64,000 nt of DNA, from NCBI RefSeq assembly GCF_003952485.1, contig NZ_CP034447.1:6958501-7022500 (forward strand), given 5' to 3'. Source of the stretch: Mesorhizobium sp. M1E.F.Ca.ET.045.02.1.1 (GTDB taxonomy: Bacteria > Pseudomonadota > Alphaproteobacteria > Rhizobiales > Rhizobiaceae). Positions 1 to 64,000 of this stretch are shown in pieces. Under the pieces are notes generated by a model. That model had not been told where the DNA came from and made no database searches. It was given only the letters and a program-made list of their open reading frames with translations. Position 1 is the stretch's first letter, and the number at the start of each line of letters is the position of its first letter. Position numbers and translations under genes: made by a program.

Positions 1-109
1 ACCCGATGGCCAGACCCAGCGGGACGAGCAGGACGAGCGACCAGAGGCTGCGCCGGCGCCGTTTCCGCTCGATCGTCCCGCTCTCTCGATCCAGACCCTG
101 TGCCGTCAT
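1..109 (-). CDS. Hypothetical single-anchor membrane protein, N-terminal part only
   Basis: Minus-strand frame starting at an ATG at 109 and running off the left edge of the window. The visible 36 residues have a charged, Arg/Lys-rich stretch (around residues 15-21) followed by a hydrophobic segment with Leu, Val, Pro and Gly, as in a signal anchor or uncleaved signal peptide. It lies 10 bp downstream of the preceding gene on the same strand, so it is probably the fourth gene of the operon that begins at 2606. Function cannot be inferred. The start is clear because the ATG is followed at once by the basic/hydrophobic pattern. Confidence 0.6.
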   Translation of the reverse strand, partial: MTAQGLDRESGTIERKRRRRSLWSLVLLVPLGLAIG

Positions 110-119
110 TCGATACCCC

Positions 120-698
120 TCAGATCGGCTGCGTCATATCCAGCGTGTCGACCGTGCCGGGCGGCAAGCCGTCGGGCCCGATGGCGACCGCCCCGAGCGA
201 TATCACGGCCTGGGAGTCGAGCGCGGACATCAGCTTTTCCGAAATCAGCAAAGTGGCATCGCTGACCTCGTCCGGCCGCAGCTCGAAGATCAGCCTCGCC
301 TTTTTTGGCAGGCCGGGGTCGATGGCCACGGGAAGCAGTCCATCGGTGAAGGACAGCCGCTCGGTCTGGTCATAGGTGAGGCCTGTCGTTCCGCGCCACG
401 ATGCGACCGCCACCGTCGTCGATTGCGCCCGCGCCGCGAACTCCACGGTGACCACGGCCCAGATGCCGCCGGTGGTCAGAACCATGCTGTCGCCGAACCT
501 GTCCGCTTTCAGCTTGCGGGCGAACTCCACCTTTTCGGCGCGGACCTCGAAGCTTCGCCCGACGACCGTGTCGCCGAGCTCGCCCCGCGCGGGGATCGGC
601 CCGATCAGGTCGCCATAATGCGGCTTCGATACTTGCAGGCCGTAGCAGAGCGACACTGCGGCGAGCAGCAGGACGACGTTGGCAAGCTTGCGCATCAT
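120..698 (-). CDS. Hypothetical membrane-anchored extracytoplasmic protein (192 aa)
   Basis: 192-residue protein starting MMRKLANVVLLLAAVSLCYG, an N-terminal membrane anchor or signal peptide. The rest looks like a soluble extracytoplasmic beta-rich domain, with alternating hydrophobic stretches such as GGIWAVVTVEFAARAQS; this resembles DUF4352/telokin-type domains, but that is only an impression. The start overlaps the stop of the upstream gene as an ATGA, so the two are translationally coupled. No catalytic motif is visible. The paired architecture with the upstream gene suggests that both are exported subunits working with the polytopic protein at 1281-2606. Confidence 0.75.
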   Translation of the reverse strand: MMRKLANVVLLLAAVSLCYGLQVSKPHYGDLIGPIPARGELGDTVVGRSFEVRAEKVEFARKLKADRFGDSMVLTTGGIWAVVTVEFAARAQSTTVAVASWRGTTGLTYDQTERLSFTDGLLPVAIDPGLPKKARLIFELRPDEVSDATLLISEKLMSALDSQAVISLGAVAIGPDGLPPGTVDTLDMTQPI

Positions 699-1288
699 GG
701 CCGGATATCCGCGATGTCGGGCCCGCTTCCAATGGGCAGCTTCAGCGTCCCGATCGGCGTCGGATTGAACCAGCCGGGCAGGCCGTGGAGATTGTCGCGC
801 TGCTTGTAGGTCTCGCGGATGACCGTCAGTTCGAGGCTCGCCGGCGGAGCCGCGCCGTCCGGCAATTGCCAGATGTAGGCCATGCGCTCCGGCATGCCGG
901 GGTGCAGTTCCGGCGACAGCGTGGAATCTCGCGTGAGGACGATGAACGGTTTCGTCGCCGGATCGATCGTTGCCCGGTTCGCCTGCAGGACATCGAAATA
1001 GTCCTTTGTCGATTTGGCCGTCCGGTTGGTCATTTCGAGCTCGAGGACCAGCGCCTTCGCGCCAGGCTTGAGCGGTACGCCGTAGAGGTTCCCGCCTTCG
1101 GCGGCATACGCTTTGAGCGGCCTCAGCAGCCATTGACCCGTTTCGATCGGGCTGGCGGGCGCCAGAACGGAAAGAGGCTCGTGCCTTGCGCCGAAAGCGC
1201 CCATGACACCGGCGACTGCAATCGCCGCTGCGGTGCCGATGCCAGCGACCAACAAAGCTTTCAGGCGAGAGCGGGCGTCTTCAAGCAT
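695..1288 (-). CDS. Hypothetical membrane-anchored extracytoplasmic protein (197 aa)
   Basis: 197 residues from the ATG at 1288. A short basic N-terminus is followed by a hydrophobic segment of about 20 residues (around 11-33), then an exported domain. The domain contains a stretch like ALVLELEMTNRTAKSTKDYF, the kind of beta-sandwich sequence seen in DUF4352-like proteins (similarity by eye only). The start overlaps the end of the upstream membrane protein gene by 8 bp, and the stop overlaps the next start, so it sits in a tightly coupled operon. It and the following gene look like diverged relatives. Function unknown. Confidence 0.75.
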   Translation of the reverse strand: MLEDARSRLKALLVAGIGTAAAIAVAGVMGAFGARHEPLSVLAPASPIETGQWLLRPLKAYAAEGGNLYGVPLKPGAKALVLELEMTNRTAKSTKDYFDVLQANRATIDPATKPFIVLTRDSTLSPELHPGMPERMAYIWQLPDGAAPPASLELTVIRETYKQRDNLHGLPGWFNPTPIGTLKLPIGSGPDIADIRP

Positions 1289-2606
1289 TCTGGGCACCGA
1301 CTTCCGCGCCGTCCGGGGAGCCGGCTGGTTGAGCATCTTCACTGGTCCGGCGCTTCGGCAGCGCGAATGCCGTTTCGAGGATCGCGGCGAGGAAGCAGAT
1401 CCTGAGCGGTTCGACAAGAATGCCGGTCGAAGAGTCCTGGAACGGGCTGCCGAAGAGCAGCGAGACGCCATCGGAAAGCACCTGCCAGGTATCGAGCTCA
1501 TGCGGACCGAATAGCCGTGTCATGCCGAGCCAGGCCCAGGCCGCCAGCCAGTCGATCAGGCGATAGCCGACGATCAGCGTGACGACGAGCACCAAGCCCG
1601 AGCTCAGCGTGATGCGCACGCTGTTGGCGATCGGCAAATAGCGCGAGCGGTAGCCGGAGATGAAGTGCTCGACGAAGTCGCGCAGGAATCTCGGAATGGC
1701 GCGATAACGCTCGCCGAAATGTTCGGCGCGCCGGTGCATGCGCATCAGTTCCTTGTCGTCGCGCACGTCGTAGCCGTAGATCAGCGCGGCGAGCACCAGC
1801 CAGATCACCGGCAGGAGCATGTAGAAGAACAGGTCGACCAGCCTTTTGGTCGTGTCGATGGAAGTGACCTCCACGGGAACCATCGGATCGGCAAAGGCGC
1901 TTGCGATCGGATTGGCCATGCCGTCCGCCGCTGCCTGCAGCAAGGAAAAGATATTGCGGCTCATGATCCAGTCGACGACCTCGTCCTTCCAGCGCGAGAT
2001 CACATAGAGACCGATGAAGATCCAGTTGGTCTCGCAGATGACCACGACGATCTGCCAGAAGGAGCGCGATCGGCCGCGCGTCTGCATGCCGGTGGCGAAG
2101 CGCCGGATCAGCCAGGAGATGACGACCGAAAAGACCAGCCAGCGCGAATCGAGCACATCGAGAACGTTGCCCTCCCCTCCGCCGAAAGGAGCCATGTCGA
2201 GCGCGACGCGCGAATACTGCCGCACCGTGTCGCCGAGAAAGCCCCAGGCGGCGTAGTAGGCGAAAAAGGGCAGCAGCGCGACCGTGATCATGCGCGCCAG
2301 CGGCGTGCCGCCGATGCGTCCCTCGCCCGAGCTTTCGCCTTGAGCCACCTGCTGCGCGGCGCGCGTTGCCGGCAAGGCCGGCAGCAGCGTCTGGAACATG
2401 GCGACGGTGACGATGAGCTGCGTCAGCGCGACCAGCGTCAGCAAGGCGAGCCCCGCCATATGGTTGACGAGGGCGGTGCGCGCGGCGATTTGCATGAACA
2501 GGTCGCCGAACACGATGCCCAGTAGCACCATGGCGATCAGTTGCGGCCAGAAGCGCCACCAGAGCTTGAAGGTCAGCGCCAGCGGCTTTGCGGCATCGGC
2601 AAGCAT
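1281..2606 (-). CDS. Hypothetical polytopic inner-membrane protein (441 aa)
   Basis: 441-residue protein with several long hydrophobic segments, for example around residues 15-35, 48-75, 105-125, 155-170, 185-205, 250-275, 325-350 and 405-420, separated by hydrophilic loops. The C-terminal 25 residues are polar. No transporter or enzyme signature is recognised. It is the first gene of a four-gene minus-strand operon whose other members are small single-anchor proteins. The operon therefore looks like an envelope complex of one integral and three anchored subunits. The upstream 245 bp to the divergent LysE gene must hold its promoter. It could equally be a permease of a new family. Confidence 0.75.
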   Translation of the reverse strand: MLADAAKPLALTFKLWWRFWPQLIAMVLLGIVFGDLFMQIAARTALVNHMAGLALLTLVALTQLIVTVAMFQTLLPALPATRAAQQVAQGESSGEGRIGGTPLARMITVALLPFFAYYAAWGFLGDTVRQYSRVALDMAPFGGGEGNVLDVLDSRWLVFSVVISWLIRRFATGMQTRGRSRSFWQIVVVICETNWIFIGLYVISRWKDEVVDWIMSRNIFSLLQAAADGMANPIASAFADPMVPVEVTSIDTTKRLVDLFFYMLLPVIWLVLAALIYGYDVRDDKELMRMHRRAEHFGERYRAIPRFLRDFVEHFISGYRSRYLPIANSVRITLSSGLVLVVTLIVGYRLIDWLAAWAWLGMTRLFGPHELDTWQVLSDGVSLLFGSPFQDSSTGILVEPLRICFLAAILETAFALPKRRTSEDAQPAGSPDGAEVGAQNA

Positions 2607-2851
2607 GTCGAGGCGTTCAATGCGTCAATGAACGCCCTCCAATCGCTCCGGCAGATCGATGGCTGCGTTTCGGGTCATGTCCTCTCCATTTCACGAGCCC
2701 CCGCCAAGTATAATCGGGACATAGAGCGGATCGGATCGGTTTGACACCCCTGCACCAACCTTTAGGTGAAATTGGCCGGCTACCTCGTCTTACGCTTGAA
2801 GCCATTTCCGGCCATACTATTGGAAAGACTTCAGGTCTTGGGAGAGACTGC

Positions 2852-3484
2852 ATGGCAATCTTCCTGGCATTCCTTGGCGTCTCGATCATGGTGATCGTGA
2901 CACCCGGTCCGGATACCGCGATCACCATCCGCAACACCTTGCTCGGCGGCCGCTCCGCAGGAATTTTGACTGCGCTCGGTGTCGGCTGCGGGCTGACGAT
3001 CTGGGCGCTGGCGACGAGCGTCGGCCTTGTCGCGCTGCTCACTGCTTCCGAACCGCTTTTCCTGGCCGTCAAATATGCCGGCGCCGCCTATCTGATCTAT
3101 CTCGGCATGCAAGCCCTGCGCGAAGCCATTTGGCCGGTGCAAAGCCATCATGCGCAGGCGCCGACCGTACCGCATACCCGGCTTGCCCCGGTCGCCGCGT
3201 TCCGGCAGGGCTTCATCAGCGATCTCGGCAATCCGAAAATAGCCGTGTTCTTTCCGAGCCTGTTGCCTCAATTCGTGCCGGCGGGACAGCCGTCCTTTCT
3301 GTCGCTGCTGCTGCTTGGCGTCGTCTTCGCACTAATCACCTTCAGCTGGCTGACCATCTATGCAACGGTTGTCGCCAAGGCCGGCGACTGGCTGCGCCGA
3401 CCGAATGTGCGCCGGATCGTCGAAGCGGTCAGCGGCACGCTACTGATCGGCCTCGGCATCCGCATCGCGGCCGAGCAGCGATAG
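2852..3484 (+). CDS. LysE/RhtB family amino-acid exporter
   Basis: 210-residue inner-membrane protein of the LysE/RhtB family, which exports amino acids or their derivatives from the cytoplasm. It shows the family N-terminus, with the first helix followed by the VTPGPD motif near residue 17. Further hydrophobic helices follow at about 40-60, 68-90, 145-170 and 185-205, and there is a conserved SDLGNPKIAVFF segment in the middle. The start is the ATG at 2852, preceded by GGGAGAGA; the frame is open further upstream but without family similarity. The substrate cannot be deduced. It is divergent from the envelope operon and convergent with the enoyl-CoA hydratase gene, 5 bp away. Confidence 0.9.
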   Translation: MAIFLAFLGVSIMVIVTPGPDTAITIRNTLLGGRSAGILTALGVGCGLTIWALATSVGLVALLTASEPLFLAVKYAGAAYLIYLGMQALREAIWPVQSHHAQAPTVPHTRLAPVAAFRQGFISDLGNPKIAVFFPSLLPQFVPAGQPSFLSLLLLGVVFALITFSWLTIYATVVAKAGDWLRRPNVRRIVEAVSGTLLIGLGIRIAAEQR

Positions 3485-3489
3485 CTCGG

Positions 3490-4245
3490 TCAGCTCGCCT
3501 TTTTTCGCGTCATGAAAGAGGTGAGCGCGGCGCGCGCCTCATCCGACTTCAGCCGCTCGCGGAAATGCTCGCTCTCCACCTTGATGCGGGCGACGAGTTC
3601 CTCGCGCGGCTCACGCATCAGGTCGCGGGCGATCTTCAGCGCCTGCGGCGGCTTGGCCGCGATGTCGTTGGCGGCGGCCAGCACCGCGCCTTCCAGCGCG
3701 TCTTCCGCGACCACGTCGTAGATCAGGCCGGCGGCATTGGCGCGCTCGGCCGAAAAACCTTCACCGAGACCAAGCAGCGCGAAGGCGCCCTGCCGGCCGA
3801 GGATCCGCGGCGCCAGCAGGCTGGAGCCGGCCTCCGGCACGAGGCCGAGATCGACGAACGGCGTGCGGAAGAGCGTGCGCGGCGTGGCGAAGGTCAGGTC
3901 GCAATGCAGGTTGAGCGTGGTGCCGATGCCGACCGCGATGCCGTCGACGCCCGACACCATCGGCTTCTCCGCCTTGGCCAGCGCCATCAGAAAATCCCAG
4001 ACCTCGTTGCCACCCTCGCCGCCGGTAGCGACGACGAGGAAGTCGGCAAGATCGTTGCCGGAAGAAAAGGCGCCGGGCACGCCGAGGAAGACGTGGACGC
4101 GAACCGCCGGATCGGCGTCACCCTCGACAAGGGCGGCCGACATTTTCGCGTACATGGCGCGCGTCAGCGCGTTCTTCTTGTCAGGGCGGTTCATGCGGAT
4201 GATCTGCACTGCGCCCTGGCGCTCGATGAGGATATGGTCGGTCAC
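3490..4245 (-). CDS. Enoyl-CoA hydratase/isomerase family protein
   Basis: 251-residue crotonase-fold protein, starting at a GTG with AAGGA seven bases upstream. The oxyanion-hole segments are visible: GAFSSGNDL near residue 60 and GIAVGIGTTLNLHCDL near 100. LGLVPEAGSS near 130 carries a Glu in the position used by enoyl-CoA isomerases of the PaaG/ECI type, so an isomerase role is as likely as hydration. It lies 26 bp downstream of the acyl-CoA dehydrogenase gene on the same strand, so the pair probably acts together in degradation of a fatty or branched-chain acyl-CoA. Confidence 0.88.
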   Translation of the reverse strand: MTDHILIERQGAVQIIRMNRPDKKNALTRAMYAKMSAALVEGDADPAVRVHVFLGVPGAFSSGNDLADFLVVATGGEGGNEVWDFLMALAKAEKPMVSGVDGIAVGIGTTLNLHCDLTFATPRTLFRTPFVDLGLVPEAGSSLLAPRILGRQGAFALLGLGEGFSAERANAAGLIYDVVAEDALEGAVLAAANDIAAKPPQALKIARDLMREPREELVARIKVESEHFRERLKSDEARAALTSFMTRKKAS

Positions 4246-4271
4246 GATGGTTCCTTCGAATGACAGGCTGT

Positions 4272-6038
4272 TCAGGCGATCAGCGCCTTGCCGGCGGCGG
4301 CGAGGCTGTCGGCGCCGTCGATGATGCGTTCCTTCAGAGCGCGCGTCTCGCCAAGCAGGTTCTCGGCAAAGAAGCGGCAAAGCGGAACCCGGCCACGGTC
4401 GGCAAGGCCGCCCTGCGCCAGATAGGCGCCGCCGGCGGCAAGTGAGATCAGCCGAAGGTAGGGCGTGGCGCCGGCCATTGCGGCATCGGCCTTGCCGTCG
4501 GCCATCAGCCTCTGCAGGAAACGCGTTGCTTCGTCGAGATCGGCGAGCGCCCGATCAAGGTTGTCGGCGGTGCGGCCGAAGCCTTCGATGTTTGAGGTGC
4601 GCACTCCATCGGCCACCGCCTTCAGTTCGCCGATATAGCGATGCACATGCTCGCCGCCGCCGAGCGGCAGTTTTCGCGAGACGAGGTCGATCGCCTGGAT
4701 GCCGTTGGTGCCTTCATAGATCGGCGCGATGCGTGCATCGCGATAGAGCGCTGCCGCGCCCGTCTCCTCGATGAAACCCATGCCGCCATGCACCTGGACG
4801 CCGAGCGAAGCGACCTCGACGCCGACATCGGTGGAAAAGGCTTTGGCAAGCGGCGTCAGCAGATTGGCGCGGTCGCGCCAGGTGGCGGCGGCCTCGCCCT
4901 CGGCAACGCGGGCGCGGTCGATGGCATGTGCGCAGGAATAGCTGATGGCCCGCGCGATCTGGGTCAGCGCCCGCATGGTGAGAAGATTGCGCTGCACGTC
5001 GGGGTGATGAACGATCGGCGCCATGCCGGACCCCGAATAGTCCGACGCCTTGCCCTGGCGGCGCTCGTTAGCATAGGCGATCGCCTTCTGCGTCGCCGTC
5101 TCGGCCACCGCCACGCCCTGCATGCCGACGGCAAGGCGGGCGTTGTTCATCATCGTGAACATGCAGGCGAGACCCTTGTTCTCTTCGCCGATCAGCCAGC
5201 CGATGGCGCCAGGCGTCATGCCCTCAAAACCGTCGCCATAGATCATCGTGCAGGTCGGCGAGGCATGGATGCCGAGCTTGTGCTCGAGGCCGGAGCAGAA
5301 GACGTCGTTGCGGGCGCCGAGCGAGCCGTCCTCGTTGACCAGGAATTTCGGCACCAGGAACAGCGAGATGCCGCGCGTCCCGGCCGGCGCGTCGGGAAGT
5401 CGCGCCAGCACCAGATGGACGATGTTGTCGGTGAAATCGTGCTCGCCGTAGGTGATGAAAATCTTCTGGCCGAAGATGCGGTAGGTGCCGCCGCCGGCGG
5501 GCTCGGCGCGGCTGCGCAGGGCCGCGAGGTCAGAGCCTGCCTGCGGCTCGGTCAGGTTCATCGTGCCCATCCACTCGCCGGAGACGAGCTTGGCGAGGTA
5601 CTTTTCCTTCAGCGCGTTGGAAGCGTGCTTGTCGAGCGCTTCCACCGCGCCCATGGTCAGCGTCGGGCCGATGCCGAAGGCCATGGCGGCGGAATTCCAC
5701 ATTTCGAGCGCGGCGACGGCGAGCATTGTGGGCAGGCCCTGGCCGCCGAATTCCTCCGGCCCCGACAGCGCGTTCCAGCCACCTTCGATCCAGCGCCGGT
5801 AAAGCTCCTTCCAGCCGGGTGGCGTGGTGACGGCCGCATCCTTCAGCACCGCGCCATGCTCGTCGCCGATCTTGTAGAGCGGCGCGACTTCCTCGCTGGC
5901 GAAACGGCCGGCCTCGGCCAGGATCGCGTCGACCAGGTCTTCGCCGAGATCGCCGAAGGTGCCGGCATCCAGCGCTGGCTTCAGCCCGGCCACATGCTTC
6001 AGCGTGAAGGCTATGTCCTCGACCGGTGCGCGATACAT
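4272..6038 (-). CDS. Acyl-CoA dehydrogenase with extra C-terminal domain (DmdC-like subfamily)
   Basis: 588-residue flavoprotein. The N-terminus MYRAPVEDIAFTLKHV, the total length near 590 and the C-terminal extension are typical of the large acyl-CoA dehydrogenases that include DmdC (3-methylmercaptopropionyl-CoA dehydrogenase). These oxidise the alpha-beta bond of acyl-CoA esters using FAD and pass electrons to ETF. Visible motifs include MNLTEPQAGSDL near residue 157, FGQKIFITYGEHD near 190, and the C-terminal dehydrogenase signature HGGMGFIEETG followed by IYEGTNGIQAIDL. The adjacent crotonase gene suggests an operon for acyl-CoA oxidation. The real substrate is unknown; many annotated members are not dedicated to DMSP. 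Confidence 0.92.
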   Translation of the reverse strand: MYRAPVEDIAFTLKHVAGLKPALDAGTFGDLGEDLVDAILAEAGRFASEEVAPLYKIGDEHGAVLKDAAVTTPPGWKELYRRWIEGGWNALSGPEEFGGQGLPTMLAVAALEMWNSAAMAFGIGPTLTMGAVEALDKHASNALKEKYLAKLVSGEWMGTMNLTEPQAGSDLAALRSRAEPAGGGTYRIFGQKIFITYGEHDFTDNIVHLVLARLPDAPAGTRGISLFLVPKFLVNEDGSLGARNDVFCSGLEHKLGIHASPTCTMIYGDGFEGMTPGAIGWLIGEENKGLACMFTMMNNARLAVGMQGVAVAETATQKAIAYANERRQGKASDYSGSGMAPIVHHPDVQRNLLTMRALTQIARAISYSCAHAIDRARVAEGEAAATWRDRANLLTPLAKAFSTDVGVEVASLGVQVHGGMGFIEETGAAALYRDARIAPIYEGTNGIQAIDLVSRKLPLGGGEHVHRYIGELKAVADGVRTSNIEGFGRTADNLDRALADLDEATRFLQRLMADGKADAAMAGATPYLRLISLAAGGAYLAQGGLADRGRVPLCRFFAENLLGETRALKERIIDGADSLAAAGKALIA

Positions 6039-6172
6039 GACTGCTCCTCCTCCGTTTCGGCCAACCGTAGTCGCGTGGCCGAAGCGAGGCCATCCACCTT
6101 TGGGCCGGCCCGCATCTTCTTTTTACGTAAACGTCAAACTTTGTCACGCGGATTTTGCGGAGGTGGGACTTC

Positions 6173-6349
6173 GTCATCCACGGGCGGAGCGGGAGCGAAG
6201 CGGACGCGCAGACCCGAGGATCCATTCCGTGACCTCGTGCAAGGGCTCAGCGGAGCAGAATTCCGGATCGTCGAAACGCCTCAACGTCACGGAATGGATT
6301 CTATGGTCTACGCGCGTCGCTTCGCTCCTTGCTCCGCCATAGAATGACG
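6173..6349. repeat. Long imperfect palindromic intergenic repeat
   Basis: A 177-bp stretch whose two ends are imperfect inverted repeats of roughly 60 bp. Matching segments include GAGCGAAGCG near the left end against CGCTTCGCTC on the right, and CCATTCCGTGAC (left) against GTCACGGAATGG (right). The arms contain many shared blocks with scattered mismatches, so transcribed RNA would form a long hairpin. It lies in the 430-bp gap between the acyl-CoA dehydrogenase start and the next plus-strand gene, a usual site for rhizobial palindromic elements. The rest of the gap (6039-6172) should hold the dehydrogenase promoter; no clear motif was recognised there. Confidence 0.75.
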
Positions 6350-6468
6350 ACGTCGCGAAGGCCATGACCAATTTTCAAGGCTGCAATTGCCGCTCAAAAT
6401 TTCTACGACGAATTACATCCGGCTGGTATGATCCGCGAGTTGTCGACCAAAGCGCACCGGAATATCCC

Positions 6469-6705
6469 ATGCTTGCCAGACCTGACGCCTATCGCTGCAT
6501 CGAATGCGGCCTCCCCTATCGGGCCACGGGCTTCTGGTACCATGAGGGCAAGATGGAGCATGGACCGGCCTACTGGTCGGACCTCGGCATATTCTGCTCG
6601 CCGCAATGCTCGCTGGCACATCACAAGAAGCGCGCGGCCGAAGGCACGCTCTCGCAGGAACCGGCACCCGATCCGTTCGAGGTGCATTCGCTGTTTCGGC
6701 GCTGA
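6469..6705 (+). CDS. Small zinc-ribbon-like hypothetical protein (78 aa)
   Basis: 78-residue protein beginning MLARPDAYRCIECGLPY. Two Cys pairs, CIEC (residues 10-13) and CSPQC (around 45-49), with nearby His residues, suggest a structural zinc site of the kind seen in small zinc-ribbon proteins. Aromatic residues are frequent between the pairs (YRATGFWYHEGKMEHGPAYW). The frame is open further upstream to 6364, but the chosen ATG gives the compact protein; the ribosome site (CCGGAA) is weak. No family is recognised. It is followed 76 bp later by the GH25 gene on the same strand. Confidence 0.65.
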   Translation: MLARPDAYRCIECGLPYRATGFWYHEGKMEHGPAYWSDLGIFCSPQCSLAHHKKRAAEGTLSQEPAPDPFEVHSLFRR

Positions 6706-6781
6706 ACGCCGGCCGGCCTTGAAAGCACTTCCTTAACCATAGCGGTTCAGGATCGTCCCCTGGTCAGTGGGGACACCCTGA

Positions 6782-7942
6782 TTGAAACAGCCGGCGCGCC
6801 CTCTTCGCCGCCTGGCGCTTCTCGCGGCGGCGGTTGCGCTGGGCACGGCGGCACAGGCCTCGGATTTCTCCGAGCCTTGGAAGAACGCCGACCGCGCGCT
6901 GGTGATCGACGCCTACGAATACAATTCCATCGACTGGGCTGAGCTCGCTACCGACAAGCGCGTCGTCGGCTTCATCAACAAGGCCTCCGACGGGCTGCCG
7001 CCGCCCTATTTCTGCTTCGGCGGCGAAACCGACGTCAAGCTCTGCAAGGCGCTGTGGAAGCGCTACGCGGTGACGCGCGAGCTGTTCCAGACGCGCAAGG
7101 TGGTGGCCAAGGCGCTCGGCCTGAAATGGGGCGCCTATCATCTTGCCCGGCCCGGCAACCCGGTCGAGCAGGCCAACAATTTCATCGATTTCGCCGAGCC
7201 CGCGCCGGACGATCTCATTGCCCTCGATCTCGAGGGCAACGATCCCGCGCAATGGATGTCGCTCGAGGACGCGGAAGAATTCGTGCGCCAGGTGCACCGC
7301 CGCCTCGGCCGTTTCCCTGTGCTCTACTCGAATGGCAAGACCGCCCAGTACATCGCCGACAACCGCTACACCTATCGGCTCTTGTCGCGGCTGCCGCTCT
7401 GGTACGCCCGCTACAAGCCGGACATCGGCGTGCATTTCCCGATGGGCAACTGGCAGGGCTACGCGCTCTGGCAGTTCTCGGCGCAGGCGAATTGCGGCCG
7501 TTTCCGCTGCCCCTATCGCGTGCCCGGCACGCCGAACGACATCGACGTCAGCGTCGCGCCGATGAAAGCCGACGAATTGCGCCAGCAATGGGCCTTCGGC
7601 GGGCTGATCGACGTGCCGGCGGATTACCTCGCCTCGATCCCGGTGCCGGTCCCGCGCGCAGCGGCGCTGGCCGGCAAGGTCACCATCACCTATGCCGACG
7701 TCGCGACGCCACCGACTTTCGAGGAGATGGTGGCGGTGCTCGGCGCGCGCTGGGATAAATTCCGCGACGGCTTCCGCATGCCGGTGGTGAAGACCGTGCC
7801 GCAGCGCCCGAGCTTCGGCATCGTCCAGTATGTTGCGTGGATGCGAGCCGGGCAGCGAACGCCCGAACAGATCGACGCAGCCTTCGCGGCAGCCGACCCG
7901 GTCAGCACCGCATCGACGACACTCGATCGACCCCGCCACTGA
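6782..7942 (+). CDS. Glycoside hydrolase family 25 protein (lysozyme-like)
   Basis: 386-residue secreted protein starting at a TTG with GGGGA ahead of it. The N-terminus is a Sec-type signal peptide (basic residues, hydrophobic core, AQA before residue 25). The GH25 muramidase fold is indicated by VIDAYEYNSIDWAEL near residue 37 and GFINKASDG near 62. GAYHLARPGNPVEQANNF near 117 and the acidic active-site motif IALDLEGND near 145 also fit, as do LYSNGKT, PLWYARY and ALWQFS. Members cleave the MurNAc-GlcNAc bond of peptidoglycan. The C-terminal 110 residues form an extra region of unknown role. Likely acts in the periplasm or outside the cell. Confidence 0.85.
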   Translation: MKQPARPLRRLALLAAAVALGTAAQASDFSEPWKNADRALVIDAYEYNSIDWAELATDKRVVGFINKASDGLPPPYFCFGGETDVKLCKALWKRYAVTRELFQTRKVVAKALGLKWGAYHLARPGNPVEQANNFIDFAEPAPDDLIALDLEGNDPAQWMSLEDAEEFVRQVHRRLGRFPVLYSNGKTAQYIADNRYTYRLLSRLPLWYARYKPDIGVHFPMGNWQGYALWQFSAQANCGRFRCPYRVPGTPNDIDVSVAPMKADELRQQWAFGGLIDVPADYLASIPVPVPRAAALAGKVTITYADVATPPTFEEMVAVLGARWDKFRDGFRMPVVKTVPQRPSFGIVQYVAWMRAGQRTPEQIDAAFAAADPVSTASTTLDRPRH

Positions 7943-7963
7943 CCATTCGAGGTCAACTGCCCT

Positions 7964-8839
7964 TCAGCGATGGTTGCCGCGACTGGCATACATGCCGGTG
8001 GTGCGAAACTGCGTCGGGTTGATGCCGTAGCAGCGGCGAAAGACCTTGGAGAAGTAGTTCGCGTCTTCGAAGCCGCAGAGGACCGCAACCTCCTTGACCG
8101 GCAGGAAATCCGCTTTGGTGAGCAGCTTCGCCGCACGTTGCAGCCGTTGCTGCAGCACGAATTCGGCCGGCGGCAATCCTTCGCTTTCGGCAAAGCAGCG
8201 CGAGAAATGGGCACGACTGAGGCCGCTGATTTCTACCAGATCCGCCACCGGTAGCGGCTTGTCGAGATTGGCGTTGATGTGGTCGATGACAGGCTGCATG
8301 GCGCTCTGCTTTTCGGTGAAGGCATGCGAGCCGAAGATATCGTCATAGAGCGCCATCGCCGCTTCATAGGCGATCGCCGAAGCCGCGCCGGGCGAAGCGG
8401 CTCCCTTGATGAGGCGCAGACTGCAATCGGCAAGGTGATCGATGGTCGCCGGCTGCAGCCGGAATACCGGCCCCGAGACACTGAGGATCGACTTGTGGAT
8501 GCGCAGCGCCTCCTCGCCGTTCATCGAGATCCAGAAATATTCCCAGCGGTCGCCCTTGGCCAGCCAGTAGCGATGGTTGTGCGGCACCAGCACCAGCAGC
8601 GTGTCGTTCGCCTGCAGGCGGTAATTGCGGCTCTCGTAGCGCAACTGACCGGTGCCGCTGATCGTATGCTGGAGAACCGTGAATGGCGTCTGGCCGCGCT
8701 TGCGGCCGTCCCAATCGTAGGTCTCGTCCTCGCGCAGCTCGTAGCCCGTGCTGGTCGGCATGGCATGCAGACGCTGGCGGCCGCGCGGCAGCGAAATCGT
8801 CCGCATCAACTTTCCGTTGGCGATCAGGTCCTGCAGCAC
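7964..8839 (-). CDS. agpT: AraC family transcriptional regulator of alpha-galactoside genes
   Basis: 291-residue regulator. The N-terminal half is a cupin-type effector-binding domain. The C-terminal 100 residues hold two helix-turn-helix motifs, with PVADLVEISGLSRAHFSRCF and the family signature VAVLCGFEDANYFSKVFRR. The GTG start is supported by GAGGG nine bases upstream. It is divergent from the GH4/ABC transporter operon. In Sinorhizobium meliloti an AraC-type activator, AgpT, sits beside the same set of genes and is required for their induction by alpha-galactosides (Gage laboratory). The symbol is assigned from this arrangement, so it is an inference from context and family. Confidence 0.85.
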   Translation of the reverse strand: MLQDLIANGKLMRTISLPRGRQRLHAMPTSTGYELREDETYDWDGRKRGQTPFTVLQHTISGTGQLRYESRNYRLQANDTLLVLVPHNHRYWLAKGDRWEYFWISMNGEEALRIHKSILSVSGPVFRLQPATIDHLADCSLRLIKGAASPGAASAIAYEAAMALYDDIFGSHAFTEKQSAMQPVIDHINANLDKPLPVADLVEISGLSRAHFSRCFAESEGLPPAEFVLQQRLQRAAKLLTKADFLPVKEVAVLCGFEDANYFSKVFRRCYGINPTQFRTTGMYASRGNHR

Positions 8840-8950
8840 AAAATTACCCTCGAAAGCATAATCCTTCTCTGGCCGCGCCTGCGAATAAGCGCATAATCCG
8901 GCTCCTCAAGAACGGGAAAGACCCGCGGTCGAGGAGCGGGCGGGAGGAGA

Positions 8951-8970
8951 AAAGCCGGATTTCCGGCTTT
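8951..8970. promoter_or_regulatory. Perfect palindrome in the agpT/GH4 divergent intergenic region
   Basis: AAAGCCGGATTTCCGGCTTT is a perfect inverted repeat of 9-bp arms with a 2-bp centre, located between the divergent agpT and GH4 genes and 83 bp ahead of the GH4 start. It could be an operator or a small hairpin in the 5' leader. AraC-type activators usually bind direct repeats, so assignment to AgpT is not supported by the symmetry alone. Confidence 0.4.
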
Positions 8971-9053
8971 GAATAGCATGCGCGCGCTGGCGTGCGGCCA
9001 TATCCTCCCTTGCTGCTCCTTGCCTAACATTCGATTGCATCGAGGTGAAGGTG

Positions 9054-10520
9054 ATGAGTTTCAAAATCGCTATCATTGGCGCCGGCAGCGTCGGTTTCAC
9101 CAAGAAGCTGTTCACCGACATTCTGTGCGTGCCCGAATTCAAGGACATCGAATTCGCGCTGACCGACATCAGCGAGCACAATCTCGGGATGATCAAGGCG
9201 ATCCTCGACCGGATCGTGGAAGCAAACAAGCTGCCGACCAGGGTGACAGCGACGACCGACCGCCGCAAGGCGCTGGAGGGCGCACGCTACGTCATCAGCT
9301 GCGTGCGCGTCGGCGGCCTCGAAGCCTATGCCGACGACATCCGTATTCCGCTGAAATATGGCATCGACCAGTGCGTCGGCGACACGATCTGCGCCGGCGG
9401 CATCCTCTATGGCCAGCGCAACATCCCGGTGATCCTCGACTTCTGCAAGGACATCCGCGCGGTCGCCGAGACCGACGCCAAGTTCCTCAACTACGCCAAC
9501 CCGATGGCGATGAACACATGGGCCGCGATCGAATATGGCAAGGTCGACACGGTCGGCCTCTGCCACGGCGTTCAGCACGGCGCCGAGCAGATCGCCGAAG
9601 TGCTCGGCGCGAAATCGCCCAAGGAACTCGACTATGTCTGTTCCGGCATCAACCACCAGACCTGGTTCATCGAATTGCGGCTGAACGGCCGGCCGATCGG
9701 CAAGGACGAATTGATCGCCGCTTTCGAAGCGCATCCAGTCTATTCGAAGCAGGAGAAGCTGCGCATCGACGTGCTGAAGCGCTTCGGCGTCTATTCGACC
9801 GAGAGCAACGGGCATCTGTCGGAATATCTGCCCTGGTACCGCAAGCGCCCCGACGAGATCACGCGCTGGATCGACATGTCCGACTGGATCCACGGCGAGA
9901 CCGGCGGCTACCTCCGCTACTCGACCGAGACCCGCAACTGGTTCGAGACGGAATATCCGCAGTTCCTCGAAGCAGCGTCGAAGCCGATCGACCCAGCCAA
10001 ACGCTCCAACGAGCATGCCAGTCACATTCTGGAGGCGCTGGAGACCAACCGCGTCTATCGCGGCCATTTCAACGTGAAGAACAACGGCGTGATCACCAAC
10101 CTGCCGCAGGACGCCATCATCGAGTCGCCCGGCTTCGTCGACCGCTTCGGCATCAACATGGCCGCCGGCATCACGCTGCCGGAGGCATGCGCGGCCACCT
10201 GCATATCCTCGATCAACGTCCAGCGCATGTCGGTGCATGCGGCGATCGCCGGCGACATCGACCTCTTGAAGCTCGCCGTGCTGCACGACCCGCTGGTCGG
10301 CGCGGTGTCGACGCCGGAGGAGGTCTGGCAGATGGTGGACGAGATGGTCGTCGCCCAGGCCGCATGGCTGCCGCAATACGCCAATGCTGTTCCGGCGGCA
10401 AAGGAGCGGCTTTCGAAGTCCAGGGTCAAGACCCGCGAATGGGCGGGGGCTGCGCGGCGCAGCGTGCGCTCGATCGAGGAATTGCGCGCCGAAAAGGCGG
10501 CACTCAAACAGGCCGGCTGA
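9054..10520 (+). CDS. agaL1: Glycoside hydrolase family 4 enzyme (alpha-galactosidase-like, CHG motif)
   Basis: 488-residue GH4 enzyme. GH4 members use NAD and a divalent metal and cleave alpha-glycosides by a redox-assisted elimination in the cytoplasm. The N-terminal Rossmann motif FKIAIIGAGSVGF, NPMAMNTWA near residue 149 and GINHQTW near 198 are all present. The metal/catalytic Cys-His lies in CHGVQ (about 170-174). Alpha-galactosidases of GH4 usually read CHS, while CHG has been associated with alpha-glucuronidases, so substrate preference may differ from the second copy at 16660. ATG 9054 has GAGG eight bases upstream. First gene of the transport operon. Confidence 0.85.
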   Translation: MSFKIAIIGAGSVGFTKKLFTDILCVPEFKDIEFALTDISEHNLGMIKAILDRIVEANKLPTRVTATTDRRKALEGARYVISCVRVGGLEAYADDIRIPLKYGIDQCVGDTICAGGILYGQRNIPVILDFCKDIRAVAETDAKFLNYANPMAMNTWAAIEYGKVDTVGLCHGVQHGAEQIAEVLGAKSPKELDYVCSGINHQTWFIELRLNGRPIGKDELIAAFEAHPVYSKQEKLRIDVLKRFGVYSTESNGHLSEYLPWYRKRPDEITRWIDMSDWIHGETGGYLRYSTETRNWFETEYPQFLEAASKPIDPAKRSNEHASHILEALETNRVYRGHFNVKNNGVITNLPQDAIIESPGFVDRFGINMAAGITLPEACAATCISSINVQRMSVHAAIAGDIDLLKLAVLHDPLVGAVSTPEEVWQMVDEMVVAQAAWLPQYANAVPAAKERLSKSRVKTREWAGAARRSVRSIEELRAEKAALKQAG

Positions 10521-10622
10521 AGCTCGTGCATGGAGGCGGCCCCGGGAGGCGGGTCTGCCAGTTCAGCCGTCTGGAATAACGGGCCGAAAGCAGAACAAGT
10601 CCTGATCATGTGGGAGGAGACA

Positions 10623-12707
10623 ATGAGGACCTTACGCAGAATTGGCATTGCCGCCGGATTGATGCTCGGCGTTTCAGTTCCGGCACTCACCGCTATCGCT
10701 TCCGAGCCGACGGTGCCGCCGCAGCCGGCAACGTTCCCGGCCGAAGGCAAAATCAAGTATGTGGCGCGCGACTCCATCCTGAAGTTCAAAGCGCTGCCCG
10801 AATATCGTGAGCCCGACTGGGTGACCGAGAAATACGTCAAGACCGGCAAGCTGCCGCCGCTCAAGGACCGGCTGCCCAAGGAGCCGCTGGTCTTCAAGAC
10901 GGCCAACATGCCGGACGGCATCGGCGTCTATGGCGACACGATGCGCCATGTCATCGGCGGCAGGCCGGAAGGCTGGAACTACGGCGCCGGCCAGACGCAA
11001 GGCTGGGGCGGCATCGACATCGCGCTTTCCGAATGCCTGACACGCACCGCGCCACTGTTCCAGGTCGATGCAAAGGACACCGAGCCTCTGCCGAACCTCG
11101 CCAGGAGCTGGGAATGGTCGAAGGACGGCCACAAGCTCACCATGCATCTCGTCGAAGGCGCCAAATGGTCGGACGGCGTGCCCTTCAACGCCGATGATGT
11201 CATGTTCTACTGGGATGACGAGGTCGTCGACCCGAACGTCTCGCCGCTGAACGGCGCGACGCCCGAAACCTTCGGCGTCGGTACGACGCTGAAGAAGGTC
11301 GACGACTACACGGTGGAATGGACTTTCAAGGAGGCGTTCCCGAGGCAATATCTCTATGCGATGGCCTACGGCACCTTCTGCCCCGGCCCCTCGCACATAT
11401 TGAAGCCGCAGCATCCGAAATATTCGAAGAATACCTACGACCAGTTCAAGAACGCCTTCCCGCCCGAATTCATGAACATGCCGGTGATGGGGGCCTGGGT
11501 GCCGGTCGAATACCGGCCTGACGACATCATCGTCATGCGGCGCAACCCTTACTATTGGAAGGTCGACGAGAAGGGCAACCAGCTGCCTTACCTCAACGAG
11601 CTGCAATACAAGCTGTCGACCTGGGCCGACCGTGATGTCCAGGCGGTCGCGGGCTCGGGCGACTTTTCCAATCTCGAGCAGCCGGAGAACTTCGTCGCCT
11701 CGCTGAAGCGTGCCGCTGAGAAGAACGCGCCCGCGCGCCTTGCCTTCGGCCCGCGCCTCATCGGCTACAATCTGCGCTTCAACTTCTCCGCCAATGGCTG
11801 GGGCAACCCGGACGAGCGCGGCCAGGCGTTGCGCGAACTGAACCGCAACGAGGACTTCCGCAAGGCCGTCACCATGGCGTTCGATCGCAAGGCGCTCGGC
11901 GATTCCCTGGTCAAGGGACCGTTCACCGCCATCTATCCCGGCGGCTTTTCATCCGGCACCAGCTTCTATGACCGCAAGTCGACCGTCTACTATCCCTTCG
12001 ATCTCGAAGGCGCCAAGGCCGAGCTTGCCAAGGCCGGCCTCAAGGACACGGACGGCGACGGCTTCGTGAACTTCCCGGCAGGCACCGCCGGCGGCAAGAA
12101 TGTCGAGATCGTGATGCTGGTCAACAACGACTACACGACCGACAAGAGCCTCGCCGAGGGCGTGGTCGCCCAGATGGAAAAGCTTGGGCTACGGGTCGTG
12201 CTCAACGGGCTCAACGGCACCCAGCGCGACGCCGCCGAATATTCCGGCCGCTTCGACTGGCTGATCCGGCGCAACGACACCGAGCTGACGTCGGTGGTAC
12301 AGAACACCGAGCAACTCGCGCCGGTCGGCCCCAAGACCAGCTGGAACCATCGCGCGCCGGAAAACGGCGAGGTCGACCTGATGCCCTTCGAGAAAGACCT
12401 CGTCGACATAGTCAACAAGTTCGTTTCGACGCAGGACAACGATCAGCGCGCCGACCTGATGAAGAAGTTCCAGAAGATCTCGACGGAAAATGTCTACAAT
12501 GTCGGCCTGACGGAATATCCAGGCGCGCTGATCGTCAACAAGCGCTTCTCCAACATCCCGCAGGGAACACCGATCTTCATGTTCAACTGGGCCGAGGATT
12601 CGATCATACGCGAACGCGTCTTCGTCGCGGCCGACAAGCAGGGGAAATATGAGCTCTTCCCCGAGGAGCTTCCCGGCAAGCCCGGAGACAAGGGGCCGAT
12701 GAACTAG
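10623..12707 (+). CDS. agpA: ABC transporter periplasmic binding protein, peptide-family (family 5), for alpha-galactosides
   Basis: 694-residue family 5 solute-binding protein, longer than the usual 500-550 but similar to AgpA of rhizobia. A signal peptide covers about residues 1-28 (MRTLRRIGIAAGLMLGVSVP, then ALTAIA). The family core is visible in TEPLPNLARSWEWSKDGHKLTMHL split around residues 160-185, followed by WSDGVPFNADDVMFYWDD. It would bind oligosaccharides such as raffinose or melibiose in the periplasm, as shown for AgpA in S. meliloti, although the fold is that of oligopeptide binders. The start has GGAGGAGACA directly before ATG. A strong hairpin lies between this gene and the permeases. 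Confidence 0.88.
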   Translation: MRTLRRIGIAAGLMLGVSVPALTAIASEPTVPPQPATFPAEGKIKYVARDSILKFKALPEYREPDWVTEKYVKTGKLPPLKDRLPKEPLVFKTANMPDGIGVYGDTMRHVIGGRPEGWNYGAGQTQGWGGIDIALSECLTRTAPLFQVDAKDTEPLPNLARSWEWSKDGHKLTMHLVEGAKWSDGVPFNADDVMFYWDDEVVDPNVSPLNGATPETFGVGTTLKKVDDYTVEWTFKEAFPRQYLYAMAYGTFCPGPSHILKPQHPKYSKNTYDQFKNAFPPEFMNMPVMGAWVPVEYRPDDIIVMRRNPYYWKVDEKGNQLPYLNELQYKLSTWADRDVQAVAGSGDFSNLEQPENFVASLKRAAEKNAPARLAFGPRLIGYNLRFNFSANGWGNPDERGQALRELNRNEDFRKAVTMAFDRKALGDSLVKGPFTAIYPGGFSSGTSFYDRKSTVYYPFDLEGAKAELAKAGLKDTDGDGFVNFPAGTAGGKNVEIVMLVNNDYTTDKSLAEGVVAQMEKLGLRVVLNGLNGTQRDAAEYSGRFDWLIRRNDTELTSVVQNTEQLAPVGPKTSWNHRAPENGEVDLMPFEKDLVDIVNKFVSTQDNDQRADLMKKFQKISTENVYNVGLTEYPGALIVNKRFSNIPQGTPIFMFNWAEDSIIRERVFVAADKQGKYELFPEELPGKPGDKGPMN

Positions 12708-12730
12708 TTAACCTCCCTGACGAAGAGAAC

Positions 12731-12758
12731 TCCGGTCGCGCCAGCTGGCGCGGCCGGA
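12731..12758 (+). promoter_or_regulatory. Intercistronic hairpin between agpA and agpB
   Basis: Two 14-bp arms, TCCGGTCGCGCCAG and CTGGCGCGGCCGGA, adjoin with no spacer and differ from perfect complementarity at one position, which is a G-U pair in RNA. It starts 23 bp after the agpA stop within a 112-bp gap, with no T-run behind it. This is the usual place for a structure that stabilises upstream mRNA or partly attenuates, giving more binding protein than permease. Confidence 0.6.
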
Positions 12759-12819
12759 CAAAGCCAAATCTCCGGTGACGCCCAGGGAGCGACCGGGCAG
12801 AAAGGAAGCGGACGATCCG

Positions 12820-13827
12820 ATGTTGCGATTCCTGCTCATGCGCATAGCGTCGGCGCTTCCCGTCCTCGCCATCTTGAGCCTCGTCACCTTCGCCATCATC
12901 CAGGCGCCGCCGGGCGACTACGCCGACTATATCCGCTCGCAGTTGATCAACCAGGGCGGCGCCTCATACGCCGAGGCTGAAGCGCAGGCTCAGGCTTACC
13001 GTGTCGAACACGGCCTCGATAAGCCATTGCCCGTCCAGTATCTCAACTGGATCGGCGGCATCGTCACGCGCGGCGATTTCGGCTACAGCCTCTACTACAA
13101 CAAGCCGGTGGCCGACGTGGTGGGCGAGCGGCTGCCGCGCACGCTGCTTTTGGCACTGGTCTGCCATCTGCTCGCTTCGGTGCTGGGCATAAGTTTCGGC
13201 ATATGGGCGGCGACCCGGCAGTATTCCTGGATCGACTCCACGCTTTCGGCCATCTCGTTCCTCGGCATGACGGTGCCGCGCTTCCTGATGGCGCTGATCA
13301 TCGTCTATCTCCTGGTCTTCCAGTTCAACGTCTCGGAGATCGGCTCGTTCTTCTCGCCGCAATATGGCGGCGCGCCATGGTCGTGGGCGAAGTTCGTCGA
13401 CCTGGTGAAACATGTCTGGCCGGTTGTGGCGATCGCGACCTTCGGCGGCCTCGCCTACAACATGCGCGTCATGCGCGGCAACCTGCTCGACACGCTCAAC
13501 GCGCAATATATCGAGACGGCGAAAGCCAAGGGCCTGACCGGCGGCGCGGTCGTGATGCGCCATGCCGTGCCCAACGCGCTGCATCCTTTGGTCATGTATC
13601 AGGGCGTGGTGCTGCCCTACATGCTGACCGGCGAGATCGAGACGGCGATCATCTTCGCGCTGCCGACCGTCGGCCCGGCGATCGTCGGCTCGATGGCGGT
13701 GGGCGACGTCTATGTGACGGCGACCTTCATGATGGTGCTGTCGGCAACGCTGATCGTCGGCAACATCATCGCCGACATGCTGCTCGCCCTTCTCGACCCG
13801 CGCGTGCGCCAGTTCGGGGAACATTAG
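12820..13827 (+). CDS. agpB: ABC transporter permease, DppB-like, alpha-galactoside uptake
   Basis: 335-residue inner-membrane permease. The N-terminus MLRFLLMRIASALPVL with a long first helix, a periplasmic loop up to about residue 110, and five further helices match the DppB/OppB class. The cytoplasmic EAA-type loop is visible as the segment ending YIETAKAKGLTGGAVVMRHA (around 225-245). It pairs with AgpC to form the channel and is driven by AgpD. The ATG at 12820 follows AGGAAG; the frame is open a little upstream but without family similarity. It is followed directly by agpC with no gap. Confidence 0.9.
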   Translation: MLRFLLMRIASALPVLAILSLVTFAIIQAPPGDYADYIRSQLINQGGASYAEAEAQAQAYRVEHGLDKPLPVQYLNWIGGIVTRGDFGYSLYYNKPVADVVGERLPRTLLLALVCHLLASVLGISFGIWAATRQYSWIDSTLSAISFLGMTVPRFLMALIIVYLLVFQFNVSEIGSFFSPQYGGAPWSWAKFVDLVKHVWPVVAIATFGGLAYNMRVMRGNLLDTLNAQYIETAKAKGLTGGAVVMRHAVPNALHPLVMYQGVVLPYMLTGEIETAIIFALPTVGPAIVGSMAVGDVYVTATFMMVLSATLIVGNIIADMLLALLDPRVRQFGEH

Positions 13828-14961
13828 ATGCTGGCGCGCGACCCTTCACCCCCACCGCCGGCCGAAGGAGCGGTGAGCCAGCCCGCACACGGCAATGAAA
13901 GCTACATCGCGCTGGTCTGGCGCCGGCTGAGGCGCTCCTGGACCGGTATGGCCGGGCTTTGCCTTGTCGTGCTGTTGCTGATGATGGCGGTCTTCGCGGA
14001 ATTCCTGGCGCCTCTGGACCCCAAGGCGACCGATATCGCCTTCGCGCCGCCGGAGGTGCCAAGCTTCCACGACAAGGACGGCAATTTCGTCGCCCGGCCG
14101 AGGATCTATGCGCTGGCCGAATCGGCCGACCTCGATCCGGTCACCTTCCAGCCGATCGTCGGCCCGGATTACGACCATCCGCGGCTGCTCGGCTTCTTCG
14201 TCGAGAGCGCGCCCTACCGGCTTTTCGGCCTCATCCCGGCGAACCGGCATTTTTTCGGCTCGATGGATGGCCAGCCGGTCCATTTCCTCGGCACCGACAA
14301 GTTCGGCCGCGACGTGCTGTCGCGCGCCATCCACGGCTCGCGCGTCTCGCTGATGATCGCGCTCACCGTCGTCTTCATCGTCACCGTCATCGGCACCACC
14401 GTCGGCATGGTCTCGGGCTATTTCGGCGGCAAGTTCGACGTCTGGATGCAGCGCTTCGTCGAGCTTGTGCTCGCCTTCCCGCAATTGCCGCTTTATCTCG
14501 CGCTGACGACGCTGATTCCGGTCACCGCGCCGACCAATGTCTTCCTCGCCTTCGTCATCATCGTCATGTCGGCGCTGGGCTGGGCGCAGATGTCGCGCGA
14601 GGTGCGGGGCAAGACGCTGGCGCTGGCGCGGATCGACTATGTGCGCGCCGCCATGGCGGTCGGCGCCACCGACCGGCGCATTATCATGCAGCATATTTTC
14701 CCCAATGTGATGAGCCATGTGATCGTCGCCGTGACGCTGGCGATCCCGACGGTGGTGCTTCTGGAATCTTTCCTCGGCTTCCTCGGCTTCGCGGTGAAGC
14801 CGCCGCTGATCTCCTGGGGCCTGATGCTGCAGGACACCGCGACCTATTCGGTCATCGGCACCTATCCGTGGATCCTGTCGCCGGTCGGCTTCGTGCTGAT
14901 CACCGTTTTTGCGTTCAACGCGCTGGGCGACGGCCTGCGCGACGCCGTCGATCCCTATTGA
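13828..14961 (+). CDS. agpC: ABC transporter permease, DppC-like, alpha-galactoside uptake
   Basis: 377-residue permease of the DppC/OppC class. The N-terminal cytoplasmic stretch is followed by a first helix (about residues 40-60), then a long periplasmic domain with FLGTDKFGRDVLSRAIHGSR near residue 152, typical of the class. The EAA loop ARIDYVRAAMAVGATDRRII precedes the last helices. The ATG abuts the TAG of agpB, so translation is probably coupled. It is longer than most DppC proteins (about 300 aa) because of the extended periplasmic loop. Second half of the transporter channel. Confidence 0.9.
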   Translation: MLARDPSPPPPAEGAVSQPAHGNESYIALVWRRLRRSWTGMAGLCLVVLLLMMAVFAEFLAPLDPKATDIAFAPPEVPSFHDKDGNFVARPRIYALAESADLDPVTFQPIVGPDYDHPRLLGFFVESAPYRLFGLIPANRHFFGSMDGQPVHFLGTDKFGRDVLSRAIHGSRVSLMIALTVVFIVTVIGTTVGMVSGYFGGKFDVWMQRFVELVLAFPQLPLYLALTTLIPVTAPTNVFLAFVIIVMSALGWAQMSREVRGKTLALARIDYVRAAMAVGATDRRIIMQHIFPNVMSHVIVAVTLAIPTVVLLESFLGFLGFAVKPPLISWGLMLQDTATYSVIGTYPWILSPVGFVLITVFAFNALGDGLRDAVDPY

Positions 14962-14971
14962 GGTGCAAGGA

Positions 14972-16642
<1,671 letters not shown>

Positions 16643-16659
16643 AGTGCCGGAGGCTTACT

Positions 16660-18030
16660 GTGGCAAGAAATCCCAAGATCACCTTCATCGGCGCCGGCTC
16701 GACTGTGTTCATGAAGAACATCGTCGGCGACGTGCTGCAGCGTCCGGCGCTGTCGGGCGCGACTGTCGCGCTGATGGACATCAATCCGCAGCGGCTGGAA
16801 GAAAGCGCCGTCGTCGTCAACAAGCTGATCGCGACGCTCGGCGTCAAGGCGAAGGCCGAAACCTATTCCGACCAGCGCAAGGCGCTCGCCGGCGCCGACT
16901 TCGTCGTCGTCGCGTTCCAGATCGGCGGTTACGAGCCGTGCACCGTCACCGACTTCGAGGTGCCGAAGAAATACGGCCTGCGCCAGACGATCGCCGACAC
17001 GCTCGGTGTCGGCGGCATCATGCGGGGTCTCAGAACCGTGCCGCATCTGTGGAAGATCTGCGAGGACATGCTCGCCGTCTGCCCGGAGGCGATCATGCTG
17101 CAATATGTCAACCCGATGGCGGTCAACACTTGGGCGATCGCCGAGAAATACCCCCAAATCAAGCAGGTCGGCCTTTGCCATTCGGTGCAAGGCACGGCGA
17201 TGGAACTGGCGCACGACCTCGACCTCCCCTATGAGGAGATCCGCTACCGCTCGGCCGGCATCAACCACATGGCCTTCTACCTGAAGTTCGAGCATCGCCA
17301 GCCGGACGGCTCCTACCGCGACCTTTATCCCGACCTCGTGCGCGCCTATCGCGAAGGCCGCGCGCCGAAGCCGGGCTGGAACCCGCGCTGCCCGAACAAG
17401 GTGCGCTACGAGATGCTGACACGGCTCGGCTATTTCGTCACCGAAAGCTCGGAGCATTTCGCCGAGTACACGCCCTATTTCATCAAGGACGGACGCCCCG
17501 ACCTGATCGAGAAATACGGCATCCCGCTCGACGAATATCCGAAACGCTGCATCGAACAGATCGAAGGCTGGAAGAAACAGGCCGAGGCCTATCGGTCCGC
17601 CGACCGGATCGAAGTGGCGCAGTCGAGGGAATATGCGTCAGAGATCATGAACTCGGTGTGGACCGGGGAGCCGTCGGTGATCTACGGCAATGTCCGCAAC
17701 AATGGCTGCATCACCTCGCTGCCTTTCGACTGCGCGGCCGAAGTGCCGTGCCTGGTCGATGCCTCCGGCATCCAACCGACCTATATCGGCGACCTGCCGC
17801 CGCAGCTCACGGCGCTGATCCGCACCAACATCAACGTCCAGGAACTGACGGTGCGGGCGCTGATGAGCGAGGACCGCGAGCACATCTACCATGCGGCGAT
17901 GATGGACCCACACACCGCGGCCGAACTCGACCTCGACCAGATCTGGTCGCTGGTCGACGACCTCATCGCCGCTCACGGCGACTGGCTGCCGGCCTGGGCG
18001 CGCACGCGCAGAAAGACCCAGGCGGCCTGA
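16660..18030 (+). CDS. agaL2: Alpha-galactosidase, glycoside hydrolase family 4 (CHS motif)
   Basis: 456-residue GH4 enzyme expected to hydrolyse melibiose or raffinose-type sugars in the cytoplasm using NAD and a divalent metal. N-terminal Rossmann motif KITFIGAGSTVFMKN, then NPMAVNTWA near residue 151, CHSVQGTAME at 173-182 and GINHMAFYLKF near 200. CHS at the catalytic Cys-His site is the alpha-galactosidase form. GTG start with GGAGG seven bases upstream, 17 bp after agpD, so it is the last gene of the agp operon. It is only moderately similar to the first GH4 copy in the operon, which suggests different substrates or an old duplication. Confidence 0.9.
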   Translation: MARNPKITFIGAGSTVFMKNIVGDVLQRPALSGATVALMDINPQRLEESAVVVNKLIATLGVKAKAETYSDQRKALAGADFVVVAFQIGGYEPCTVTDFEVPKKYGLRQTIADTLGVGGIMRGLRTVPHLWKICEDMLAVCPEAIMLQYVNPMAVNTWAIAEKYPQIKQVGLCHSVQGTAMELAHDLDLPYEEIRYRSAGINHMAFYLKFEHRQPDGSYRDLYPDLVRAYREGRAPKPGWNPRCPNKVRYEMLTRLGYFVTESSEHFAEYTPYFIKDGRPDLIEKYGIPLDEYPKRCIEQIEGWKKQAEAYRSADRIEVAQSREYASEIMNSVWTGEPSVIYGNVRNNGCITSLPFDCAAEVPCLVDASGIQPTYIGDLPPQLTALIRTNINVQELTVRALMSEDREHIYHAAMMDPHTAAELDLDQIWSLVDDLIAAHGDWLPAWARTRRKTQAA

Positions 18031-18034
18031 AGGA

Positions 18035-19315
18035 TCAGGCGCCGGCCTGCTCGCGCTCGACGGCGCGCCAGCCGATGTCGCGGCGGCAGAAGCCCTGCGG
18101 CCAGTCGATGCGGTCGAGCGCGGCGTAGGCTCGTCTCTGCGCCTCCCCGACGGTGGCGCCGAGGGCTGTGACGTTGAGCACGCGACCGCCATTGGCGACC
18201 AGCGCGCCGCCGTTGATGGCGGTGCCGGCATGGAAGATCTCGACGCCATCGCTCGCGGCCTCGTCGAGACCGCGGATGACCGAGCCCTTTTCCGGCGTGC
18301 CGGGATAGCCCCTCGCCGCCATCACCACGGTCAGCGCCGCCTCGTCGCTCCAGCGCGCCGACATATGCGCGAGCTGGCCGTCGACCGCGGCATTGAGCAG
18401 GACCAGCAGATCGTCCTTCAGCCGCATCATCAGCACCTGGCATTCGGGATCGCCGAAGCGGGTGTTGTATTCGATGAGCTTCGGCCCCTGGTCGGTGATC
18501 ATCAGCCCGGCGAAGAGGATGCCGGCGAAAGGCGCGCCGAGATTGGCCATGCCGCGCATGGTCGGCTCGATGATCTCGCGCATGGTGCGCTCGGTCATCT
18601 CGGGCGTCATCACCGGCGCCGGCGAATAGGCGCCCATGCCGCCGGTGTTCGGGCCGGTATCGCCGTCGCCGACGCGCTTGTGGTCCTGCGCGGTGCCGAA
18701 GGGCAGCGCGGTGGCGCCATCGCAGAGGCAGAAGAAGCTCGCCTCCTCGCCGGTCAGATATTCCTCGACCACGACCTCGGCGCCGGCGACGCCAAAAGCA
18801 CCTTCGAAACAGGCCTCGAGCGCGGCCAGCGCCTCCTCCAGCGTCATGGCGATGGTGACGCCCTTGCCGGCGGCGAGCCCGTCGGCCTTGATGACGATCG
18901 GCGCGCCTGTCTTCTCGACATAGGCCTTGGCCGAGGCGAGGTCGCTGAAACGGCCATAGGCTGCCGTCGGGATGTTGAATTTCGCGCAAAGGTCCTTGGT
19001 GAAGCCTTTCGAGCCCTCGAGGCGCGCCGCCGCCTTGGACGGACCGAAGACGCGGATGCCCCAGGCGCGCAGATCATCGGCAATGCCGGCGACCAGCGGG
19101 CCTTCCGGGCCGACCACGACCAGATCGACCTTCTTCTCCTGGCAGAAGGCCGCGACGGCGGAATGGTCGGCAATGTCCAGCTTGACCAGTTCGGCGACGC
19201 TTCCGATGCCGGGATTACCGGGCGAAGCATAAAGCCTGGTCAGCAGCGGCGAGGCGGCGATCTTCCAGGCAAGCGCATGTTCGCGGCCGCCCGAGCCGAG
19301 AAGAAGAACGTTCAT
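18035..19315 (-). CDS. purD: Phosphoribosylamine--glycine ligase
   Basis: 426-residue ATP-grasp enzyme of purine synthesis, joining glycine to 5-phosphoribosylamine to give GAR. The N-terminus [18 protein letters not shown], the segment [17 protein letters not shown] near residue 65, the ATP-grasp lysines in [18 protein letters not shown] near 140, and [16 protein letters not shown] near 290 are all typical. The length matches the family. ATG 19315 is preferred over an in-frame GTG six bases upstream because AAGAGG is well placed for it. Stop lies 4 bp from the convergent agaL2 stop, with no obvious terminator between. Confidence 0.97.
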
Positions 19316-19489
19316 GGCCACCTCTTGCTGCCGATCATGTCTGCCCTGAACCCGCTATTGATCCGCGGGCGACGGGTCAAGGCGTCTTGGCAATTTGGCG
19401 GCAGTTGCACACGGGAACAAGAGCGCGCCGGCTTTCGTCCAGACGGAAATGGCATTGCCGCCTCACGATGTTTTCACCGGCTGAGCGAC

Positions 19490-19594
19490 TAGAGCGGTTC
19501 ACCGTTTCACGGAAACGGCGAACCACTCTATCTCTTTGTTTTCACGCAATTCCGGACGGAAAACCGCTTCACACTTTTCCTGGAATTGCTCTAG
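19490..19594. repeat. RIME-like rhizobial intergenic mosaic element
   Basis: Two adjoining palindromes in the 322-bp purD-ubiA divergent gap. The first (19490-19530) starts TAGAGCGGTTC and ends GAACCACTCTA. The second (19536-19594) contains GCAATTCCGGACGG and TCCTGGAATTGC, flanking an ACCGCTTCACACTTT centre. The same second unit recurs at 60834-60891 and, degenerate, at 25427-25505. Two large palindromes per unit are the described layout of RIME elements in Rhizobiaceae; the family name is inferred from memory. The remaining intergenic sequence must hold both promoters, not individually recognised. Confidence 0.75.
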
Positions 19595-19637
19595 CTGCCG
19601 CTTGACGACGCCTATCCGTGCTGCCACTCCAGCATCC

Positions 19638-20621
19638 ATGGAAACCATCCAGTCGAAAGCCGCCCAGGGCCGCGTAGCTGATGCGCCGAGCGGCCATTGG
19701 GTCTACAGGGTGCTGCCGCGCTGGCTGTGGCCCTACGCGCAGCTCGCGCGCTGGGACCGGCCGATCGGCTGGCAATTGCTTTTGTGGCCCTGCTGGTGGT
19801 CGGCGGCCCTTGCGGCAAGCGCCTATCCGCGCCCGACCGATCCGCTGCTGACGCTGCTGCCGGCGCCCTGGTACCTGTTGCTGTTCTTCGTCGGCGCCGT
19901 CGCCATGCGCGGCGCCGGCTGCACCTACAACGACCTCGCCGACGAGGACATCGACAACCAGGTCGAACGCACGCGCTCGCGTCCGCTGCCGGCCGGCAAG
20001 GTGACACGGCGCCAGGCTTGGGCATTCCTGATCGTCCAGGCGCTGGTCGGGCTCGCGGTGCTGCTTCAATTCAACAGCTTCGCCATTCCGCTCGGCATCG
20101 CCTCGCTTGCGATCGTCGCGGTCTATCCGTTCATGAAGCGCATCACCAACTGGCCGCAATTCGTGCTTGGCCTGGCCTTCTCCTGGGGCGCGCTGATGGG
20201 CTGGGCGGCCGAGTTCGGCGATCTCGATGGGCCGGCCATCATGCTCTATATCGGCTCGATCCTATGGGTGATCGGCTACGACACGATCTACGCGCATCAG
20301 GACAAGGAAGACGACGCCCTTGTCGGCGTGCGCTCAACGGCGCGGCTTTTCGGCGACAACACCAAGACCTGGCTGGTCGGGCTCTATGGCGGCACGCTCG
20401 TCTGCTTCGCCATCGCTTTCGCCTCGGCGCAGGTGCCGATGCCGGCGCTGGCCGGCCTGATTGCTGCCGGCGCGCATATGGCGCGCCAGATCATCCGGCT
20501 CGACATCGACAATCCGGATCAGTGCCTGAAGCTGTTCAAGTCGAACAATCAGGTCGGCTGGCTGATCTTTCTGGGGCTGATCGGCGGCGCGCTGTGGGTG
20601 GCGTTGAAGCCGCTGGTGTAG
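19638..20621 (+). CDS. ubiA: 4-hydroxybenzoate polyprenyltransferase
   Basis: 327-residue membrane prenyltransferase of ubiquinone synthesis that attaches the polyprenyl tail to 4-hydroxybenzoate. Both Asp-rich metal-diphosphate motifs are present: NDLADEDID near residue 98 and the second, DTIYAHQDKEDD, near 215. About eight hydrophobic helices follow the N-terminal QLARWDRPIGWQLLLWPCWW. Start at ATG 19638; the upstream frame runs into the repeat element and shows no similarity. Downstream the gene is followed within 22 bp by a palindromic repeat carrying an IS element, so its normal terminator may have been altered. Confidence 0.96.
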   Translation: METIQSKAAQGRVADAPSGHWVYRVLPRWLWPYAQLARWDRPIGWQLLLWPCWWSAALAASAYPRPTDPLLTLLPAPWYLLLFFVGAVAMRGAGCTYNDLADEDIDNQVERTRSRPLPAGKVTRRQAWAFLIVQALVGLAVLLQFNSFAIPLGIASLAIVAVYPFMKRITNWPQFVLGLAFSWGALMGWAAEFGDLDGPAIMLYIGSILWVIGYDTIYAHQDKEDDALVGVRSTARLFGDNTKTWLVGLYGGTLVCFAIAFASAQVPMPALAGLIAAGAHMARQIIRLDIDNPDQCLKLFKSNNQVGWLIFLGLIGGALWVALKPLV

Positions 20622-20643
20622 CGGGGCGTTCCCTTCTCCCCTT

Positions 20644-21913
20644 TGTTTGGACCGGGGACATCGCGAACAGGTGTGCGAAGACATCGCGAACAGTTTTGCA
20701 TGCTATCGGGCGAGGGCATTGAGGTCGATGGTTTCTATTTTCTGATGTCTGAACCAGGCGTCGAAGACGCCGTCGGTGGCGGTGGGGCGGAAAGCGACGG
20801 ACTTTCCGGCGAAGGCCCGGCACAAGCGTATGGTTCGGCCGAGAATGGAGACGAAGCCGTGCTGCTGAACGCGGCGGATGAGATCGTCCTTGGCATATTC
20901 GAACGGCTCGACTGTTTCGCGATACTGGCGCGGCGAGGCCTGGTAGCGATCGAGCGGCACGCCGCCGCCCAAGGCATCGTGGGGACGCTGGGCGTTGTAG
21001 ACGTGGCGCCACTGGTCGAATGCATCCTGAGCCTCGGCGAGATTGGCGAAGGGCGGTCCCTGCAATGCCTCGGCCTTGAGCGAACGATGGAAGCGCTCGT
21101 CCTTGCCGAGCGTCTGCGGGTGGCAAGGCCTGGAGTGGCTGACGGCGATGCCAATCTCGATCAGCCAGACGGTGAGCAAGGTGAAGTCGTTGCGGCCGCC
21201 ATCGCCCCAAGGCGGACCATTGTCTGTGGCGATGCGCCACGGCAGGCCATAGCGACGGAAGGCGGCGATCAGCCGGGCTTTTACGGTTTCGGTGGTCTGG
21301 TCGGCGCAGGCCGACAGCGCGATCGAGAAGCGCGAATGGTCGTCGAGCACGGTAAGCGGATGCAGCCGGCCGGCGCGCAAGGCAACGTGGCCCTTGAAGT
21401 CCATCTGCCACAGGTGGTTGGGGGCGGCATGCTCGAAGCGAATGAAAGGCTGGGCTCCGCCGCCCAAAGCCCCCAGCTCGATACCGTTGCGGCGCAGGAT
21501 GCCGGTGACCGTCGAGGCCGCCGGCGTGCCGATGCCTTCGCGGGCAAGCACCCGCGCGATCTTGCGCCCACCCCAGGCTGGATGCGCCACACGCACCGAA
21601 ACGGCTGCCGCCTCCACCTCCGGCGCGCTGCGTGCCGGGCTCGACAGTGGTCGCCGAGACTGCTCCGCCAGGCCGGCCGCCCCTTCCATCCGATAGCGCG
21701 AAAGCAACTTGTGGCCACAGGTCCGGCCAATGCCGAAGCGCCGGCACAACGCGCTCACATTGGCGCCAGGCGCCAGCGCCAATCTCACGAACTCTTCTTT
21801 CTGGCTCATCACGCTTCTGGCCTCGAATGGCATCCCGAACCCCCTCGCGCAAAACGCGCAAAACTGTTCGCGATGTCTTCGCACACCTGTTCGCGATGTC
21901 CCCGGTCCAAACA
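20644..21913 (-). mobile_element. IS481-family insertion sequence, intact (1270 bp)
   Basis: The element is bounded by perfect 56-bp terminal inverted repeats (20644-20699 and 21858-21913) beginning TGTTTGGACCGGGGACATCG. Each repeat holds two direct copies of ACATCGCGAACAG, probable transposase-binding sites. CCCTT at 20639-20643 and again at 21914-21918 is a 5-bp target duplication. One transposase gene fills the interior. The identical ends, clean duplication and intact gene indicate a recent, probably active insertion, located 22 bp past the ubiA stop inside a palindromic repeat. Confidence 0.95.
20703..21833 (-). CDS. IS481 family transposase
   Basis: 376-residue DDE transposase. The N-terminal helix-turn-helix is seen in the segment around VSALCRRFGIGRTCGHKLL. 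The integrase core has the catalytic acids in WQMDFKG, IATDNGPPW and LGKDERFHRSL. A C-terminal domain of about 70 residues follows, as usual in this family. ATG 21833 is preceded by GAGGGGG; an alternative start (MSQKEEF) lies eight codons inside. It fills the inverted-repeat-bounded element and reads towards ubiA. No frameshift or stop interrupts it, so it is likely functional. Confidence 0.95.
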   Translation of the reverse strand: MPFEARSVMSQKEEFVRLALAPGANVSALCRRFGIGRTCGHKLLSRYRMEGAAGLAEQSRRPLSSPARSAPEVEAAAVSVRVAHPAWGGRKIARVLAREGIGTPAASTVTGILRRNGIELGALGGGAQPFIRFEHAAPNHLWQMDFKGHVALRAGRLHPLTVLDDHSRFSIALSACADQTTETVKARLIAAFRRYGLPWRIATDNGPPWGDGGRNDFTLLTVWLIEIGIAVSHSRPCHPQTLGKDERFHRSLKAEALQGPPFANLAEAQDAFDQWRHVYNAQRPHDALGGGVPLDRYQASPRQYRETVEPFEYAKDDLIRRVQQHGFVSILGRTIRLCRAFAGKSVAFRPTATDGVFDAWFRHQKIETIDLNALAR

Positions 21914-22063
21914 CCCTTGTGGGAGAAGGTGTCGCCGAAGGCGACGGATGAGGGGTGCTCCAGGGAAAGCCAGCGTCTCACTCCGCTGGAACACCCCTCA
22001 TCCGTCTCGGCGCTGCGCGCCGATCCACCTTCTCCCACAAGGGGAGAAGGAAAGGCGCCAAGG

Positions 22064-22630
22064 CTACTCCCGCGCGATAATCTCCTCGCCGCCGATGACG
22101 AGCCTCAGGCCAAGGTTGCCGGTTCTGCGGCGGGCGAGGAAGCGCGGGCGGCGCGTGTTGGACACACGGCCCTTGCGGCGTTCCTGCGGCGGCAGCGCCT
22201 TGATGGCGGCGCCGAGCGATTCCTCCAGCGTGCGGGCGATGCCGTCGGCCTCGATCAGAAGCATCGGCAGACGATAGGCATCGGCCCAGGCGCGCCAGTC
22301 GGCGGCGACGTCGTCGAGATCGTCGGCGACCAGAAGCGGCACCGACAGCATCGGATCATTGTGCAGAAGCTCCAGCGTCACCGTGACATTGCCGTCCGGA
22401 TCTTCCATGGCGCGGGCGGCGACGCCGCGGAACGCGTTGGCGGGCAGCGCGATGATCGCCGGCAGGCCGCTCATCTCCAGCATGCGCCGGATGATCGCGC
22501 CACGCTGATCGATGGTGAAGGTAACATCGCCATAGTCGTCGCGCGTGGCATAGCTCACCATCTGCGGCAGGCGAAACGGGTCGAGACGCATGTTGCGTCC
22601 CGCCCAGACTGGCTTCAGTCCAGTGTTCAT
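22064..22630 (-). CDS. Conserved hypothetical protein, probably DUF6101
   Basis: 188-residue soluble protein beginning MNTGLKPVWAGRNMRLDPFRLP. No signal peptide and no membrane segment. The sequence resembles a Rhizobiales-restricted family that I believe is called DUF6101, for example the segment VTFTIDQRGAIIRRMLEMSG in the first third and VTLELLHNDPMLSVPLLVADD in the middle. The C-terminal 35 residues are Arg-rich with RRPRFLARRRTGNLGLRL. Function unknown; the basic tail could bind nucleic acid. It stands alone, with 183 bp before the next gene on the same strand, where no clear motif was seen. Confidence 0.75.
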   Translation of the reverse strand: MNTGLKPVWAGRNMRLDPFRLPQMVSYATRDDYGDVTFTIDQRGAIIRRMLEMSGLPAIIALPANAFRGVAARAMEDPDGNVTVTLELLHNDPMLSVPLLVADDLDDVAADWRAWADAYRLPMLLIEADGIARTLEESLGAAIKALPPQERRKGRVSNTRRPRFLARRRTGNLGLRLVIGGEEIIARE

Positions 22631-22813
22631 CGAATGCCTTCCTGTTTCTCCTGAGGGCCGTTTTCCGGTTCTCTCCGGGCCGGTTTTTCCGGCCTCGTTA
22701 TGGGAGAAACATTAGTGCTCGCTTCTTACCGCCGCGCTTAAGAAAGTCGGTTAAATTTTGCTGATCTCAGCCATGGTTATCGGAATGCGACCAGCCACAA
22801 GATGTGGGAAGAG

Positions 22814-24256
22814 TTAGATAACCTTACCGGGATTCATGATGCCGGCCGGATCGAAGGCCGCCTTTACCCGGCGCATCAGGTCGATCGCCATCGGCGGCGC
22901 CGTGGCGATCAGTTCGTCGCGCTTCAACTGGCCGATGCCGTGCTCGGCCGAGATCGAGCCGTGGAAGGAGCGCACGACATCGTGCACGGCGTTGTTCATC
23001 GGGCGGTAGAGAGCGAGGAACGCCTCGTCGTCACCGCCTTCGGGGCGCGAGATGTTGTAGTGCAGATTGCCGTCGCCCATATGGCCGAAGCAGACGACGC
23101 GCGCGCCGGGGCTGACGGATGCGACGGCGCCCGCGGCCGTCTCGATGAAGTCCGGGATCGAGGCGATCGGCACCGAGATGTCGTGCTTGATCGAGGCGCC
23201 CTCGGGCTTCTGGCACTCGGGCAGCACCTCGCGGAAATTCCAGAAGGCATCGCCCTGGGCAAGGCTTGCCGCGACCACAGCGTCGCCGACGATGCCCTTC
23301 TCGAGGCCGGCCGAAAGAATCTCCTCGATCAGCGCCCTGCCGTCTTCTTCGGAACGGCCGGAAGAAACCTGCATCAAGACATACCACGGCCAGTCGTCGG
23401 CCAGCGGCCGTGTGATGCCTTGACCATGCTTCAGCGTGAAATCGTAAGGCCTCTTGCCGATCAGCTCGAAGGCGGTGAGCGCCACGCCGGCCTGGTCCGT
23501 CGCCAGGGTGAACAGCGACAGCGCAGCCTTAGCCGAAGACAGGCCGACGAAGGCGACCTCCCTGCCCTTCGGCTTGGGAAACAGCTTCAGCACCGCGGCG
23601 GTGATGACGCCGAGCGTGCCTTCGGCGCCGACGAAGAGGTTCTTCAAATCGTAGCCGGTGTTGTCCTTCTTCAGCTTGCGCAGATCGTCGAAAACCTCGC
23701 CGGTCGGCAGCACCACTTCGACGCCCAGGCAAAGCTCGCGCGCATTGCCATAGGCGAGCACGCCGGTGCCGCCGGCATTGGAGGAGAGATTGCCGCCGAT
23801 CTGGCAGGAGCCTTGCGCGGCAAGCGACAGCGGGAACAGCCGGTCGGCGGCGTCGGCCGCTTCCTGCAGCGTCTGCAGGATCACGCCGGCCTCGGCGGTG
23901 ATCGTGTTCGACAGCACATCGATCTCGCGGATGCGGTTCAGCCTCGACAGCGACAGCACGATGTCGTGCCCGGACTTGTCCGGCACCTGGGCGCCGACCA
24001 GGCCGGTGTTGCCGCTCTGCGGCACGACCGGCGTTCCGCTCTCGGTCGCCAGCCGCATGATGCGGCTTACTTCCTCGACGCTGCCTGGACGCAGCACCAA
24101 CGATGTCCGGCCGTGCCAGAGGCCACGCCTTTCGGTGATGTAAGGCGCGATGTCGGCCTGGTCGCGCAGCGCGTATTTGTCGCCGACGATCGCTGCGAAG
24201 CGATCGATGAGGGCGGGATCGATATCGAAAGGCTGGTCGTCGGATTGATCGTTCAT
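22814..24256 (-). CDS. FAD-binding oxidoreductase, D-2-hydroxyglutarate/lactate dehydrogenase type
   Basis: 480-residue flavoprotein of the FAD-linked oxidase (VAO/PCMH-type) family. The FAD-binding half contains PVVPQSGNTGLVGAQVPD near residue 80, then GNLSSNAGGTGVLAYGNARE near 155 and LFVGAEGTLGVITAAVLKLF near 210. The C-terminal oxidase domain has GHMGDGNLHYNI near 395 and SISAEHGIGQLKRDEL near 430; the His residues of these motifs bind metal and substrate in D-2-hydroxyacid dehydrogenases. It probably oxidises D-2-hydroxyglutarate or a related acid. It lies 19 bp after the Sua5/TsaC gene on the same strand and is likely cotranscribed. Confidence 0.9.
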   Translation of the reverse strand: MNDQSDDQPFDIDPALIDRFAAIVGDKYALRDQADIAPYITERRGLWHGRTSLVLRPGSVEEVSRIMRLATESGTPVVPQSGNTGLVGAQVPDKSGHDIVLSLSRLNRIREIDVLSNTITAEAGVILQTLQEAADAADRLFPLSLAAQGSCQIGGNLSSNAGGTGVLAYGNARELCLGVEVVLPTGEVFDDLRKLKKDNTGYDLKNLFVGAEGTLGVITAAVLKLFPKPKGREVAFVGLSSAKAALSLFTLATDQAGVALTAFELIGKRPYDFTLKHGQGITRPLADDWPWYVLMQVSSGRSEEDGRALIEEILSAGLEKGIVGDAVVAASLAQGDAFWNFREVLPECQKPEGASIKHDISVPIASIPDFIETAAGAVASVSPGARVVCFGHMGDGNLHYNISRPEGGDDEAFLALYRPMNNAVHDVVRSFHGSISAEHGIGQLKRDELIATAPPMAIDLMRRVKAAFDPAGIMNPGKVI

Positions 24257-24275
24257 GGAGCCCAAACTATGGCGC

Positions 24276-25244
24276 TCAGGCGATCTTGTCACGCGGGGCG
24301 GCGGCGCGCGCGAGCCGGTCGTTGATCGCCTCGCCCAGGCCTTCGAGCGGGATCGGCTCGACGGCAATGGTTGCGGCGCCGCTGCGGTCGAGCGCCTGCA
24401 TATAGGCGAACAGATTGGTGGCCGCCTCGCGCAGATCGCCCGCCTCGGAAAGATTGCGCACCGCCACCGCACTCTGCCAGCCTTCGGCACGATCGCGGCC
24501 GAAGGCTAGCAGCGCCTCGCCCCTGGCGACCCTATCGGCATTGAGCCGCATCGATGCGCCCGGCGCATAATGCGAGGCGAGCATGCCGGGCGCTTCGATG
24601 CCCGCAGCGTCGCGCATGAGCTTTGCACCAGCAGCAGCTTCAATATCCTCGGCAGCGATGCCGCCCGGCCTCAGCAGCCTCAGCTTGCCGTCCTCGACCT
24701 TGACGATGGCCGATTCCAGGCCGACCGGCGTCGCGCCGCCATCGACAACCAGCTTGATCTTTTCGCCGAGATCGGCTGCGACCGCTTGCGCCGTCGTGGC
24801 GCTGATCCTGCCGGAGGAATTGGCGCTGGGGGCGGCAAGCGGCCGGCCGAGCCTCGCGATCAGCTCGCCGCCGAAGCCTTTCGGCATGCGCAGCGCGATG
24901 GTGTCCAGCCCCGCCGTGACCAGCGGATGGATGCCGTTTTCCGGGCGCTGCGGCAGCACCAGCGTCAGCGGACCGGGCCAGAAGGCCTCGGCCAGTTTCA
25001 TCGACAGTGGATCGAATGTGGCGATGCGTTCCGCCATGGCGAGGTCGGCGACATGAGCGATCAGCGGATTGAAGCGCGGGCGGCCCTTGGCCTCGAATAT
25101 CCGCGCAACGGCTGCGCCATTGGTGGCATCGCCCGCCAGCCCATAGACGGTCTCGGTCGGGATGGCGACGACGTCGCCGCCTTCGAGCAACGCCAGCGCC
25201 CGCTCCATCGCCTCGCCGACGGCAAGTATCTCAGCCAAATTCAT
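24276..25244 (-). CDS. L-threonylcarbamoyladenylate synthase, Sua5/YrdC/TsaC family
   Basis: 322-residue protein. The YrdC domain occupies about residues 1-200, with VVAIPTETVYGLAGDATN near 26 and RPRFNPLIAHV near 55; further on are RMPKGFGGELIARLGRPLAAPSAN split around 115-140 and SGRIS. A linker leads to the smaller Sua5-specific C-terminal domain. It makes threonylcarbamoyl-AMP from threonine, bicarbonate and ATP for t6A37 modification of tRNA. ATG 25244 is chosen; TTG and GTG codons lie immediately upstream in frame and cannot be excluded because no good ribosome site is visible. Confidence 0.93.
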   Translation of the reverse strand: MNLAEILAVGEAMERALALLEGGDVVAIPTETVYGLAGDATNGAAVARIFEAKGRPRFNPLIAHVADLAMAERIATFDPLSMKLAEAFWPGPLTLVLPQRPENGIHPLVTAGLDTIALRMPKGFGGELIARLGRPLAAPSANSSGRISATTAQAVAADLGEKIKLVVDGGATPVGLESAIVKVEDGKLRLLRPGGIAAEDIEAAAGAKLMRDAAGIEAPGMLASHYAPGASMRLNADRVARGEALLAFGRDRAEGWQSAVAVRNLSEAGDLREAATNLFAYMQALDRSGAATIAVEPIPLEGLGEAINDRLARAAAPRDKIA

Positions 25245-25412
25245 CACCAATCATCGATACGCCGGTCCCCGTAGTACGGCTGGGAAGGCGGGGCAAGGGC
25301 GGACGTTGGCGATTTATCAATCCCTAAAATGTTAAGTTTCCGCGCAAGCCGGCATCAATCCGCCCGCACTAGGGTGCGGATTTCCGGTTGTTGGGCTCGG
25401 GGAGTTTTCGTG

Positions 25413-26018
25413 ATGCGTATGCCTTATTTTGACGCATTTCCGGACGGAAGGCTACGGCGAAGTCGCCGAGCCCAACCGTTACACACTTCTCCTGGAATTG
25501 CTCTGGGAATGGTCGGTATCGGCATTTTGGCGACGACCGGGTTGGCGCAAGCTTCGTCCATCGTCGTGCTTGGCGTTGCGACCTCGACGCCATCCGTGGT
25601 CAGGCTGACGGCGATCGAGCCTGGCCCGATCTCCGCTGCCTCGACACCGTCGGTGGTGGCGCTCGGCGATCCAGTACCCGCCGTCACCGACGAGACGGTC
25701 GCGGCGATCCCGGAGAAATCCGGGCATGGCCGCGCGCAGACGCCGATGATCATTCGCGGCGGCATCGTCGGCGGCGCCTTCGCAACGCCCGCGGCGACCG
25801 CGGCTGCCAAGACCACGGCACCGGCTGCCACGACACCGGCAAACGGCGCCGCGCCGGCTGCTGCCACGCCTCCCAACGGCACTGCCACGACGGCCGCCAA
25901 CGGTCAGGCGAAAGCGGCCGACAACCAGGCGGCCGCCAATGCATCGGGCGGCCAATCGCAGCCGCAAGCCAAACCGCAAAACGCCTCGACATTGCCGCCG
26001 GTCGGCAAGGCAATGTAG
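25413..26018 (+). CDS. Hypothetical secreted Ala/Thr/Pro-rich protein with repeat-derived N-terminus
   Basis: 201 residues from ATG 25413, which has GGAG eight bases upstream. The first 32 codons lie within a degenerate RIME-like repeat (25427-25505). The encoded sequence is basic (around RLRRSRRAQPLHTS) and runs into a hydrophobic segment GMVGIGILATTGLAQASSIV, together resembling a signal peptide. The mature part is low-complexity after residue 115, dominated by Ala, Thr, Pro, Asn and Gln, suggesting an extended periplasmic or surface-exposed tail. An alternative start is ATG 25509, directly at the hydrophobic core. Function unknown. Confidence 0.65.
   Translation: MRMPYFDAFPDGRLRRSRRAQPLHTSPGIALGMVGIGILATTGLAQASSIVVLGVATSTPSVVRLTAIEPGPISAASTPSVVALGDPVPAVTDETVAAIPEKSGHGRAQTPMIIRGGIVGGAFATPAATAAAKTTAPAATTPANGAAPAAATPPNGTATTAANGQAKAADNQAAANASGGQSQPQAKPQNASTLPPVGKAM
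25427..25505. repeat. Degenerate RIME-like repeat inside a coding start region
   Basis: Matches the second palindrome of the elements at 19536-19594 and 60834-60891: shared blocks are TTCCGGACGGAA, CCGTTACACACTT and TCCTGGAATTGCTCT. It differs by an insertion in the loop region, around GGCTACGGCGAAGTCGCC. The repeat overlaps the first codons of the secreted-protein gene starting at 25413 and is in frame with it. Confidence 0.75.
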
Positions 26019-26135
26019 GCCGGCCCTCGCGGCGGCCCGGTTGCGTCGGGCGCCAAGCCGAGTGGACTTTTCGTTGCTGTCCGATTTCCGTCATCCGGCT
26101 CGTGCACAACAGGGTGATTTTCAGAGGGGGATTTC

Positions 26136-26525
26136 ATGACGGGTTCGAAAGCAATGATCGTCGCCGGGCTGTTGGCTGCGTCGGCGCTGAATGCGGCCGC
26201 TGCCCAGGCTCAGGACATGCTGGGTTCCTATGTTGCGCGCATTTCCGAACGCGACCATCAAGCCAGCGACGGCTACCCGCTGCGGAGCGCGGCGCAGATG
26301 GTGCGGCAGGACCGGGCCAACTGGCACAAGTTCCGCCGGCGCGACGCCGACGACCAGGGCGATCCATGGTTCCGCGGCAATGATGACCGCGCCCAACTGG
26401 AGCGCATGCTGGAACGCGGCGGCGCGATGAGCAGCGCGACCCGGCGCGCCATCGTCAATGGCGAGCCGCTGATCGAGGTCGACGTCTATCCGGACAGCGT
26501 GCGCGTCAGCATCCTGGAGGACTGA
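26136..26525 (+). CDS. Hypothetical secreted protein (129 aa)
   Basis: 129 residues. The N-terminus MTGSKAMIVAGLLAASALNA followed by AAAQAQDM is a Sec signal peptide with an AQA cleavage site near residue 25. The mature part is hydrophilic and rich in Arg, Asp and Trp, for example RQDRANWHKFRRRDADDQGD, with a short C-terminal segment PLIEVDVYPDSVRVSILED. A strong AGAGGGGG lies ahead of the ATG. No recognised family. It follows another secreted-protein gene by 117 bp on the same strand and is backed by a possible terminator at 26547. Confidence 0.75.
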   Translation: MTGSKAMIVAGLLAASALNAAAAQAQDMLGSYVARISERDHQASDGYPLRSAAQMVRQDRANWHKFRRRDADDQGDPWFRGNDDRAQLERMLERGGAMSSATRRAIVNGEPLIEVDVYPDSVRVSILED

Positions 26526-26546
26526 TAGACAAGGGTTGACGAAAAT

Positions 26547-26574
26547 AGGGCGACGCTCACCGCGCCGCCCTTTG
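26547..26574 (+). terminator. Possible transcription terminator
   Basis: Short inverted repeat AGGGCG (26547-26552) and CGCCCT (26566-26571), with additional GC pairing inside, followed by TTTGTTGTT. It sits 21 bp past the stop of the secreted-protein gene and 23 bp before the stop of the convergent acidic-protein gene. The T-tract is imperfect, so confidence is limited. Confidence 0.4.
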
Positions 26575-26597
26575 TTGTTCAAGCGATGAGAAACGGC

Positions 26598-26942
26598 TCA
26601 GGCCGCTTCTTCCTTGTCGTCATCGTCGGACTCGTCTTCGTCGTCGCCGTCTTCATCCTCGTCATCACCCGAGGCCTTGGCGTCTTCGTCGTCCTCATCC
26701 TCGTCGTCCGACTCGTCCTCGCTCGAGGCAGTGGCTTCCTCATCGGCGTCTTCGTCGTCCTCGTCGTCGCTGTCTTCGTCGCCGGCTTCTTCCTCGTCGC
26801 CTTCGTCCTCATCGTCTTCAGACGGATCGGCGGCTTCGACCGCCGCGGCGGCATGGTCGAGGAGGCTTTCAGAAGCGGGCTCGATACACTCGGCGGCGGC
26901 CGGGGTTTCTTCAGTCAAATCGATGTCGTGAACGGAATTCAT
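26598..26942 (-). CDS. Extremely acidic low-complexity protein (114 aa)
   Basis: 114 residues from an ATG with GGAGG seven bases upstream. The first 40 residues are ordinary (MNSVHDIDLTEETPAAAECI and so on). The last 74 residues are about 70 percent Asp or Glu, with Ser, Gly and Ala and only two Lys, so the chain must be intrinsically disordered with a strongly negative charge. Such tails can bind basic proteins, metal ions or polyamines, or mimic nucleic acid; none of this is shown here. The nucleotide pattern is a run of GAN codons and therefore a low-complexity tract on both strands. It is a single gene between convergent and divergent neighbours. Confidence 0.7.
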   Translation of the reverse strand: MNSVHDIDLTEETPAAAECIEPASESLLDHAAAAVEAADPSEDDEDEGDEEEAGDEDSDDEDDEDADEEATASSEDESDDEDEDDEDAKASGDDEDEDGDDEDESDDDDKEEAA

Positions 26943-27209
26943 GGCATGCCTCCGTGGTTGGGGAACGTCTTAAGGCGCGTCACGCTGAAGTGAATTCAGG
27001 CGACGCGCTTCAAGTCTTTGTTCGATGCATGTCGTTGTTCCAGAATCGCTGAACACTTCTGGACGACATGCATTGGTTCTCCCATGCGGAGGTCATCGTC
27101 ATATGACTGTAAGCCGGCTCCGGCGCATTAAATTTGGGCCATGAAATTGTCGAAGCGCGCCCGCGCCTTATGGGGCGCAGGCAGCTTCGGATCGGCGACT
27201 TTTTGGCCG

Positions 27210-29522
27210 TCAGCCGACGATTTTTGAAAAATCGGCGACCTGGTCGGTGGCGGCGCGGATGCGGGCAAGCAGCGCCAGCCGGTTGGCGCGCACTGCCTGG
27301 TCCTCATCATTCACGAGAACGCCTTCAAAGAATGAATCAACGGGTTCACGCAAAACGCTAAGCGCCAGCATGGCGGCGGAAAAACCTTCGTTTTGAATCG
27401 CTTGGCCGGCTTCCTTTTCAGCCTGATTCACCGCGGCAAACAGCTTCTTTTCCGCGTCCTCGCGGAACAGCGCCGGCTCAACAGTCTCGGCGATCAGCGT
27501 TTTCTTCTTCTCCTCGGCCGCCAGGATGTTGGCGGCGCGTTTGGTGCCGGCGAGCAGGTTCGTGCCGTCCTCGCTGTCGAGGAAGGAGCCCAATGCCTCG
27601 ACACGACGGACGATCTGCAGCAGGTCGTCGGACTGCGGCGTGATGACGGCGTCGATCAGGTCGTACCGCGCGCCCTGGTCACGGAGATAGACCTTCAGGC
27701 GGTCGTGAAAGAAGGCGAGGAGGTCGGATATCTGGCCGGCGCCGCCCGTGAAGTTGGCAAAGGCCTTGGCGAAGATCGAAGTCAGCTCCAGGCGAATGCG
27801 GTTCTCGATCAGTATCCTGACCACACCAAGTGCCGCGCGCCGCAGCGCGAACGGGTCCTTGCTGCCGGTCGGCTTTTCATCGATAGCCCAGAAGCCGGTG
27901 AGCGTGTCGAGCTTGTCCGCGAGCGCCACAGCCACCGAGACCGGATCGGTCGGCACGCGGTCGGAAGGGCCTTGCGGCTTGTAGTGCTCCTCGGCGGCCG
28001 CGGCCACTGACGGATGCTCGCCCTGCAGCAACGCATATTTGCGGCCCATGGCGCCCTGCAGTTCAGGGAACTCGCCGACCACCTCCGTCGGCAAGTCGGC
28101 CTTGGCAAGCACCGCGGCGCGGGTGACAAGCGTGGTAATCTCCCCCCTTGAGGGGGAGATGTCGCCGGAGGCGACAGAGGGGGTCGTCTCGCGTGGAGTA
28201 CCAATGTCTTCTCTCTTCGAAAGGCCAGAATGCGTCGCATCAGCCGAAGCGACCCCCTCTGGCCTGCCGGCCATCTCACCCTCAAGGGGGGAGATCGACT
28301 GCGCCACCGTCGGCGCCAATTCCTCGGCCAGTCGCTTGATCCGCGCGACCCGCTCGCCCTGGGTGCCGAGCTTGGCATGGAAGGTCACGTTGAGATGATC
28401 GAGCCGCGCCATGCGCTGGTCGAGCGGCTTCGTCAAATCCAGGTCGAACTTTGCCGCGGACTCTTTTAGCTGGTCGAGGTCCGGCAGGTCGCCCTGATCG
28501 GTCTTCCAGAAATAGAGCGCGTCGGAGAGGCGCGCCCTGACCACCTTGCCGTTGCCGTATGCGATCTCCTTGCCGCCATCGTTCGCCTCGATGTTTGCGA
28601 CCAGGACGAAGCGATTGGAGAGGTCTTCGGCCGCGCCATGCGGCCGGGTCACAAAACACTTCTGGTTGGCGCGGATGGTGAGGCGGATGACCTCGGCGGG
28701 AATGGTGAGGAAATCATCCTCGAATTCGCCCATCAATACGACCGGCCATTCGACCAGGCCGGAGACTTCCTCGAGCAGACCCTCATCCTCGACAAGGTCG
28801 AGCCCATTGGCGAAGGCGATGTTGCGAGCGTCGTGAAGGATGATCTCCTTGCGCCGGTCGGCATCGAGCACGACCTTGGCCGCCTCGAGCTTTGCGACGT
28901 AGTCCTCGAAGCGGCGCACGGTGATCAAGCCCGGCGCGTGGAAGCGGTGGCCGTAGGTGGCGTTGCCGGAGCGGATGCCGTCGATCTCGAAATCGACCAC
29001 TACCGGCTCTTCGGTCTCCGGGCCGAAGGTGCAGACGATCGATTGCAGCGGCCGCACCCAGCGCAGCGAGCCGGGCTTGGCCGATGCCGGCCCCCAGCGC
29101 ATCGATTTCGGCCAGGGAAAGTTTTTGATGATGCTCGGCACCAGCTCGGCGATGATCTCTTCCGCCGCCCGGCCCGGCTTCGAAATGTGGGCGACATAAA
29201 AGTCGCCTTTCTTCGGATCGGAATGGACATGCGCCTCGGCGATCGATGAAAGGCCGGCCTTGCGCAGAAAACCCTGCACGGCCTGCTCGGGCGCCGTGGT
29301 CGAGGGACCCTTGATCTCCTCGCGAATGTCTTTCGAGCGCGCGGTCAGCCCCCGGATGTCGAGCGCCAGGCGCCGCGGTGTCCAGTATTCGCGCGCCGCC
29401 TCGTAGGTCAGACCCGCCTCGACCAGACCGTCGGTCAGCATCTTTTTCAGATCGCCGGCAGCCTTGCGCTGCATGCGCGCGGGAATCTCTTCCGAGCGGA
29501 GTTCCAGAAGCAAGTCGGGCAT
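27210..29522 (-). CDS. glyS: Glycine--tRNA ligase beta subunit, with in-frame palindromic repeat
   Basis: 770-residue beta subunit of the heterotetrameric glycyl-tRNA synthetase, which works with GlyQ to charge tRNA-Gly. N-terminal [20 protein letters not shown] and the central HD-like region ([10 protein letters not shown], then [27 protein letters not shown]) are typical. The two halves of that region, contiguous in family members such as the E. coli protein, are separated here by about 55 extra residues beginning [18 protein letters not shown]. They are encoded by a palindromic repeat (28138-28295) that keeps the frame open. The remaining length of about 715 fits the family. The C-terminal anticodon-binding region is intact to the stop. 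Confidence 0.96.
28138..28295. repeat. Palindromic repeat element inserted in frame within glyS
   Basis: Terminal arms of 24 bp: 28138-28161 (ATCTCCCCCCTTGAGGGGGA then GATG) and its inverse at 28272-28295, with one mismatch. Each arm is itself palindromic. Adjacent to the arms are the tail blocks GACAGAGGGGGTCG and CGACCCCCTCTG (the latter read from GCGACCCCCTCTGGCC). The same family occurs between genes at 45111-45275, 52013-52172 and 61308-61487. Here it is translated as part of GlyS without a stop. Confidence 0.9.
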
Positions 29523-29535
29523 TGATTAGCTCCTC

Positions 29536-29575
29536 ACCCTCCCCTTGATGGGGAGGGTCGGCGCGTCAGCGCCGG
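29536..29575. repeat. GC-rich hairpin between glyQ and glyS
   Basis: ACCCTCCCC (29536-29544) and GGGGAGGGT (29550-29558) form a 9-bp stem with a TTGAT loop. It is followed by a second small inverted repeat, GGCGCGTCAGCGCC. It resembles half of a rhizobial palindromic unit. It lies 14 bp upstream of the glyS start on the coding strand's leader side, within the 436-bp glyQ-glyS gap, and could fold in the glyQS transcript. Confidence 0.5.
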
Positions 29576-29779
29576 TGTCACGAATGCGCGGGAAATAGCA
29601 ACTCGGCTGGCCGCTGTCACCCCGCAAGCTTTGCCCTGGCCAGCGCCGGTTTCCGGAAATTTTCATCGCCGCTGTCGGGACGGCGCGAGCCCACCCGTCC
29701 TTGGAGCAGAAATTCCCATGAACCGAACGCGGCGCTGAAGCGACCTACGCTCAGGCGGAGAACTATTGGCTGAACGACC

Positions 29780-29962
29780 ATGAAGACGGCATCGAGAACC
29801 CTGCAGATCCTGGCACTGAGCGCCTGCTTCGCCGCCCAGATGCATGGCACGTTCTCGATGCCGGGCGTCAGACAAGCACTGCGCACGATCGACAGCGTAA
29901 GCAGCCAAAGCGTGTTCCCGATCGCTGCCGCTTCCGAAATCGCAAAAACCGTATTGGGTTAA
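29780..29962 (+). CDS. Possible small lipoprotein (60 aa)
   Basis: 60-codon frame starting [20 protein letters not shown]: a basic start, a hydrophobic core, and LSAC matching a lipobox, so the product could be a short lipoprotein. The remaining 40 residues have no recognised features. It occupies the otherwise empty 436-bp gap between glyQ and glyS and ends overlapping the last 4 bp of convergent glyQ. The ribosome site is poor (GGAG about 20 bases upstream), so it may not be expressed. An 89-codon minus-strand frame (29617-29886) in the same place has no better support. Confidence 0.35.
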
Positions 29963-30933
29963 GCCGCCAGACCGCCCGCCTGCGTCTTCAGGAACGCCTC
30001 CCCGCAAGCCTTCGCCAGGTTGCGCACGCGCAGGATGTAGCTCTGGCGCTCGGTGACGGAAATCACGCCGCGCGCGTCGAGCAGGTTGAAGACATGGCTT
30101 GCCTTGATGCACTGGTCGTAGGCCGGGAAGACCATCCGGTGCATCGCCAGATTGTCGTTCGACGCGGGCGCGCCTGCGGCAAGCAGCGCCTTGCATTCGG
30201 TCTCGGCGTCCTCGAAATGCCGAAGCAGCATCGCCGTGTTGGCGAATTCGAAATTGTGGCGCGAATATTCCTGCTCGGCCTGCAGGAAGACGTCGCCATA
30301 GGTGACCTTTTCCGCACCTTCGCGGCCGTTGAAGTTCAAGTCGTAGACATTGTCGACGCCCTGCACATACATGGCGAGCCGCTCCAGCCCATAGGTGAGC
30401 TCGCCCGCCACCGGCGCGCATTCGATGCCGCAGACCTGCTGGAAATAGGTGAACTGAGAGACTTCCATGCCGTCGCACCAGCACTCCCAGCCGAGGCCCC
30501 AGGCGCCGAGCGTCGGGCTTTCCCAATCGTCCTCGACGAAGCGGATGTCGTGCAGCAGCAGATCGACGCCGATCGCCTCGAGCGAGCCGAGATAGAGTTC
30601 CTGCAGGTTCGGCGGATTCGGCTTCAAGATCACCTGATACTGATAGTAGTGCTGCAGCCGGTTCGGGTTCTCGCCGTAGCGGCCGTCCTTCGGGCGGCGC
30701 GACGGCTGCACGTAAGCGGCATTCCAGCGACGCGGACCGAGTGCGCGCAAAGTGGTTGCCGGGTGGAAGGTACCGGCGCCGACTTCCATGTCGTAGGGCT
30801 GCAGGATGACGCAGCCATAGTCGGCCCAGTAATTGTGCAGGGTCAGGATCAGCCCCTGGAAGGAGCGGCTGGGATGCATATGGGCAGGAATGTCGATGGT
30901 CACGGCGGCCTCGGAAAGCGCGGGATTGGGCAT
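29959..30933 (-). CDS. glyQ: Glycine--tRNA ligase alpha subunit
   Basis: 324-residue catalytic subunit. Class II synthetase motifs are clear: [20 protein letters not shown] near residue 24, [20 protein letters not shown] near 66 with the motif 2 arginines, and [13 protein letters not shown] near 158. [20 protein letters not shown] near 176 carries motif 3. It forms the alpha2beta2 enzyme with GlyS, encoded 436 bp downstream on the same strand. The C-terminal segment [20 protein letters not shown] is also typical. Length slightly above the usual 300 because of an N-terminal stretch of about 20 residues; a start at the internal Met (residue 19) is possible. Confidence 0.97.
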
Positions 30934-31072
30934 TCCCTAGTTGCCGGGCCGGCGAGCGTCAAGGCAGGGCGCCGCATCATGGAGAGTTGAACGCTTTGCC
31001 GGCGGCTGGCCCATTGCCGGCCGCTCAGGCTGGCCGTTTGCTCGCCTGAGCCGCAACGACAAAGGTTCCGCC

Positions 31073-31534
31073 ATGCCAGGTCAACTCACCGTCCGCCCCA
31101 TCGCCCGGCAGGATTACGAGCAGTGGCTGCCGCTCTGGGACGGCTATAACGCCTCCTACGGCCGCTCGGGCGCAACCGCGCTTGCTGGCGAGATCACGCA
31201 GATGACCTGGTCGCGCTTTTTCGATGCCTATGAGCCGGTGCATGCGCTGGTGGCGGAACGCGACGGCACCCTTCTCGGCCTCGTCCACTATCTCTATCAC
31301 CGCTCGACCACGGCGATCGCGCCGAACTGCTATCTGCAGGACCTCTTCACCTCGCAGGCCGCGCGCGGCCGGGGCATCGGCAGGGCGCTGATCGAAGGCG
31401 TCTACGAAGGGGCCAAGGCAGCGGGCGCGGGCCGCGTCTACTGGCTGACGCACGAAACCAACCACACCGCGATGAAACTCTATGACAAGATCGGCGAGAA
31501 ATCCGGCTTCGTCGTCTATCGGAAGCTGTTCTAG
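31073..31534 (+). CDS. GNAT family N-acetyltransferase
   Basis: 153-residue acetyltransferase. N-terminal TVRPIARQDYEQWLPLWDGY, the beta-strand segment HALVAERDGTLLGLVHYLYH, then CYLQDLFTSQAARGRGIGRAL, whose RGRGIG is the acetyl-CoA pyrophosphate-binding loop (around residue 101), and a C-terminal YWLTHETNHTAMKLYDKIGE typical of small GNAT proteins. It transfers acetyl from acetyl-CoA to an amine; the substrate is not evident. ATG 31073 begins the domain directly. It is divergent from glyQ, sharing a 139-bp intergenic region. Confidence 0.9.
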   Translation: MPGQLTVRPIARQDYEQWLPLWDGYNASYGRSGATALAGEITQMTWSRFFDAYEPVHALVAERDGTLLGLVHYLYHRSTTAIAPNCYLQDLFTSQAARGRGIGRALIEGVYEGAKAAGAGRVYWLTHETNHTAMKLYDKIGEKSGFVVYRKLF

Positions 31535-31639
31535 CGTCTATCGATATTCAGGTGATGCCGGCCTGCAAACGCCGGTTCCTCCGCTTCCGGCCTTCGCCGG
31601 CCGAAGCACTCGTGGTGGCGTGGCAGTTAAATGGAGGCT

Positions 31640-31720
31640 ACGGCCGGCGTAGGCCGGTGCTCACGTACTTTAGTACGCTCCGCTCCGGTTCTCGGAAACC
31701 ACCGTTTTCGACTCGGCCTG
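31640..31720. repeat. Possible intergenic repeat with internal palindromes
   Basis: The 265-bp gap between the acetyltransferase and the convergent TPR gene contains TACGGCCGGCGTAGGCCGG and the small palindrome CGTACTTTAGTACG, with GC-rich flanks. The sequence has the look of degenerate rhizobial repeat material and no coding potential of its own. No second copy was found in this window, so the repeat status is tentative. It could also act as a bidirectional terminator region. Confidence 0.3.
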
Positions 31721-31799
31721 ACCTGAATCTCGACAGACGCTGCGCCGAAACAGAAGCGAGGCCCGAAGAGCCCCGCCAAAACCGTTCGTGTCTTGCCCC

Positions 31800-33578
31800 T
31801 CAGCCTTTCGGAGCCGGCAGCACCGGGGCCGGCTTGACCTTCGGGGTTTCCTGCGCCGTGTTGGATTCGATCGGCGGCAGGCCCTTGAGCAGCTTTTGCT
31901 GCAGGGTCGCGAGCACGTCCGGATCCGGCTTCAGGTCGCGCGCCTGGGTCCACTGGAAGGTCGCTTCCAGCTTGCGGCCGACGCGCCAATAGGCATCGCC
32001 CAGATGATCGTTGAGGACCGGATCTTCCGGCTTCAGCGACACGGCGCGCTCCATTTCGCGGACGGCGTCGTCGAAGCGGCCGAGGCGGTAATAAGCCCAG
32101 CCCAGCGAATCGACGATGTAGCCGTCGCTTGGCCGCAGATCCACGGCCTTCTGGATCATCGCCAGGCCTTCCTTGAGGTTCGTGTTCATGTCGACCCAGG
32201 AATAGCCGAGATAATTCAGAACTTGAGGCTGGTCGGGCTGCAGCTCCAGCGCCTTGCGGAAATTGGGCTCGGCCTTCGGCCATTCCTTCAGCCGCTCATA
32301 GGCGATGCCGCGCTGGTAGAAGATGTTCCAGTTGGCGGCCGTCGGCGTCTTCAGCTCATCGACCGCCTTGTCATAGAGATTGGCGGCCGAGCGGAAATCC
32401 TCCTTGGAAGAATAGACACCGCCGAGCGCGAGATAGCCGCGCATGTCGGCCGGATGCGCGTCGACATAGCCCTTGAGGTGCGCAATGGCTTCGTCGTGGC
32501 GGTCGATGTCGGCGAGGTTCAGGCCGAGTTGCAGTTCCGAAAGCTCCTTCAGCGGCGAGGAAGCCGGAATGCGGCGATAGAGCGCGATCGCGCCCTCGCC
32601 GTCCTTCAACTGCTCGGCAACCGCGGCCAACTGGACGAGAGCGGCGTCGCTGTCCGGCTTCAGCGCCAGCGCGTATTGCAGATAGAGCCGTACGAAAGGC
32701 TCGCCGCCGCCACGGTTCAGCGCGGTGGCGAGATCGAGCAGGATTTCGGAGGCGCCGTCCGCCGGGCCGGCGGCCAAGGGCTCGATCTTGTCGCCCTTGC
32801 TGATCCTGTCGCGCAGCGTGGTGATTTCGAGCTTGCCCGGCGCGAAGGCTTCTGCCTGGTTCAGCACTGTGATCGCCTTTGCCTTGTCGCCCTTGCGGGC
32901 GAGGAACGAGGCATAGGCCTGCGCGTTGCGCATCCAGGTCTCGGGCGCGGAGCTGCCGGCGGCGGTATCGGCCAGCGTGGCGGCGTAGATTTCATCGGCC
33001 TTGTCGGAAAGACCGGCGGCGTCGGCGATCAGCGCGCGGTGGAACGACTTGAACAGGCCAAACCAGTCCGGTCCCTTGAGCTTGTCGATGGAGTCCATCG
33101 CTTCGGAGGCATCGCCCGCGCCTTCCTTGGCCCAGCCGTCCATGACGCCGGAGAGCAGCCGATCGAGATCGGATTCGAGCGACAGCTTCAGCCAGTACTG
33201 GGCCTTGGTGTAGTCCTTCTTGTGGAAGGAATCGACGGCAAGCGCCAGGCGCGAGAAGCGCTCGACATCGGGCACTTGCTTGAGCTTGTCGGCATAGACC
33301 AGCGATTCCTCGAAGCGGCCCTGCGCGACCAGGGCCAGCATCAGGCTCTGCTGCAGCTCCGTGTCATTGGGCGCGAAGGCCAGCGCCTGCTTGTAGTAGG
33401 CGATGGCATTGTCGAGATCGTTGTCGCTTTCGGCGATGTGAGCAGCGAGATAGGCGCCCGAGAAGGACGTGATCTGGATCGGTTGGGCGTTTTCCTTGGC
33501 ATGGGCAGGCAGCACCGAAAGCGCCACACCCGTCATAAATGCCAGCCTTGTCAGCCAGCGCGCACGTCCTTGCAGCAT
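31800..33578 (-). CDS. Tetratricopeptide repeat protein, exported
   Basis: 592 residues starting MLQGRARWLTRLAFMTGVAL with a signal peptide ending near residue 27 (PAHAK). The rest is built from TPR helices; clear units include NDLDNAIAYYKQALAFAPND (around 52-72), FDDAVREMERAVSLKPEDPV near 500 and WRVGRKLEATFQWTQARDLKP near 535. TPR proteins of this layout act as periplasmic scaffolds. The C-terminal tail is Pro/Lys-rich (PKVKPAPVLPAPKG). AAAGGGAT precedes the ATG. The partner is unknown. It is separated from the DUF1284 gene upstream by 187 bp. Confidence 0.88.
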   Translation of the reverse strand: MLQGRARWLTRLAFMTGVALSVLPAHAKENAQPIQITSFSGAYLAAHIAESDNDLDNAIAYYKQALAFAPNDTELQQSLMLALVAQGRFEESLVYADKLKQVPDVERFSRLALAVDSFHKKDYTKAQYWLKLSLESDLDRLLSGVMDGWAKEGAGDASEAMDSIDKLKGPDWFGLFKSFHRALIADAAGLSDKADEIYAATLADTAAGSSAPETWMRNAQAYASFLARKGDKAKAITVLNQAEAFAPGKLEITTLRDRISKGDKIEPLAAGPADGASEILLDLATALNRGGGEPFVRLYLQYALALKPDSDAALVQLAAVAEQLKDGEGAIALYRRIPASSPLKELSELQLGLNLADIDRHDEAIAHLKGYVDAHPADMRGYLALGGVYSSKEDFRSAANLYDKAVDELKTPTAANWNIFYQRGIAYERLKEWPKAEPNFRKALELQPDQPQVLNYLGYSWVDMNTNLKEGLAMIQKAVDLRPSDGYIVDSLGWAYYRLGRFDDAVREMERAVSLKPEDPVLNDHLGDAYWRVGRKLEATFQWTQARDLKPDPDVLATLQQKLLKGLPPIESNTAQETPKVKPAPVLPAPKG

Positions 33579-33765
33579 CTTATCCCTTTCAGCCAGACGG
33601 GATCCCGCCCTTGGCGGACCGCCCACAGACTCGATCTTTTCCAGACAAAGCATGGCCTTTTTGGGGTCGGGCTTCAATCCGGCGCGAATCACAATGCGAT
33701 CATCCGGCTTAAAAAACGATGCCGCGCAGCCAAGAAGTCCGGAGCAGGAGCGGAAATATCGGCTC

Positions 33766-34182
33766 CTAGAGACGCGTATCGTGAAATCCGCCGGCGGCAA
33801 CCGCGCCGCACAGATCGGACCATTCGCAGCCGGAGCACGCCTGGCGCGTCTGACCGGAGGAAAACGCCGTCCGCATCCGTGCCAGGCTGGAGGCGTCCAA
33901 CACCAGCGGCTCGCCGGCCTCGATCGTCCGGCCGAGAAGAGCCCCGACATCGTGCGCCGCGAGCCGGTCCCGCTCGACCGCGCTCTCGCGCAGGCAATGC
34001 GGCTCGGGCTCGTCCAGCATCGGGGCACAGATGTCGTCCGGCCCGGGGACGATCAAGACCGCCTCGCCCTCGCCCAGCCGCTTCACCACCTTGTCGTAGT
34101 TGGCGGTGAAGGCGGGCGAGTAGCCCTTGCCGACATAGGTCAGCAGGCAGAGCAGATGGTGGGCGCGCAGCCTGACGGTCAT
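33766..34182 (-). CDS. DUF1284 domain protein, linked to bioY
   Basis: 138-residue cytoplasmic protein starting MTVRLRAHHLLCLLTYVGKG, the family N-terminus (RAHHLLC). Conserved Cys residues occur in DDICAP, PHCLRE and the C-terminal CSGCEWSDLC (about residues 115-124), which suggests binding of a metal or an iron-sulfur cluster. The gene begins 6 bp after bioY, so it is cotranscribed with the biotin transporter and presumably under BioR control. This neighbourhood is recurrent for the family to my knowledge, but its biochemical role is not established. Confidence 0.85.
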   Translation of the reverse strand: MTVRLRAHHLLCLLTYVGKGYSPAFTANYDKVVKRLGEGEAVLIVPGPDDICAPMLDEPEPHCLRESAVERDRLAAHDVGALLGRTIEAGEPLVLDASSLARMRTAFSSGQTRQACSGCEWSDLCGAVAAGGFHDTRL

Positions 34183-34188
34183 AGCGTC

Positions 34189-34788
34189 TTACGCGCGTGG
34201 GTCGCGCGGTTCGGTTCGATAGGTGGAGAAGAGGTTCAGCGTCGCGGCACCCAGCGCCGACTTCAGCAAGCCGCCGACGACGAACGGCAGGAAGCCGAAG
34301 GTGATGGCCTTCTCGGCGCCGATCATGACGGCAAGCCAGGCCGTGCCGAGAACCAGGCACAGAAGATTGCCGATGAGCATGGCGACAAAGGCAAGCATCA
34401 CCCGATTGCCGTTCCAGCCGCGCTCGGCCAGCCAGCCGACCACCGCACCGACGACCGGGAACGAGAAGAGATAACCGCCGGTCGGACCGACGAAATGCTG
34501 CACGCCGGCGGCGCCGCCCGCCAGAACCGGAAAGCCGGCAGCACCTTCGACCAGCCAGGCCGCGATGGTGAGCGCGCCGAACCGCCAGCCATAGAGCGCG
34601 CCGATCAGCGTCACGGCGAAGGTCTGCATGGTCACCGGAACCGGCACCATCGGCACCTCGATATAGGACGACAGCGCCAGGAACAGCGAGCCGAGGACGA
34701 CAGCGCCAACCTTCCAGGCGACGGAGCGGCTGTCCAGCCGGAGCGGACTGAAAGGGGGCTTGCGGGTCGAAACGGCGATGTTTGTCAC
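34189..34788 (-). CDS. bioY: Biotin transporter substrate-binding membrane protein
   Basis: 199-residue S component that captures biotin in the membrane, alone or with an ECF module. Six hydrophobic helices are visible. The BioY hallmark regions are VPVPVTMQTFAVTLIGALYG near residue 48, GGAAGVQHFVGPTGGYLFSF near 90, and a C-terminal segment ending LKSALGAATLNLF. No bioM or bioN gene is adjacent. The start is GTG, with AGGGA seven bases upstream. A BioR box lies 36 bp upstream of this start, and the bioR gene itself is 237 bp away, which indicates repression when biotin is sufficient. Confidence 0.95.
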   Translation of the reverse strand: MTNIAVSTRKPPFSPLRLDSRSVAWKVGAVVLGSLFLALSSYIEVPMVPVPVTMQTFAVTLIGALYGWRFGALTIAAWLVEGAAGFPVLAGGAAGVQHFVGPTGGYLFSFPVVGAVVGWLAERGWNGNRVMLAFVAMLIGNLLCLVLGTAWLAVMIGAEKAITFGFLPFVVGGLLKSALGAATLNLFSTYRTEPRDPRA

Positions 34789-34815
34789 GGTGATGTCCCT
34801 GGTTGGATTGAGTTT

Positions 34816-34873
34816 CTGCAAAAATATAGATAATTTCTGTACTCGATCTATTATCGAATCCATATTTTTGCAG
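34816..34873. promoter_or_regulatory. 12-bp inverted repeats framing the bioY promoter region
   Basis: CTGCAAAAATAT at 34816-34827 and ATATTTTTGCAG at 34862-34873 are perfect inverted repeats separated by 34 bp. The left arm overlaps the BioR box, and the AT-rich interval (GATCTATTATCG) would hold the promoter. The symmetry suggests that a dimeric protein contacts both arms, or it may be a stem that forms in the leader RNA. Confidence 0.5.
34824..34833 (-). promoter_or_regulatory. BioR operator upstream of bioY
   Basis: ATATAGATAA on the plus strand reads TTATCTATAT on the bioY strand, one base away from the BioR consensus TTATCTATAA known from comparative genomics of Alphaproteobacteria. 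It lies 36 bp upstream of the GTG start of bioY, where repression is expected. The second copy upstream of bioR at 35695 is a perfect match, which supports the call. Confidence 0.85.
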
Positions 34874-35025
34874 AGATGGCAAGCGCCCCGTCGCGGAATC
34901 GCAGATCGACGAGCAGTGAGGCTGGGCCATTCAAAGGCTTTTGGGATGCCCAAAGCCGACATCTGGCGGAAATAGAGCGCCGAGGCGCGGAAGCGTTGCC
35001 GTTTCCGCGGTCTGTTCTGATTGCT

Positions 35026-35691
35026 CTACCCCACGATGGCGAAGGCCTCGCGGGTCCTGCCGGATGCGGTCTTGACCGGCTTCTGGCCGATCCATTGCAC
35101 GTGCCGGCCAAGCGTGGCGGCAGCTGCTTCCGTGTTGCCCTGCCTGAGCGCGCTCAAGATCGCCCGATGATCCTGGTCGGTGCGGGTTTCCCATTCGGAG
35201 CGCCAGGCCGCGAACAGGAAGCGGGCGCTCGCGGCATGCAGATCGTCGATGGTGGAAAGAAGCCGCGGCATGTTGCAGGGCGCCAAGATCAGCCGGTGGA
35301 AGGCGCGGTTGGCCTCTTCCCAGGAGCGGACGTCGCGGGATTTGTCGCCCGCCTTGGTCGCCTCCTCGGCCTGGTCGAGGATCGCCGGCGTCAGATGCGG
35401 CGCGGCATGGCGCAGCGCCAGCACCTCGAGCGCCGCGCGCATCTCGGCCACTTCCCTCACCTCGCCGAGATCGAAAGCGGCAACGCGCACGCCGCGGCGC
35501 GGCTCGCTGATCGCCAGGCCTTGCGCCTCGAGGCGGCGAAACGCCTCGCGCACCGGGACATGGCTGGTGCCGAATTCCTCCGCGACATGGTCCTGGCGCA
35601 GCCGCGATCCCGGCTCGATCGCGCCAGAGATGATGCGGTCAGCCAGTTCCTTGCTGATACGGACGGCGATCGTGTCGTCTGTGTTGGCCAT
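35026..35691 (-). CDS. bioR: GntR family repressor of biotin genes
   Basis: 221-residue FadR-type GntR regulator. The winged-helix N-terminus has RISKELADRIISGAIEPGSRLRQ split around residues 10-33, then HVAEEFGTSHVPVREAFRRL with the recognition helix. The all-helical effector domain of about 130 residues follows (AEMRAALEVLALRHAA and ANRAFHRLILAPCN carry the conserved positions). Identity as BioR rests on the neighbouring bioY and on BioR-type boxes upstream of both genes. The perfect box ends 3 bp before the ATG, so it is probably autoregulated. No Shine-Dalgarno sequence is visible, and a leaderless message is possible. Confidence 0.93.
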   Translation of the reverse strand: MANTDDTIAVRISKELADRIISGAIEPGSRLRQDHVAEEFGTSHVPVREAFRRLEAQGLAISEPRRGVRVAAFDLGEVREVAEMRAALEVLALRHAAPHLTPAILDQAEEATKAGDKSRDVRSWEEANRAFHRLILAPCNMPRLLSTIDDLHAASARFLFAAWRSEWETRTDQDHRAILSALRQGNTEAAAATLGRHVQWIGQKPVKTASGRTREAFAIVG

Positions 35692-35694
35692 ATT

Positions 35695-35704
35695 TTATAG
35701 ATAA
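35695..35704 (-). promoter_or_regulatory. BioR operator at the bioR start
   Basis: TTATAGATAA on the plus strand, TTATCTATAA on the bioR strand: a perfect match to the BioR consensus. It ends only 3 bp upstream of the bioR ATG and so occupies the position of the ribosome-binding site. This implies autoregulation and a transcription start at or inside the box. Confidence 0.9.
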
Positions 35705-35802
35705 TTTGCAGAGCCGCCGTTTGTCGAGACGGCCAAGGCGGGATTCACAGGCGCGCCCCGCTCCAGCGGTCATCGGCAAAGCACCGAAAATCCGACAGGT
35801 TC

Positions 35803-36816
35803 TCAGTTGACGCGGCTGATGCAGAAATCGATGACGTCGATCAGCGCCGACTTCTGCGGCGTCGCCTCCAGCGGCGCCAGCGCGTCGCGGGCGATCTCGC
35901 CGAAGTGACGCGCGCGGCCGATCGTGTCGGCGATGGCGCCGTGGCGGGTCATCAGGCCGATCGCCTTTTCGAGCCCGGCATCGTCGGTGACGTTGTCCTC
36001 GATGGCGCGTTTCCAGAAGGTGCGCTCGGCCTTGGTGCCGCGCCGGTAGGCGAGGATCACCGGCAGCGTCACCTTGCCCTCGCGGAAATCGTCGCCGACA
36101 TTCTTGCCGAGATCCTTGCTGGAGCCGCCATAGTCGAGCGCATCGTCGATGAGCTGAAAGGCAAGGCCGAGATTCATGCCGTAGGAGCGCAGCGCCGCGC
36201 GGTCGTTGCGGGAGGCTAGCGCGATCACCGGGCCGACTTCGGCTGCAGCCGAGAACAGGGCCGCGGTCTTGGCCTTGATGACGGCGAAATGCTCGTCCTC
36301 GGTGGTCTCCAGATTCTTGGCGGCGGCAAGCTGCATCACCTCGCCCTCGGCGATGATGGAGGCAGCGCTCGACAGGATGTCGAGAGCTTCCAGCGAACCG
36401 ACCTCGACCATCATGCGGAAAGCCTGGCCTAGCAGGAAGTCGCCGACCAGCACGCTTGCCTGGTTGCCCCAGATCATGCGCGCCGTCTTCTTGCCGCGGC
36501 GAAGCGCGCTCTCGTCGACGACATCGTCATGAAGCAGCGTCGCGGTGTGCATGAACTCGACCGACGTCGCGAGCTTGACGTGACCGTCGCCCGAATAGCC
36601 GAACATCTGGGCGGCGGCGAGCGTCAGCATCGGCCGCAGGCGCTTGCCTCCCGAAGAGATCAGGTGATTGGCGACCTCCGGGATCATCTCGACGTCGGAG
36701 CCGGCCTTCGACAGGATCAGTTCGTTGACGCGGCCCATGTCGGCTGCCGTCAGATCGATGAGATCCTTGATGGAAGCGGGTTCCCGCTTGCCTTCGATAT
36801 TCAGAACGACACCCAC
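35803..36816 (-). CDS. Polyprenyl diphosphate synthase (octaprenyl/decaprenyl type)
   Basis: 337-residue trans-prenyltransferase that makes the long isoprenoid tail of ubiquinone from IPP. The first Asp-rich motif is in LLHDDVVDESALRRGK near residue 92 and the second in AFQLIDDALDYGGSSKDLGKN split near 225, followed by DDFREGKVTLPVILAYR. GGKRLRPMLTLAAAQMFG near residue 55 binds IPP. Such genes are named ispB or ddsA in relatives. The start is taken as GTG 36816; other GTG codons (36819, 36825) lie just upstream, and GGGAG is compatible with either. Confidence 0.92.
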   Translation of the reverse strand: MGVVLNIEGKREPASIKDLIDLTAADMGRVNELILSKAGSDVEMIPEVANHLISSGGKRLRPMLTLAAAQMFGYSGDGHVKLATSVEFMHTATLLHDDVVDESALRRGKKTARMIWGNQASVLVGDFLLGQAFRMMVEVGSLEALDILSSAASIIAEGEVMQLAAAKNLETTEDEHFAVIKAKTAALFSAAAEVGPVIALASRNDRAALRSYGMNLGLAFQLIDDALDYGGSSKDLGKNVGDDFREGKVTLPVILAYRRGTKAERTFWKRAIEDNVTDDAGLEKAIGLMTRHGAIADTIGRARHFGEIARDALAPLEATPQKSALIDVIDFCISRVN

Positions 36817-36980
36817 CACGATCACTCCCGTCTCATTGACGCGCGCACGACAACACCCTGATCCCGGTAGGACTCTAGGTCGGTACAACCTGGCACGGCA
36901 AGAGGCGAATTGGCGCGGCAGGCCTGGCGCGGGGTTGCCTCAACGTTTACATGAACGCCGCAACCTGCGATTTTCATTCC

Positions 36981-37205
36981 ATGATTGAGCTTGTCCGCAC
37001 CAATGACGCCGTCGTCATTTCCTTCATCGAATCGCTGATGCGCGACGCCGGCATCGCCTGTTTCGTCGCCGACCAGAACATGAGCGTGCTCGACGGATCG
37101 CTCGGTATCCTGCCCAGGCGCGTCATGGTCGATGCGGACAAGGCCGATGCGGCGCGGCGCATCCTGAAGGATGCCGGCATCGAGAACGAGATCCGCCGGA
37201 AATAA
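36981..37205 (+). CDS. DUF2007 domain protein (putative signal-transducing, 74 aa)
   Basis: Small protein MIELVRTNDAVVISFIESLM with the pattern of DUF2007: a short alpha/beta domain beginning ELVRTND, a central DAGIACFVADQNMS and a C-terminal VDADKADAARRILKDAGI. These resemble the regulatory domain of PII-like or ACT-like folds, but the function is not established. The TAA stop shares its last base with the ATG of the downstream methyltransferase, so the two are coupled. An upstream in-frame ATG at 36951 has no better ribosome site. Confidence 0.85.
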   Translation: MIELVRTNDAVVISFIESLMRDAGIACFVADQNMSVLDGSLGILPRRVMVDADKADAARRILKDAGIENEIRRK

Positions 37206-37999
37206 TGGCAGCTTCAACCGCTTTTGCCCCCGACACCCCGGCCCACACGGTCGATGCCTTCCATCGCGGGCGCTTCTGGCTGGTCCAGCCGAGGCAAGGC
37301 CATCGCGCCGGCATGGACGCCATGATGCTGGCGGCGGCCGTCCCGTCCACCTTTTCCGGCCGGCTCGCCGATTTCGGCGCCGGCGCCGGCGCCGCGGCGC
37401 TCGCCGTGCTGTCGCGCTGCCCTGAGGCGCGGGCTGTGCTGGTCGAGCGCTCCGCCGAGATGGCGGCGTTTGCCGCCGCCACGCTTGCGCATCCGGGCAA
37501 TGCGCATATCGGCGACCGCGCCTCGGTGCTGACGGCCGACGTCACGCTCACCGGCCGGGCGCGGGCCGAGACCGGGCTAGCCGACAATTCCTTCGACTTC
37601 GTGATCATGAACCCGCCTTTCAACGCCACCGAGGATCGCGCCACGCCGGATGCACTGCGCAGAGAGGCGCATGTCACGGAGGACGGACTGTTCGAGCGCT
37701 GGATCAGGAGTGCCGCCGCAGTGGTCAAGCCGCGCGGCGGGCTGGCGGTGATCGCCCGGCCGGAGCAGCTTGTCGCGGTCCTCGATGCGATCGAAGGCCG
37801 CTTCGGCGATGCCGAGATGCTTTGCGTCCACCCGCGCCCGGACGCCGCGGCGATCCGCATCGTCGTCAGGGCCATGCTCGGCGCGCGCGGAAAACTGTCG
37901 ATCCGGCCGCCGCTCACCTTGCACGGACCGTCCGGCAACGAACCGACGGAACGGACCGAGATGATCAACAATGGGCTGGCGTCGCTGTTCGGCGATTGA
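37205..37999 (+). CDS. SAM-dependent methyltransferase, TrmN6/YfiC-like
   Basis: 264-residue class I methyltransferase. Motif I is LADFGAGAGAAALAVLSRCP near residue 55, followed by AVLVERSAEM. The catalytic motif NPPF (VIMNPPFNATEDR near residue 133) is typical of N6-adenine methyltransferases acting on nucleic acid. The early segment RGRFWLVQPRQGHRAGMDAM, seen in proteins related to tRNA1(Val) A37 methyltransferase (YfiC/TrmN6), supports a tRNA target. Starts one base into the stop of the DUF2007 gene; convergent or unrelated partners are absent. Confidence 0.88.
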   Translation: MAASTAFAPDTPAHTVDAFHRGRFWLVQPRQGHRAGMDAMMLAAAVPSTFSGRLADFGAGAGAAALAVLSRCPEARAVLVERSAEMAAFAAATLAHPGNAHIGDRASVLTADVTLTGRARAETGLADNSFDFVIMNPPFNATEDRATPDALRREAHVTEDGLFERWIRSAAAVVKPRGGLAVIARPEQLVAVLDAIEGRFGDAEMLCVHPRPDAAAIRIVVRAMLGARGKLSIRPPLTLHGPSGNEPTERTEMINNGLASLFGD

Positions 38000-38106
38000 T
38001 TAGAGGCCGGCAATGCGGCATTGCCGTTGGCTGGCGAATTCCTACATGCCGGGAGCAAGGATGAGGTTTCACTTGCTCTTGCACCTCTTTCTGGAGACAA
38101 GCTTTC

Positions 38107-38964
38107 GTGAAACGCTTCCTCAACCGACTGCTGCCGAAACCCTGGCGCTCGACAGTCGTCACCATTCCCGTCATCCGGCTGCACGGCACCATCCTGCCCG
38201 GCGGCGGCCAGTTCCGGCCGAGCCTGTCGCTCGCCTCGACGGCCGGCCTCATCGAGAAGGCGTTCGGCTTCGACGCGCCGGCGGTTGCAATTTCGATCAA
38301 TTCGCCCGGCGGCTCGCCTGTGCAGTCGCGGCTGATCTTCAGGCGCATCCGTGATCTGGCGACGGAAAAGGACAAGAAGGTGCTGGTCTTCGTCGAGGAT
38401 GTGGCCGCCTCCGGCGGCTACATGATCGCGATCGCAGGCGACGAGATCTTCGCTGACCCGTCTTCTATCGTCGGTTCGATCGGCGTCGTCTCGGCCTCCT
38501 TCGGCTTCCCGGAACTGATGAAGAAGATCGGCATCGAGCGGCGCGTCCACACCGCCGGCCAGAACAAGGCCGTGCTCGACCCGTTCAAGCCGGAAAAGAA
38601 GGAGGACGTCGAGCGGCTGAAGGCGCTGCAGCTCGAAGTGCACGAGACCTTCATCGACCTCGTCAAGGAGCGGCGCGGCACGAAGCTGAAGGACGATCCG
38701 GATTTGTTCACCGGCCTGTTCTGGACCGCCAAGAGAGGCCTGGAACTCGGTCTCGTCGATGCGCTGGGCGACATGCGCAGCGTGCTCAAGACCCGTTTCG
38801 GCGAAAAGACGCAACTCAAGCTGATCACCGCGCCGCGCGGGTTTTTCGGCCGCTTCGGCCTGTTCGGCTCGCGCTTTTCGGCGCCGGATATCGCGGCGGC
38901 CGCCGCGAACGGCATCATCGATGCGGCGGAAGAGCGCGCGCTGTGGGCGCGCTTCGGGCTTTGA
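38107..38964 (+). CDS. Signal peptide peptidase SppA-like, S49 family
   Basis: 285-residue serine peptidase with the compact single-domain layout. IPVIRLHGTILPGG near residue 20 and ISINSPGGSPVQS near 63 form the first strands. The nucleophile Ser is in DVAASGGYMIAIAGD (about residue 104), and the general-base Lys is in HTAGQNKAVLDPFKP (about 156). There is no clear transmembrane anchor, only a short basic N-terminus, so it may be cytoplasmic or peripherally bound. GTG start with GGAGA 13 bases upstream. It would cleave signal peptides or misfolded membrane fragments. Confidence 0.9.
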   Translation: MKRFLNRLLPKPWRSTVVTIPVIRLHGTILPGGGQFRPSLSLASTAGLIEKAFGFDAPAVAISINSPGGSPVQSRLIFRRIRDLATEKDKKVLVFVEDVAASGGYMIAIAGDEIFADPSSIVGSIGVVSASFGFPELMKKIGIERRVHTAGQNKAVLDPFKPEKKEDVERLKALQLEVHETFIDLVKERRGTKLKDDPDLFTGLFWTAKRGLELGLVDALGDMRSVLKTRFGEKTQLKLITAPRGFFGRFGLFGSRFSAPDIAAAAANGIIDAAEERALWARFGL

Positions 38965-39047
38965 AAAGGCCATGAAAGTGTCTAGCATAGTCACTTGACC
39001 GACCTGTACGGTCGGCCTTGCCGCGCTAACGCGGGAGGAGTTTCGAG

Positions 39048-39233
39048 ATGCCGCAGATCATTTTCTTCGCTGTCGTCGGCGCCGCCGCCTATTTCGGCTA
39101 TCGCGCGTTCGTGCGTGAGGCCGAGCGTGTGACGGCAAAAATCCGGCGCACCGAGAAACAGGCGGCCAACGGCACGATGGGTACACTGGTCAAGGATCCG
39201 AAGACCGGCGAGTACCGTCTGGCCAAGGACTGA
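39048..39233 (+). CDS. Small membrane-anchored hypothetical protein (61 aa)
   Basis: 61 residues starting MPQIIFFAVVGAAAYFGYRA, a single N-terminal membrane anchor, followed by a basic helix (REAERVTAKIRRTEKQAANG) and a C-terminal segment ending DPKTGEYRLAKD. A strong GGAGGAG sits nine bases ahead of the ATG. The pattern is common to small conserved Rhizobiales proteins found next to ispE or peptidase genes, as I recall. It lies 83 bp after the S49 peptidase and directly ahead of ispE, whose start region begins 4 bp past this stop. No function known. Confidence 0.8.
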   Translation: MPQIIFFAVVGAAAYFGYRAFVREAERVTAKIRRTEKQAANGTMGTLVKDPKTGEYRLAKD

Positions 39234-39237
39234 AGCC

Positions 39238-40155
39238 ATCTCGCCAGCAGCCGACATTCTGGAGCCCGAGGCCAAGTCCCGGACATGGCTGGCGCCTGCC
39301 AAGATCAATCTGGCGCTGCATGTGACCGGCAGGCGCGCCGACGGCTATCACCTGCTCGACAGCCTTGTCGTCTTCACCCGCTTCGGCGACCGGCTGCAGA
39401 TCGAGCCGGCCGAGCGTGATGCGTTCTCGGTGTCCGGCCCGTTTGCCGCCGGTGTGCCGCTCGATGGCGACAATCTGGTGATCAAAGCGCGCGAAGCATT
39501 ACGCGCAGAGGCTGGGGCGCAAATGACGCGCCCTGTCGCCATCCGGCTGGAAAAGAACCTGCCGATCGCTTCCGGCGTCGGCGGCGGCTCGAGCGACGCG
39601 GCGGCCGCGCTCAACGGCCTTTCGCGCCTCTGGAAGCTCGATATCGACGAAGCCGGACTGGCGCGGATCGGCCTGACGCTCGGCGCCGACCTGCCGATGT
39701 GCCTCGCGACCAAGCCGCTGATTGCGCGCGGCGTCGGCGACGAGCTGTCGCCGCTGGCGCAATTTCCGGCGCTGGCGCTGGTTATGGTCAATCCGGGCGT
39801 GACGGTTTCGACGCCCGACGTGTTCAAGGCGCTTTCCAGGCACGACAACGAGGCATTGCCGCTCCTGCCCGGCCGTCTGGATTTTCACACTATCCGCAAT
39901 TGGCTCGAGACGACCCGCAACGATCTCGAGCCTGCCGCTCGAGCCATCCAGCCGGCCGTCGGCGAAGCGCTCACGGCGCTGAAAAAAGCAGGGGCCGCCT
40001 TCGCGCGCATGTCCGGCTCCGGCGCCACCTGTTTCGGCCTGTTCGAGACCGGCAATGTCGGCAAGCGCGCGGCGATCGAAATCCGCGGCCGTCATCCCGG
40101 CTGGTTCGTCGCCGCGACGCGCAGCACGGAGGCTGACACTCATGGCCAAAATTGA
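39238..40155 (+). CDS. ispE: 4-diphosphocytidyl-2-C-methyl-D-erythritol kinase, start codon unusual
   Basis: GHMP kinase of the MEP isoprenoid pathway. The essential N-terminal motif LAPAKINLALHVTGRRADGY is encoded from 39289, the ATP-binding loop is PIASGVGGGSSDAAAAL (near 39553) and the C-terminal motif MSGSGATCFGLF is intact. No ATG, GTG or TTG occurs in frame between the upstream stop and GTG 39322, which would delete the AKINL motif. The only good ribosome site, AAGGA, is eight bases before an ATC at 39238; a CTG at 39259 is another option. Start therefore uncertain, and length 278 to 305 aa. Overlaps moaB by 14 bp. Confidence 0.85.
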   Translation: MSPAADILEPEAKSRTWLAPAKINLALHVTGRRADGYHLLDSLVVFTRFGDRLQIEPAERDAFSVSGPFAAGVPLDGDNLVIKAREALRAEAGAQMTRPVAIRLEKNLPIASGVGGGSSDAAAALNGLSRLWKLDIDEAGLARIGLTLGADLPMCLATKPLIARGVGDELSPLAQFPALALVMVNPGVTVSTPDVFKALSRHDNEALPLLPGRLDFHTIRNWLETTRNDLEPAARAIQPAVGEALTALKKAGAAFARMSGSGATCFGLFETGNVGKRAAIEIRGRHPGWFVAATRSTEADTHGQN

Positions 40156-40699
40156 CGAAAGCCGCCCCTTCATTCCGGTGCGGATCGCGGTGCTGACGGT
40201 TTCCGACACGCGCAGCCTCGCCGACGACAAATCGGGCCGGACACTGGCCGACCGGATCGCGGAGGCCGGCCACATATTGGCTGCCCGCGACATCGTCACC
40301 GACGACCGCGAAAAGATCCGAGACAAGGTGCTCGGCTGGTCGAAGGACGAGGCGGTGGATGTCGTCATCACCACCGGCGGCACCGGCTTCACCGGCCGTG
40401 ACGTGACGCCGGAGGCGCTGGAACCGATCTTCGAAAAACGCATGGACGGGTTTTCGGAAGTCTTCCACCGCATCTCCTACGACAAGATCGGCACCTCGAC
40501 GATCCAGAGCCGGGCGACGGGCGGCGTCGTCAACGCCACCTTCGTCTTCGTGCTGCCGGGCTCGCCCGGCGCCTGCAAGGACGCCTGGGACGGCATCCTG
40601 AAGCCGCAGCTCGACTACCGGCACATGCCCTGCAACTTTGTCGAGATCATGCCGCGGCTCGACGAGCATCTCAGGCGGGGTGGCAAGCCTGCCTCGTAA
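40142..40699 (+). CDS. moaB: Molybdenum cofactor biosynthesis protein B
   Basis: 185-residue protein of the MoaB/MogA family, which adenylylates molybdopterin before molybdate insertion. The family core reads RIAVLTVSDTRSLADDKSGR near residue 16, VVITTGGTGFTGRDVTPEAL near 78, and the C-terminal FVLPGSPGACKDAWDGIL near 142. The GGTG and PGSPGA motifs bind the pterin. The ATG lies inside the end of ispE (14-bp overlap), so the two are translationally coupled. Other molybdenum-cofactor genes are not in the window. Confidence 0.95.
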   Translation: MAKIDESRPFIPVRIAVLTVSDTRSLADDKSGRTLADRIAEAGHILAARDIVTDDREKIRDKVLGWSKDEAVDVVITTGGTGFTGRDVTPEALEPIFEKRMDGFSEVFHRISYDKIGTSTIQSRATGGVVNATFVFVLPGSPGACKDAWDGILKPQLDYRHMPCNFVEIMPRLDEHLRRGGKPAS

Positions 40700-40823
40700 A
40701 GCATAGGCAAAGCGCCCGATCGGGATCTCATTTGCGAGGCGGAATGGTGTTCCCGCCTTCGAAGCGCCATTCCGAAGCCGATGTTGGCAAAGTACCTTGT
40801 GCAAGGAAACAAGGGACCATGCC

Positions 40824-41249
40824 ATGGCCGTTCACAGCGGCGGATGCCATTGCGGCAACATCCGCCTGAGCTTCTCCAGCGCTCTCGATCCTGCGGGACT
40901 GGAGATCCGCGCCTGCCAATGCTCGTTCTGCACCCGCCATGGTTCGCGGGCGGCCGCAGATCCCAACGGGAAGCTGGTCGTCTCGGTCGAAGACAGGGCG
41001 CGACTGCAAATCTATCGCTTCGGTTTGCGCACCGCCGACTATCTGCTGTGCCGCGAATGCGGCGTCTATGTAGCGGCAATCGCCGGCGATGGCGTCGAGG
41101 CCAGGGCGATCGTCATCGTCAACGCGCTCGATGATCGAGAGCGATTCTCCCGCGAACCGGTCCCGGTCCGCTACGACGCCGAGAGCCGCGAGCAGCGCCT
41201 GGCCAGGCGCCGCACGAATTGGATGCCGGTCGAGATTCAGGGGCTTTGA
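40824..41249 (+). CDS. GFA/CENP-V family zinc-binding protein
   Basis: 141-residue protein with the zinc ligands of the glutathione-dependent formaldehyde-activating fold: GGCHCGNIRLSF (Cys at 8 and 10), RACQCSFCTRHG near residue 31 and LLCRECGVYVA near 75. The family includes enzymes or domains of unsettled activity, so a formaldehyde role is not assured. AAGGGA sits seven bases ahead of the ATG. It stands 124 bp after moaB and is convergent with the PhyH-like gene, 15 bp away. Confidence 0.85.
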   Translation: MAVHSGGCHCGNIRLSFSSALDPAGLEIRACQCSFCTRHGSRAAADPNGKLVVSVEDRARLQIYRFGLRTADYLLCRECGVYVAAIAGDGVEARAIVIVNALDDRERFSREPVPVRYDAESREQRLARRRTNWMPVEIQGL

Positions 41250-41264
41250 TCGGCCGGGTCCGGT

Positions 41265-42239
41265 TCAGCGAATGACGGGCTCGCCGTGGAAGCGGCGACG
41301 CGACGGCCGCGAGACACCGAAGCCGATTTCCATCATCAGCCGCGGCGTGTGCGCCGGCACCGTGCCCATGTGGAAGCCGAACGGGTCCTCGACGAAGCCG
41401 ACGCCGGCCTCGCCGGTGAGCGTCACGGGGCTTTGCTGACCGTAGACGTTCAGCACATCTTCCGCCGGATGGCCGACCAGAAGCGTCAGCTGATGCTTGA
41501 GCGCGCGGCGCTTGTGGCTGCCGCGGACATAGACATGCGGACCGGTGCCGGCATCGACCGGCGCCAGATAGAAAAAGAACTTCAGCATCCGCCAGTCGTC
41601 GAGATCGAAATGATATTTGCCGAGCGAAGCGAGGTTCTTGTCGGAATCCGAGGCCTTGCCGGTCGGAAAGCTCCACCAGACGCGCGTGGTGATCAGTTTC
41701 GCCTGGCCACCGAGATAATGCCGGGCGACGTCGAGGAGCAGCGGGTCCTTCTGGATGGCAAGAGCCGCCTTGCAGTCCAGGATCCGCTCGAAATAGTGGC
41801 CGCTGAGCAGCGAGCGGCCATACAGCTTTTCGGCCTCGGCATGCTCGCCCGGCATGAATTCGAGATGGCGATCGAAGTTGCCGAAACAGGGCGTGCGCTG
41901 CGCGAAAGCGGCGATCTCCTCGTGGATCTCTCGCGGCAGCATGAAGCCCGAAAACAACCCATCGGAGCGCAAAGCCTCAACCACGGCCTCGCGCTCGATG
42001 CCGGCAAACATCGTCTTTCCCGCGTTGTCCAGCGGGCCGGCGCGTTTGGCGCCCAGCCAGTGCATGCGGCGCCCCGGCATGGTGCGCGCCAGCACGAACA
42101 TCGGCAGCCAGGCCGGGTTTTCGCGAAGGTCCGTCAGATAGGTCGGGATGCGCACAGCGATGCGCTTGAGCAGGCTGCCGTTGCGGGCGATGGCCTCCAG
42201 GCTGGCCGCGCCGGAATTGTCTGGGGGAGCAAGGTTCAT
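41265..42239 (-). CDS. Phytanoyl-CoA dioxygenase (PhyH)-like protein
   Basis: 324-residue protein probably of the Fe(II)/2-oxoglutarate dioxygenase superfamily. HFDLDD near residue 225 gives the HxD pair, and the region with VPAHTPRLMMEIGFGVSRPS near 300 gives the distal His and the Arg that binds 2-oxoglutarate. Between them APVDAGTGPHVYVRGSHKRR fits the double-stranded beta-helix of PhyH proteins. The first 110 residues form an N-terminal helical region not found in the smallest members. ATG preceded by GAGGA. Substrate not predictable; the assignment rests on motif spacing only. Confidence 0.65.
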   Translation of the reverse strand: MNLAPPDNSGAASLEAIARNGSLLKRIAVRIPTYLTDLRENPAWLPMFVLARTMPGRRMHWLGAKRAGPLDNAGKTMFAGIEREAVVEALRSDGLFSGFMLPREIHEEIAAFAQRTPCFGNFDRHLEFMPGEHAEAEKLYGRSLLSGHYFERILDCKAALAIQKDPLLLDVARHYLGGQAKLITTRVWWSFPTGKASDSDKNLASLGKYHFDLDDWRMLKFFFYLAPVDAGTGPHVYVRGSHKRRALKHQLTLLVGHPAEDVLNVYGQQSPVTLTGEAGVGFVEDPFGFHMGTVPAHTPRLMMEIGFGVSRPSRRRFHGEPVIR

Positions 42240-42419
42240 CGGGTCCTCATATGCATGGCGTCCATCGAAGCGACATCTGCCTATCGCTTCGGCACTACCC
42301 AATCCCGATCGTCCCGCATGGGAAGGATGCTAACCTCACCTTCAATTTTGTGCAACGCACAATAAAGCGAGGACTGAAATTTACGCCCGGCTTCCCTGTT
42401 GACGCCGCAGCGTCGGTCG

Positions 42420-42923
42420 TCACTTCGGCGGCGCCACCCAGATCTCGGCATTGAGCCTTCTGGTGGCGAGGCCGCGCACCAAGGCTTCGGCGCTGCGCGC
42501 GCTCTTGGCGAGAGCCGAGGCCTGGCGCTTGCTGATAACAAGGCCCTCGGCCAGCGCCCGGTTGCCGGAAAAAACCCTGGCCAGGAAGGGCGCGCGACTG
42601 GCGCGGGCGCGCGAGAAGCGCGCGGGCATCGTCTGCCTCGCCATGTGAGCGACGACCTCCTCGATCCAGCCTTCGGCCAGCCGTGCGCCAGGCTCAAGGA
42701 GCAGCAGCCAGTCGCCCTTGGCCTGACCGATGCCTGTCGCGATACCGCCGGCCACATAGTGGCAGCCGGCGTGCTCGGCGACGCGGTGCGTCTGGTCGGT
42801 CGAGCCTGTGTCGCAGACGACAACGTCGCGCACGACGCCTTCGACCGCGCCGCCGATCAGCGAGGCGAGCGTGCGAGCAAGGCCCTCTTCGTCGTTCCGG
42901 GTTTCGATAAGAACGCTGAGCAT
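42420..42923 (-). CDS. Short family 2 glycosyltransferase-like protein
   Basis: 167 residues. The N-terminus MLSVLIETRNDEEGLARTLA, then VVVCDTGSTDQTHRVAEHAG and AKGDWLLLLEPGARL, matches the GT-A nucleotide-binding half of family 2 glycosyltransferases, with LEPGA in place of the usual DxD-type motif. The protein ends soon after, so it lacks the acceptor half of typical members (220-300 aa). The C-terminal 50 residues are Ala/Arg-rich. Either a compact enzyme or a degenerate one. It is divergent from the radical SAM gene, with 99 bp between the starts. Confidence 0.75.
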   Translation of the reverse strand: MLSVLIETRNDEEGLARTLASLIGGAVEGVVRDVVVCDTGSTDQTHRVAEHAGCHYVAGGIATGIGQAKGDWLLLLEPGARLAEGWIEEVVAHMARQTMPARFSRARASRAPFLARVFSGNRALAEGLVISKRQASALAKSARSAEALVRGLATRRLNAEIWVAPPK

Positions 42924-43022
42924 CGTTCAGCCGAATAGCCGAAAGCCGCGCGTTGCGCCAGTTGCGCGTCGCGGATCAAAAAGTTCTTGCTTTGTTCTCC
43001 TCGGCAAAATAGGAATAGTTTC

Positions 43023-44228
43023 ATGAGCAGAGCGATTCGACAGCCTGCCGACAGTCCTTGGGAGAGGGCGAAAATGGAACAGATCGTGCGTGCCGACATT
43101 GCTGCCTTCGGAGCGGGCCGAGCCGAAATGGCCAATGCGATGATCGAACAGAGCGGCATGCGCGTCCGGCCCGACCGCAATCGCGGGCGCTCGGCCGGCA
43201 TCAATCCGTCCGGCCGGTTCGAGCCGGTCAGCCGGCATGTGTTCGACGACGGCTGGAACTCGCTGGAAGAGCTGCCGCCGTTCAAGACCGAAGTGCAGGT
43301 CGAGAAGCCGCGTACGATCATTACCCGCAACGAATCGCCGGACATTTCCTTCGACCGTTCGATCAACCCCTATCGCGGCTGCGAGCATGGCTGCGTCTAC
43401 TGCTTCGCCAGGCCGACGCATGCCTTCATGGGCCTGTCGCCGGGGCTCGATTTCGAATCCAAGCTCTTCGCCAAGCCGGATGCGGCGCGCATGCTCGACA
43501 GGGAATTGTCGAAGCCGGGCTACCAGCCGCGCACCATCGCCATCGGCACCAACACCGATCCCTACCAGCCGATCGAGAAGCAGTACCGGATCATGCGCGA
43601 GATCCTGGAGGTGCTGGAGGCGCGCGGCCACCCGGTCGGCATCGTCACCAAATCGGCGCTGGTGACGCGCGACATCGACATCCTGTCGCGCATGGCCGAA
43701 CGCGGCCTCGCCAAGGTGGCGCTGTCGGTGACGACGCTCGACCGCATGCTGGCGAGAACGATGGAACCCCGCGCGTCGACCCCGACCAAGCGACTGGAGG
43801 CGATAAGGCAGCTTTCGGATGCCGGCATCCCGGCCTCGGTGATGGTGGCGCCGATCGTTCCCGGCCTGAACGACCCGGAACTGGAGCGCATCCTCGATTC
43901 GGCGCGCGCAGCCGGCGCCAGGGAAGCGGGCTATGTCGTGCTGCGGCTGCCGCTCGAAGTGGCGCCGATCTTCAAGGATTGGCTGCTTCGCCATTATCCG
44001 GATCGTTATCGGCATGTGATGTCGCTGATCCGCTCGATGCGCGACGGCAAAGACTACGATTCGGAATGGGGCAAGCGCATGAAAGGCGCCGGACCCTATG
44101 CCTGGCAGATCGGCCGGCGCTTCGAGATGGCGGCCAAGCGGCTCGGTCTCAACGTCGAGAGGCGGCAGCTTCGGACCGATCAATTCGTCGCGGGCTCCGG
44201 CGCCGGAGAGCAGCTGATGTTGCTTTGA
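43023..44228 (+). CDS. Radical SAM protein, PA0069/SplB-like
   Basis: 401-residue enzyme. The [4Fe-4S] cluster motif is in [20 protein letters not shown] (CxxxCxxC, near residue 120). The family of PA0069-like proteins is related to spore photoproduct lyase, although these bacteria do not form spores. Further conserved stretches are [20 protein letters not shown] near 175 and [14 protein letters not shown] near 215. AGGA lies eight bases before the ATG. Function in non-sporulating bacteria is unknown; DNA damage handling is a possibility. Upstream is the divergent glycosyltransferase-like gene. Confidence 0.88.
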
Positions 44229-44388
44229 CAAAGACCAGGCCAGGACGCGCCGCATGGCTGTGCCCTGGCCCACGATCCCGTCCGGCCCCTGTCCCCCGGC
44301 CGTGAGACGGTGCCCTCCCTGGTCCGACGCCCCATCCGACCCGGAGGGACTTGCGGAGAATCGGAGCCGATGCGAACCTCGCCGCACC

Positions 44389-45090
44389 ATGGCTCGCGCG
44401 CGTTCCGATTCTCCGCTTCTCTTTGAACTTGTCGAGAAGCCCGACTTCTCCATCGAGACGAAGGCGATGGCCGAGGGGATGTGGCCTGTCGCGGGCATGG
44501 ACGAGGCCGGCCGCGGGCCGCTCGCCGGTCCGGTCGTTGCAGCCGCAGTGGTGCTCGACCCGGCCAACATTCCCGATGGCCTCGACGATTCCAAGCGCCT
44601 CACCCACCTGCAACGCGAGGCGCTGTTCCTCAAGATTCTCGGCTCGGCGCTCAGCGTCTCGATGGCCTCGATCAGCGCCGAAGGCATCGACAACAGCAAC
44701 ATTTTGAAAGCCAGCCTGGAAGCGATGCGCCGCGCCGCGGCCGGCCTGTCGCTGCAGCCGAAGCTGGCCTTGGCCGATGGCCGCGACGTGCCGCCTGGGC
44801 TGCCCTGCGAAGGCCGGGCGCTGATCAAGGGCGACCAGCGCTCGCAGTCGATCGCCGCCGCCTCGATCGTCGCCAAGGTGATGCGCGACCGGATGATGTG
44901 CGGCTGCGGCGGTCATCACGAGCACTATGGCTTCGAAGTGCATATGGGCTATGCGACCGTTCGGCATCGGACCGCTATCGAAGTGCATGGCCCGGTGGCG
45001 CGGCTGCACCGGGCGTCGTTCGCACCGTTTCGACTGGGTGGGGTTGAGGTGGTGGAAGAGGAAGAAGAGAGCTTCGCAGGATTGGAGTGA
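44389..45090 (+). CDS. rnhB: Ribonuclease HII
   Basis: 233-residue enzyme that cuts RNA in RNA/DNA hybrids, including single ribonucleotides in DNA. Catalytic acids are in [20 protein letters not shown] (DE near residue 35), in ALADGRDVP and in the [20 protein letters not shown] block near residue 145 that follows the second Asp region. A C-terminal tail ends in a Glu-rich stretch ([12 protein letters not shown]). Start at ATG 44389; the frame is open upstream without similarity, and the ribosome site is poor. A palindromic repeat begins 20 bp after the stop. Confidence 0.95.
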
Positions 45091-45110
45091 GGCGCCGCGG
45101 GAGTTGCGTA

Positions 45111-45275
45111 ATCTCCCCCCTTGAGGGGGAGATGGCCGGCAGGCAGAGGGGGTCGCCTCGCGAAGAGCGCCAACCTCTTTTTTCTTTCAATACGGCATTT
45201 GCACCAGTAGAGCGCTGCGTCAGCGGAGGCGACCCCCTCTGTCGCCTTCGGCGACATCTCCCCTCGAGGGGAGAT
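45111..45275. repeat. Palindromic repeat element between rnhB and the atp operon
   Basis: Left arm at 45111-45134 (ATCTCCCCCCTTGAGGGGGA then GATG) is identical to the left arm of the element inside glyS. The right arm at 45255-45275 (CATCTCCCCTCGAGGGGAGA then T) is its inverse. Tail blocks GGCCGGCAGGCAGAGGGGG (left) and GCGACCCCCTCTGTCGCC (right) are of two different types, so the unit is a mosaic. Intervening sequence is not conserved with the other copies. Confidence 0.9.
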
Positions 45276-45289
45276 TATCTCCGCCACAA

Positions 45290-45322
45290 AAAAAGCCGCC
45301 GGGTTGCCCAGGCGGCTTTTTG
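45290..45322 (-). terminator. Rho-independent terminator of the F0 ATP synthase operon
   Basis: AAAGCCGCC (45292-45300) and GGCGGCTTT (45311-45319) form a 9-bp GC-rich stem with the loop GGGTTGCCCA. On the minus strand the stem is followed by a T-run (the complement of AAAAAAAGC at 45287 onward). It lies 21 bp downstream of the atpF stop. A T-run on the plus side also exists, so it may act for both strands. Confidence 0.85.
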
Positions 45323-45342
45323 ATTCCGTAAAGCGAAACTCG

Positions 45343-45834
45343 TCAGTTCAGCTTGGCCTTCACGTCCTGCAGCGCGGACTTGAACAGATCGGCGCCGGCC
45401 TTGGCGTCGACCTTGGCGGCAAGCAGGGCGCGGGCGGCTTCGACCGCGATGTCGACGGCGCTGGCGCGCACCTCGCCGATCGCCTCGCGCTCGGCCTGGC
45501 TGATCTTCTGCTCGGCAAGTGCCGTGCGCCGGGCGACGTAGTCCTCGGTCTTCTTGTGCGCCTCGGAAGCGAGCAGCTCGGCCTCGCGCTTGGCGGCGGC
45601 GACGATGTCGGCGGCCTCCTTCTCGGCTTCCTTGCGCTTCTGCTGGTACTGGCCAAGCAGTTGCTGGGCCTCCTCGCGCAGGCGGCGGGCTTCCTCGAGC
45701 TCGCTGCTGATCTTGGCCGCGCGGGCGTCGAGCGATTTGGCGAGCATGCCCGGCACCTTCAGATAGATGACGGCGCCGAGGAAGATGATCAGGGCGATTG
45801 TTGCCCAGAGCGTAGCGAGTGATGTGGCGTCCAT
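45343..45834 (-). CDS. atpF: ATP synthase F0 subunit b
   Basis: 163-residue stator subunit. One N-terminal membrane helix (ATLWATIALIIFLGAVIYL) is followed by a long coiled-coil rich in Ala, Glu and Arg (about residues 35-155), typical of subunit b linking F0 to F1. It is the last gene of the atpI-B-E-F'-F operon, 10 bp after the b' gene, and ends at a terminator. The F1 genes are not here, in keeping with the split F0/F1 operons of Alphaproteobacteria. Confidence 0.95.
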   Translation of the reverse strand: MDATSLATLWATIALIIFLGAVIYLKVPGMLAKSLDARAAKISSELEEARRLREEAQQLLGQYQQKRKEAEKEAADIVAAAKREAELLASEAHKKTEDYVARRTALAEQKISQAEREAIGEVRASAVDIAVEAARALLAAKVDAKAGADLFKSALQDVKAKLN

Positions 45835-45844
45835 GATGCCCTCC

Positions 45845-46426
45845 TCACCGGGCTGCGGATTTGACCGCGGCCGCGATCTCGGCCTTGTCGGTCTTGCCGC
45901 CGACGAGCGCCTCGACGATGGCCGACGTGGTGTCCTCGGCGATCGTGCCGACTTCCTTCATCGCCTTGGCCTTGATCGAGGCGATGCTCGCCTCGGCCTC
46001 GCCGAGCTTCTTCTCGAGTTCGGCCTCGAGCTTCTTGCGCGTGCTTTCGGCTTCGCTCTTGGCGGCGTCGCTCGCCTGCTGGCCGATCTTGTTGGCGTTG
46101 GCCTTGGCTTCCGCCAGTTCCTGCTCATAGGCGGCAACCGCCGCATCGGCCTCACCCTTCAGCCTTGCGGCGTGGTCGAGATCCTGGGTGATGCGATCGT
46201 TGCGGACGTCGATGATGGCGCCGACGCGCGGCATCACAACCCGCTTCAGGAACAGATAGAAGAGCCCGAAGGTGATGACGAGCCACAGGATCTGCGACGG
46301 GAAGGTCTCGGCATTGAACGGCGGGAACGTGCCATGCTCCTCGGCAGGCACGGCGGTGCCCGCATGCGTATCGCCTTCGGCCGCAGCCGGCGCGGACTCT
46401 TGCGCAAAGGCAGATGTCACGAACAT
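45845..46426 (-). CDS. atpF2: ATP synthase F0 subunit b'
   Basis: 193-residue second b-type subunit. The N-terminus MFVTSAFAQESAPAAAEG is Ala-rich and leads to a membrane helix (ILWLVITFGLFYLFLKRVVM, near residue 46) and a long coiled-coil to the C-terminus. Alphaproteobacteria and photosynthetic bacteria carry paired b and b' genes (also called atpG or atpX). Situated between atpE and atpF in the same minus-strand operon, with a 62-bp gap after atpE. Confidence 0.93.
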   Translation of the reverse strand: MFVTSAFAQESAPAAAEGDTHAGTAVPAEEHGTFPPFNAETFPSQILWLVITFGLFYLFLKRVVMPRVGAIIDVRNDRITQDLDHAARLKGEADAAVAAYEQELAEAKANANKIGQQASDAAKSEAESTRKKLEAELEKKLGEAEASIASIKAKAMKEVGTIAEDTTSAIVEALVGGKTDKAEIAAAVKSAAR

Positions 46427-46488
46427 CTCATTCCCCTGTCCATACGGCGGGGCCGCACCATGCGGCCCCTTTCGTCAGCGCGTGCTTC

Positions 46489-46713
46489 TTACTTGAAGAC
46501 CAGCAGCAGCGCGATGAGGAGCGAGAAGATGCCCAGAGCTTCGGTCACGGCGAAGCCGAAGATCAGGCGGCCGAACTGGCCGTCAGCAGCCGACGGGTTG
46601 CGGAGCGCACCCGAGAGATAGCTGCCGAAGATGTTGCCGAGGCCGATGCCCGCGCCACCCATGCCGATGCAGGCGATACCAGCGCCGATAGCAGCTGCTG
46701 CAGTTGCGTCCAT
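46489..46713 (-). CDS. atpE: ATP synthase F0 subunit c
   Basis: 74-residue rotor subunit made of two membrane helices joined by the polar loop [11 protein letters not shown]. The proton-binding carboxylate is Glu58 in [13 protein letters not shown], as is usual outside the Asp61 type of E. coli. The Gly-rich first helix ([20 protein letters not shown]) allows ring packing. It is preceded by GGAG six to seven bases ahead of the ATG. Forms the c-ring driven by proton flow through subunit a. Confidence 0.97.
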
Positions 46714-46792
46714 TTCAAAACTCCTGTGGTTTTCGTAATCGTTGCGGTTGGTACGTTGGGTATGCTGGCGCCGGGGCGCCGGTGAAGATCGA

Positions 46793-47551
46793 TCAGTGGC
46801 TCGGGTGCAGAGCGTCGTTCAGGTACATGCAGGTCAGCACCGCGAAGACGTAGGCCTGCAGGAAGGCGACCAGCAATTCCAAGGCCGTCAGGGCGACGGC
46901 CATGGCGAGCGGCAAAATCGAGCCGGCGACGCCGACGGCACCCAGCGCGCTGAGGCTGACGACGAAGCCCGAAAACACCTTCAGCGTGATGTGGCCGGCC
47001 AGCATATTGGCGAAAAGACGAACCGAGAGGCTGACAGGGCGCGAGACGAAGGAAATGACTTCGATCGCCACCACCAGCGGCATGAGGTAGCCGGGCACGC
47101 CATGCGGCACGAACAGCTTGAGGAAGCCGAAGCCGTGCTTGGCGAAGCCGTAGACGACGACGGTGCCGATGACCAGCGCGGCCAGCGTGAAGGTGACGAT
47201 GATGTGGCTGGTGACGGTGAAGAAATAGGGGAACAGGCCGATCAGGTTGGCGACCAGCACGAACATGAACAGCGAGAACACCAGCGGGAAGAACTGCATT
47301 CCCTGCTTGCCCGCCGCGTCGCGCAGCATGTTGCCGACGAACTCGTAGGCCATCTCGGACACCGACTGCAGGCGGCCCGGAATGAGGGCGCGGCTGGCGG
47401 TGCTCATGTAGAGGAAGGCGGACGCAACGATGACCGTCACGACCATGAACAGGGCGGAATTGGTGAAGGAGACGTCGTAGCCGCCGATATGAAGCGGGAT
47501 GATCGGATGGATCTGGAACTGGTGGATCGGATCGACCTTGTCAGCAGCCAC
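46793..47551 (-). CDS. atpB: ATP synthase F0 subunit a
   Basis: 252-residue membrane subunit that forms the proton half-channels beside the c-ring. The functional Arg lies in [17 protein letters not shown] (near residue 180), and the following helices end in [20 protein letters not shown], also family-typical. About five to six transmembrane helices. It follows atpI by 66 bp and precedes atpE by 79 bp in the operon. No adjacent F1 genes. Confidence 0.97.
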
Positions 47552-47617
47552 TTTTTATCCCCGTCAAAGCCGCAACCGGCTTCTTAAGTTCGTTTTAGCG
47601 CCTTGCGGCGCCTCATC

Positions 47618-48010
47618 TCATTCCTTCGGCTCGGGCGGTTTGCCGCCTTGACCGAATTCCGGTGCAAGTCCCGCCGAACGCAGGACATTGAGTATACCGG
47701 CGCCAAAGCCCAGCAAGAGGCCGACGATCAGACCCCAAGGCGCCGTTCCCGCCAGGCGGTCGATGATCCAGCCCAAGCCGACACCAACCACCACTCCGGC
47801 GATGAACTCGCTGGACAGTTTCAGTGCCTGACCGTAACCGGTCGCAGCTTTCGCTTCGTCTTTCCCCTCGAGCCGGTCCGTGCGCCTTGATGCAAGAGAT
47901 GCTTCAAGCTCGCGCCGGCGGCGCTCAAGTTCGTCGTCGCGGATGGCGGCTTCACGCTGTTTGCCGCGGCCGGTTTCTCCGGTTCCGTCTGGCCTGTCTT
48001 TGTTGGCCAT
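47618..48010 (-). CDS. atpI: ATP synthase assembly protein I (AtpI/AtpZ-like)
   Basis: 130 residues. The N-terminal 60 are charged and disordered (KDRPDGTGETGRGKQREAAI, then DDELERRRREL). Two membrane helices follow (SEFIAGVVVGVGLGWIIDRL and PWGLIVGLLLGFGAGILNVL), a layout typical of alphaproteobacterial AtpI. It heads the F0 operon; AGGGGGG precedes the ATG. The 265 bp upstream to the SleB-type gene stop contain no gene; they include short GC-rich inverted repeats such as GCGCGGCAAGCCGCGC and should hold the operon promoter, not resolved by eye. Confidence 0.9.
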   Translation of the reverse strand: MANKDRPDGTGETGRGKQREAAIRDDELERRRRELEASLASRRTDRLEGKDEAKAATGYGQALKLSSEFIAGVVVGVGLGWIIDRLAGTAPWGLIVGLLLGFGAGILNVLRSAGLAPEFGQGGKPPEPKE

Positions 48011-48275
48011 CGCAACCCCCCTGCCCGGGCAGACTGTCACCGTCCGTCCGCTTCTAAAGTCGCCGGCAACATAGTTAGAGGGTCGGCGCCCGTCAAGCCA
48101 CGGGTCGAACTTCGGAGCGGTGTATTTTTCTGTTTAAAGTCAAATACTTACTCAGGTGCGACATCGTGCCCGTCACGCCCGTGCGAGGACTCGGCGCGAA
48201 TCCGCGCGGCAAGCCGCGCCGATCGGTGCGCGCGGCGAGCCGCGGAGAACGCCGCCGGAGGCTCGCCCGAACGGC

Positions 48276-49550
48276 TCAGCTCCAGCCGCCGCCATAGGTG
48301 CGATAGAAGATGTGCAGGCCGATCCTGGTCATGCGCTGCATGGCGCGCGCCCAGCCGGGGTGGACGTAGTTGGCATAGTAGTGCGTGGAGGATCCGACCT
48401 CGGGGATGAAGATCTTGCCGGCGGTCACCGCCATGGCGACATCCTGGGCGGTCTTGTAGGCGACCGGGTCGTTGATACGCTTCTTCCTGCCGTCGCAGGC
48501 GAAGGAGAACTGGCAGCGGTTGAACCAGTTGTCGTTCTGGTAGACGACGCCGCAGATCGTCTTCGGATAGGCCGGGTTGCGGACGCGGTTGAGGATCACC
48601 TGCGCAACCGCGGCCTGACCACGCACCGGCTCGCTGCGCGCCTCGAAATAGATGCCCTTGGCGAGGCATTCCTGTTCCGGCTTGGAGAAGACGGCCGCCG
48701 GCAGCGGGTTCTGCATCCACGCGTGGTCGCCTTTGCCCATCGGCGGGATGAAGCGGCCATCGTTGGGATCGTCCTGCAGCAGCGCCTCGAAAGGTGACGC
48801 CTTGGCGTAGTCCGGCGCTGACTGGGCATAGGCGGTGGCGAGGATATCCGGCTTGTCGTTGTTCACGAGCGCGACGAGAGCCGCCGGCAGTCCGGGATCG
48901 GGCTTCTTGTCTTCGCGGATATGGAAGGCTTGGGCGATCTGGACTTCCTTGCCCTTGATGCCAGGCTTGGCGAAGGTGAGCTTCAGGCCGCTGTCCATCG
49001 CGGGGCGAAGCAGCGACGAGGTGCGCTCGAAGATCGAGCCGGCGCTGAAATTCTTCGGCGGCGCCACCGGTGACACCTGGACGAGGCGGCCCTTCTTGTC
49101 GGCGCGCACGACGCGGTCCTCATCGGGCGTTGCGCCGGCGGCATTGCCCTTGCCGCGGAACGCAACGGCCCCCACACCGGGCAGTTTCACGCCAGAGCCA
49201 GAGATCGAGCCCGTAGCGGCGGAATCGATGAATGGCATCTCGGCGGCATGCACCGAGCCGGCGACGGACTTTTCGACATAAGCGTTCCAGCGGGCGTGAG
49301 GCGACTCCAGCCCGGAGACGAGGCTCGCCATGTCCTGGTAAGCGACGACGGACGGAAAGCCGATCCAAAAGCCGAGCCCCAGAACCAAAGGAGGAAGGAA
49401 GGAAGGTCTATTCGCAACGGCGGCGGCGACGAGCCGCTTTAAAACGCGTCGATGCACGGAACTCTCCAGAAACGCTACTGACCCCGGAGAGCCAAAATGA
49501 AGCATTAACCTTGATGGTCGGTTAACGGCATCGATCGTGTTTTTTTTCAT
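48276..49550 (-). CDS. Cell wall hydrolase, SleB family
   Basis: 424-residue envelope enzyme. After a basic N-terminus there is a hydrophobic anchor (FLPPLVLGLGFWIGFPSVVA, near residue 52). The C-terminal 130 residues form the Hydrolase_2/SleB domain, with ECLAKGIYFEARSEPVRGQA (the Glu of YFEAR is the likely catalytic residue), VILNRVRNPAYPKTICGVVY and the Cys-containing CQFSFACDG. Such enzymes cleave peptidoglycan glycan strands. The middle region is unusual and probably a flexible linker. An alternative start, ATG 49505, is closer to the anchor but has a short ribosome spacing. Confidence 0.88.
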   Translation of the reverse strand: MKKNTIDAVNRPSRLMLHFGSPGSVAFLESSVHRRVLKRLVAAAVANRPSFLPPLVLGLGFWIGFPSVVAYQDMASLVSGLESPHARWNAYVEKSVAGSVHAAEMPFIDSAATGSISGSGVKLPGVGAVAFRGKGNAAGATPDEDRVVRADKKGRLVQVSPVAPPKNFSAGSIFERTSSLLRPAMDSGLKLTFAKPGIKGKEVQIAQAFHIREDKKPDPGLPAALVALVNNDKPDILATAYAQSAPDYAKASPFEALLQDDPNDGRFIPPMGKGDHAWMQNPLPAAVFSKPEQECLAKGIYFEARSEPVRGQAAVAQVILNRVRNPAYPKTICGVVYQNDNWFNRCQFSFACDGRKKRINDPVAYKTAQDVAMAVTAGKIFIPEVGSSTHYYANYVHPGWARAMQRMTRIGLHIFYRTYGGGWS

Positions 49551-49611
49551 GTTGACGGCAAGCCGGCTTCCCGCTCCCGCGGAAAGCCGGCCAGGAATCA
49601 GGCTGGGTGAA

Positions 49612-50889
49612 TCAGGCTGGGCGCAGGAATATCGGCCAGGCGATCGCCGCGCAGATCGCGGCCGCCAGCCACACGCCCGGCCATGCGAACAGGAGCAAGA
49701 GCCAAGGGATGGCGATCGGCACCAGGCAGAAGCCGATGAAGACAAGGGTGTTGGCGAGGCTGAGCGCGGTGCCGACATGGCCGGCGCCGGCAAGCGTTGC
49801 CAGTTCGGTGTAGGCGACGCCGTGCCAGGCCGAAACCGAGATGCCAGCCACGACCACCATGACAGGCAGGAACAACATCAGTGCCGGCTGCCTGGCCGCC
49901 GCGATCACCAGCAGCCAGAGGAGAATGAAGGCCAGTGCGCTGAGCGCGCTGGAGATTTTCAGGAAGGGACGGCGGTTACCGCGACGGTCGGTATAGCGGC
50001 CGCTCCAGACGCGCATCACCATGGCGCCTGTCTGCACGACGGCAAGGCTTGCGCTGGTCACCCACGTGCCCATGCCGGCGAAGTCGTGCAGGAAGACCGA
50101 AGCAAAAGTGAGCACCGCCACCTGCGGGAAGCAGAGCAGGCCGATGGCCGTCGAGATGCGCCAGACCTCGATGTTGCGCAGCGGCGCCGGGCCGTTCGTC
50201 GCGGCGGCAGCGTGAGCGCCGGCTTGCGCCGGCGGCTCATGCAACCAGCGCCAGGCAAAGAAAGTCGAGAGCGCGGAGATGGCCGCAAGCAGGCCAAAGA
50301 CCTCGGCAAACCCCAAGGCCAAGGCAAGCGAAGGCAGGACAAGCGCGCCGAGCCCGCCGCCGAGCGGCACCGCCGTCTGCCTGATGCTCATGGCGAAGCC
50401 ACGCTCGCCTTCGCCGAACCAGCCCATGATGGCACGGCCGCTGGAGCCGTTGACGCTGCCGCCGAGCAGGCCGGCAACGAGCAGGCTCGCCGAAAGCAGC
50501 GTGACGCCTGGAACGGCTGTTTTCGTCGGCACGACGAGCATGGCCATGATGAAGAGCCATGCCGCCGTGGCGCCGAGCCCGGTCAAGAGCACGCGGCGGT
50601 CGCCCCAGCGATCGGTGAGCACGCCCCAGGGCAATTCGCTGAGCGCCACGCCGAGGCCGAGCAGACCGAGCGCCAGGCCGAGCGAGGCATTGTCGAGGTG
50701 ATAGCCCTGGCGCATCACCACGGCGGTTGCCGGGATGCCGGAGAATGTTGCGGAGAAGCCGGCGTTGGCGGCGACGCCGATGCCCAGCACCTTCCAGCGA
50801 TGGTTGGGTCCGAAGGTCCGGCCGGCCGAGGCGGAGGCGATACTTCGCTCAGACGGCTCGCAATCGCTGCGGGTGACGATGGCTGACAT
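49612..50889 (-). CDS. Major facilitator superfamily transporter
   Basis: 425-residue polytopic protein with about 12 hydrophobic segments. The MFS signature between helices 2 and 3 reads GVLTDRWGDRRVLLTG (near residue 87), and the equivalent in the second half is VWSGRYTDRRGNRRPFL (near 293). The central loop around residue 210 is hydrophilic. It is divergent from a LysR gene, with 116 bp between the starts, a common regulator-target layout, so the LysR probably controls it. Substrate unknown. Confidence 0.9.
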   Translation of the reverse strand: MSAIVTRSDCEPSERSIASASAGRTFGPNHRWKVLGIGVAANAGFSATFSGIPATAVVMRQGYHLDNASLGLALGLLGLGVALSELPWGVLTDRWGDRRVLLTGLGATAAWLFIMAMLVVPTKTAVPGVTLLSASLLVAGLLGGSVNGSSGRAIMGWFGEGERGFAMSIRQTAVPLGGGLGALVLPSLALALGFAEVFGLLAAISALSTFFAWRWLHEPPAQAGAHAAAATNGPAPLRNIEVWRISTAIGLLCFPQVAVLTFASVFLHDFAGMGTWVTSASLAVVQTGAMVMRVWSGRYTDRRGNRRPFLKISSALSALAFILLWLLVIAAARQPALMLFLPVMVVVAGISVSAWHGVAYTELATLAGAGHVGTALSLANTLVFIGFCLVPIAIPWLLLLFAWPGVWLAAAICAAIAWPIFLRPA

Positions 50890-51005
50890 GATTCCAATCC
50901 CTTGACGACCGGCTGACGGCCTTGACCGGATGGATGTAGCGCCATAACTTCATTCGAAAAATCAGGAAGTTTTTGATCAACAATCCTGAAAACAAGGATG
51001 ATCTT

Positions 51006-51926
51006 ATGCGACGCGTCACCTTCGACCTCGACGTCCTCAGGACTTTCGTCACCGGCATGGAACTGGGCAATTTCGCCAAGGCGGCCGAGCGGCTTGGCCG
51101 CTCGACCTCAGCCGTCAGCGCGCAACTGAAGAAGCTGGAGGAGCAGGCGGCGACGCCGATCTTCCGCAAGGCGGGCCGCGGCCTGGCGCTGACCGAGGCC
51201 GGCGAGACGATGCTCGGCTATGCGCGGCGCCTGATCGAGCTCAATGACGAAGCGGCTTCCGCCATCCGCGACGTCGAGCTGGAGGGCTGGGTGCGGCTTG
51301 GCCTGCAGGAGGATTTCGGCGAGGCTGTGCTGCCCGAAGTGCTCGGCCGCTTCGCTCGCGCCCATCCCAAGGTGCGGATCGAAGCGCGAATCGGACGCAG
51401 CCATGAGCTCGCCGAACGTGTCCTGTCCGGCAGCCTCGACATCGCGCTCGCCTGGCACGACGGCACGACGCTGCCCTACAGCCGGCATGTCGCCGACGTG
51501 CAGGCGCGCTGGATCGGTTCGGCGAAACCGGTGGATGCAGGCTCCCGCGACGGCGAGGCGCTGCCGCTGGTGGTGTTCGAGGCACCCTGCCTGCTGCGCA
51601 CCGTGGCGACGGAGACGCTCGACCGCGCCGGCCTCGCCTGGCGCATGGCATTCTCCAGCCCAAGCCTTGGCGGCATCTGGGCGGCGGTGGCGGCTGGATT
51701 GGGCCTGACGATCCGCACCGATATCGGCCTGCCCGCCAACGTCAGGGCGCTCGCGCCCGGCGTGCTCGGGCTGCCGGCACTGCCGAAGATGGCGCTGCAT
51801 CTGCATCAGAAGGACGCCGAGCTCGATCCGGTGGCGGCGCGGCTGGCGGAGATTCTGCTGCAGTCGGCGATCGAGGCGCTGCCTGAGGGGGCTGAGGTGA
51901 AGGACAGCCTGCTGAAGGTCGCTTAG
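51006..51926 (+). CDS. LysR family transcriptional regulator
   Basis: 306-residue regulator. The N-terminal winged helix-turn-helix is clear: FDLDVLRTFVTGMELGNFAK then AAERLGRSTSAVSAQLKKLE (residues 5-45). The remaining 220 residues are the periplasmic-binding-like effector domain, with RLGLQEDFGEAVLPEVLGRF near 99. It lies divergent to the MFS gene and probably responds to that transporter's substrate. AAGGA is seven bases ahead of ATG 51006. Confidence 0.92.
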   Translation: MRRVTFDLDVLRTFVTGMELGNFAKAAERLGRSTSAVSAQLKKLEEQAATPIFRKAGRGLALTEAGETMLGYARRLIELNDEAASAIRDVELEGWVRLGLQEDFGEAVLPEVLGRFARAHPKVRIEARIGRSHELAERVLSGSLDIALAWHDGTTLPYSRHVADVQARWIGSAKPVDAGSRDGEALPLVVFEAPCLLRTVATETLDRAGLAWRMAFSSPSLGGIWAAVAAGLGLTIRTDIGLPANVRALAPGVLGLPALPKMALHLHQKDAELDPVAARLAEILLQSAIEALPEGAEVKDSLLKVA

Positions 51927-52012
51927 CGTTTCGACAATCGGCGTCGCCATGGCATTCGAAGGCCCGGCGACCTAAAAGCTAGAGGCGAGAATCCTTCCCG
52001 TCGAGTTCCTTC

Positions 52013-52172
52013 ACACCCCCCTCTGTCCTGCCGGACATCTCCCCCGCAAGGGGGGAGATTGGATTTCGCTTATGCTTTCGCCAATCTCCAACGTTGCAGG
52101 ACGAGCGCCGTCAGCAGAGCTGCTGATCTCCCCCCTTGCGGGGAGATGTCCGGCAGGACAGAAGGGGGTGCT
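52013..52172. repeat. Palindromic repeat element between LysR and der
   Basis: The arms at 52036-52059 (CATCTCCCCCGCAAGGGGGG then AGAT) and 52126-52148 (ATCTCCCCCCTTGCGGGGAG then ATG) are inverted copies. Outer tails CTCTGTCCTGCCGGA and TCCGGCAGGACAG are also inverted, followed by CACCCCC against GGGGGTG. It fills most of the 296-bp gap. Same family as the elements at 28138 (glyS), 45111 and 61308, but here both tails are of the GGCAGGACAG type. Confidence 0.88.
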
Positions 52173-52222
52173 GTCCCGCCAGCGGCCCGAAGATCTTAGT
52201 ACCCCGCGATGGAGAATAAACC

Positions 52223-53653
52223 TCAGCGCTTCTTCGCCCGGCCGGCGAAAGGATTTTCCGAGGTGCGCAGCGCCATCCGGATCGGCACGCCGGGCATGTC
52301 GAAGGCCTCGCGCAGGCTGTTCGACAGATAGCGGACATAGGATTGCGGCATCACGTCCGGGCGCGAGCAGGAGACGACGAAGCCCGGCGGGCGGGTCTTG
52401 GCCTGGGTGACGTATTTGATCTTCAGCCGGCGGCCGGCGACGGCGGGCGGCGGATGATGGGCGAGGATGCCTTCCAGCCAGCGGTTCAGCTTGCCGGTGG
52501 AGACGCGGCTGTTCCAGACCTTGTGCGTCTTGATGACGGCTTCCATCAGCCGGTCGAGGCCGCGCCCGGTTTCGGCCGAGACGGTCACCGCCTGGATGCC
52601 GCGCACCTGGGGAAGAAGCCGCTCGGTCTTCTCGCGCAGCTCGGCCAGAAGCTCCTGCGGGTTGTCGATCAGGTCCCATTTGTTGAAGGCGATCACCGGC
52701 GCGCGGCCCTCGCGGATGATGAGGTCCGCGATCTGCAGATCCTGCTTCTCAAAGGGGATGGTGGCGTCGAGCATGATGATGACGATCTCGGCGAAGCGGA
52801 TGGCGCGCAGGCCGTCCTGCACCGAAAGCTTCTCGAGTTTTTCCTGGACCTTCGACTTGCGCCGCATGCCGGCCGTGTCGAACAGTTTTATCCGGCGGCC
52901 GCGCCAGTCCCAGTCGACCGAGATGGAATCGCGGGTGATGCCGGCTTCCGGGCCGGTCAGCAGCCGCTCCTCGCCGATCAGCGCATTGATCAGCGTCGAC
53001 TTGCCGGCATTGGGGCGACCGACGACGGCGATGCGCAGCGGCTTGGTGTCGTCATAGGTGGGCTCGGCATCGGGATCGGCGATATCCTCGCCGATCAGCA
53101 CCTCGCTCACGGCGATCTCGTCACCCGCTTGTTCCTCGTCCTCGCCGAAGGCGCGTTCCTCGCCCAGCGCCGCGATCACCGCGTCGCGCAGGTCGGGCAT
53201 GCCCTGGCCATGCTCGGCCGAGACGGGGATCGGCTCGCCGAGGCCAAGCTCCCAGGCTTCCAGCATGCCGGCTTGCGCACCACGCGCCTCGGCCTTGTTG
53301 GCGACCAGCACGACCGGCTTGCCGGATTTGCGGACCACCTCGGCGAAGGTCCGGTCGTCGGGCATCAGGCCGGATTTGGCGTCGACGGTGAAGAAGATCA
53401 GGTCGGCTTCGCGGATCGCGATCTCGGTCTGCTGGCGCATGCGGCCGGGCAGCGTCGAGGCCGCCGCATCCTCGAAGCCGGCGGTGTCGATGACGTCGAA
53501 GTGAAGATCGTAAAGCTTGGCGGGATGCACACGACGGTCACGCGTCACCCCCGGCGTGTCGTCGACAAGCGCCAGCTTCTTTCCCACCAGCCGATTGAAA
53601 AGAGTCGATTTGCCGACGTTAGGCCGGCCGATGATGGCGACTTTGAAGCCCAT
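52223..53653 (-). CDS. der: Ribosome biogenesis GTPase Der (EngA)
   Basis: 476-residue double-GTPase needed for 50S ribosome assembly. G1 motifs are GRPNVGKST (residue 8) and GRPNAGKST (near 212); G3 is in [10 protein letters not shown] and [18 protein letters not shown] and NKWD give the two G4 motifs. The C-terminal KH-like domain starts near residue 395 and ends basic ([12 protein letters not shown]). It is 6 bp after a YfgM-like TPR gene on the same strand, an order also seen around der in Proteobacteria. Confidence 0.97.
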
Positions 53654-53659
53654 CCGAGG

Positions 53660-54325
53660 TCACGACGCGTTGCCCGACCCGCGGATCAGTTCGGACATCA
53701 ACTGCGCCCGCTGGCGCACATTGCGCGGGGCGCCGTCATCCGAAGAGATCTGGTCGAACAGTTTGAGCGCGTCGGCCGACTTGCCTTCCTTCCAGGCGGC
53801 AAGACCAAGCGCCTCGCGCGCGGAATGGCGCAGCGGATTGGTGTCGGCGGTCAGCGCCTCGACCCGGCTGGAAACATCGGCGAAGGAGCCGTGGTCGACC
53901 AGCAGCAGCGCTGCCCTCAGGCGAGCCATATCACGTATGCCGGCGGGAATTGCGCTGTCGGCGGCGACCTCGTCGAAGTCCTTGACGGCGGCGTCGACAT
54001 CGCCCTTGTCGGCTTTGACGGTCGCCGCGCGCATGCGGGCGAGCAGCGGATAGGCGCCGTAGCCGTCCTTTTCCAGTTGATCGAGAGCCGCGATCGCCTC
54101 GTCGTTCTTGCCCTCATTGGCAAGCTTGAGGGCAGCTGAGAAGGCATCGCCCGAGCGGTTGGCACGGGTCTCGTCCCAGTAGCGGTAGCCAACGACGGCG
54201 GCAGTGCCGACCACCACCAGGATGGCAAGGCCAAGCAACGCCGGACCAAAACGGTCCCACAGCGCCTGCGCCTGGTCGCGGCGAATCTCCTCGTTGACTT
54301 CGCGGATAAAACTGTCGTCCGACAT
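53660..54325 (-). CDS. YfgM-like TPR protein
   Basis: 221-residue protein with an N-terminal cytoplasmic stretch, one membrane helix (ALLGLAILVVVGTAAVVGYR, residues 29-48) and then TPR helices such as ALKLANEGKNDEAIAALDQL and LAAWKEGKSADALKLFDQIS. This matches the DUF2133/TPR_21 family of YfgM, a periplasmic chaperone-like component near the Sec translocon in E. coli. In that bacterium yfgM, bamB and der are neighbours; here bamB is missing between. ATG 54325 is used, since the preceding TTG has no advantage. Confidence 0.88.
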   Translation of the reverse strand: MSDDSFIREVNEEIRRDQAQALWDRFGPALLGLAILVVVGTAAVVGYRYWDETRANRSGDAFSAALKLANEGKNDEAIAALDQLEKDGYGAYPLLARMRAATVKADKGDVDAAVKDFDEVAADSAIPAGIRDMARLRAALLLVDHGSFADVSSRVEALTADTNPLRHSAREALGLAAWKEGKSADALKLFDQISSDDGAPRNVRQRAQLMSELIRGSGNAS

Positions 54326-54544
54326 CAATCAAAAACCATTGCGGCCAAAAAACCATCACGCCCCTTGGCGGGGCGCTTCTTGAGCCCGCGTTTTAGCGAA
54401 ATTTTGTCGGCATGGAAGGGGTCCGGCCGGAAAATCGGCGGGACAATCCAGAGCGGCTTGCAGGCGAGCCGGAACGTACCGATGCCACATTTGGCCGATA
54501 GCCGGCTTTTCAATAGTCTGAAAGATCGCCCCGAAAGGCAACAA

Positions 54545-55561
54545 GTGCCACATCCGTTCCGCGTCCTTGCGTTCAGTCTTGCTTCGCTAGCCACCTGCGT
54601 TGCCTGGGCTTTCGCCGATCCGCCCAAATCGCCGGAGCCGATACCGGTGAAGCCGAAGCAGATCGTCCTCATCTCCTTCGACAGCGCGCGCGAGATTTCG
54701 CAATGGGAACGCAGCCGCGCGCTGGCAAAGCGCACCGGCGCGCATTTCACCTATTTTCTGTCCTGCGTCTTCCTGCTCTCGCCGGACACGCGCGCTGAGT
54801 ACATCGCGCCCGGCAAGGGCGCCGGCAAATCGAATATCGGCTTTGCCGCCTCGAAACAGGAGGTGGCGGACCGGCTCGAACAGATCCGGCTCGCGGCCGC
54901 CGAAGGCCACGACATCGGCAGCCATGCCTGCGGCCATTTCGACGGCAAGGCCTGGAGCAAGGCCGACTGGCTGGCCGAGTTCGGCGCATTCCGGCACATC
55001 TTCGAGAATGCCTATGCGATCAACGGCATCTCGCCCGAGCCGCCCGGCTGGCGCGATTTCGCCCGTCATGCCGTGACCGGTTTTCGCGCGCCGTACCTCT
55101 CGACCGACAAGGCGCTTTACGAAGCGCTGCCCGAAGCCGGCTTCCAGTACGACGCGAGCGGCGTCTCGAACGGTCCTGCCCCGCCGCCGACGAGGAACGG
55201 CGTCACGCATTTTGCATTGCCGCTGATTCCGGAAGGACCGAAGTCGAGGCCAGTGGTCGCCATGGATTACAATCTCTATGTCCGCCATTCGGGCGGCTTC
55301 GAGGAGCCGGCCAAGGCGTCCGAATTCGCCGACCGCGCCTATCATGCGTTCCGCGCCGCCTTCGATGCGCAGTACAACGGCAAGCGCCTTCCGCTCGAGC
55401 TCGGCTTCCACTTCACGCAGATGAACGGCGGCACCTACTGGAACGCGCTCGAGCGCTTTGCCGGCGAGGTGTGCGTCATGCAGCAGGTCGAGTGCATCAG
55501 CTTCCGCGACTATGTCGAGCGGCACCGCGCCGATCAAAGGCAGGCCGCCGTGGGCGGCTGA
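54545..55561 (+). CDS. Divergent polysaccharide deacetylase
   Basis: 338-residue secreted protein from GTG 54545, with AAGG six bases upstream. The N-terminus VPHPFRVLAFSLASLATCVA is a signal peptide (an ATG at 54482 would add 21 residues). NodB-type motifs: the first is VLISFDSARE in place of TFDDGP, losing the second metal-binding Asp; the second is HDIGSHACGHFDG with the HxxxH metal ligands; the third is TGFRAPYLST. It would remove acetyl groups from a polysaccharide in the periplasm if the changed first motif is tolerated. It is divergent from the YfgM-like gene and convergent with bacA. Confidence 0.8.
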   Translation: MPHPFRVLAFSLASLATCVAWAFADPPKSPEPIPVKPKQIVLISFDSAREISQWERSRALAKRTGAHFTYFLSCVFLLSPDTRAEYIAPGKGAGKSNIGFAASKQEVADRLEQIRLAAAEGHDIGSHACGHFDGKAWSKADWLAEFGAFRHIFENAYAINGISPEPPGWRDFARHAVTGFRAPYLSTDKALYEALPEAGFQYDASGVSNGPAPPPTRNGVTHFALPLIPEGPKSRPVVAMDYNLYVRHSGGFEEPAKASEFADRAYHAFRAAFDAQYNGKRLPLELGFHFTQMNGGTYWNALERFAGEVCVMQQVECISFRDYVERHRADQRQAAVGG

Positions 55562-55582
55562 GCCGCCCACGGCTGGCCTGGT

Positions 55583-56842
55583 TCAGGCCGCATCCTCCGC
55601 GCCATGCTTGGCGAGATAGCGCTGATCGATGTCCGGCAGCGGCTCGCCCTCCAGCGTTGCCTCGAAGGCGCGCAGGCGCTTGTGCACCGACTGCAGCTCG
55701 ACGATGGTTGACCAGGAATTCAACAGGAACTGCAGCGAATTCGTCACCTTGCCGAAGGCATTCGAGATCTGATTCAGGGCGCCGAAGGTGATCTTGTGCG
55801 CGACCAGCGAGGGTCCGAGGATCAGCAGCGAGAAGATGTTGTCGGCCTGCAGGTAGGTGTAACGCACGACGTTGAAATAGATGTAGTGGAAATAGAGCCT
55901 GAAGTAGTTGCGGCGCACATTGGTGAACAGCTCCGTGGTCGTCGCCGGCTGCGCCCGGTCGGGGTGGTCCTCGCCATAGACGAGTTCCTTGCGATAGGCG
56001 GCCTCGACACGCTGGTTGCGGAACTGCAGGCCCGGCAGCTTGAAACCGGCGAGCATCACCGAGGCAGTGCCGAACACGCACCAGCCCAGCGCGGCAACCA
56101 CCAGCGGCTGCGGGACCGCGCCGATGATCGGCAGTTCGGTGATGTGGGCCTGAAGCTGGATCATCACCGGCAGGAAGGCGATCAGGGTCATGATCGACTG
56201 GACGAAGCTCGAACCCAGGTCCTCCATGATCTGCGAGAAGCGCATGGTGTCTTCCTGAATACGCTGCGAGGCGCCCTCGATGTGGCGCAGCCGGCCCCAG
56301 TTTGCCATGAAGTAGTCGTTCATCGCCGTGCGCCAGCGGAAGATCCAGTGGCTGACAATAAAGGCGTTGACCACCTGCACATTCATGCCGACCAGCGCCA
56401 GCCAGGAGAAATCGGCCAATCCGGTGTAGAATTCCGTGTCGGTCGACGCTGTCGTTCCCGACATCAGGCCCTGCACGTAGTCGAAGAAAGGCCCGTACCA
56501 GTTATTGACGGCAACGGAGACCTGCACGTTGAAATAGATGAAGAACAGGACGAGGGCGGTCATCAGGATCGACCAGTTCTGCCACGGATGCGGGGCATAC
56601 CAGCTCCAGAACGCATAGAAGATCAGCACGCAAGCCGCGAAGTAGATGTAGAACCACAGGAACGGCTTCGACCACAGGACCGCGATGCCAATGATGGGCG
56701 GAGTACCGGCCGCTGCCGGCGGCAGGCCGAGGACGGCGCCCAGCTGCTCGCCGCCGAAGAACCAGAACAGGATCCCCGCAAGGCTCCAGACGGCGGCCGA
56801 GGTGAAGAAAAGCTTCGGCTGCGGGAAGAAGGATACGAACAC
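55583..56842 (-). CDS. bacA: Peptide transporter BacA/SbmA
   Basis: 419-residue inner-membrane importer with seven to eight hydrophobic helices. Long conserved stretches for the family include WYAPHPWQNWSILMTALVLF near residue 80, MNDYFMANWGRLRHIEGASQ near 173 and RIQEDTMRFSQIMEDLG, plus the C-terminal LFTNVRRNYFRLYFHYIYFN. BacA/SbmA takes up antimicrobial peptides; in Sinorhizobium-legume symbiosis it protects bacteroids against plant NCR peptides and affects very-long-chain fatty acids in lipid A. It stands alone between convergent and same-strand neighbours. The ATG is backed by GAGGAAA. Confidence 0.95.
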   Translation of the reverse strand: MFVSFFPQPKLFFTSAAVWSLAGILFWFFGGEQLGAVLGLPPAAAGTPPIIGIAVLWSKPFLWFYIYFAACVLIFYAFWSWYAPHPWQNWSILMTALVLFFIYFNVQVSVAVNNWYGPFFDYVQGLMSGTTASTDTEFYTGLADFSWLALVGMNVQVVNAFIVSHWIFRWRTAMNDYFMANWGRLRHIEGASQRIQEDTMRFSQIMEDLGSSFVQSIMTLIAFLPVMIQLQAHITELPIIGAVPQPLVVAALGWCVFGTASVMLAGFKLPGLQFRNQRVEAAYRKELVYGEDHPDRAQPATTTELFTNVRRNYFRLYFHYIYFNVVRYTYLQADNIFSLLILGPSLVAHKITFGALNQISNAFGKVTNSLQFLLNSWSTIVELQSVHKRLRAFEATLEGEPLPDIDQRYLAKHGAEDAA

Positions 56843-56964
56843 TGTGGCGGGTTTCCTCGGTCTGACCGCAAATCAGCGGCGTTTGCTGTTCGGCGGGCAT
56901 AAGGTCACACATTAGTGGGAAAGAAAATGCCCTGCCCGATGCCCGGCACCGAGCAAGACCATAA

Positions 56965-58125
56965 TCATGGCGATTTTGGTGCAGCCGTCCTGGCAATGAC
57001 ACCGGAAACCAGCAGAGCGGCAGCCGCCATGGCCGAGGCAAGCACGTAATTGCCCGACGCCTGCGCGAGCAGGCCGGCGGCGACCGGGCCGACGATCTGG
57101 CCGAGGCCGAAGGCGGCGGTCATCACCGCGAAGATGCGGCGCGGCGCCTGTGGCGCAAGCTGCCTGCCCGCCTGCAGGCCGAGCGCGGTGATGGCGATGA
57201 AGGTGCCGCCGAGCAGGACGCCGGCGAGCAGCGGTCCGGTGGACCCTTTAATGACGACGCTGGCGGTGACGCCGACCACCTCAACCAGGCAGCTCACGGC
57301 GTAAGCCGTGTAGAGCCCGATCCTGCCGGCGAACTTCTGCCAGAACCAGGTCGCCGGAAAACCGGCAAGTCCGGTGACCATCCAGACGCTGGCCTCGAAG
57401 ACGCGCCCGCCGCCGCCCTGGCGCACGATAGCGACCAGGAAGGTCGCGGTCACCACATAGCCGAAGCCGAACAGCCCATAGGCAAGAATCATCTTCGCCA
57501 GCGACCTGTCCTTCGGCAGCGCCGGTTCAGGCCCGTCGACACCGTTCGCAGGTACGGCGGAGCCGGCGAGCAGCGCGACGAGAAGCAGGCCGACCGCCGA
57601 AAGCGCTCCCGACCAAAGCCAACCAACAGCCCAGCCGGCATGGTCGGTGACGAGAATTGCCAGCAGCGCCGAAGAGACCGCAATGCCCAGGCCGACACCG
57701 CCGAAGTGCAGCGCCTGCAGGTCGTTGCGGCCGGCTTCGGCGAGATGGCTGAAGACGATCGACGACATGAACACCATGACGAAAGCGCTGACCAGGCCGG
57801 CGAGAAAGCGGATGACGATGAATGCCGCCATCGTCTCGTTCAGGCCCATCAGGCCCGCAAGCACGGCGCTGGCGGCGAGGCTGGAAAACATCAGCAGACG
57901 CTCGCGGCCGTGCGCCCAGCCGCCGGCAGCGGCGAGCGCGCCGATCAGGTAGCCGAGATAGTTGGCCGAGGCGATCCAGCCGGCATCGGCCGGCGTCAGA
58001 TGCAGCTCCTCCATCATGCCGGGCAGGATCGGCGTGTAGACGAAGCGGCCGATGCCCATGGCGACGGCAAGAGCTGCCATGCCGGCAAATGCTAGACGCA
58101 AAGGGGATGGCGAAGCGACGTTCAT
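56965..58125 (-). CDS. MFS transporter, YbfB/YjiJ family
   Basis: 386-residue transporter with 12 hydrophobic segments. The N-terminus reads LAFAGMAALAVAMGIGRFVY then TPILPGMMEELHLTPADAGW, which is characteristic of the YbfB/YjiJ subfamily. GWAHGRERLLMF near residue 76 occupies the MFS loop 2-3 position. ATG 58125 is chosen over an upstream GTG-containing frame. Downstream is bacA on the same strand after 122 bp. Substrate unknown. Confidence 0.88.
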   Translation of the reverse strand: MNVASPSPLRLAFAGMAALAVAMGIGRFVYTPILPGMMEELHLTPADAGWIASANYLGYLIGALAAAGGWAHGRERLLMFSSLAASAVLAGLMGLNETMAAFIVIRFLAGLVSAFVMVFMSSIVFSHLAEAGRNDLQALHFGGVGLGIAVSSALLAILVTDHAGWAVGWLWSGALSAVGLLLVALLAGSAVPANGVDGPEPALPKDRSLAKMILAYGLFGFGYVVTATFLVAIVRQGGGGRVFEASVWMVTGLAGFPATWFWQKFAGRIGLYTAYAVSCLVEVVGVTASVVIKGSTGPLLAGVLLGGTFIAITALGLQAGRQLAPQAPRRIFAVMTAAFGLGQIVGPVAAGLLAQASGNYVLASAMAAAALLVSGVIARTAAPKSP

Positions 58126-58196
58126 TGCAGCGCAACATAGGTGTGTGCGCAGGCGAAACAACCGTGGTTGCGTTGGGCAGTTCGGTTAGGCTGGCT

Positions 58197-58394
58197 TTAG
58201 CGGCAGGCCGTCTCGTAAGCCGTGCGGGCGGCCGTCAGCCGGAACGGCATGTCGCCGAGCTCGCGCTCCGACATGGTGTCGAGCACCGGATGCGACAACG
58301 GGTCGACGACCCAGCGGGCGATCTCGCCGTCATCATACCGGTCCTTTATCGGCGCGTTGCTGGAAAGCCCCCTCAGCAAAGATAAAATCTTCAT
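58197..58394 (-). CDS. Small hypothetical protein, DUF1127-like tail
   Basis: 65-residue protein beginning MKILSLLRGLSSNAPIKDRY. The segment LDTMSERELGDMPFRLTAAR resembles the MSDRELADIGLSR motif of DUF1127 proteins, which in alphaproteobacteria bind RNA or act in phosphate and carbon regulation. The match is partial and the N-terminus is not of the usual sort. Divergent from the LysR at 58492, with 97 bp between. AGGCGATCCG precedes the ATG. Confidence 0.6.
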   Translation of the reverse strand: MKILSLLRGLSSNAPIKDRYDDGEIARWVVDPLSHPVLDTMSERELGDMPFRLTAARTAYETACR

Positions 58395-58491
58395 CGGATC
58401 GCCTCCAAGATCTAGCCTATGTCAGCTAGAATCAGCCTTTCCTCGTCAGGTTTCAATTGAGATTTCGGCCCGACCGTTTTAGAAAAACTGA

Positions 58492-59406
58492 ATGGCTATG
58501 CTGAACCGCGTCCATCTCAATGGCCTGCGCGCCGTCGAAACCGTCGCCCGCCTAGGCTCGCTTGCCGCCGCGGCGGCCGAACTCAACGTTTCGGTCAGCG
58601 CGGTCAGCCAGCAGATCAAGCGCACCGAAAAGCAGCTCGGCCAGGCACTGTTCGAGCGGACACCCGGCGGGCTGGTGCTGACCGAATTCGGCACTGTCTT
58701 CACGACCAGATTGAGCGCGGGTTTCCGCGAGCTCGCGCAGGCGGTGGCGCTAGCCGGCGAGGCGACTGAATGCACGCTGGTGGTTTCGGTGGCGCCGGCC
58801 TTCGCCTCGAAATGGCTGCTGCCAAGGCTGTCGCGACATTTCGCCCGGCACCCGAATGTTCTGCTGCGCATCGATGCTTCCGCCCGGATCGCCGATCTCG
58901 ACCATTCTGACATCGACATCGCCATCCGGCTCGGCAACGGCAAATGGCCTGGCGGCCGGGCGGAACTGCTGCTGGCGCAGGAGGTATTTCCGGTCTGCGC
59001 GCCCTCGATCGCGGCCAAGCTCAAGTCGATCGCGGACCTGGCCCAGACCTGCGCCATCACCGACGAGCGGGCGATGATCAGCTGGGACAGCTGGTTCGAG
59101 GCGGCAGAGGTGGAGCCGGTCACATTCCTGAAAGGTGCGCGCTTCACCGACCCGATGCTGTGCCTGGAATCGGCGATCGCCGGCCATGGCGTGATGCTCG
59201 CCTGGCAGTTGCTGACGGCCGATGCACTGGCCGACGGACGGCTCGTGGCGCCTTTCGATGTGCGCGCCGAGAGCGGGCTCGGCTACTGGATGGTCACCTC
59301 GGCCACCAAGAGCGAGAGCCGCAAGGTGCGCGATTTCAAGGCCTGGATCCGCGAGGAGATCGCGACGACGATGGCGCAATTCAGGGCGCTGGACAGCGCT
59401 GCTTGA
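58492..59406 (+). CDS. LysR family transcriptional regulator, GcvA-like
   Basis: 304 residues. HTH region: NRVHLNGLRAVETVARLGSL then AAAAAELNVSVSAVSQQIKR (residues 5-44), followed by TEKQLGQALFERTPGGLVLT. The effector domain starts near 85 with SVAPAFASKWLLPRLSRHFA, a GcvA-subfamily pattern. It may start at ATG 58492 or at the third codon (ATG 58498). Target unknown; the divergent small protein and the downstream aminopeptidase are candidates. Confidence 0.92.
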   Translation: MAMLNRVHLNGLRAVETVARLGSLAAAAAELNVSVSAVSQQIKRTEKQLGQALFERTPGGLVLTEFGTVFTTRLSAGFRELAQAVALAGEATECTLVVSVAPAFASKWLLPRLSRHFARHPNVLLRIDASARIADLDHSDIDIAIRLGNGKWPGGRAELLLAQEVFPVCAPSIAAKLKSIADLAQTCAITDERAMISWDSWFEAAEVEPVTFLKGARFTDPMLCLESAIAGHGVMLAWQLLTADALADGRLVAPFDVRAESGLGYWMVTSATKSESRKVRDFKAWIREEIATTMAQFRALDSAA

Positions 59407-59414
59407 GTTCGTCT

Positions 59415-59483
59415 GAGCATGATCTTTTCCGAACCGAAGGTCAGCGCAGCAAAAACCGCTGCGCACTTTTCGGGATCATGCTC
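59415..59483. repeat. Intergenic hairpin repeat (GAGCATGAT family)
   Basis: GAGCATGATC at the left end and GATCATGCTC at the right end are perfect inverted repeats; inside, TTTTCCGAA and the CGCACTTTTCGGG block also pair loosely. A related unit is at 61903-61953. It starts 9 bp after the LysR stop and may act as a terminator or an RNA stabiliser. Confidence 0.75.
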
Positions 59484-59569
59484 TGAACAAGCCCAGTCGA
59501 TCGCGGTGGAAAGGCCAACCGCGCCGGTCTATGTAAGGACCAGACCCCAACAAAATGGCAGGCAGGATC

Positions 59570-60826
59570 ATGACCACACATTCGCGCGGCGTCTCAGCAA
59601 CGATCGACCCGGTGAAGCTCGACAGACTGGCCGAGGTTGCGATCAAGGTCGGGCTGCAACTGCAGCCCGGACAGGATCTGGTGCTGACGTCGTCGATCGC
59701 GGCGCTGCCGCTGACCAGGCGCATCGTCGAGCACGCCTACAAGGCCGGCGCCGGGCTGGTGACGCCGATCTTCAACGACGACGAGATCACGCTGGCGCGT
59801 TTCCGCTACGGCACTGATGCCGGCTTCGACCGCGCCGCCGGCTGGCTCTATGAGGGCATGGCGAAAGCCTTCGCCAACAATGCCGCGCGGCTCGCGGTGC
59901 GCGGCGAGGATCCATCGCTGTTATCGGCGCAGGACCCCGCCAAGGTGGCGCGCGCCAACAAGGCGAACTCGATGGCCTACCGGCCGGCGCTGGAGAAGAT
60001 CACCGGCTTCGACATCAACTGGAACATCGTCGCCTATCCCGACCTCGCCTGGGCGAAGCAGGTCTTTCCGGGCGAGCCCGACGACGTTGCGGTGGTGAAG
60101 CTCGCGGACGCAATCTTCTCGGCCTCGCGTGTGGATGTCGAGGATCCGATTGGCAACTGGAAGGCGCACAACGCCGCGCTGGCCGAGCGCACCAAATGGC
60201 TGAACGGCCACAATTTCCATTCCCTGCATTTCACCGGGCCGGGCACCGACCTGACGGTCGGATTGGCGGAAGGCCATGAATGGATGGGCGGCGCCTCGAC
60301 GGCGAAGAACGGCATCACCTGCAACCCGAACATCCCGACCGAGGAGGTCTTCACCACGCCGCATGCAAGGCGCGTCGAAGGCCATGTCTCCTCGACCAAG
60401 CCGCTCTCCTACCAGGGCACGCTGATCGACGAGATTTCGGTGCGTTTCGAGGGCGGGCGGATCGTCGAGGCCAAGGCTTCGAAGGGCGAGGACGTCTTGA
60501 AGAAGGTGCTCGACACCGACGAGGGCGCGCGCCGCCTCGGCGAAGTGGCGCTGGTGCCGCATTCCTCGCCGATCTCGAAGAGCGGTCTTTTGTTCTTCAA
60601 CACGCTGTTCGACGAGAACGCCGCCTGCCACATCGCGCTCGGACAATGCTATTCGAAGTGCTTCGTCAACGGCGCTTCGCTCAGCCAGGACGAGATCGCC
60701 GAGCGCGGCGGCAACAAGAGTTTTATCCACATCGACTGGATGATCGGCTCGGACAAGGTCGACATCGACGGCCTCGGCAAGGACGGCAGCCGCGTGCCGG
60801 TCATGCGCAAGGGTGAGTGGGCATAA
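59570..60826 (+). CDS. Aminopeptidase, M29 family
   Basis: 418-residue metallopeptidase of the thermophilic aminopeptidase (AmpS/PepS) family, which removes N-terminal residues from peptides in the cytoplasm. All likely metal and catalytic positions are visible: Glu in NIPTEEVFTTPH, Glu in RLGEVALVPHSSPI, His and Tyr in NAACHIALGQCYSK, and His and Asp in KSFIHIDWMIGSD. AGGATC lies ahead of ATG 59570; an ATG 15 bases earlier has no ribosome site. Length matches the family. Confidence 0.93.
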   Translation: MTTHSRGVSATIDPVKLDRLAEVAIKVGLQLQPGQDLVLTSSIAALPLTRRIVEHAYKAGAGLVTPIFNDDEITLARFRYGTDAGFDRAAGWLYEGMAKAFANNAARLAVRGEDPSLLSAQDPAKVARANKANSMAYRPALEKITGFDINWNIVAYPDLAWAKQVFPGEPDDVAVVKLADAIFSASRVDVEDPIGNWKAHNAALAERTKWLNGHNFHSLHFTGPGTDLTVGLAEGHEWMGGASTAKNGITCNPNIPTEEVFTTPHARRVEGHVSSTKPLSYQGTLIDEISVRFEGGRIVEAKASKGEDVLKKVLDTDEGARRLGEVALVPHSSPISKSGLLFFNTLFDENAACHIALGQCYSKCFVNGASLSQDEIAERGGNKSFIHIDWMIGSDKVDIDGLGKDGSRVPVMRKGEWA

Positions 60827-60833
60827 CAGGACT

Positions 60834-60891
60834 CATTGTTTTCACGCAATTCCGGACGGAAAACCGCTACACACTTTTCCTGGAATTGCTT
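60834..60891. repeat. RIME-like palindromic unit
   Basis: Nearly identical to the second palindrome of the element at 19536-19594: TTTTCACGCAATTCCGGACG, AAAACCGCT, ACACTTTTCCTGGAATTGCT. It lies directly between the M29 aminopeptidase stop and the ribosome site of the DUF488 gene, so it is part of that gene's leader. Confidence 0.85.
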
Positions 60892-60906
60892 GGCAAGGGA
60901 GGCGTA

Positions 60907-61260
60907 ATGGCCTTCGACATTGCGGTGAAGCGTGTTTACGGGACACCCGAAAAGACCGACGGCCAGCGAGTGCTGGTCGACCGCGTCTGGCCGCGCGGCG
61001 TTGCCAAGATGGATGCCGCGCTGACGCTCTGGCTGAAGGAGATCGCGCCAAGCGACGCGTTGCGCAAATGGTTCGGACATGAGCCCGAGCGTTGGGCCGA
61101 GTTCCAGAAGCGGTACCACGCCGAGCTTGACCGGAATGAGGAAGCGGTGGCGCAACTGCGCGGCCTGTTGCGCGAAGGCAAGGTGACGCTGCTCTACGGC
61201 GCGCATGACGAGGCGCACAACAATGCGGTGGCGCTGGCGGGGTATTTGAGGCAGGCGTGA
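60907..61260 (+). CDS. DUF488 family protein
   Basis: 117-residue protein with the family layout: N-terminal IAVKRVYGTPEKTDGQRVLV then DRVWPRGVAKMDAAL, a central WFGHEPERWAEFQKRYHAEL and C-terminal VTLLYGAHDEAHNNAVALAG. DUF488 proteins are small cytoplasmic proteins of unknown biochemical role. A strong GGGAGG is five bases ahead of the ATG. The leader carries a RIME-like repeat, so it may be transcribed with the aminopeptidase upstream. Confidence 0.88.
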   Translation: MAFDIAVKRVYGTPEKTDGQRVLVDRVWPRGVAKMDAALTLWLKEIAPSDALRKWFGHEPERWAEFQKRYHAELDRNEEAVAQLRGLLREGKVTLLYGAHDEAHNNAVALAGYLRQA

Positions 61261-61307
61261 AGGGCTCGCGCAACGCTCGCGATTTGCGAAAGCCGAGGTG
61301 ACGTCCG

Positions 61308-61487
61308 ATCTCCCCCCTCGAGGGGGGAGATGCCCGGCAGGGCAGAGGGGGGGGTGCTGTCCCTCCGGCCTCTCAACCGTTCACTGCCGCGCACCGAAAC
61401 AGGTTCGCGCTGGGGCAGACCGACCAGCCTCGCGTTCCTTCACACCCCCTCTGGCCTGCCGGCCATCTCCCCCCGCAAGGGGGAGAT
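61308..61487. repeat. Palindromic repeat element between DUF488 and the ArsC-like gene
   Basis: Left arm 61308-61332 (ATCTCCCCCCTCGAGGGGGG then AGATG) and right arm 61464-61487 (CATCTCCCCCCGCAAGGGGG then AGAT) are inverted. Tails CCCGGCAGGGCAGAGGGGGG and CACCCCCTCTGGCCTGCCGG pair as well. It takes most of the 251-bp gap between convergent genes. Fourth copy of the family in this window. Confidence 0.88.
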
Positions 61488-61511
61488 TGGCAGCTTCGCC
61501 GTGCCGCTACC

Positions 61512-61859
61512 CTACCTCACCGCCCCCTCATAAACCTCCGCCTTGAACCCAACCAGAATGCGGTCGCCGACTTCCAGCACCGGGCGCTTGATCATGGTCG
61601 GCTTGGCGAGCATCAGCGCCTTGGCCTTCTTCTCGTCGAGTGCTTCCTTGTCCTTCTGCGGCAGCTCGCGGAACGTGGTGCTGCCCTTGTTGAGCAGCTT
61701 TTCCCAGCCGACCTTGCCGACCCAGCCGTTCAGCCTTTCCGCCTCGATCCCTTCGGCCCGGTAATCGTGGAAGCGGTAGGGAACGTCGTGGCTCTCCAGC
61801 CAGACGCGCGCCTTCTTGATCGTGTCGCAGGTGGTGATGCCATACATAGTGATCGTCAA
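61512..61859 (-). CDS. ArsC/Spx family protein (arsenate reductase-related)
   Basis: 115-residue thioredoxin-fold protein. From TTG 61859 the N-terminus is LTITMYGITTCDTIKKARVW with a single Cys (TCDT) where ArsC/Spx proteins have their active thiol. The C-terminal PTMIKRPVLEVGDRILVGFK is the family's RPV motif. The second Cys of the CxxC form is missing, as in the YffB class. The TTG start matches the family N-terminus and has GAGG six bases upstream; an ATG at 61847 has no ribosome site. Role unknown; glutathione-linked reduction has been suggested for relatives. Confidence 0.85.
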   Translation of the reverse strand: MTITMYGITTCDTIKKARVWLESHDVPYRFHDYRAEGIEAERLNGWVGKVGWEKLLNKGSTTFRELPQKDKEALDEKKAKALMLAKPTMIKRPVLEVGDRILVGFKAEVYEGAVR

Positions 61860-61902
61860 GACAGACCTCGGGCGGGTGGGGTTGCGAATCCGGCCGAACC
61901 CT

Positions 61903-61953
61903 AGAGCATGATGCCGAAAAGTGCGAAGCGGTTTTCGGATGACATCATGCTCT
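61903..61953. repeat. Intergenic hairpin repeat (GAGCATGAT family)
   Basis: AGAGCATGATG (left) and CATCATGCTCT (right) are perfect inverted repeats; CCGAAAAGTGC and GGTTTTCGG pair inside. Related to 59415-59483. It lies between the ArsC-like gene and the divergent ArsR-family regulator. Confidence 0.8.
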
Positions 61954-62074
61954 CTCCTTGACTTAGAGCCTGCCCTGCCCGCTTTGCCAGCGCTTTGCCG
62001 CACCTGGATTTTGGCGCTTGCCAATACTAAGGTTTTTTCCGAAGTATTATCCAAACCCAAGGAGCGGATGGCCG

Positions 62075-62431
62075 ATGATCAGCCTGCAGCCCAGCAGTCA
62101 GAGCACGCCGCCGATCGACGGCATCTTCCGCGCGCTCGCCGATCCGACGCGCCGGCGTGTGGTGGAGCGGCTGAACAGAAGCCCGGCCTCGGTCAGCGAA
62201 CTGGCGGAGCCTTTCGCCATGGCGCTGCCCTCCTTCGTCGAGCACCTCAAGGTGCTTGAGGGCTGCGGGCTGGTGCAGTCGGAAAAGGCCGGCCGTGTCA
62301 GGACCTATCGGCTCTCGCCCGAGCCGCTGAAGCTGGCGGAAAACTGGCTCGCCGAGCAGCGCGCGCTGTGGGAGCGCCGCCTCGACCAGTTCGACGCCTA
62401 TGTGATGAACCTCAAGGAGAACGAAAAGTGA
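62075..62431 (+). CDS. ArsR family winged-helix regulator
   Basis: 118-residue repressor. The HTH is in [20 protein letters not shown] then [20 protein letters not shown] (residues 18-57), followed by [20 protein letters not shown]. There is no metal-binding Cys cluster in the recognition helix, so it is not a classic arsenic sensor. It overlaps the downstream SRPBCC gene by 4 bp (GTGA), a typical ArsR-SRPBCC pair. GGAG upstream suits ATG 62075, or an ATG seven bases earlier in another frame. Confidence 0.9.
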
Positions 62432-62907
62432 GCTATCCGTTCAAGCCCAATCCAAAGCTGGACCTGACGCTGGAGCGCTTCCTGGATGCGCCGCGTGAAT
62501 TGCTGTGGCGCGCCTGGACGAAGCCGGAGCATGTCAAGCAATGGTTCACACCGAAGCCATGGATCATCACCGACTGCGAGATCGATCTCAGGCCCGGCGG
62601 CCTGTTCCGCACGCGCATGCAGTCGCCCGACGGAAAAGAGGTCAGCGACCGCCATTGCTGCTATCTCGAGATCGTGCCGCATGAACGGCTGGTGTGGACG
62701 GACGCGCTGCTGCCGGGCTACCGACCGTCCGGCGAGCCTTTCATCACCGCGGTTATCGCTCTCATGCTCGAAGGCAAAGGCACGCGCTACACCGCCACCG
62801 CCATCCACCGCGACGAGGCGACGCGCAACAAACACGAGGAGATGGGTTTCTTCGACGGCTGGGGCACGGTGGCCGACCAGCTTGCTCAGTATGTGAAAAC
62901 GATTTGA
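62428..62907 (+). CDS. SRPBCC (AHSA1-like) domain protein
   Basis: 159-residue START/Bet v1-fold protein beginning [20 protein letters not shown]. The AHSA1 pattern is visible in [20 protein letters not shown] (residues 22-41), then [20 protein letters not shown], and a C-terminal [21 protein letters not shown]. Such proteins bind hydrophobic ligands and are often regulated by the adjacent ArsR. GTG start overlapping the ArsR stop, with AAGGAG eight bases upstream. Confidence 0.9.
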
Positions 62908-63000
62908 GAAGCTGGCATGGCGGCCGGAATATCATCCTGGCCACCATCTCTGATTTCAAATTATGCAGCGAAGAGGCGAGACGCCTGAGGCCGATCGGCC

Positions 63001-63354
63001 TCAATAGTAAAAGCGCTCTTCGCTGATTTTACCTTTCTTGACCGTATAGAGGCCAACTTCATCCATTTTGACGCGTTCGCCGGTCGATTTGGGCGTCACG
63101 TCGAAGCTGAAGCGCAAAGCGAATTGGTCGCCATTGACATAGGGACCCTCGACCGAGCCGCCATGAACCTCGTGGTTGGCTTCCCACCACTCGCCCTTCT
63201 GCTTGACGGCTTCCTTGCCGTTGCAAACAGCCATCGGGCCTTCCATCGCTTCGTAGCTGACGATGTCGTCGGCATTGTACTTCGCGGCAGCGCTGTGGCT
63301 GTCGCCCTGCTTGAGGAGTTCGGTGAAATCCTTGGCAATTTCGGCAGTGGTCAT
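63001..63354 (-). CDS. SnoaL-like/NTF2-fold protein
   Basis: 117-residue protein starting MTTAEIAKDFTELLKQGDSH, with the alpha+beta pattern of SnoaL-like proteins: an N-terminal helix, NADDIVSYEAMEGPMAVCNG, KGEWWEANHEVHGG and a beta-rich C-terminus (DQFALRFSFDVTPKSTG, GLYTVKKGKISEERFYY). Members are small cyclases, isomerases or ligand binders; the role is unclear. The ATG has GAGGAAG upstream. It is convergent with the SRPBCC gene after 93 bp. Confidence 0.85.
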   Translation of the reverse strand: MTTAEIAKDFTELLKQGDSHSAAAKYNADDIVSYEAMEGPMAVCNGKEAVKQKGEWWEANHEVHGGSVEGPYVNGDQFALRFSFDVTPKSTGERVKMDEVGLYTVKKGKISEERFYY

Positions 63355-63470
63355 GACTTCCTCTCTTTCCAGACGCATTCCAAGTAGGGCGCCGCCTGCC
63401 GGCCGGCCACCGTGGGCCCGCTGGCAGCTGACAATCCGTGTCAGGATCGTCGCGCATTGCGACGCGGCGA

Positions 63471-63716
63471 TCAGGGACCAACGATCCAGGTCCTGTAGAT
63501 CGTCAGGCCGCGCAAGCTGTGAATAAGAATGAACTTCCTTGCTACGAAGCTGATTGGATCGATGGGCTGCCTAGGAATGAATTTCTCGTCATAGGCAAGC
63601 GTCATGTGCGGAACAAAATGATCTGCTGCCTCGGGGGAAGCGGGATGCCGAAATCTAACTCTTGCTGCCGATACATCTGAACTCGTTCGGCTGAGGAACG
63701 CTCCCGATAAGTTTTG
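63471..63716 (-). pseudogene. Remnant of a 2'-5' RNA ligase (2H phosphoesterase, LigT-like)
   Basis: In the 409-bp gap between the SnoaL-like and PanE-type genes, the minus strand translates without stop to a C-terminal fragment: ADHFVPHMTLAYDEKFIPRQ, PIDPISFVARKFILIHSLRG, LTIYRTWIVGP, then TGA at 63471. PHMTLAYD is the second HxT motif of the 2H superfamily, and the IHSLRG segment fits the LigT C-terminus. No start codon exists in the frame, and the N-terminal half with the first HxT is absent. The DNA is less GC-rich than its surroundings. The upstream half is missing or decayed. Confidence 0.7.
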
Positions 63717-63763
63717 TTAAAGAGTCAAGTGCAGCAAGGTCGGCGAATTTCACCGGTGGTGCG

Positions 63764-64000
63764 TCAATAACACCCGTGTTCGATCGCCAGCCGCCGCACC
63801 AGCGCCAGCACGCTGTCGATGGTGGGCGTCGGCTGGCCGGTCAGGCGGCCGAGTTCCTGCACGGCGCTCACCAGCGCGTCGATCTCCATCGGGCGGCCGC
63901 GCTCCAGATCCTGCAGCATCGAGGTCTTGTGCTCGCCGACATCGCCGGCGCCCTTGATGCGACGGTCGACGGCAACAGGAAAACGCACGCCGAGGCTTTC
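63764..64000 (-). CDS. 2-dehydropantoate 2-reductase-like protein, C-terminal part
   Basis: Minus-strand frame entering from the right edge; 78 residues are visible. KGAGDVGEHKTSMLQDLERG then RPMEIDALVSAVQELGRLTG and QPTPTIDSVLALVRRLA is the C-terminal domain of ketopantoate reductase (ApbA/PanE family), which reduces ketopantoate with NADPH in pantothenate synthesis. The Lys and Glu in the GEHKTSM and EIDAL motifs contribute to substrate binding. Which of several paralogues this is cannot be told from the fragment. Confidence 0.88.
   Translation of the reverse strand, partial: ESLGVRFPVAVDRRIKGAGDVGEHKTSMLQDLERGRPMEIDALVSAVQELGRLTGQPTPTIDSVLALVRRLAIEHGCY

Follow-up and report, generated by a model that had tools for sequence, protein, structure and literature searches.

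Results

The window, by which we mean the whole stretch of 64,000 nucleotides that was analysed, encodes glyS, the gene for the beta subunit of glycyl-tRNA synthetase in a species of Mesorhizobium, and upstream of it a 324-aa ORF that is probably GlyQ, judging from its sequence (Table 1). GlyS is presumably essential in this organism, since its genome has no match to the dimeric glycyl-tRNA synthetase (TIGR00389). An earlier note on this DNA had described a palindromic element of roughly 158 bp with 24-bp terminal inverted repeats lying within glyS and leaving its reading frame open. Each of these particulars held: the core is exactly 158 nt and runs ATCTCC...GGAGAT, 23 of its 24 terminal positions pair, and the gene is a single minus-strand ORF of 770 aa that retains both of its Pfam domains, PF02092 and PF05746. 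The peptide does begin with SISPLEGEM, whereas the claimed gain of about 55 residues was slightly too high, as 54 are read and the net gain is 53 (770 vs 717 aa). The note was mistaken in placing the flanking GlyS segments directly next to each other in family members, as a few residues (as in APVVGADRALVARAAV) separate them in empty relatives and are altered here.

Table 1. Position of glyS, the element within it and related repeats, in window coordinates
Feature	Position	Strand	Basis
glyS, glycyl-tRNA synthetase beta subunit, 770 aa including the insert	27210..29522	-	ORF; Pfam PF02092 586 bits, PF05746 36 bits
Core of the palindromic repeat at GlyS site B, 158 nt	28138..28295	.	Exact ends, 23/24 terminal pairing; alignment of 38 own-genome copies
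Terminal inverted repeat, first arm	28138..28161	+	
Terminal inverted repeat, second arm, 1 mismatch	28272..28295	-	
Insert codons, read as 54 residues (SISPLEGEM...DISPSRGEI) for a net gain of 53	28137..28298	-	Translation vs empty 717-aa GlyS
glyQ-like alpha subunit, 324-aa ORF, upstream of glyS, without insert	29959..30933	-	ORF
Further family copy, ends approximate	45120..45290	.	
Other repeat-superfamily copy; its two 41-nt arms are 88% complementary	52014..52170	.	
Further family copy, ends approximate	61323..61502	.	

The coding-strand RNA of the glyS element is predicted to fold with -104.4 kcal/mol (z -9.7), a value equalled by none of 200 shuffles. The insert has a hydrophobic fraction of 0.17, compared to 0.32 in the remaining GlyS, which aligns by sequence to the homologous solved GlyRS beta structure 7yse. 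The inserted loop is probably located on the surface and exposed, an idea that fits the positions of length variation, the linker location of the corresponding insert in the pyruvate dehydrogenase (PDH) E2 subunit described below, and the low hydrophobicity. It is presumably translated as well, because the reading frame is kept in an essential gene. A self-splicing intron was rejected, as a cmscan of positions 26000-31000 found no catalytic RNA fold; the same scan found no Rfam family for the element and no intron or ribozyme match, and its one weak sRNA match lies outside glyS. An intein was likewise rejected, as the Pfam scan of GlyS returned PF02092 and PF05746 only. To our knowledge, 54 residues would also be shorter than any intein.

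The insert is repeat-derived, as the note had proposed, and its family is abundant in the genome of origin. The glyS element DNA gave 87 match rows in the 7.35 Mb of this genome (40 of 180 candidates were scored, and many places were counted on both strands), and 38 unique copies could be aligned, glyS included. These copies are all built as mosaics: the repeat AATCTCCCCCCTTGAGGGGGAGATG lies outermost, followed by an inner hairpin of one of several kinds, mostly 12 or 15 nt long, then by a middle that varies, after which the mirror image follows. The ends of the element are ATCTCCCCC...GGGGGAGAT, also given as CCAATCTCCCCC ends, and coding copies measure 104-167 nt. Among MITE traits, the element possesses terminal inverted repeats and contains no transposase, 158 nt being too short for such a gene. 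It may conceivably be RIME1. Its arms are also present on plasmids of Rhizobium, Sinorhizobium, Shinella, Neorhizobium and Phyllobacterium (184 records, none with a single place covering 80% of the query), and DNA of the GlyS site-C element defined below matches 12 of 150 genomes of the order, mostly through the arms.

The earlier note had placed the other copies within the window only between genes. Going by a check for crossing ORFs, this is probably so; in the genome as a whole, the family is not confined to intergenic positions. In the genome of origin, 59 loci outside glyS (38 unique copies) were searched for ORFs that run across the element; among the ten crossing ORFs that were read and scanned with Pfam, nine had no family and one had a GNAT domain downstream of the element. 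A further 13 loci, at which long ORFs encode arm peptides, were assessed by visual inspection only, and more in-gene cases may have been missed. Phase was also determined for the remaining copies. From 107 loci, removal of 12 without a core and 2 in glyS and the merging of duplicates left 91 copies (49 in phase), or 87 once 4 GNAT copies were dropped. Among these 87, from six genomes, 45 have a length that keeps the phase (expected 29; naive p 0.0003), and with one vote per cluster of middles the count is 17 of 31 (p 0.011). Stops occupy 0.7% of the middle codons of in-phase copies in that frame, compared to 1.4% and 3.2% in the other two. For the genome of origin alone, alignment gives 25 of 37 copies in phase, or 22 of 37 at the same loci with stricter ends. 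This excess is suggestive of a family that may pass through genes as a whole, and the test is weakened by the shared ancestry of the copies and by their intergenic location being presumed, rather than proven copy by copy. All 52 extracted coding inserts have an in-phase length, which follows from their having been found as open reads.

GlyS sequences of 61 genus-level and 6 order-level genomes were extracted and aligned (67 in total). The insert-free protein has 717 aa (e.g. in genome G047), and inserts or scars occur in 25 of the 59 genus genomes with an intact glyS, the other 34 having neither insert nor remnant. Repeat-derived inserts occupy three positions, numbered on the 717-aa form: site A, after residue 294, with 5 full inserts and 1 remnant; site B, after residue 406, which holds the insert of the window, with 17 full inserts and 1 remnant; and site C, after residue 578, with 9 full inserts, 4 remnants and, in G043, 1 insert from another palindromic family (HLLPAGEK...SPLGEKVAAKRPDEG) that takes the place of the usual element (L045:3520-3663). 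Every insert in an intact glyS is in frame and stop-free, the full ones are all read in one phase as ISPLEGEM...ISPSRGEI, and wherever lengths vary the difference is a whole number of codons. Comparison of empty and filled sites revealed no clean target-site duplication; at site B the net gain exceeds the core by 1 nt, and codons flanking sites A and C have changed too. Remnants at site C in G015, G022 and G058 match the expected product of a deletion between two ATCTCCCCC direct repeats that keeps the frame, and those of G003 and G046 look like older, diverged scars.

On a gene tree for which the insert columns were removed, presence of the inserts requires at least 5 (A), 11 (B) and 5 (C) changes; this was a quick build in which 26 of the 62 inner branches are open, and recombination is likely. 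Both tree and counts exclude G023, where a contig ends, and G059, where the frame jumps. Given this patchy presence, the inserts would seem either to come and go or to move between strains by recombination. The insert appears confined to this lineage as far as seen. When the insert region of GlyS was compared with 5.8 billion proteins (423-1347 aa), it gave 218 matches, and the 120 listed were all GlyS, from Mesorhizobium wherever the organism was named; none of the six order-level GlyS that were aligned (among 39 order-level matches) has an insert. An assembly artefact was rejected as its source, as 17 of 61 genus genomes, among them some that consist of a single contig, have the insert at this very site, and dozens of named isolates carry it too. 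GlyS also varies after residue 539 of the 717-aa form, where 35 of the 67 aligned proteins have 8-68 extra residues that do not resemble the repeats; this is a natural variable loop.

GlyS is by no means the only protein to carry the element. In the GNAT acetyltransferase gene of the genome of origin (G000:C1:3222900-3223634; L123, L347), the element lies in frame between the start and the Pfam GNAT domain downstream. Relatives of this gene were found in all 41 genus genomes searched. Among the 22 loci that were read, the genome of origin included (L348-L368), 13 have the present family in frame, 3 have another palindromic family that resembles the G043 GlyS insert, 5 are empty and 1 (L363) has no usable ORF. 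The empty loci contain frames of 192-194 aa with the same start and downstream sequence as the filled ones. Translation could conceivably begin downstream of the element, because the site is near the N terminus, yet the start codon context is common to the empty and filled forms. A shorter insert query against proteins of 221-702 aa gave 182 matches, and many of the 120 listed are PDH E2, where the lipoyl domain precedes or follows the element and the E3-binding domain lies on its other side. Conserved domains flank the element on both sides in an acyl-CoA carboxylase alpha chain, in hydantoinase B and in dimethylglycine dehydrogenase, and in genus genomes it was found in both halves of 5-oxoprolinase. 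Less clear host cases include precorrin-3B synthase and uracil-DNA glycosylase, and in two IleS records, which are fragments, conserved sequence adjoins the element on just one side.

In UvrD, the element lies between DEYQDTN and VGDDDQ (motifs II/III) in 6 of 20 loci read in genus genomes. Other species have in this loop a second palindromic family, SPLEGEVPAKRAEG...PPLKGEG, which the UvrD of the genome of origin carries as well (G000:C1:4458326-4458502; L210:1727-1903, minus) and which gives 65 match rows in that genome, mostly through arms common with the first family. A third insert in the loop is a AEGRKPDRASEPLRGPRGG stretch that may or may not be a repeat. The UvrD loop thus holds different inserts depending on the species (L160-L179, L281-L283), and so it is protein sites, and not merely one gene, that are reused. 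In G001 (L228), the UvrD insert contains a long proline run (poly-C) followed by glycines, probably an assembly artefact at the hairpin.

A few host genes depart from an open reading. The element-bearing E2 and 5-oxoprolinase ORFs of G030 (L149, L274) are broken in the left arm, through sequencing error or real decay, and this genome also has a second E2-like place. In G059, glyS lacks the element and has a frame jump, which looks like an assembly fault because a contig end fuses 5-oxoprolinase to GlyS at the repeat. In a Hyphomicrobiales MAG (L333), the GlyS reading departs from the family shortly past the insert. All three exceptions look like assembly trouble at hairpins, with true decay being possible.

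The site-C form of the element deserves separate mention. Its 47-residue peptide gave 46 rows with E < 1e-10, as read from the listing, in the 61 genus genomes: 7 in GlyS, 25 in E2, 6 in 5-oxoprolinase (including one chimeric contig end and one broken frame), 7 antisense in UvrD and 1, L279, in a different ORF, all assigned from coordinates or sequence. When 84,980 species were scanned with an exact DNA pattern of its compact middle, this matched 23 times in 21 genomes, with 21 matches in records named Mesorhizobium, 1 in the isolate 'Bacterium M00.F' and 1 in a Hyphomicrobiales MAG. All 23 are in frame within ORFs, comprising 13 in GlyS (12 at site C and 1 at site A, two of the 13 having been assigned by reading the context rather than by the script motif), 6 in E2 and 4 in 5-oxoprolinase; the pattern was derived from coding copies and some of the genomes are among those already sampled, so the sample is not independent, although the DNA pattern itself does not favour genes. 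GlyS site-C and E2 copies reach 97.6% DNA identity, which is above the same-gene means of 0.86-0.87, in a comparison whose pattern-based extraction missed some inserts (15 of the 17 at site B were included). We entertain, tentatively and with some doubt, the idea that Mesorhizobium harbors an element subfamily specialised to life within genes, which would spread from coding copy to coding copy with almost no intergenic copies, with arms tuned to be stop-free in either orientation and tolerated, and that several families share sites, such that proteins like GlyS, UvrD and GNAT would carry docking loops for selfish DNA.

Selection upon the inserts was assessed separately for arms and middles, using 16 of the 17 site-B sequences (G026, which has another left hairpin, was left out). 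The site-B middle has a pN/pS of 0.99 (bootstrap 0.77-1.38, 16 sequences), compared to 0.13 for the remaining GlyS, and the middles elsewhere give 0.93 (E2), 0.62 (site C) and 0.63 (UvrD). As the latter two values are below neutrality, weak constraint upon them is possible. These figures replace a pooled whole-insert pN/pS of 0.77, alongside a value of 0.87 for 23 further open copies in phase, which include the GNAT copy. The site-B arms have a pS of only 0.105 and a pN of 0.003, whereas pS is 0.40-0.47 in the codons beside the insert and 0.40 in GlyS. Arm and middle pS are 0.142 and 0.184 at site C, 0.200 and 0.166 in E2, and 0.089 and 0.081 in UvrD, and thus the contrast is clear at site B only. 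The site-B arms are held at the level of the DNA, either because other copies convert them or because the hairpin is under selection. In the insert of the window and its orthologous inserts, the two arms (28138-28161 and 28272-28295) have about one quarter of the synonymous divergence of the adjacent codons. A recent spread of the site-B allele together with its flanks was rejected as the cause of their uniformity, as synonymous divergence is normal in the codons beside them. Averaged by host, arm pairing amounts to 0.89-0.98 for coding copies vs 0.87 in 91 other copies (4 of them GNAT).

Discussion

The current study indicates that the palindrome in glyS is an in-frame, repeat-derived insertion and that, judging from the genomes compared, such insertions extend far beyond one gene within the genus. 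Very probably, the insert is a non-autonomous palindromic mobile element that is translated as a probably disordered loop and carried as a near-neutral passenger. The glyS insert would be one copy of a MITE-like double-hairpin element that is widespread in rhizobia and most likely moved by a transposase acting in trans. Both strands of its arms are free of stops in one shared phase, which the commonest lengths preserve, so that a copy that lands in phase within a loop, linker or terminus would add a translated, hydrophilic and probably disordered stretch of ~35-56 residues, leaving a protein that survives and keeps working. After insertion, only whole-codon changes would accumulate, the middle would drift and near-neutral passengers would persist, while in-frame deletion between the repeated ATCTCCCCC motifs would shorten some copies to scars of ~15 residues. 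The insert is presumably harmless to its hosts. Several findings sit less comfortably with this account: no clear target-site duplication was seen, the site-C and UvrD middles have pN/pS values below neutrality, the E2 and 5-oxoprolinase frames of G030 and the GlyS readings of G059 and L333 are irregular, and the site-B arms are more conserved than would be expected of a pure passenger.

Such conservation might be taken as a sign of recruitment, in which the peptide would provide GlyS, as well as E2 and UvrD, with a selected function, such as a binding loop or a regulatory surface. Retention of the insert in many species, the near lack of amino-acid change in the site-B arms (pN 0.003) and the pN/pS of 0.62-0.63 in the site-C and UvrD middles are all in line with this. 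However, the arms that hardly change in amino acids are equally conserved at synonymous sites (pS 0.105 vs 0.40 in GlyS), which points to constraint upon the DNA rather than the peptide, and the site-B and E2 middles evolve with pN/pS of 0.99 and 0.93. Furthermore, 34 of 59 genomes with intact glyS have no insert or remnant, the distribution on the tree is patchy, with at least 11 changes at site B, and unrelated proteins contain the same peptide. We consider recruitment improbable. It is less probable still that the peptide is never made, with the very stable RNA hairpin being removed from the mRNA either by intron-like excision or by RNase III cutting, as in rRNA intervening sequences. Each intact glyS insert maintains its frame and stays free of stops, even where lengths vary by entire codons, positions 26000-31000 match no Rfam intron or ribozyme, and cutting without rejoining would presumably destroy an essential message.

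Alternatively, the element may be kept for its nucleic-acid structure, with selection on a DNA or RNA hairpin, or else gene conversion among the many copies, maintaining uniform arms and the peptide arising as a by-product. The low arm pS beside ordinary divergence in adjacent codons and the slightly better arm pairing of coding copies both agree with this, but the test cannot separate selection from gene conversion, and in E2 and UvrD the arms are no more conserved than the middles at synonymous sites (0.200 vs 0.166 and 0.089 vs 0.081). As a principal explanation we regard it as unlikely, albeit worth serious consideration, and it is compatible with a translated near-neutral passenger rather than exclusive of it. 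The passenger reading itself has close precedent. As described in PMC3767692 and PMC2229807, the RPE and WPE of Rickettsia and Wolbachia are palindromic repeats of ~100-150 nt with terminal inverted repeats, present in many copies, some of them in frame in conserved working genes, and their sites are common to orthologues and targeted by different element families. The present element resembles these in its 158-nt core, its 23/24 terminal pairing, its 38 own-genome copies and its in-frame positions in conserved genes (GlyS at three sites, GNAT, E2, UvrD and 5-oxoprolinase), the products of which are presumably functional. It differs in residing in a rhizobium with a large genome of ~7.3 Mb, rather than a reduced intracellular one, in its GC-rich arms and in having one subfamily found in genes only. 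The parallel to Rickettsia that had been drawn in the earlier note is a good one with regard to architecture and behaviour; the GC-rich arms would make sequence kinship to RPE or WPE unlikely. The element works like the Rickettsia palindromic elements, and we do not claim membership in the RPE family.

The nearest prior report is that of in-gene REPs in free-living bacteria (PMC3733652), which are shorter. That study describes REPs of 20-40 bp, often as dimers or clusters, inside ORFs of several free-living bacteria, with UvrD/REP helicase and tRNA synthetases among the hosts; a single gene may take them at several sites, and more than half of the inserts are dimers or groups coding for 20-30 residues. 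It also surveys Bradyrhizobium REPs and defines a REP by a GTAG/CGTC tetranucleotide at one end, and its section on in-gene REPs names no Mesorhizobium case. Unlike such REPs, the present element ends in ATCTCCCCC...GGGGGAGAT, forms a double hairpin and has coding copies of 104-167 nt, which places it outside that definition. The rhizobial palindromes covered in PMC2573895 (RIMEs, AB and C palindromes, and Sm-repeats) are described there as intergenic. They are similarly repeated palindromes of rhizobia, and the arms studied here occur on rhizobial plasmids, but our copies include ones within genes. Small non-autonomous repeats with ORFs that are sometimes fused in frame to genes are further described for ERIC/RU, Correia/NEMIS and QMITE (PMC2759123, PMC2229807, PMC5896051). 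For enterobacterial RU, Delihas (PMC2759123) states that none lie within conserved domains of superfamily proteins, whereas the inserts in GlyS, UvrD and E2 are located within or between domains. Palindromic repeats in coding regions of P. aeruginosa are claimed in PMC4496055, and a 2024 review of MITEs (PMC10969869) portrays RPEs as unusual in their frequency and deems a similar mechanism in other prokaryotes 'conceivable'. The literature found by title, a search with most subscription papers outside its scope, contained no in-gene palindromic elements of Mesorhizobium or other rhizobia.

Palindromic elements that sit in frame and reach this size are known above all from Rickettsia and Wolbachia, and here long ones are common in a culturable genus with large genomes. 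The host enzymes include an aminoacyl-tRNA synthetase, PDH E2, a helicase and an acetyltransferase, and close relatives offer filled, empty and scarred sites. The mode of movement, the cost to the enzymes and any possible usefulness therefore become directly testable.

Two further features of the window were recorded. Just downstream of glyS, positions 26912-27083 on the minus strand have a weak Rfam match to the Brucella sRNA BASRCI27 (31.6 bits against a gathering score of 59.8, E 0.00039). Further away, 20644-20699 and 21858-21913 form perfect 56-nt inverted repeats, 1158 nt apart, that resemble the ends of an insertion sequence.
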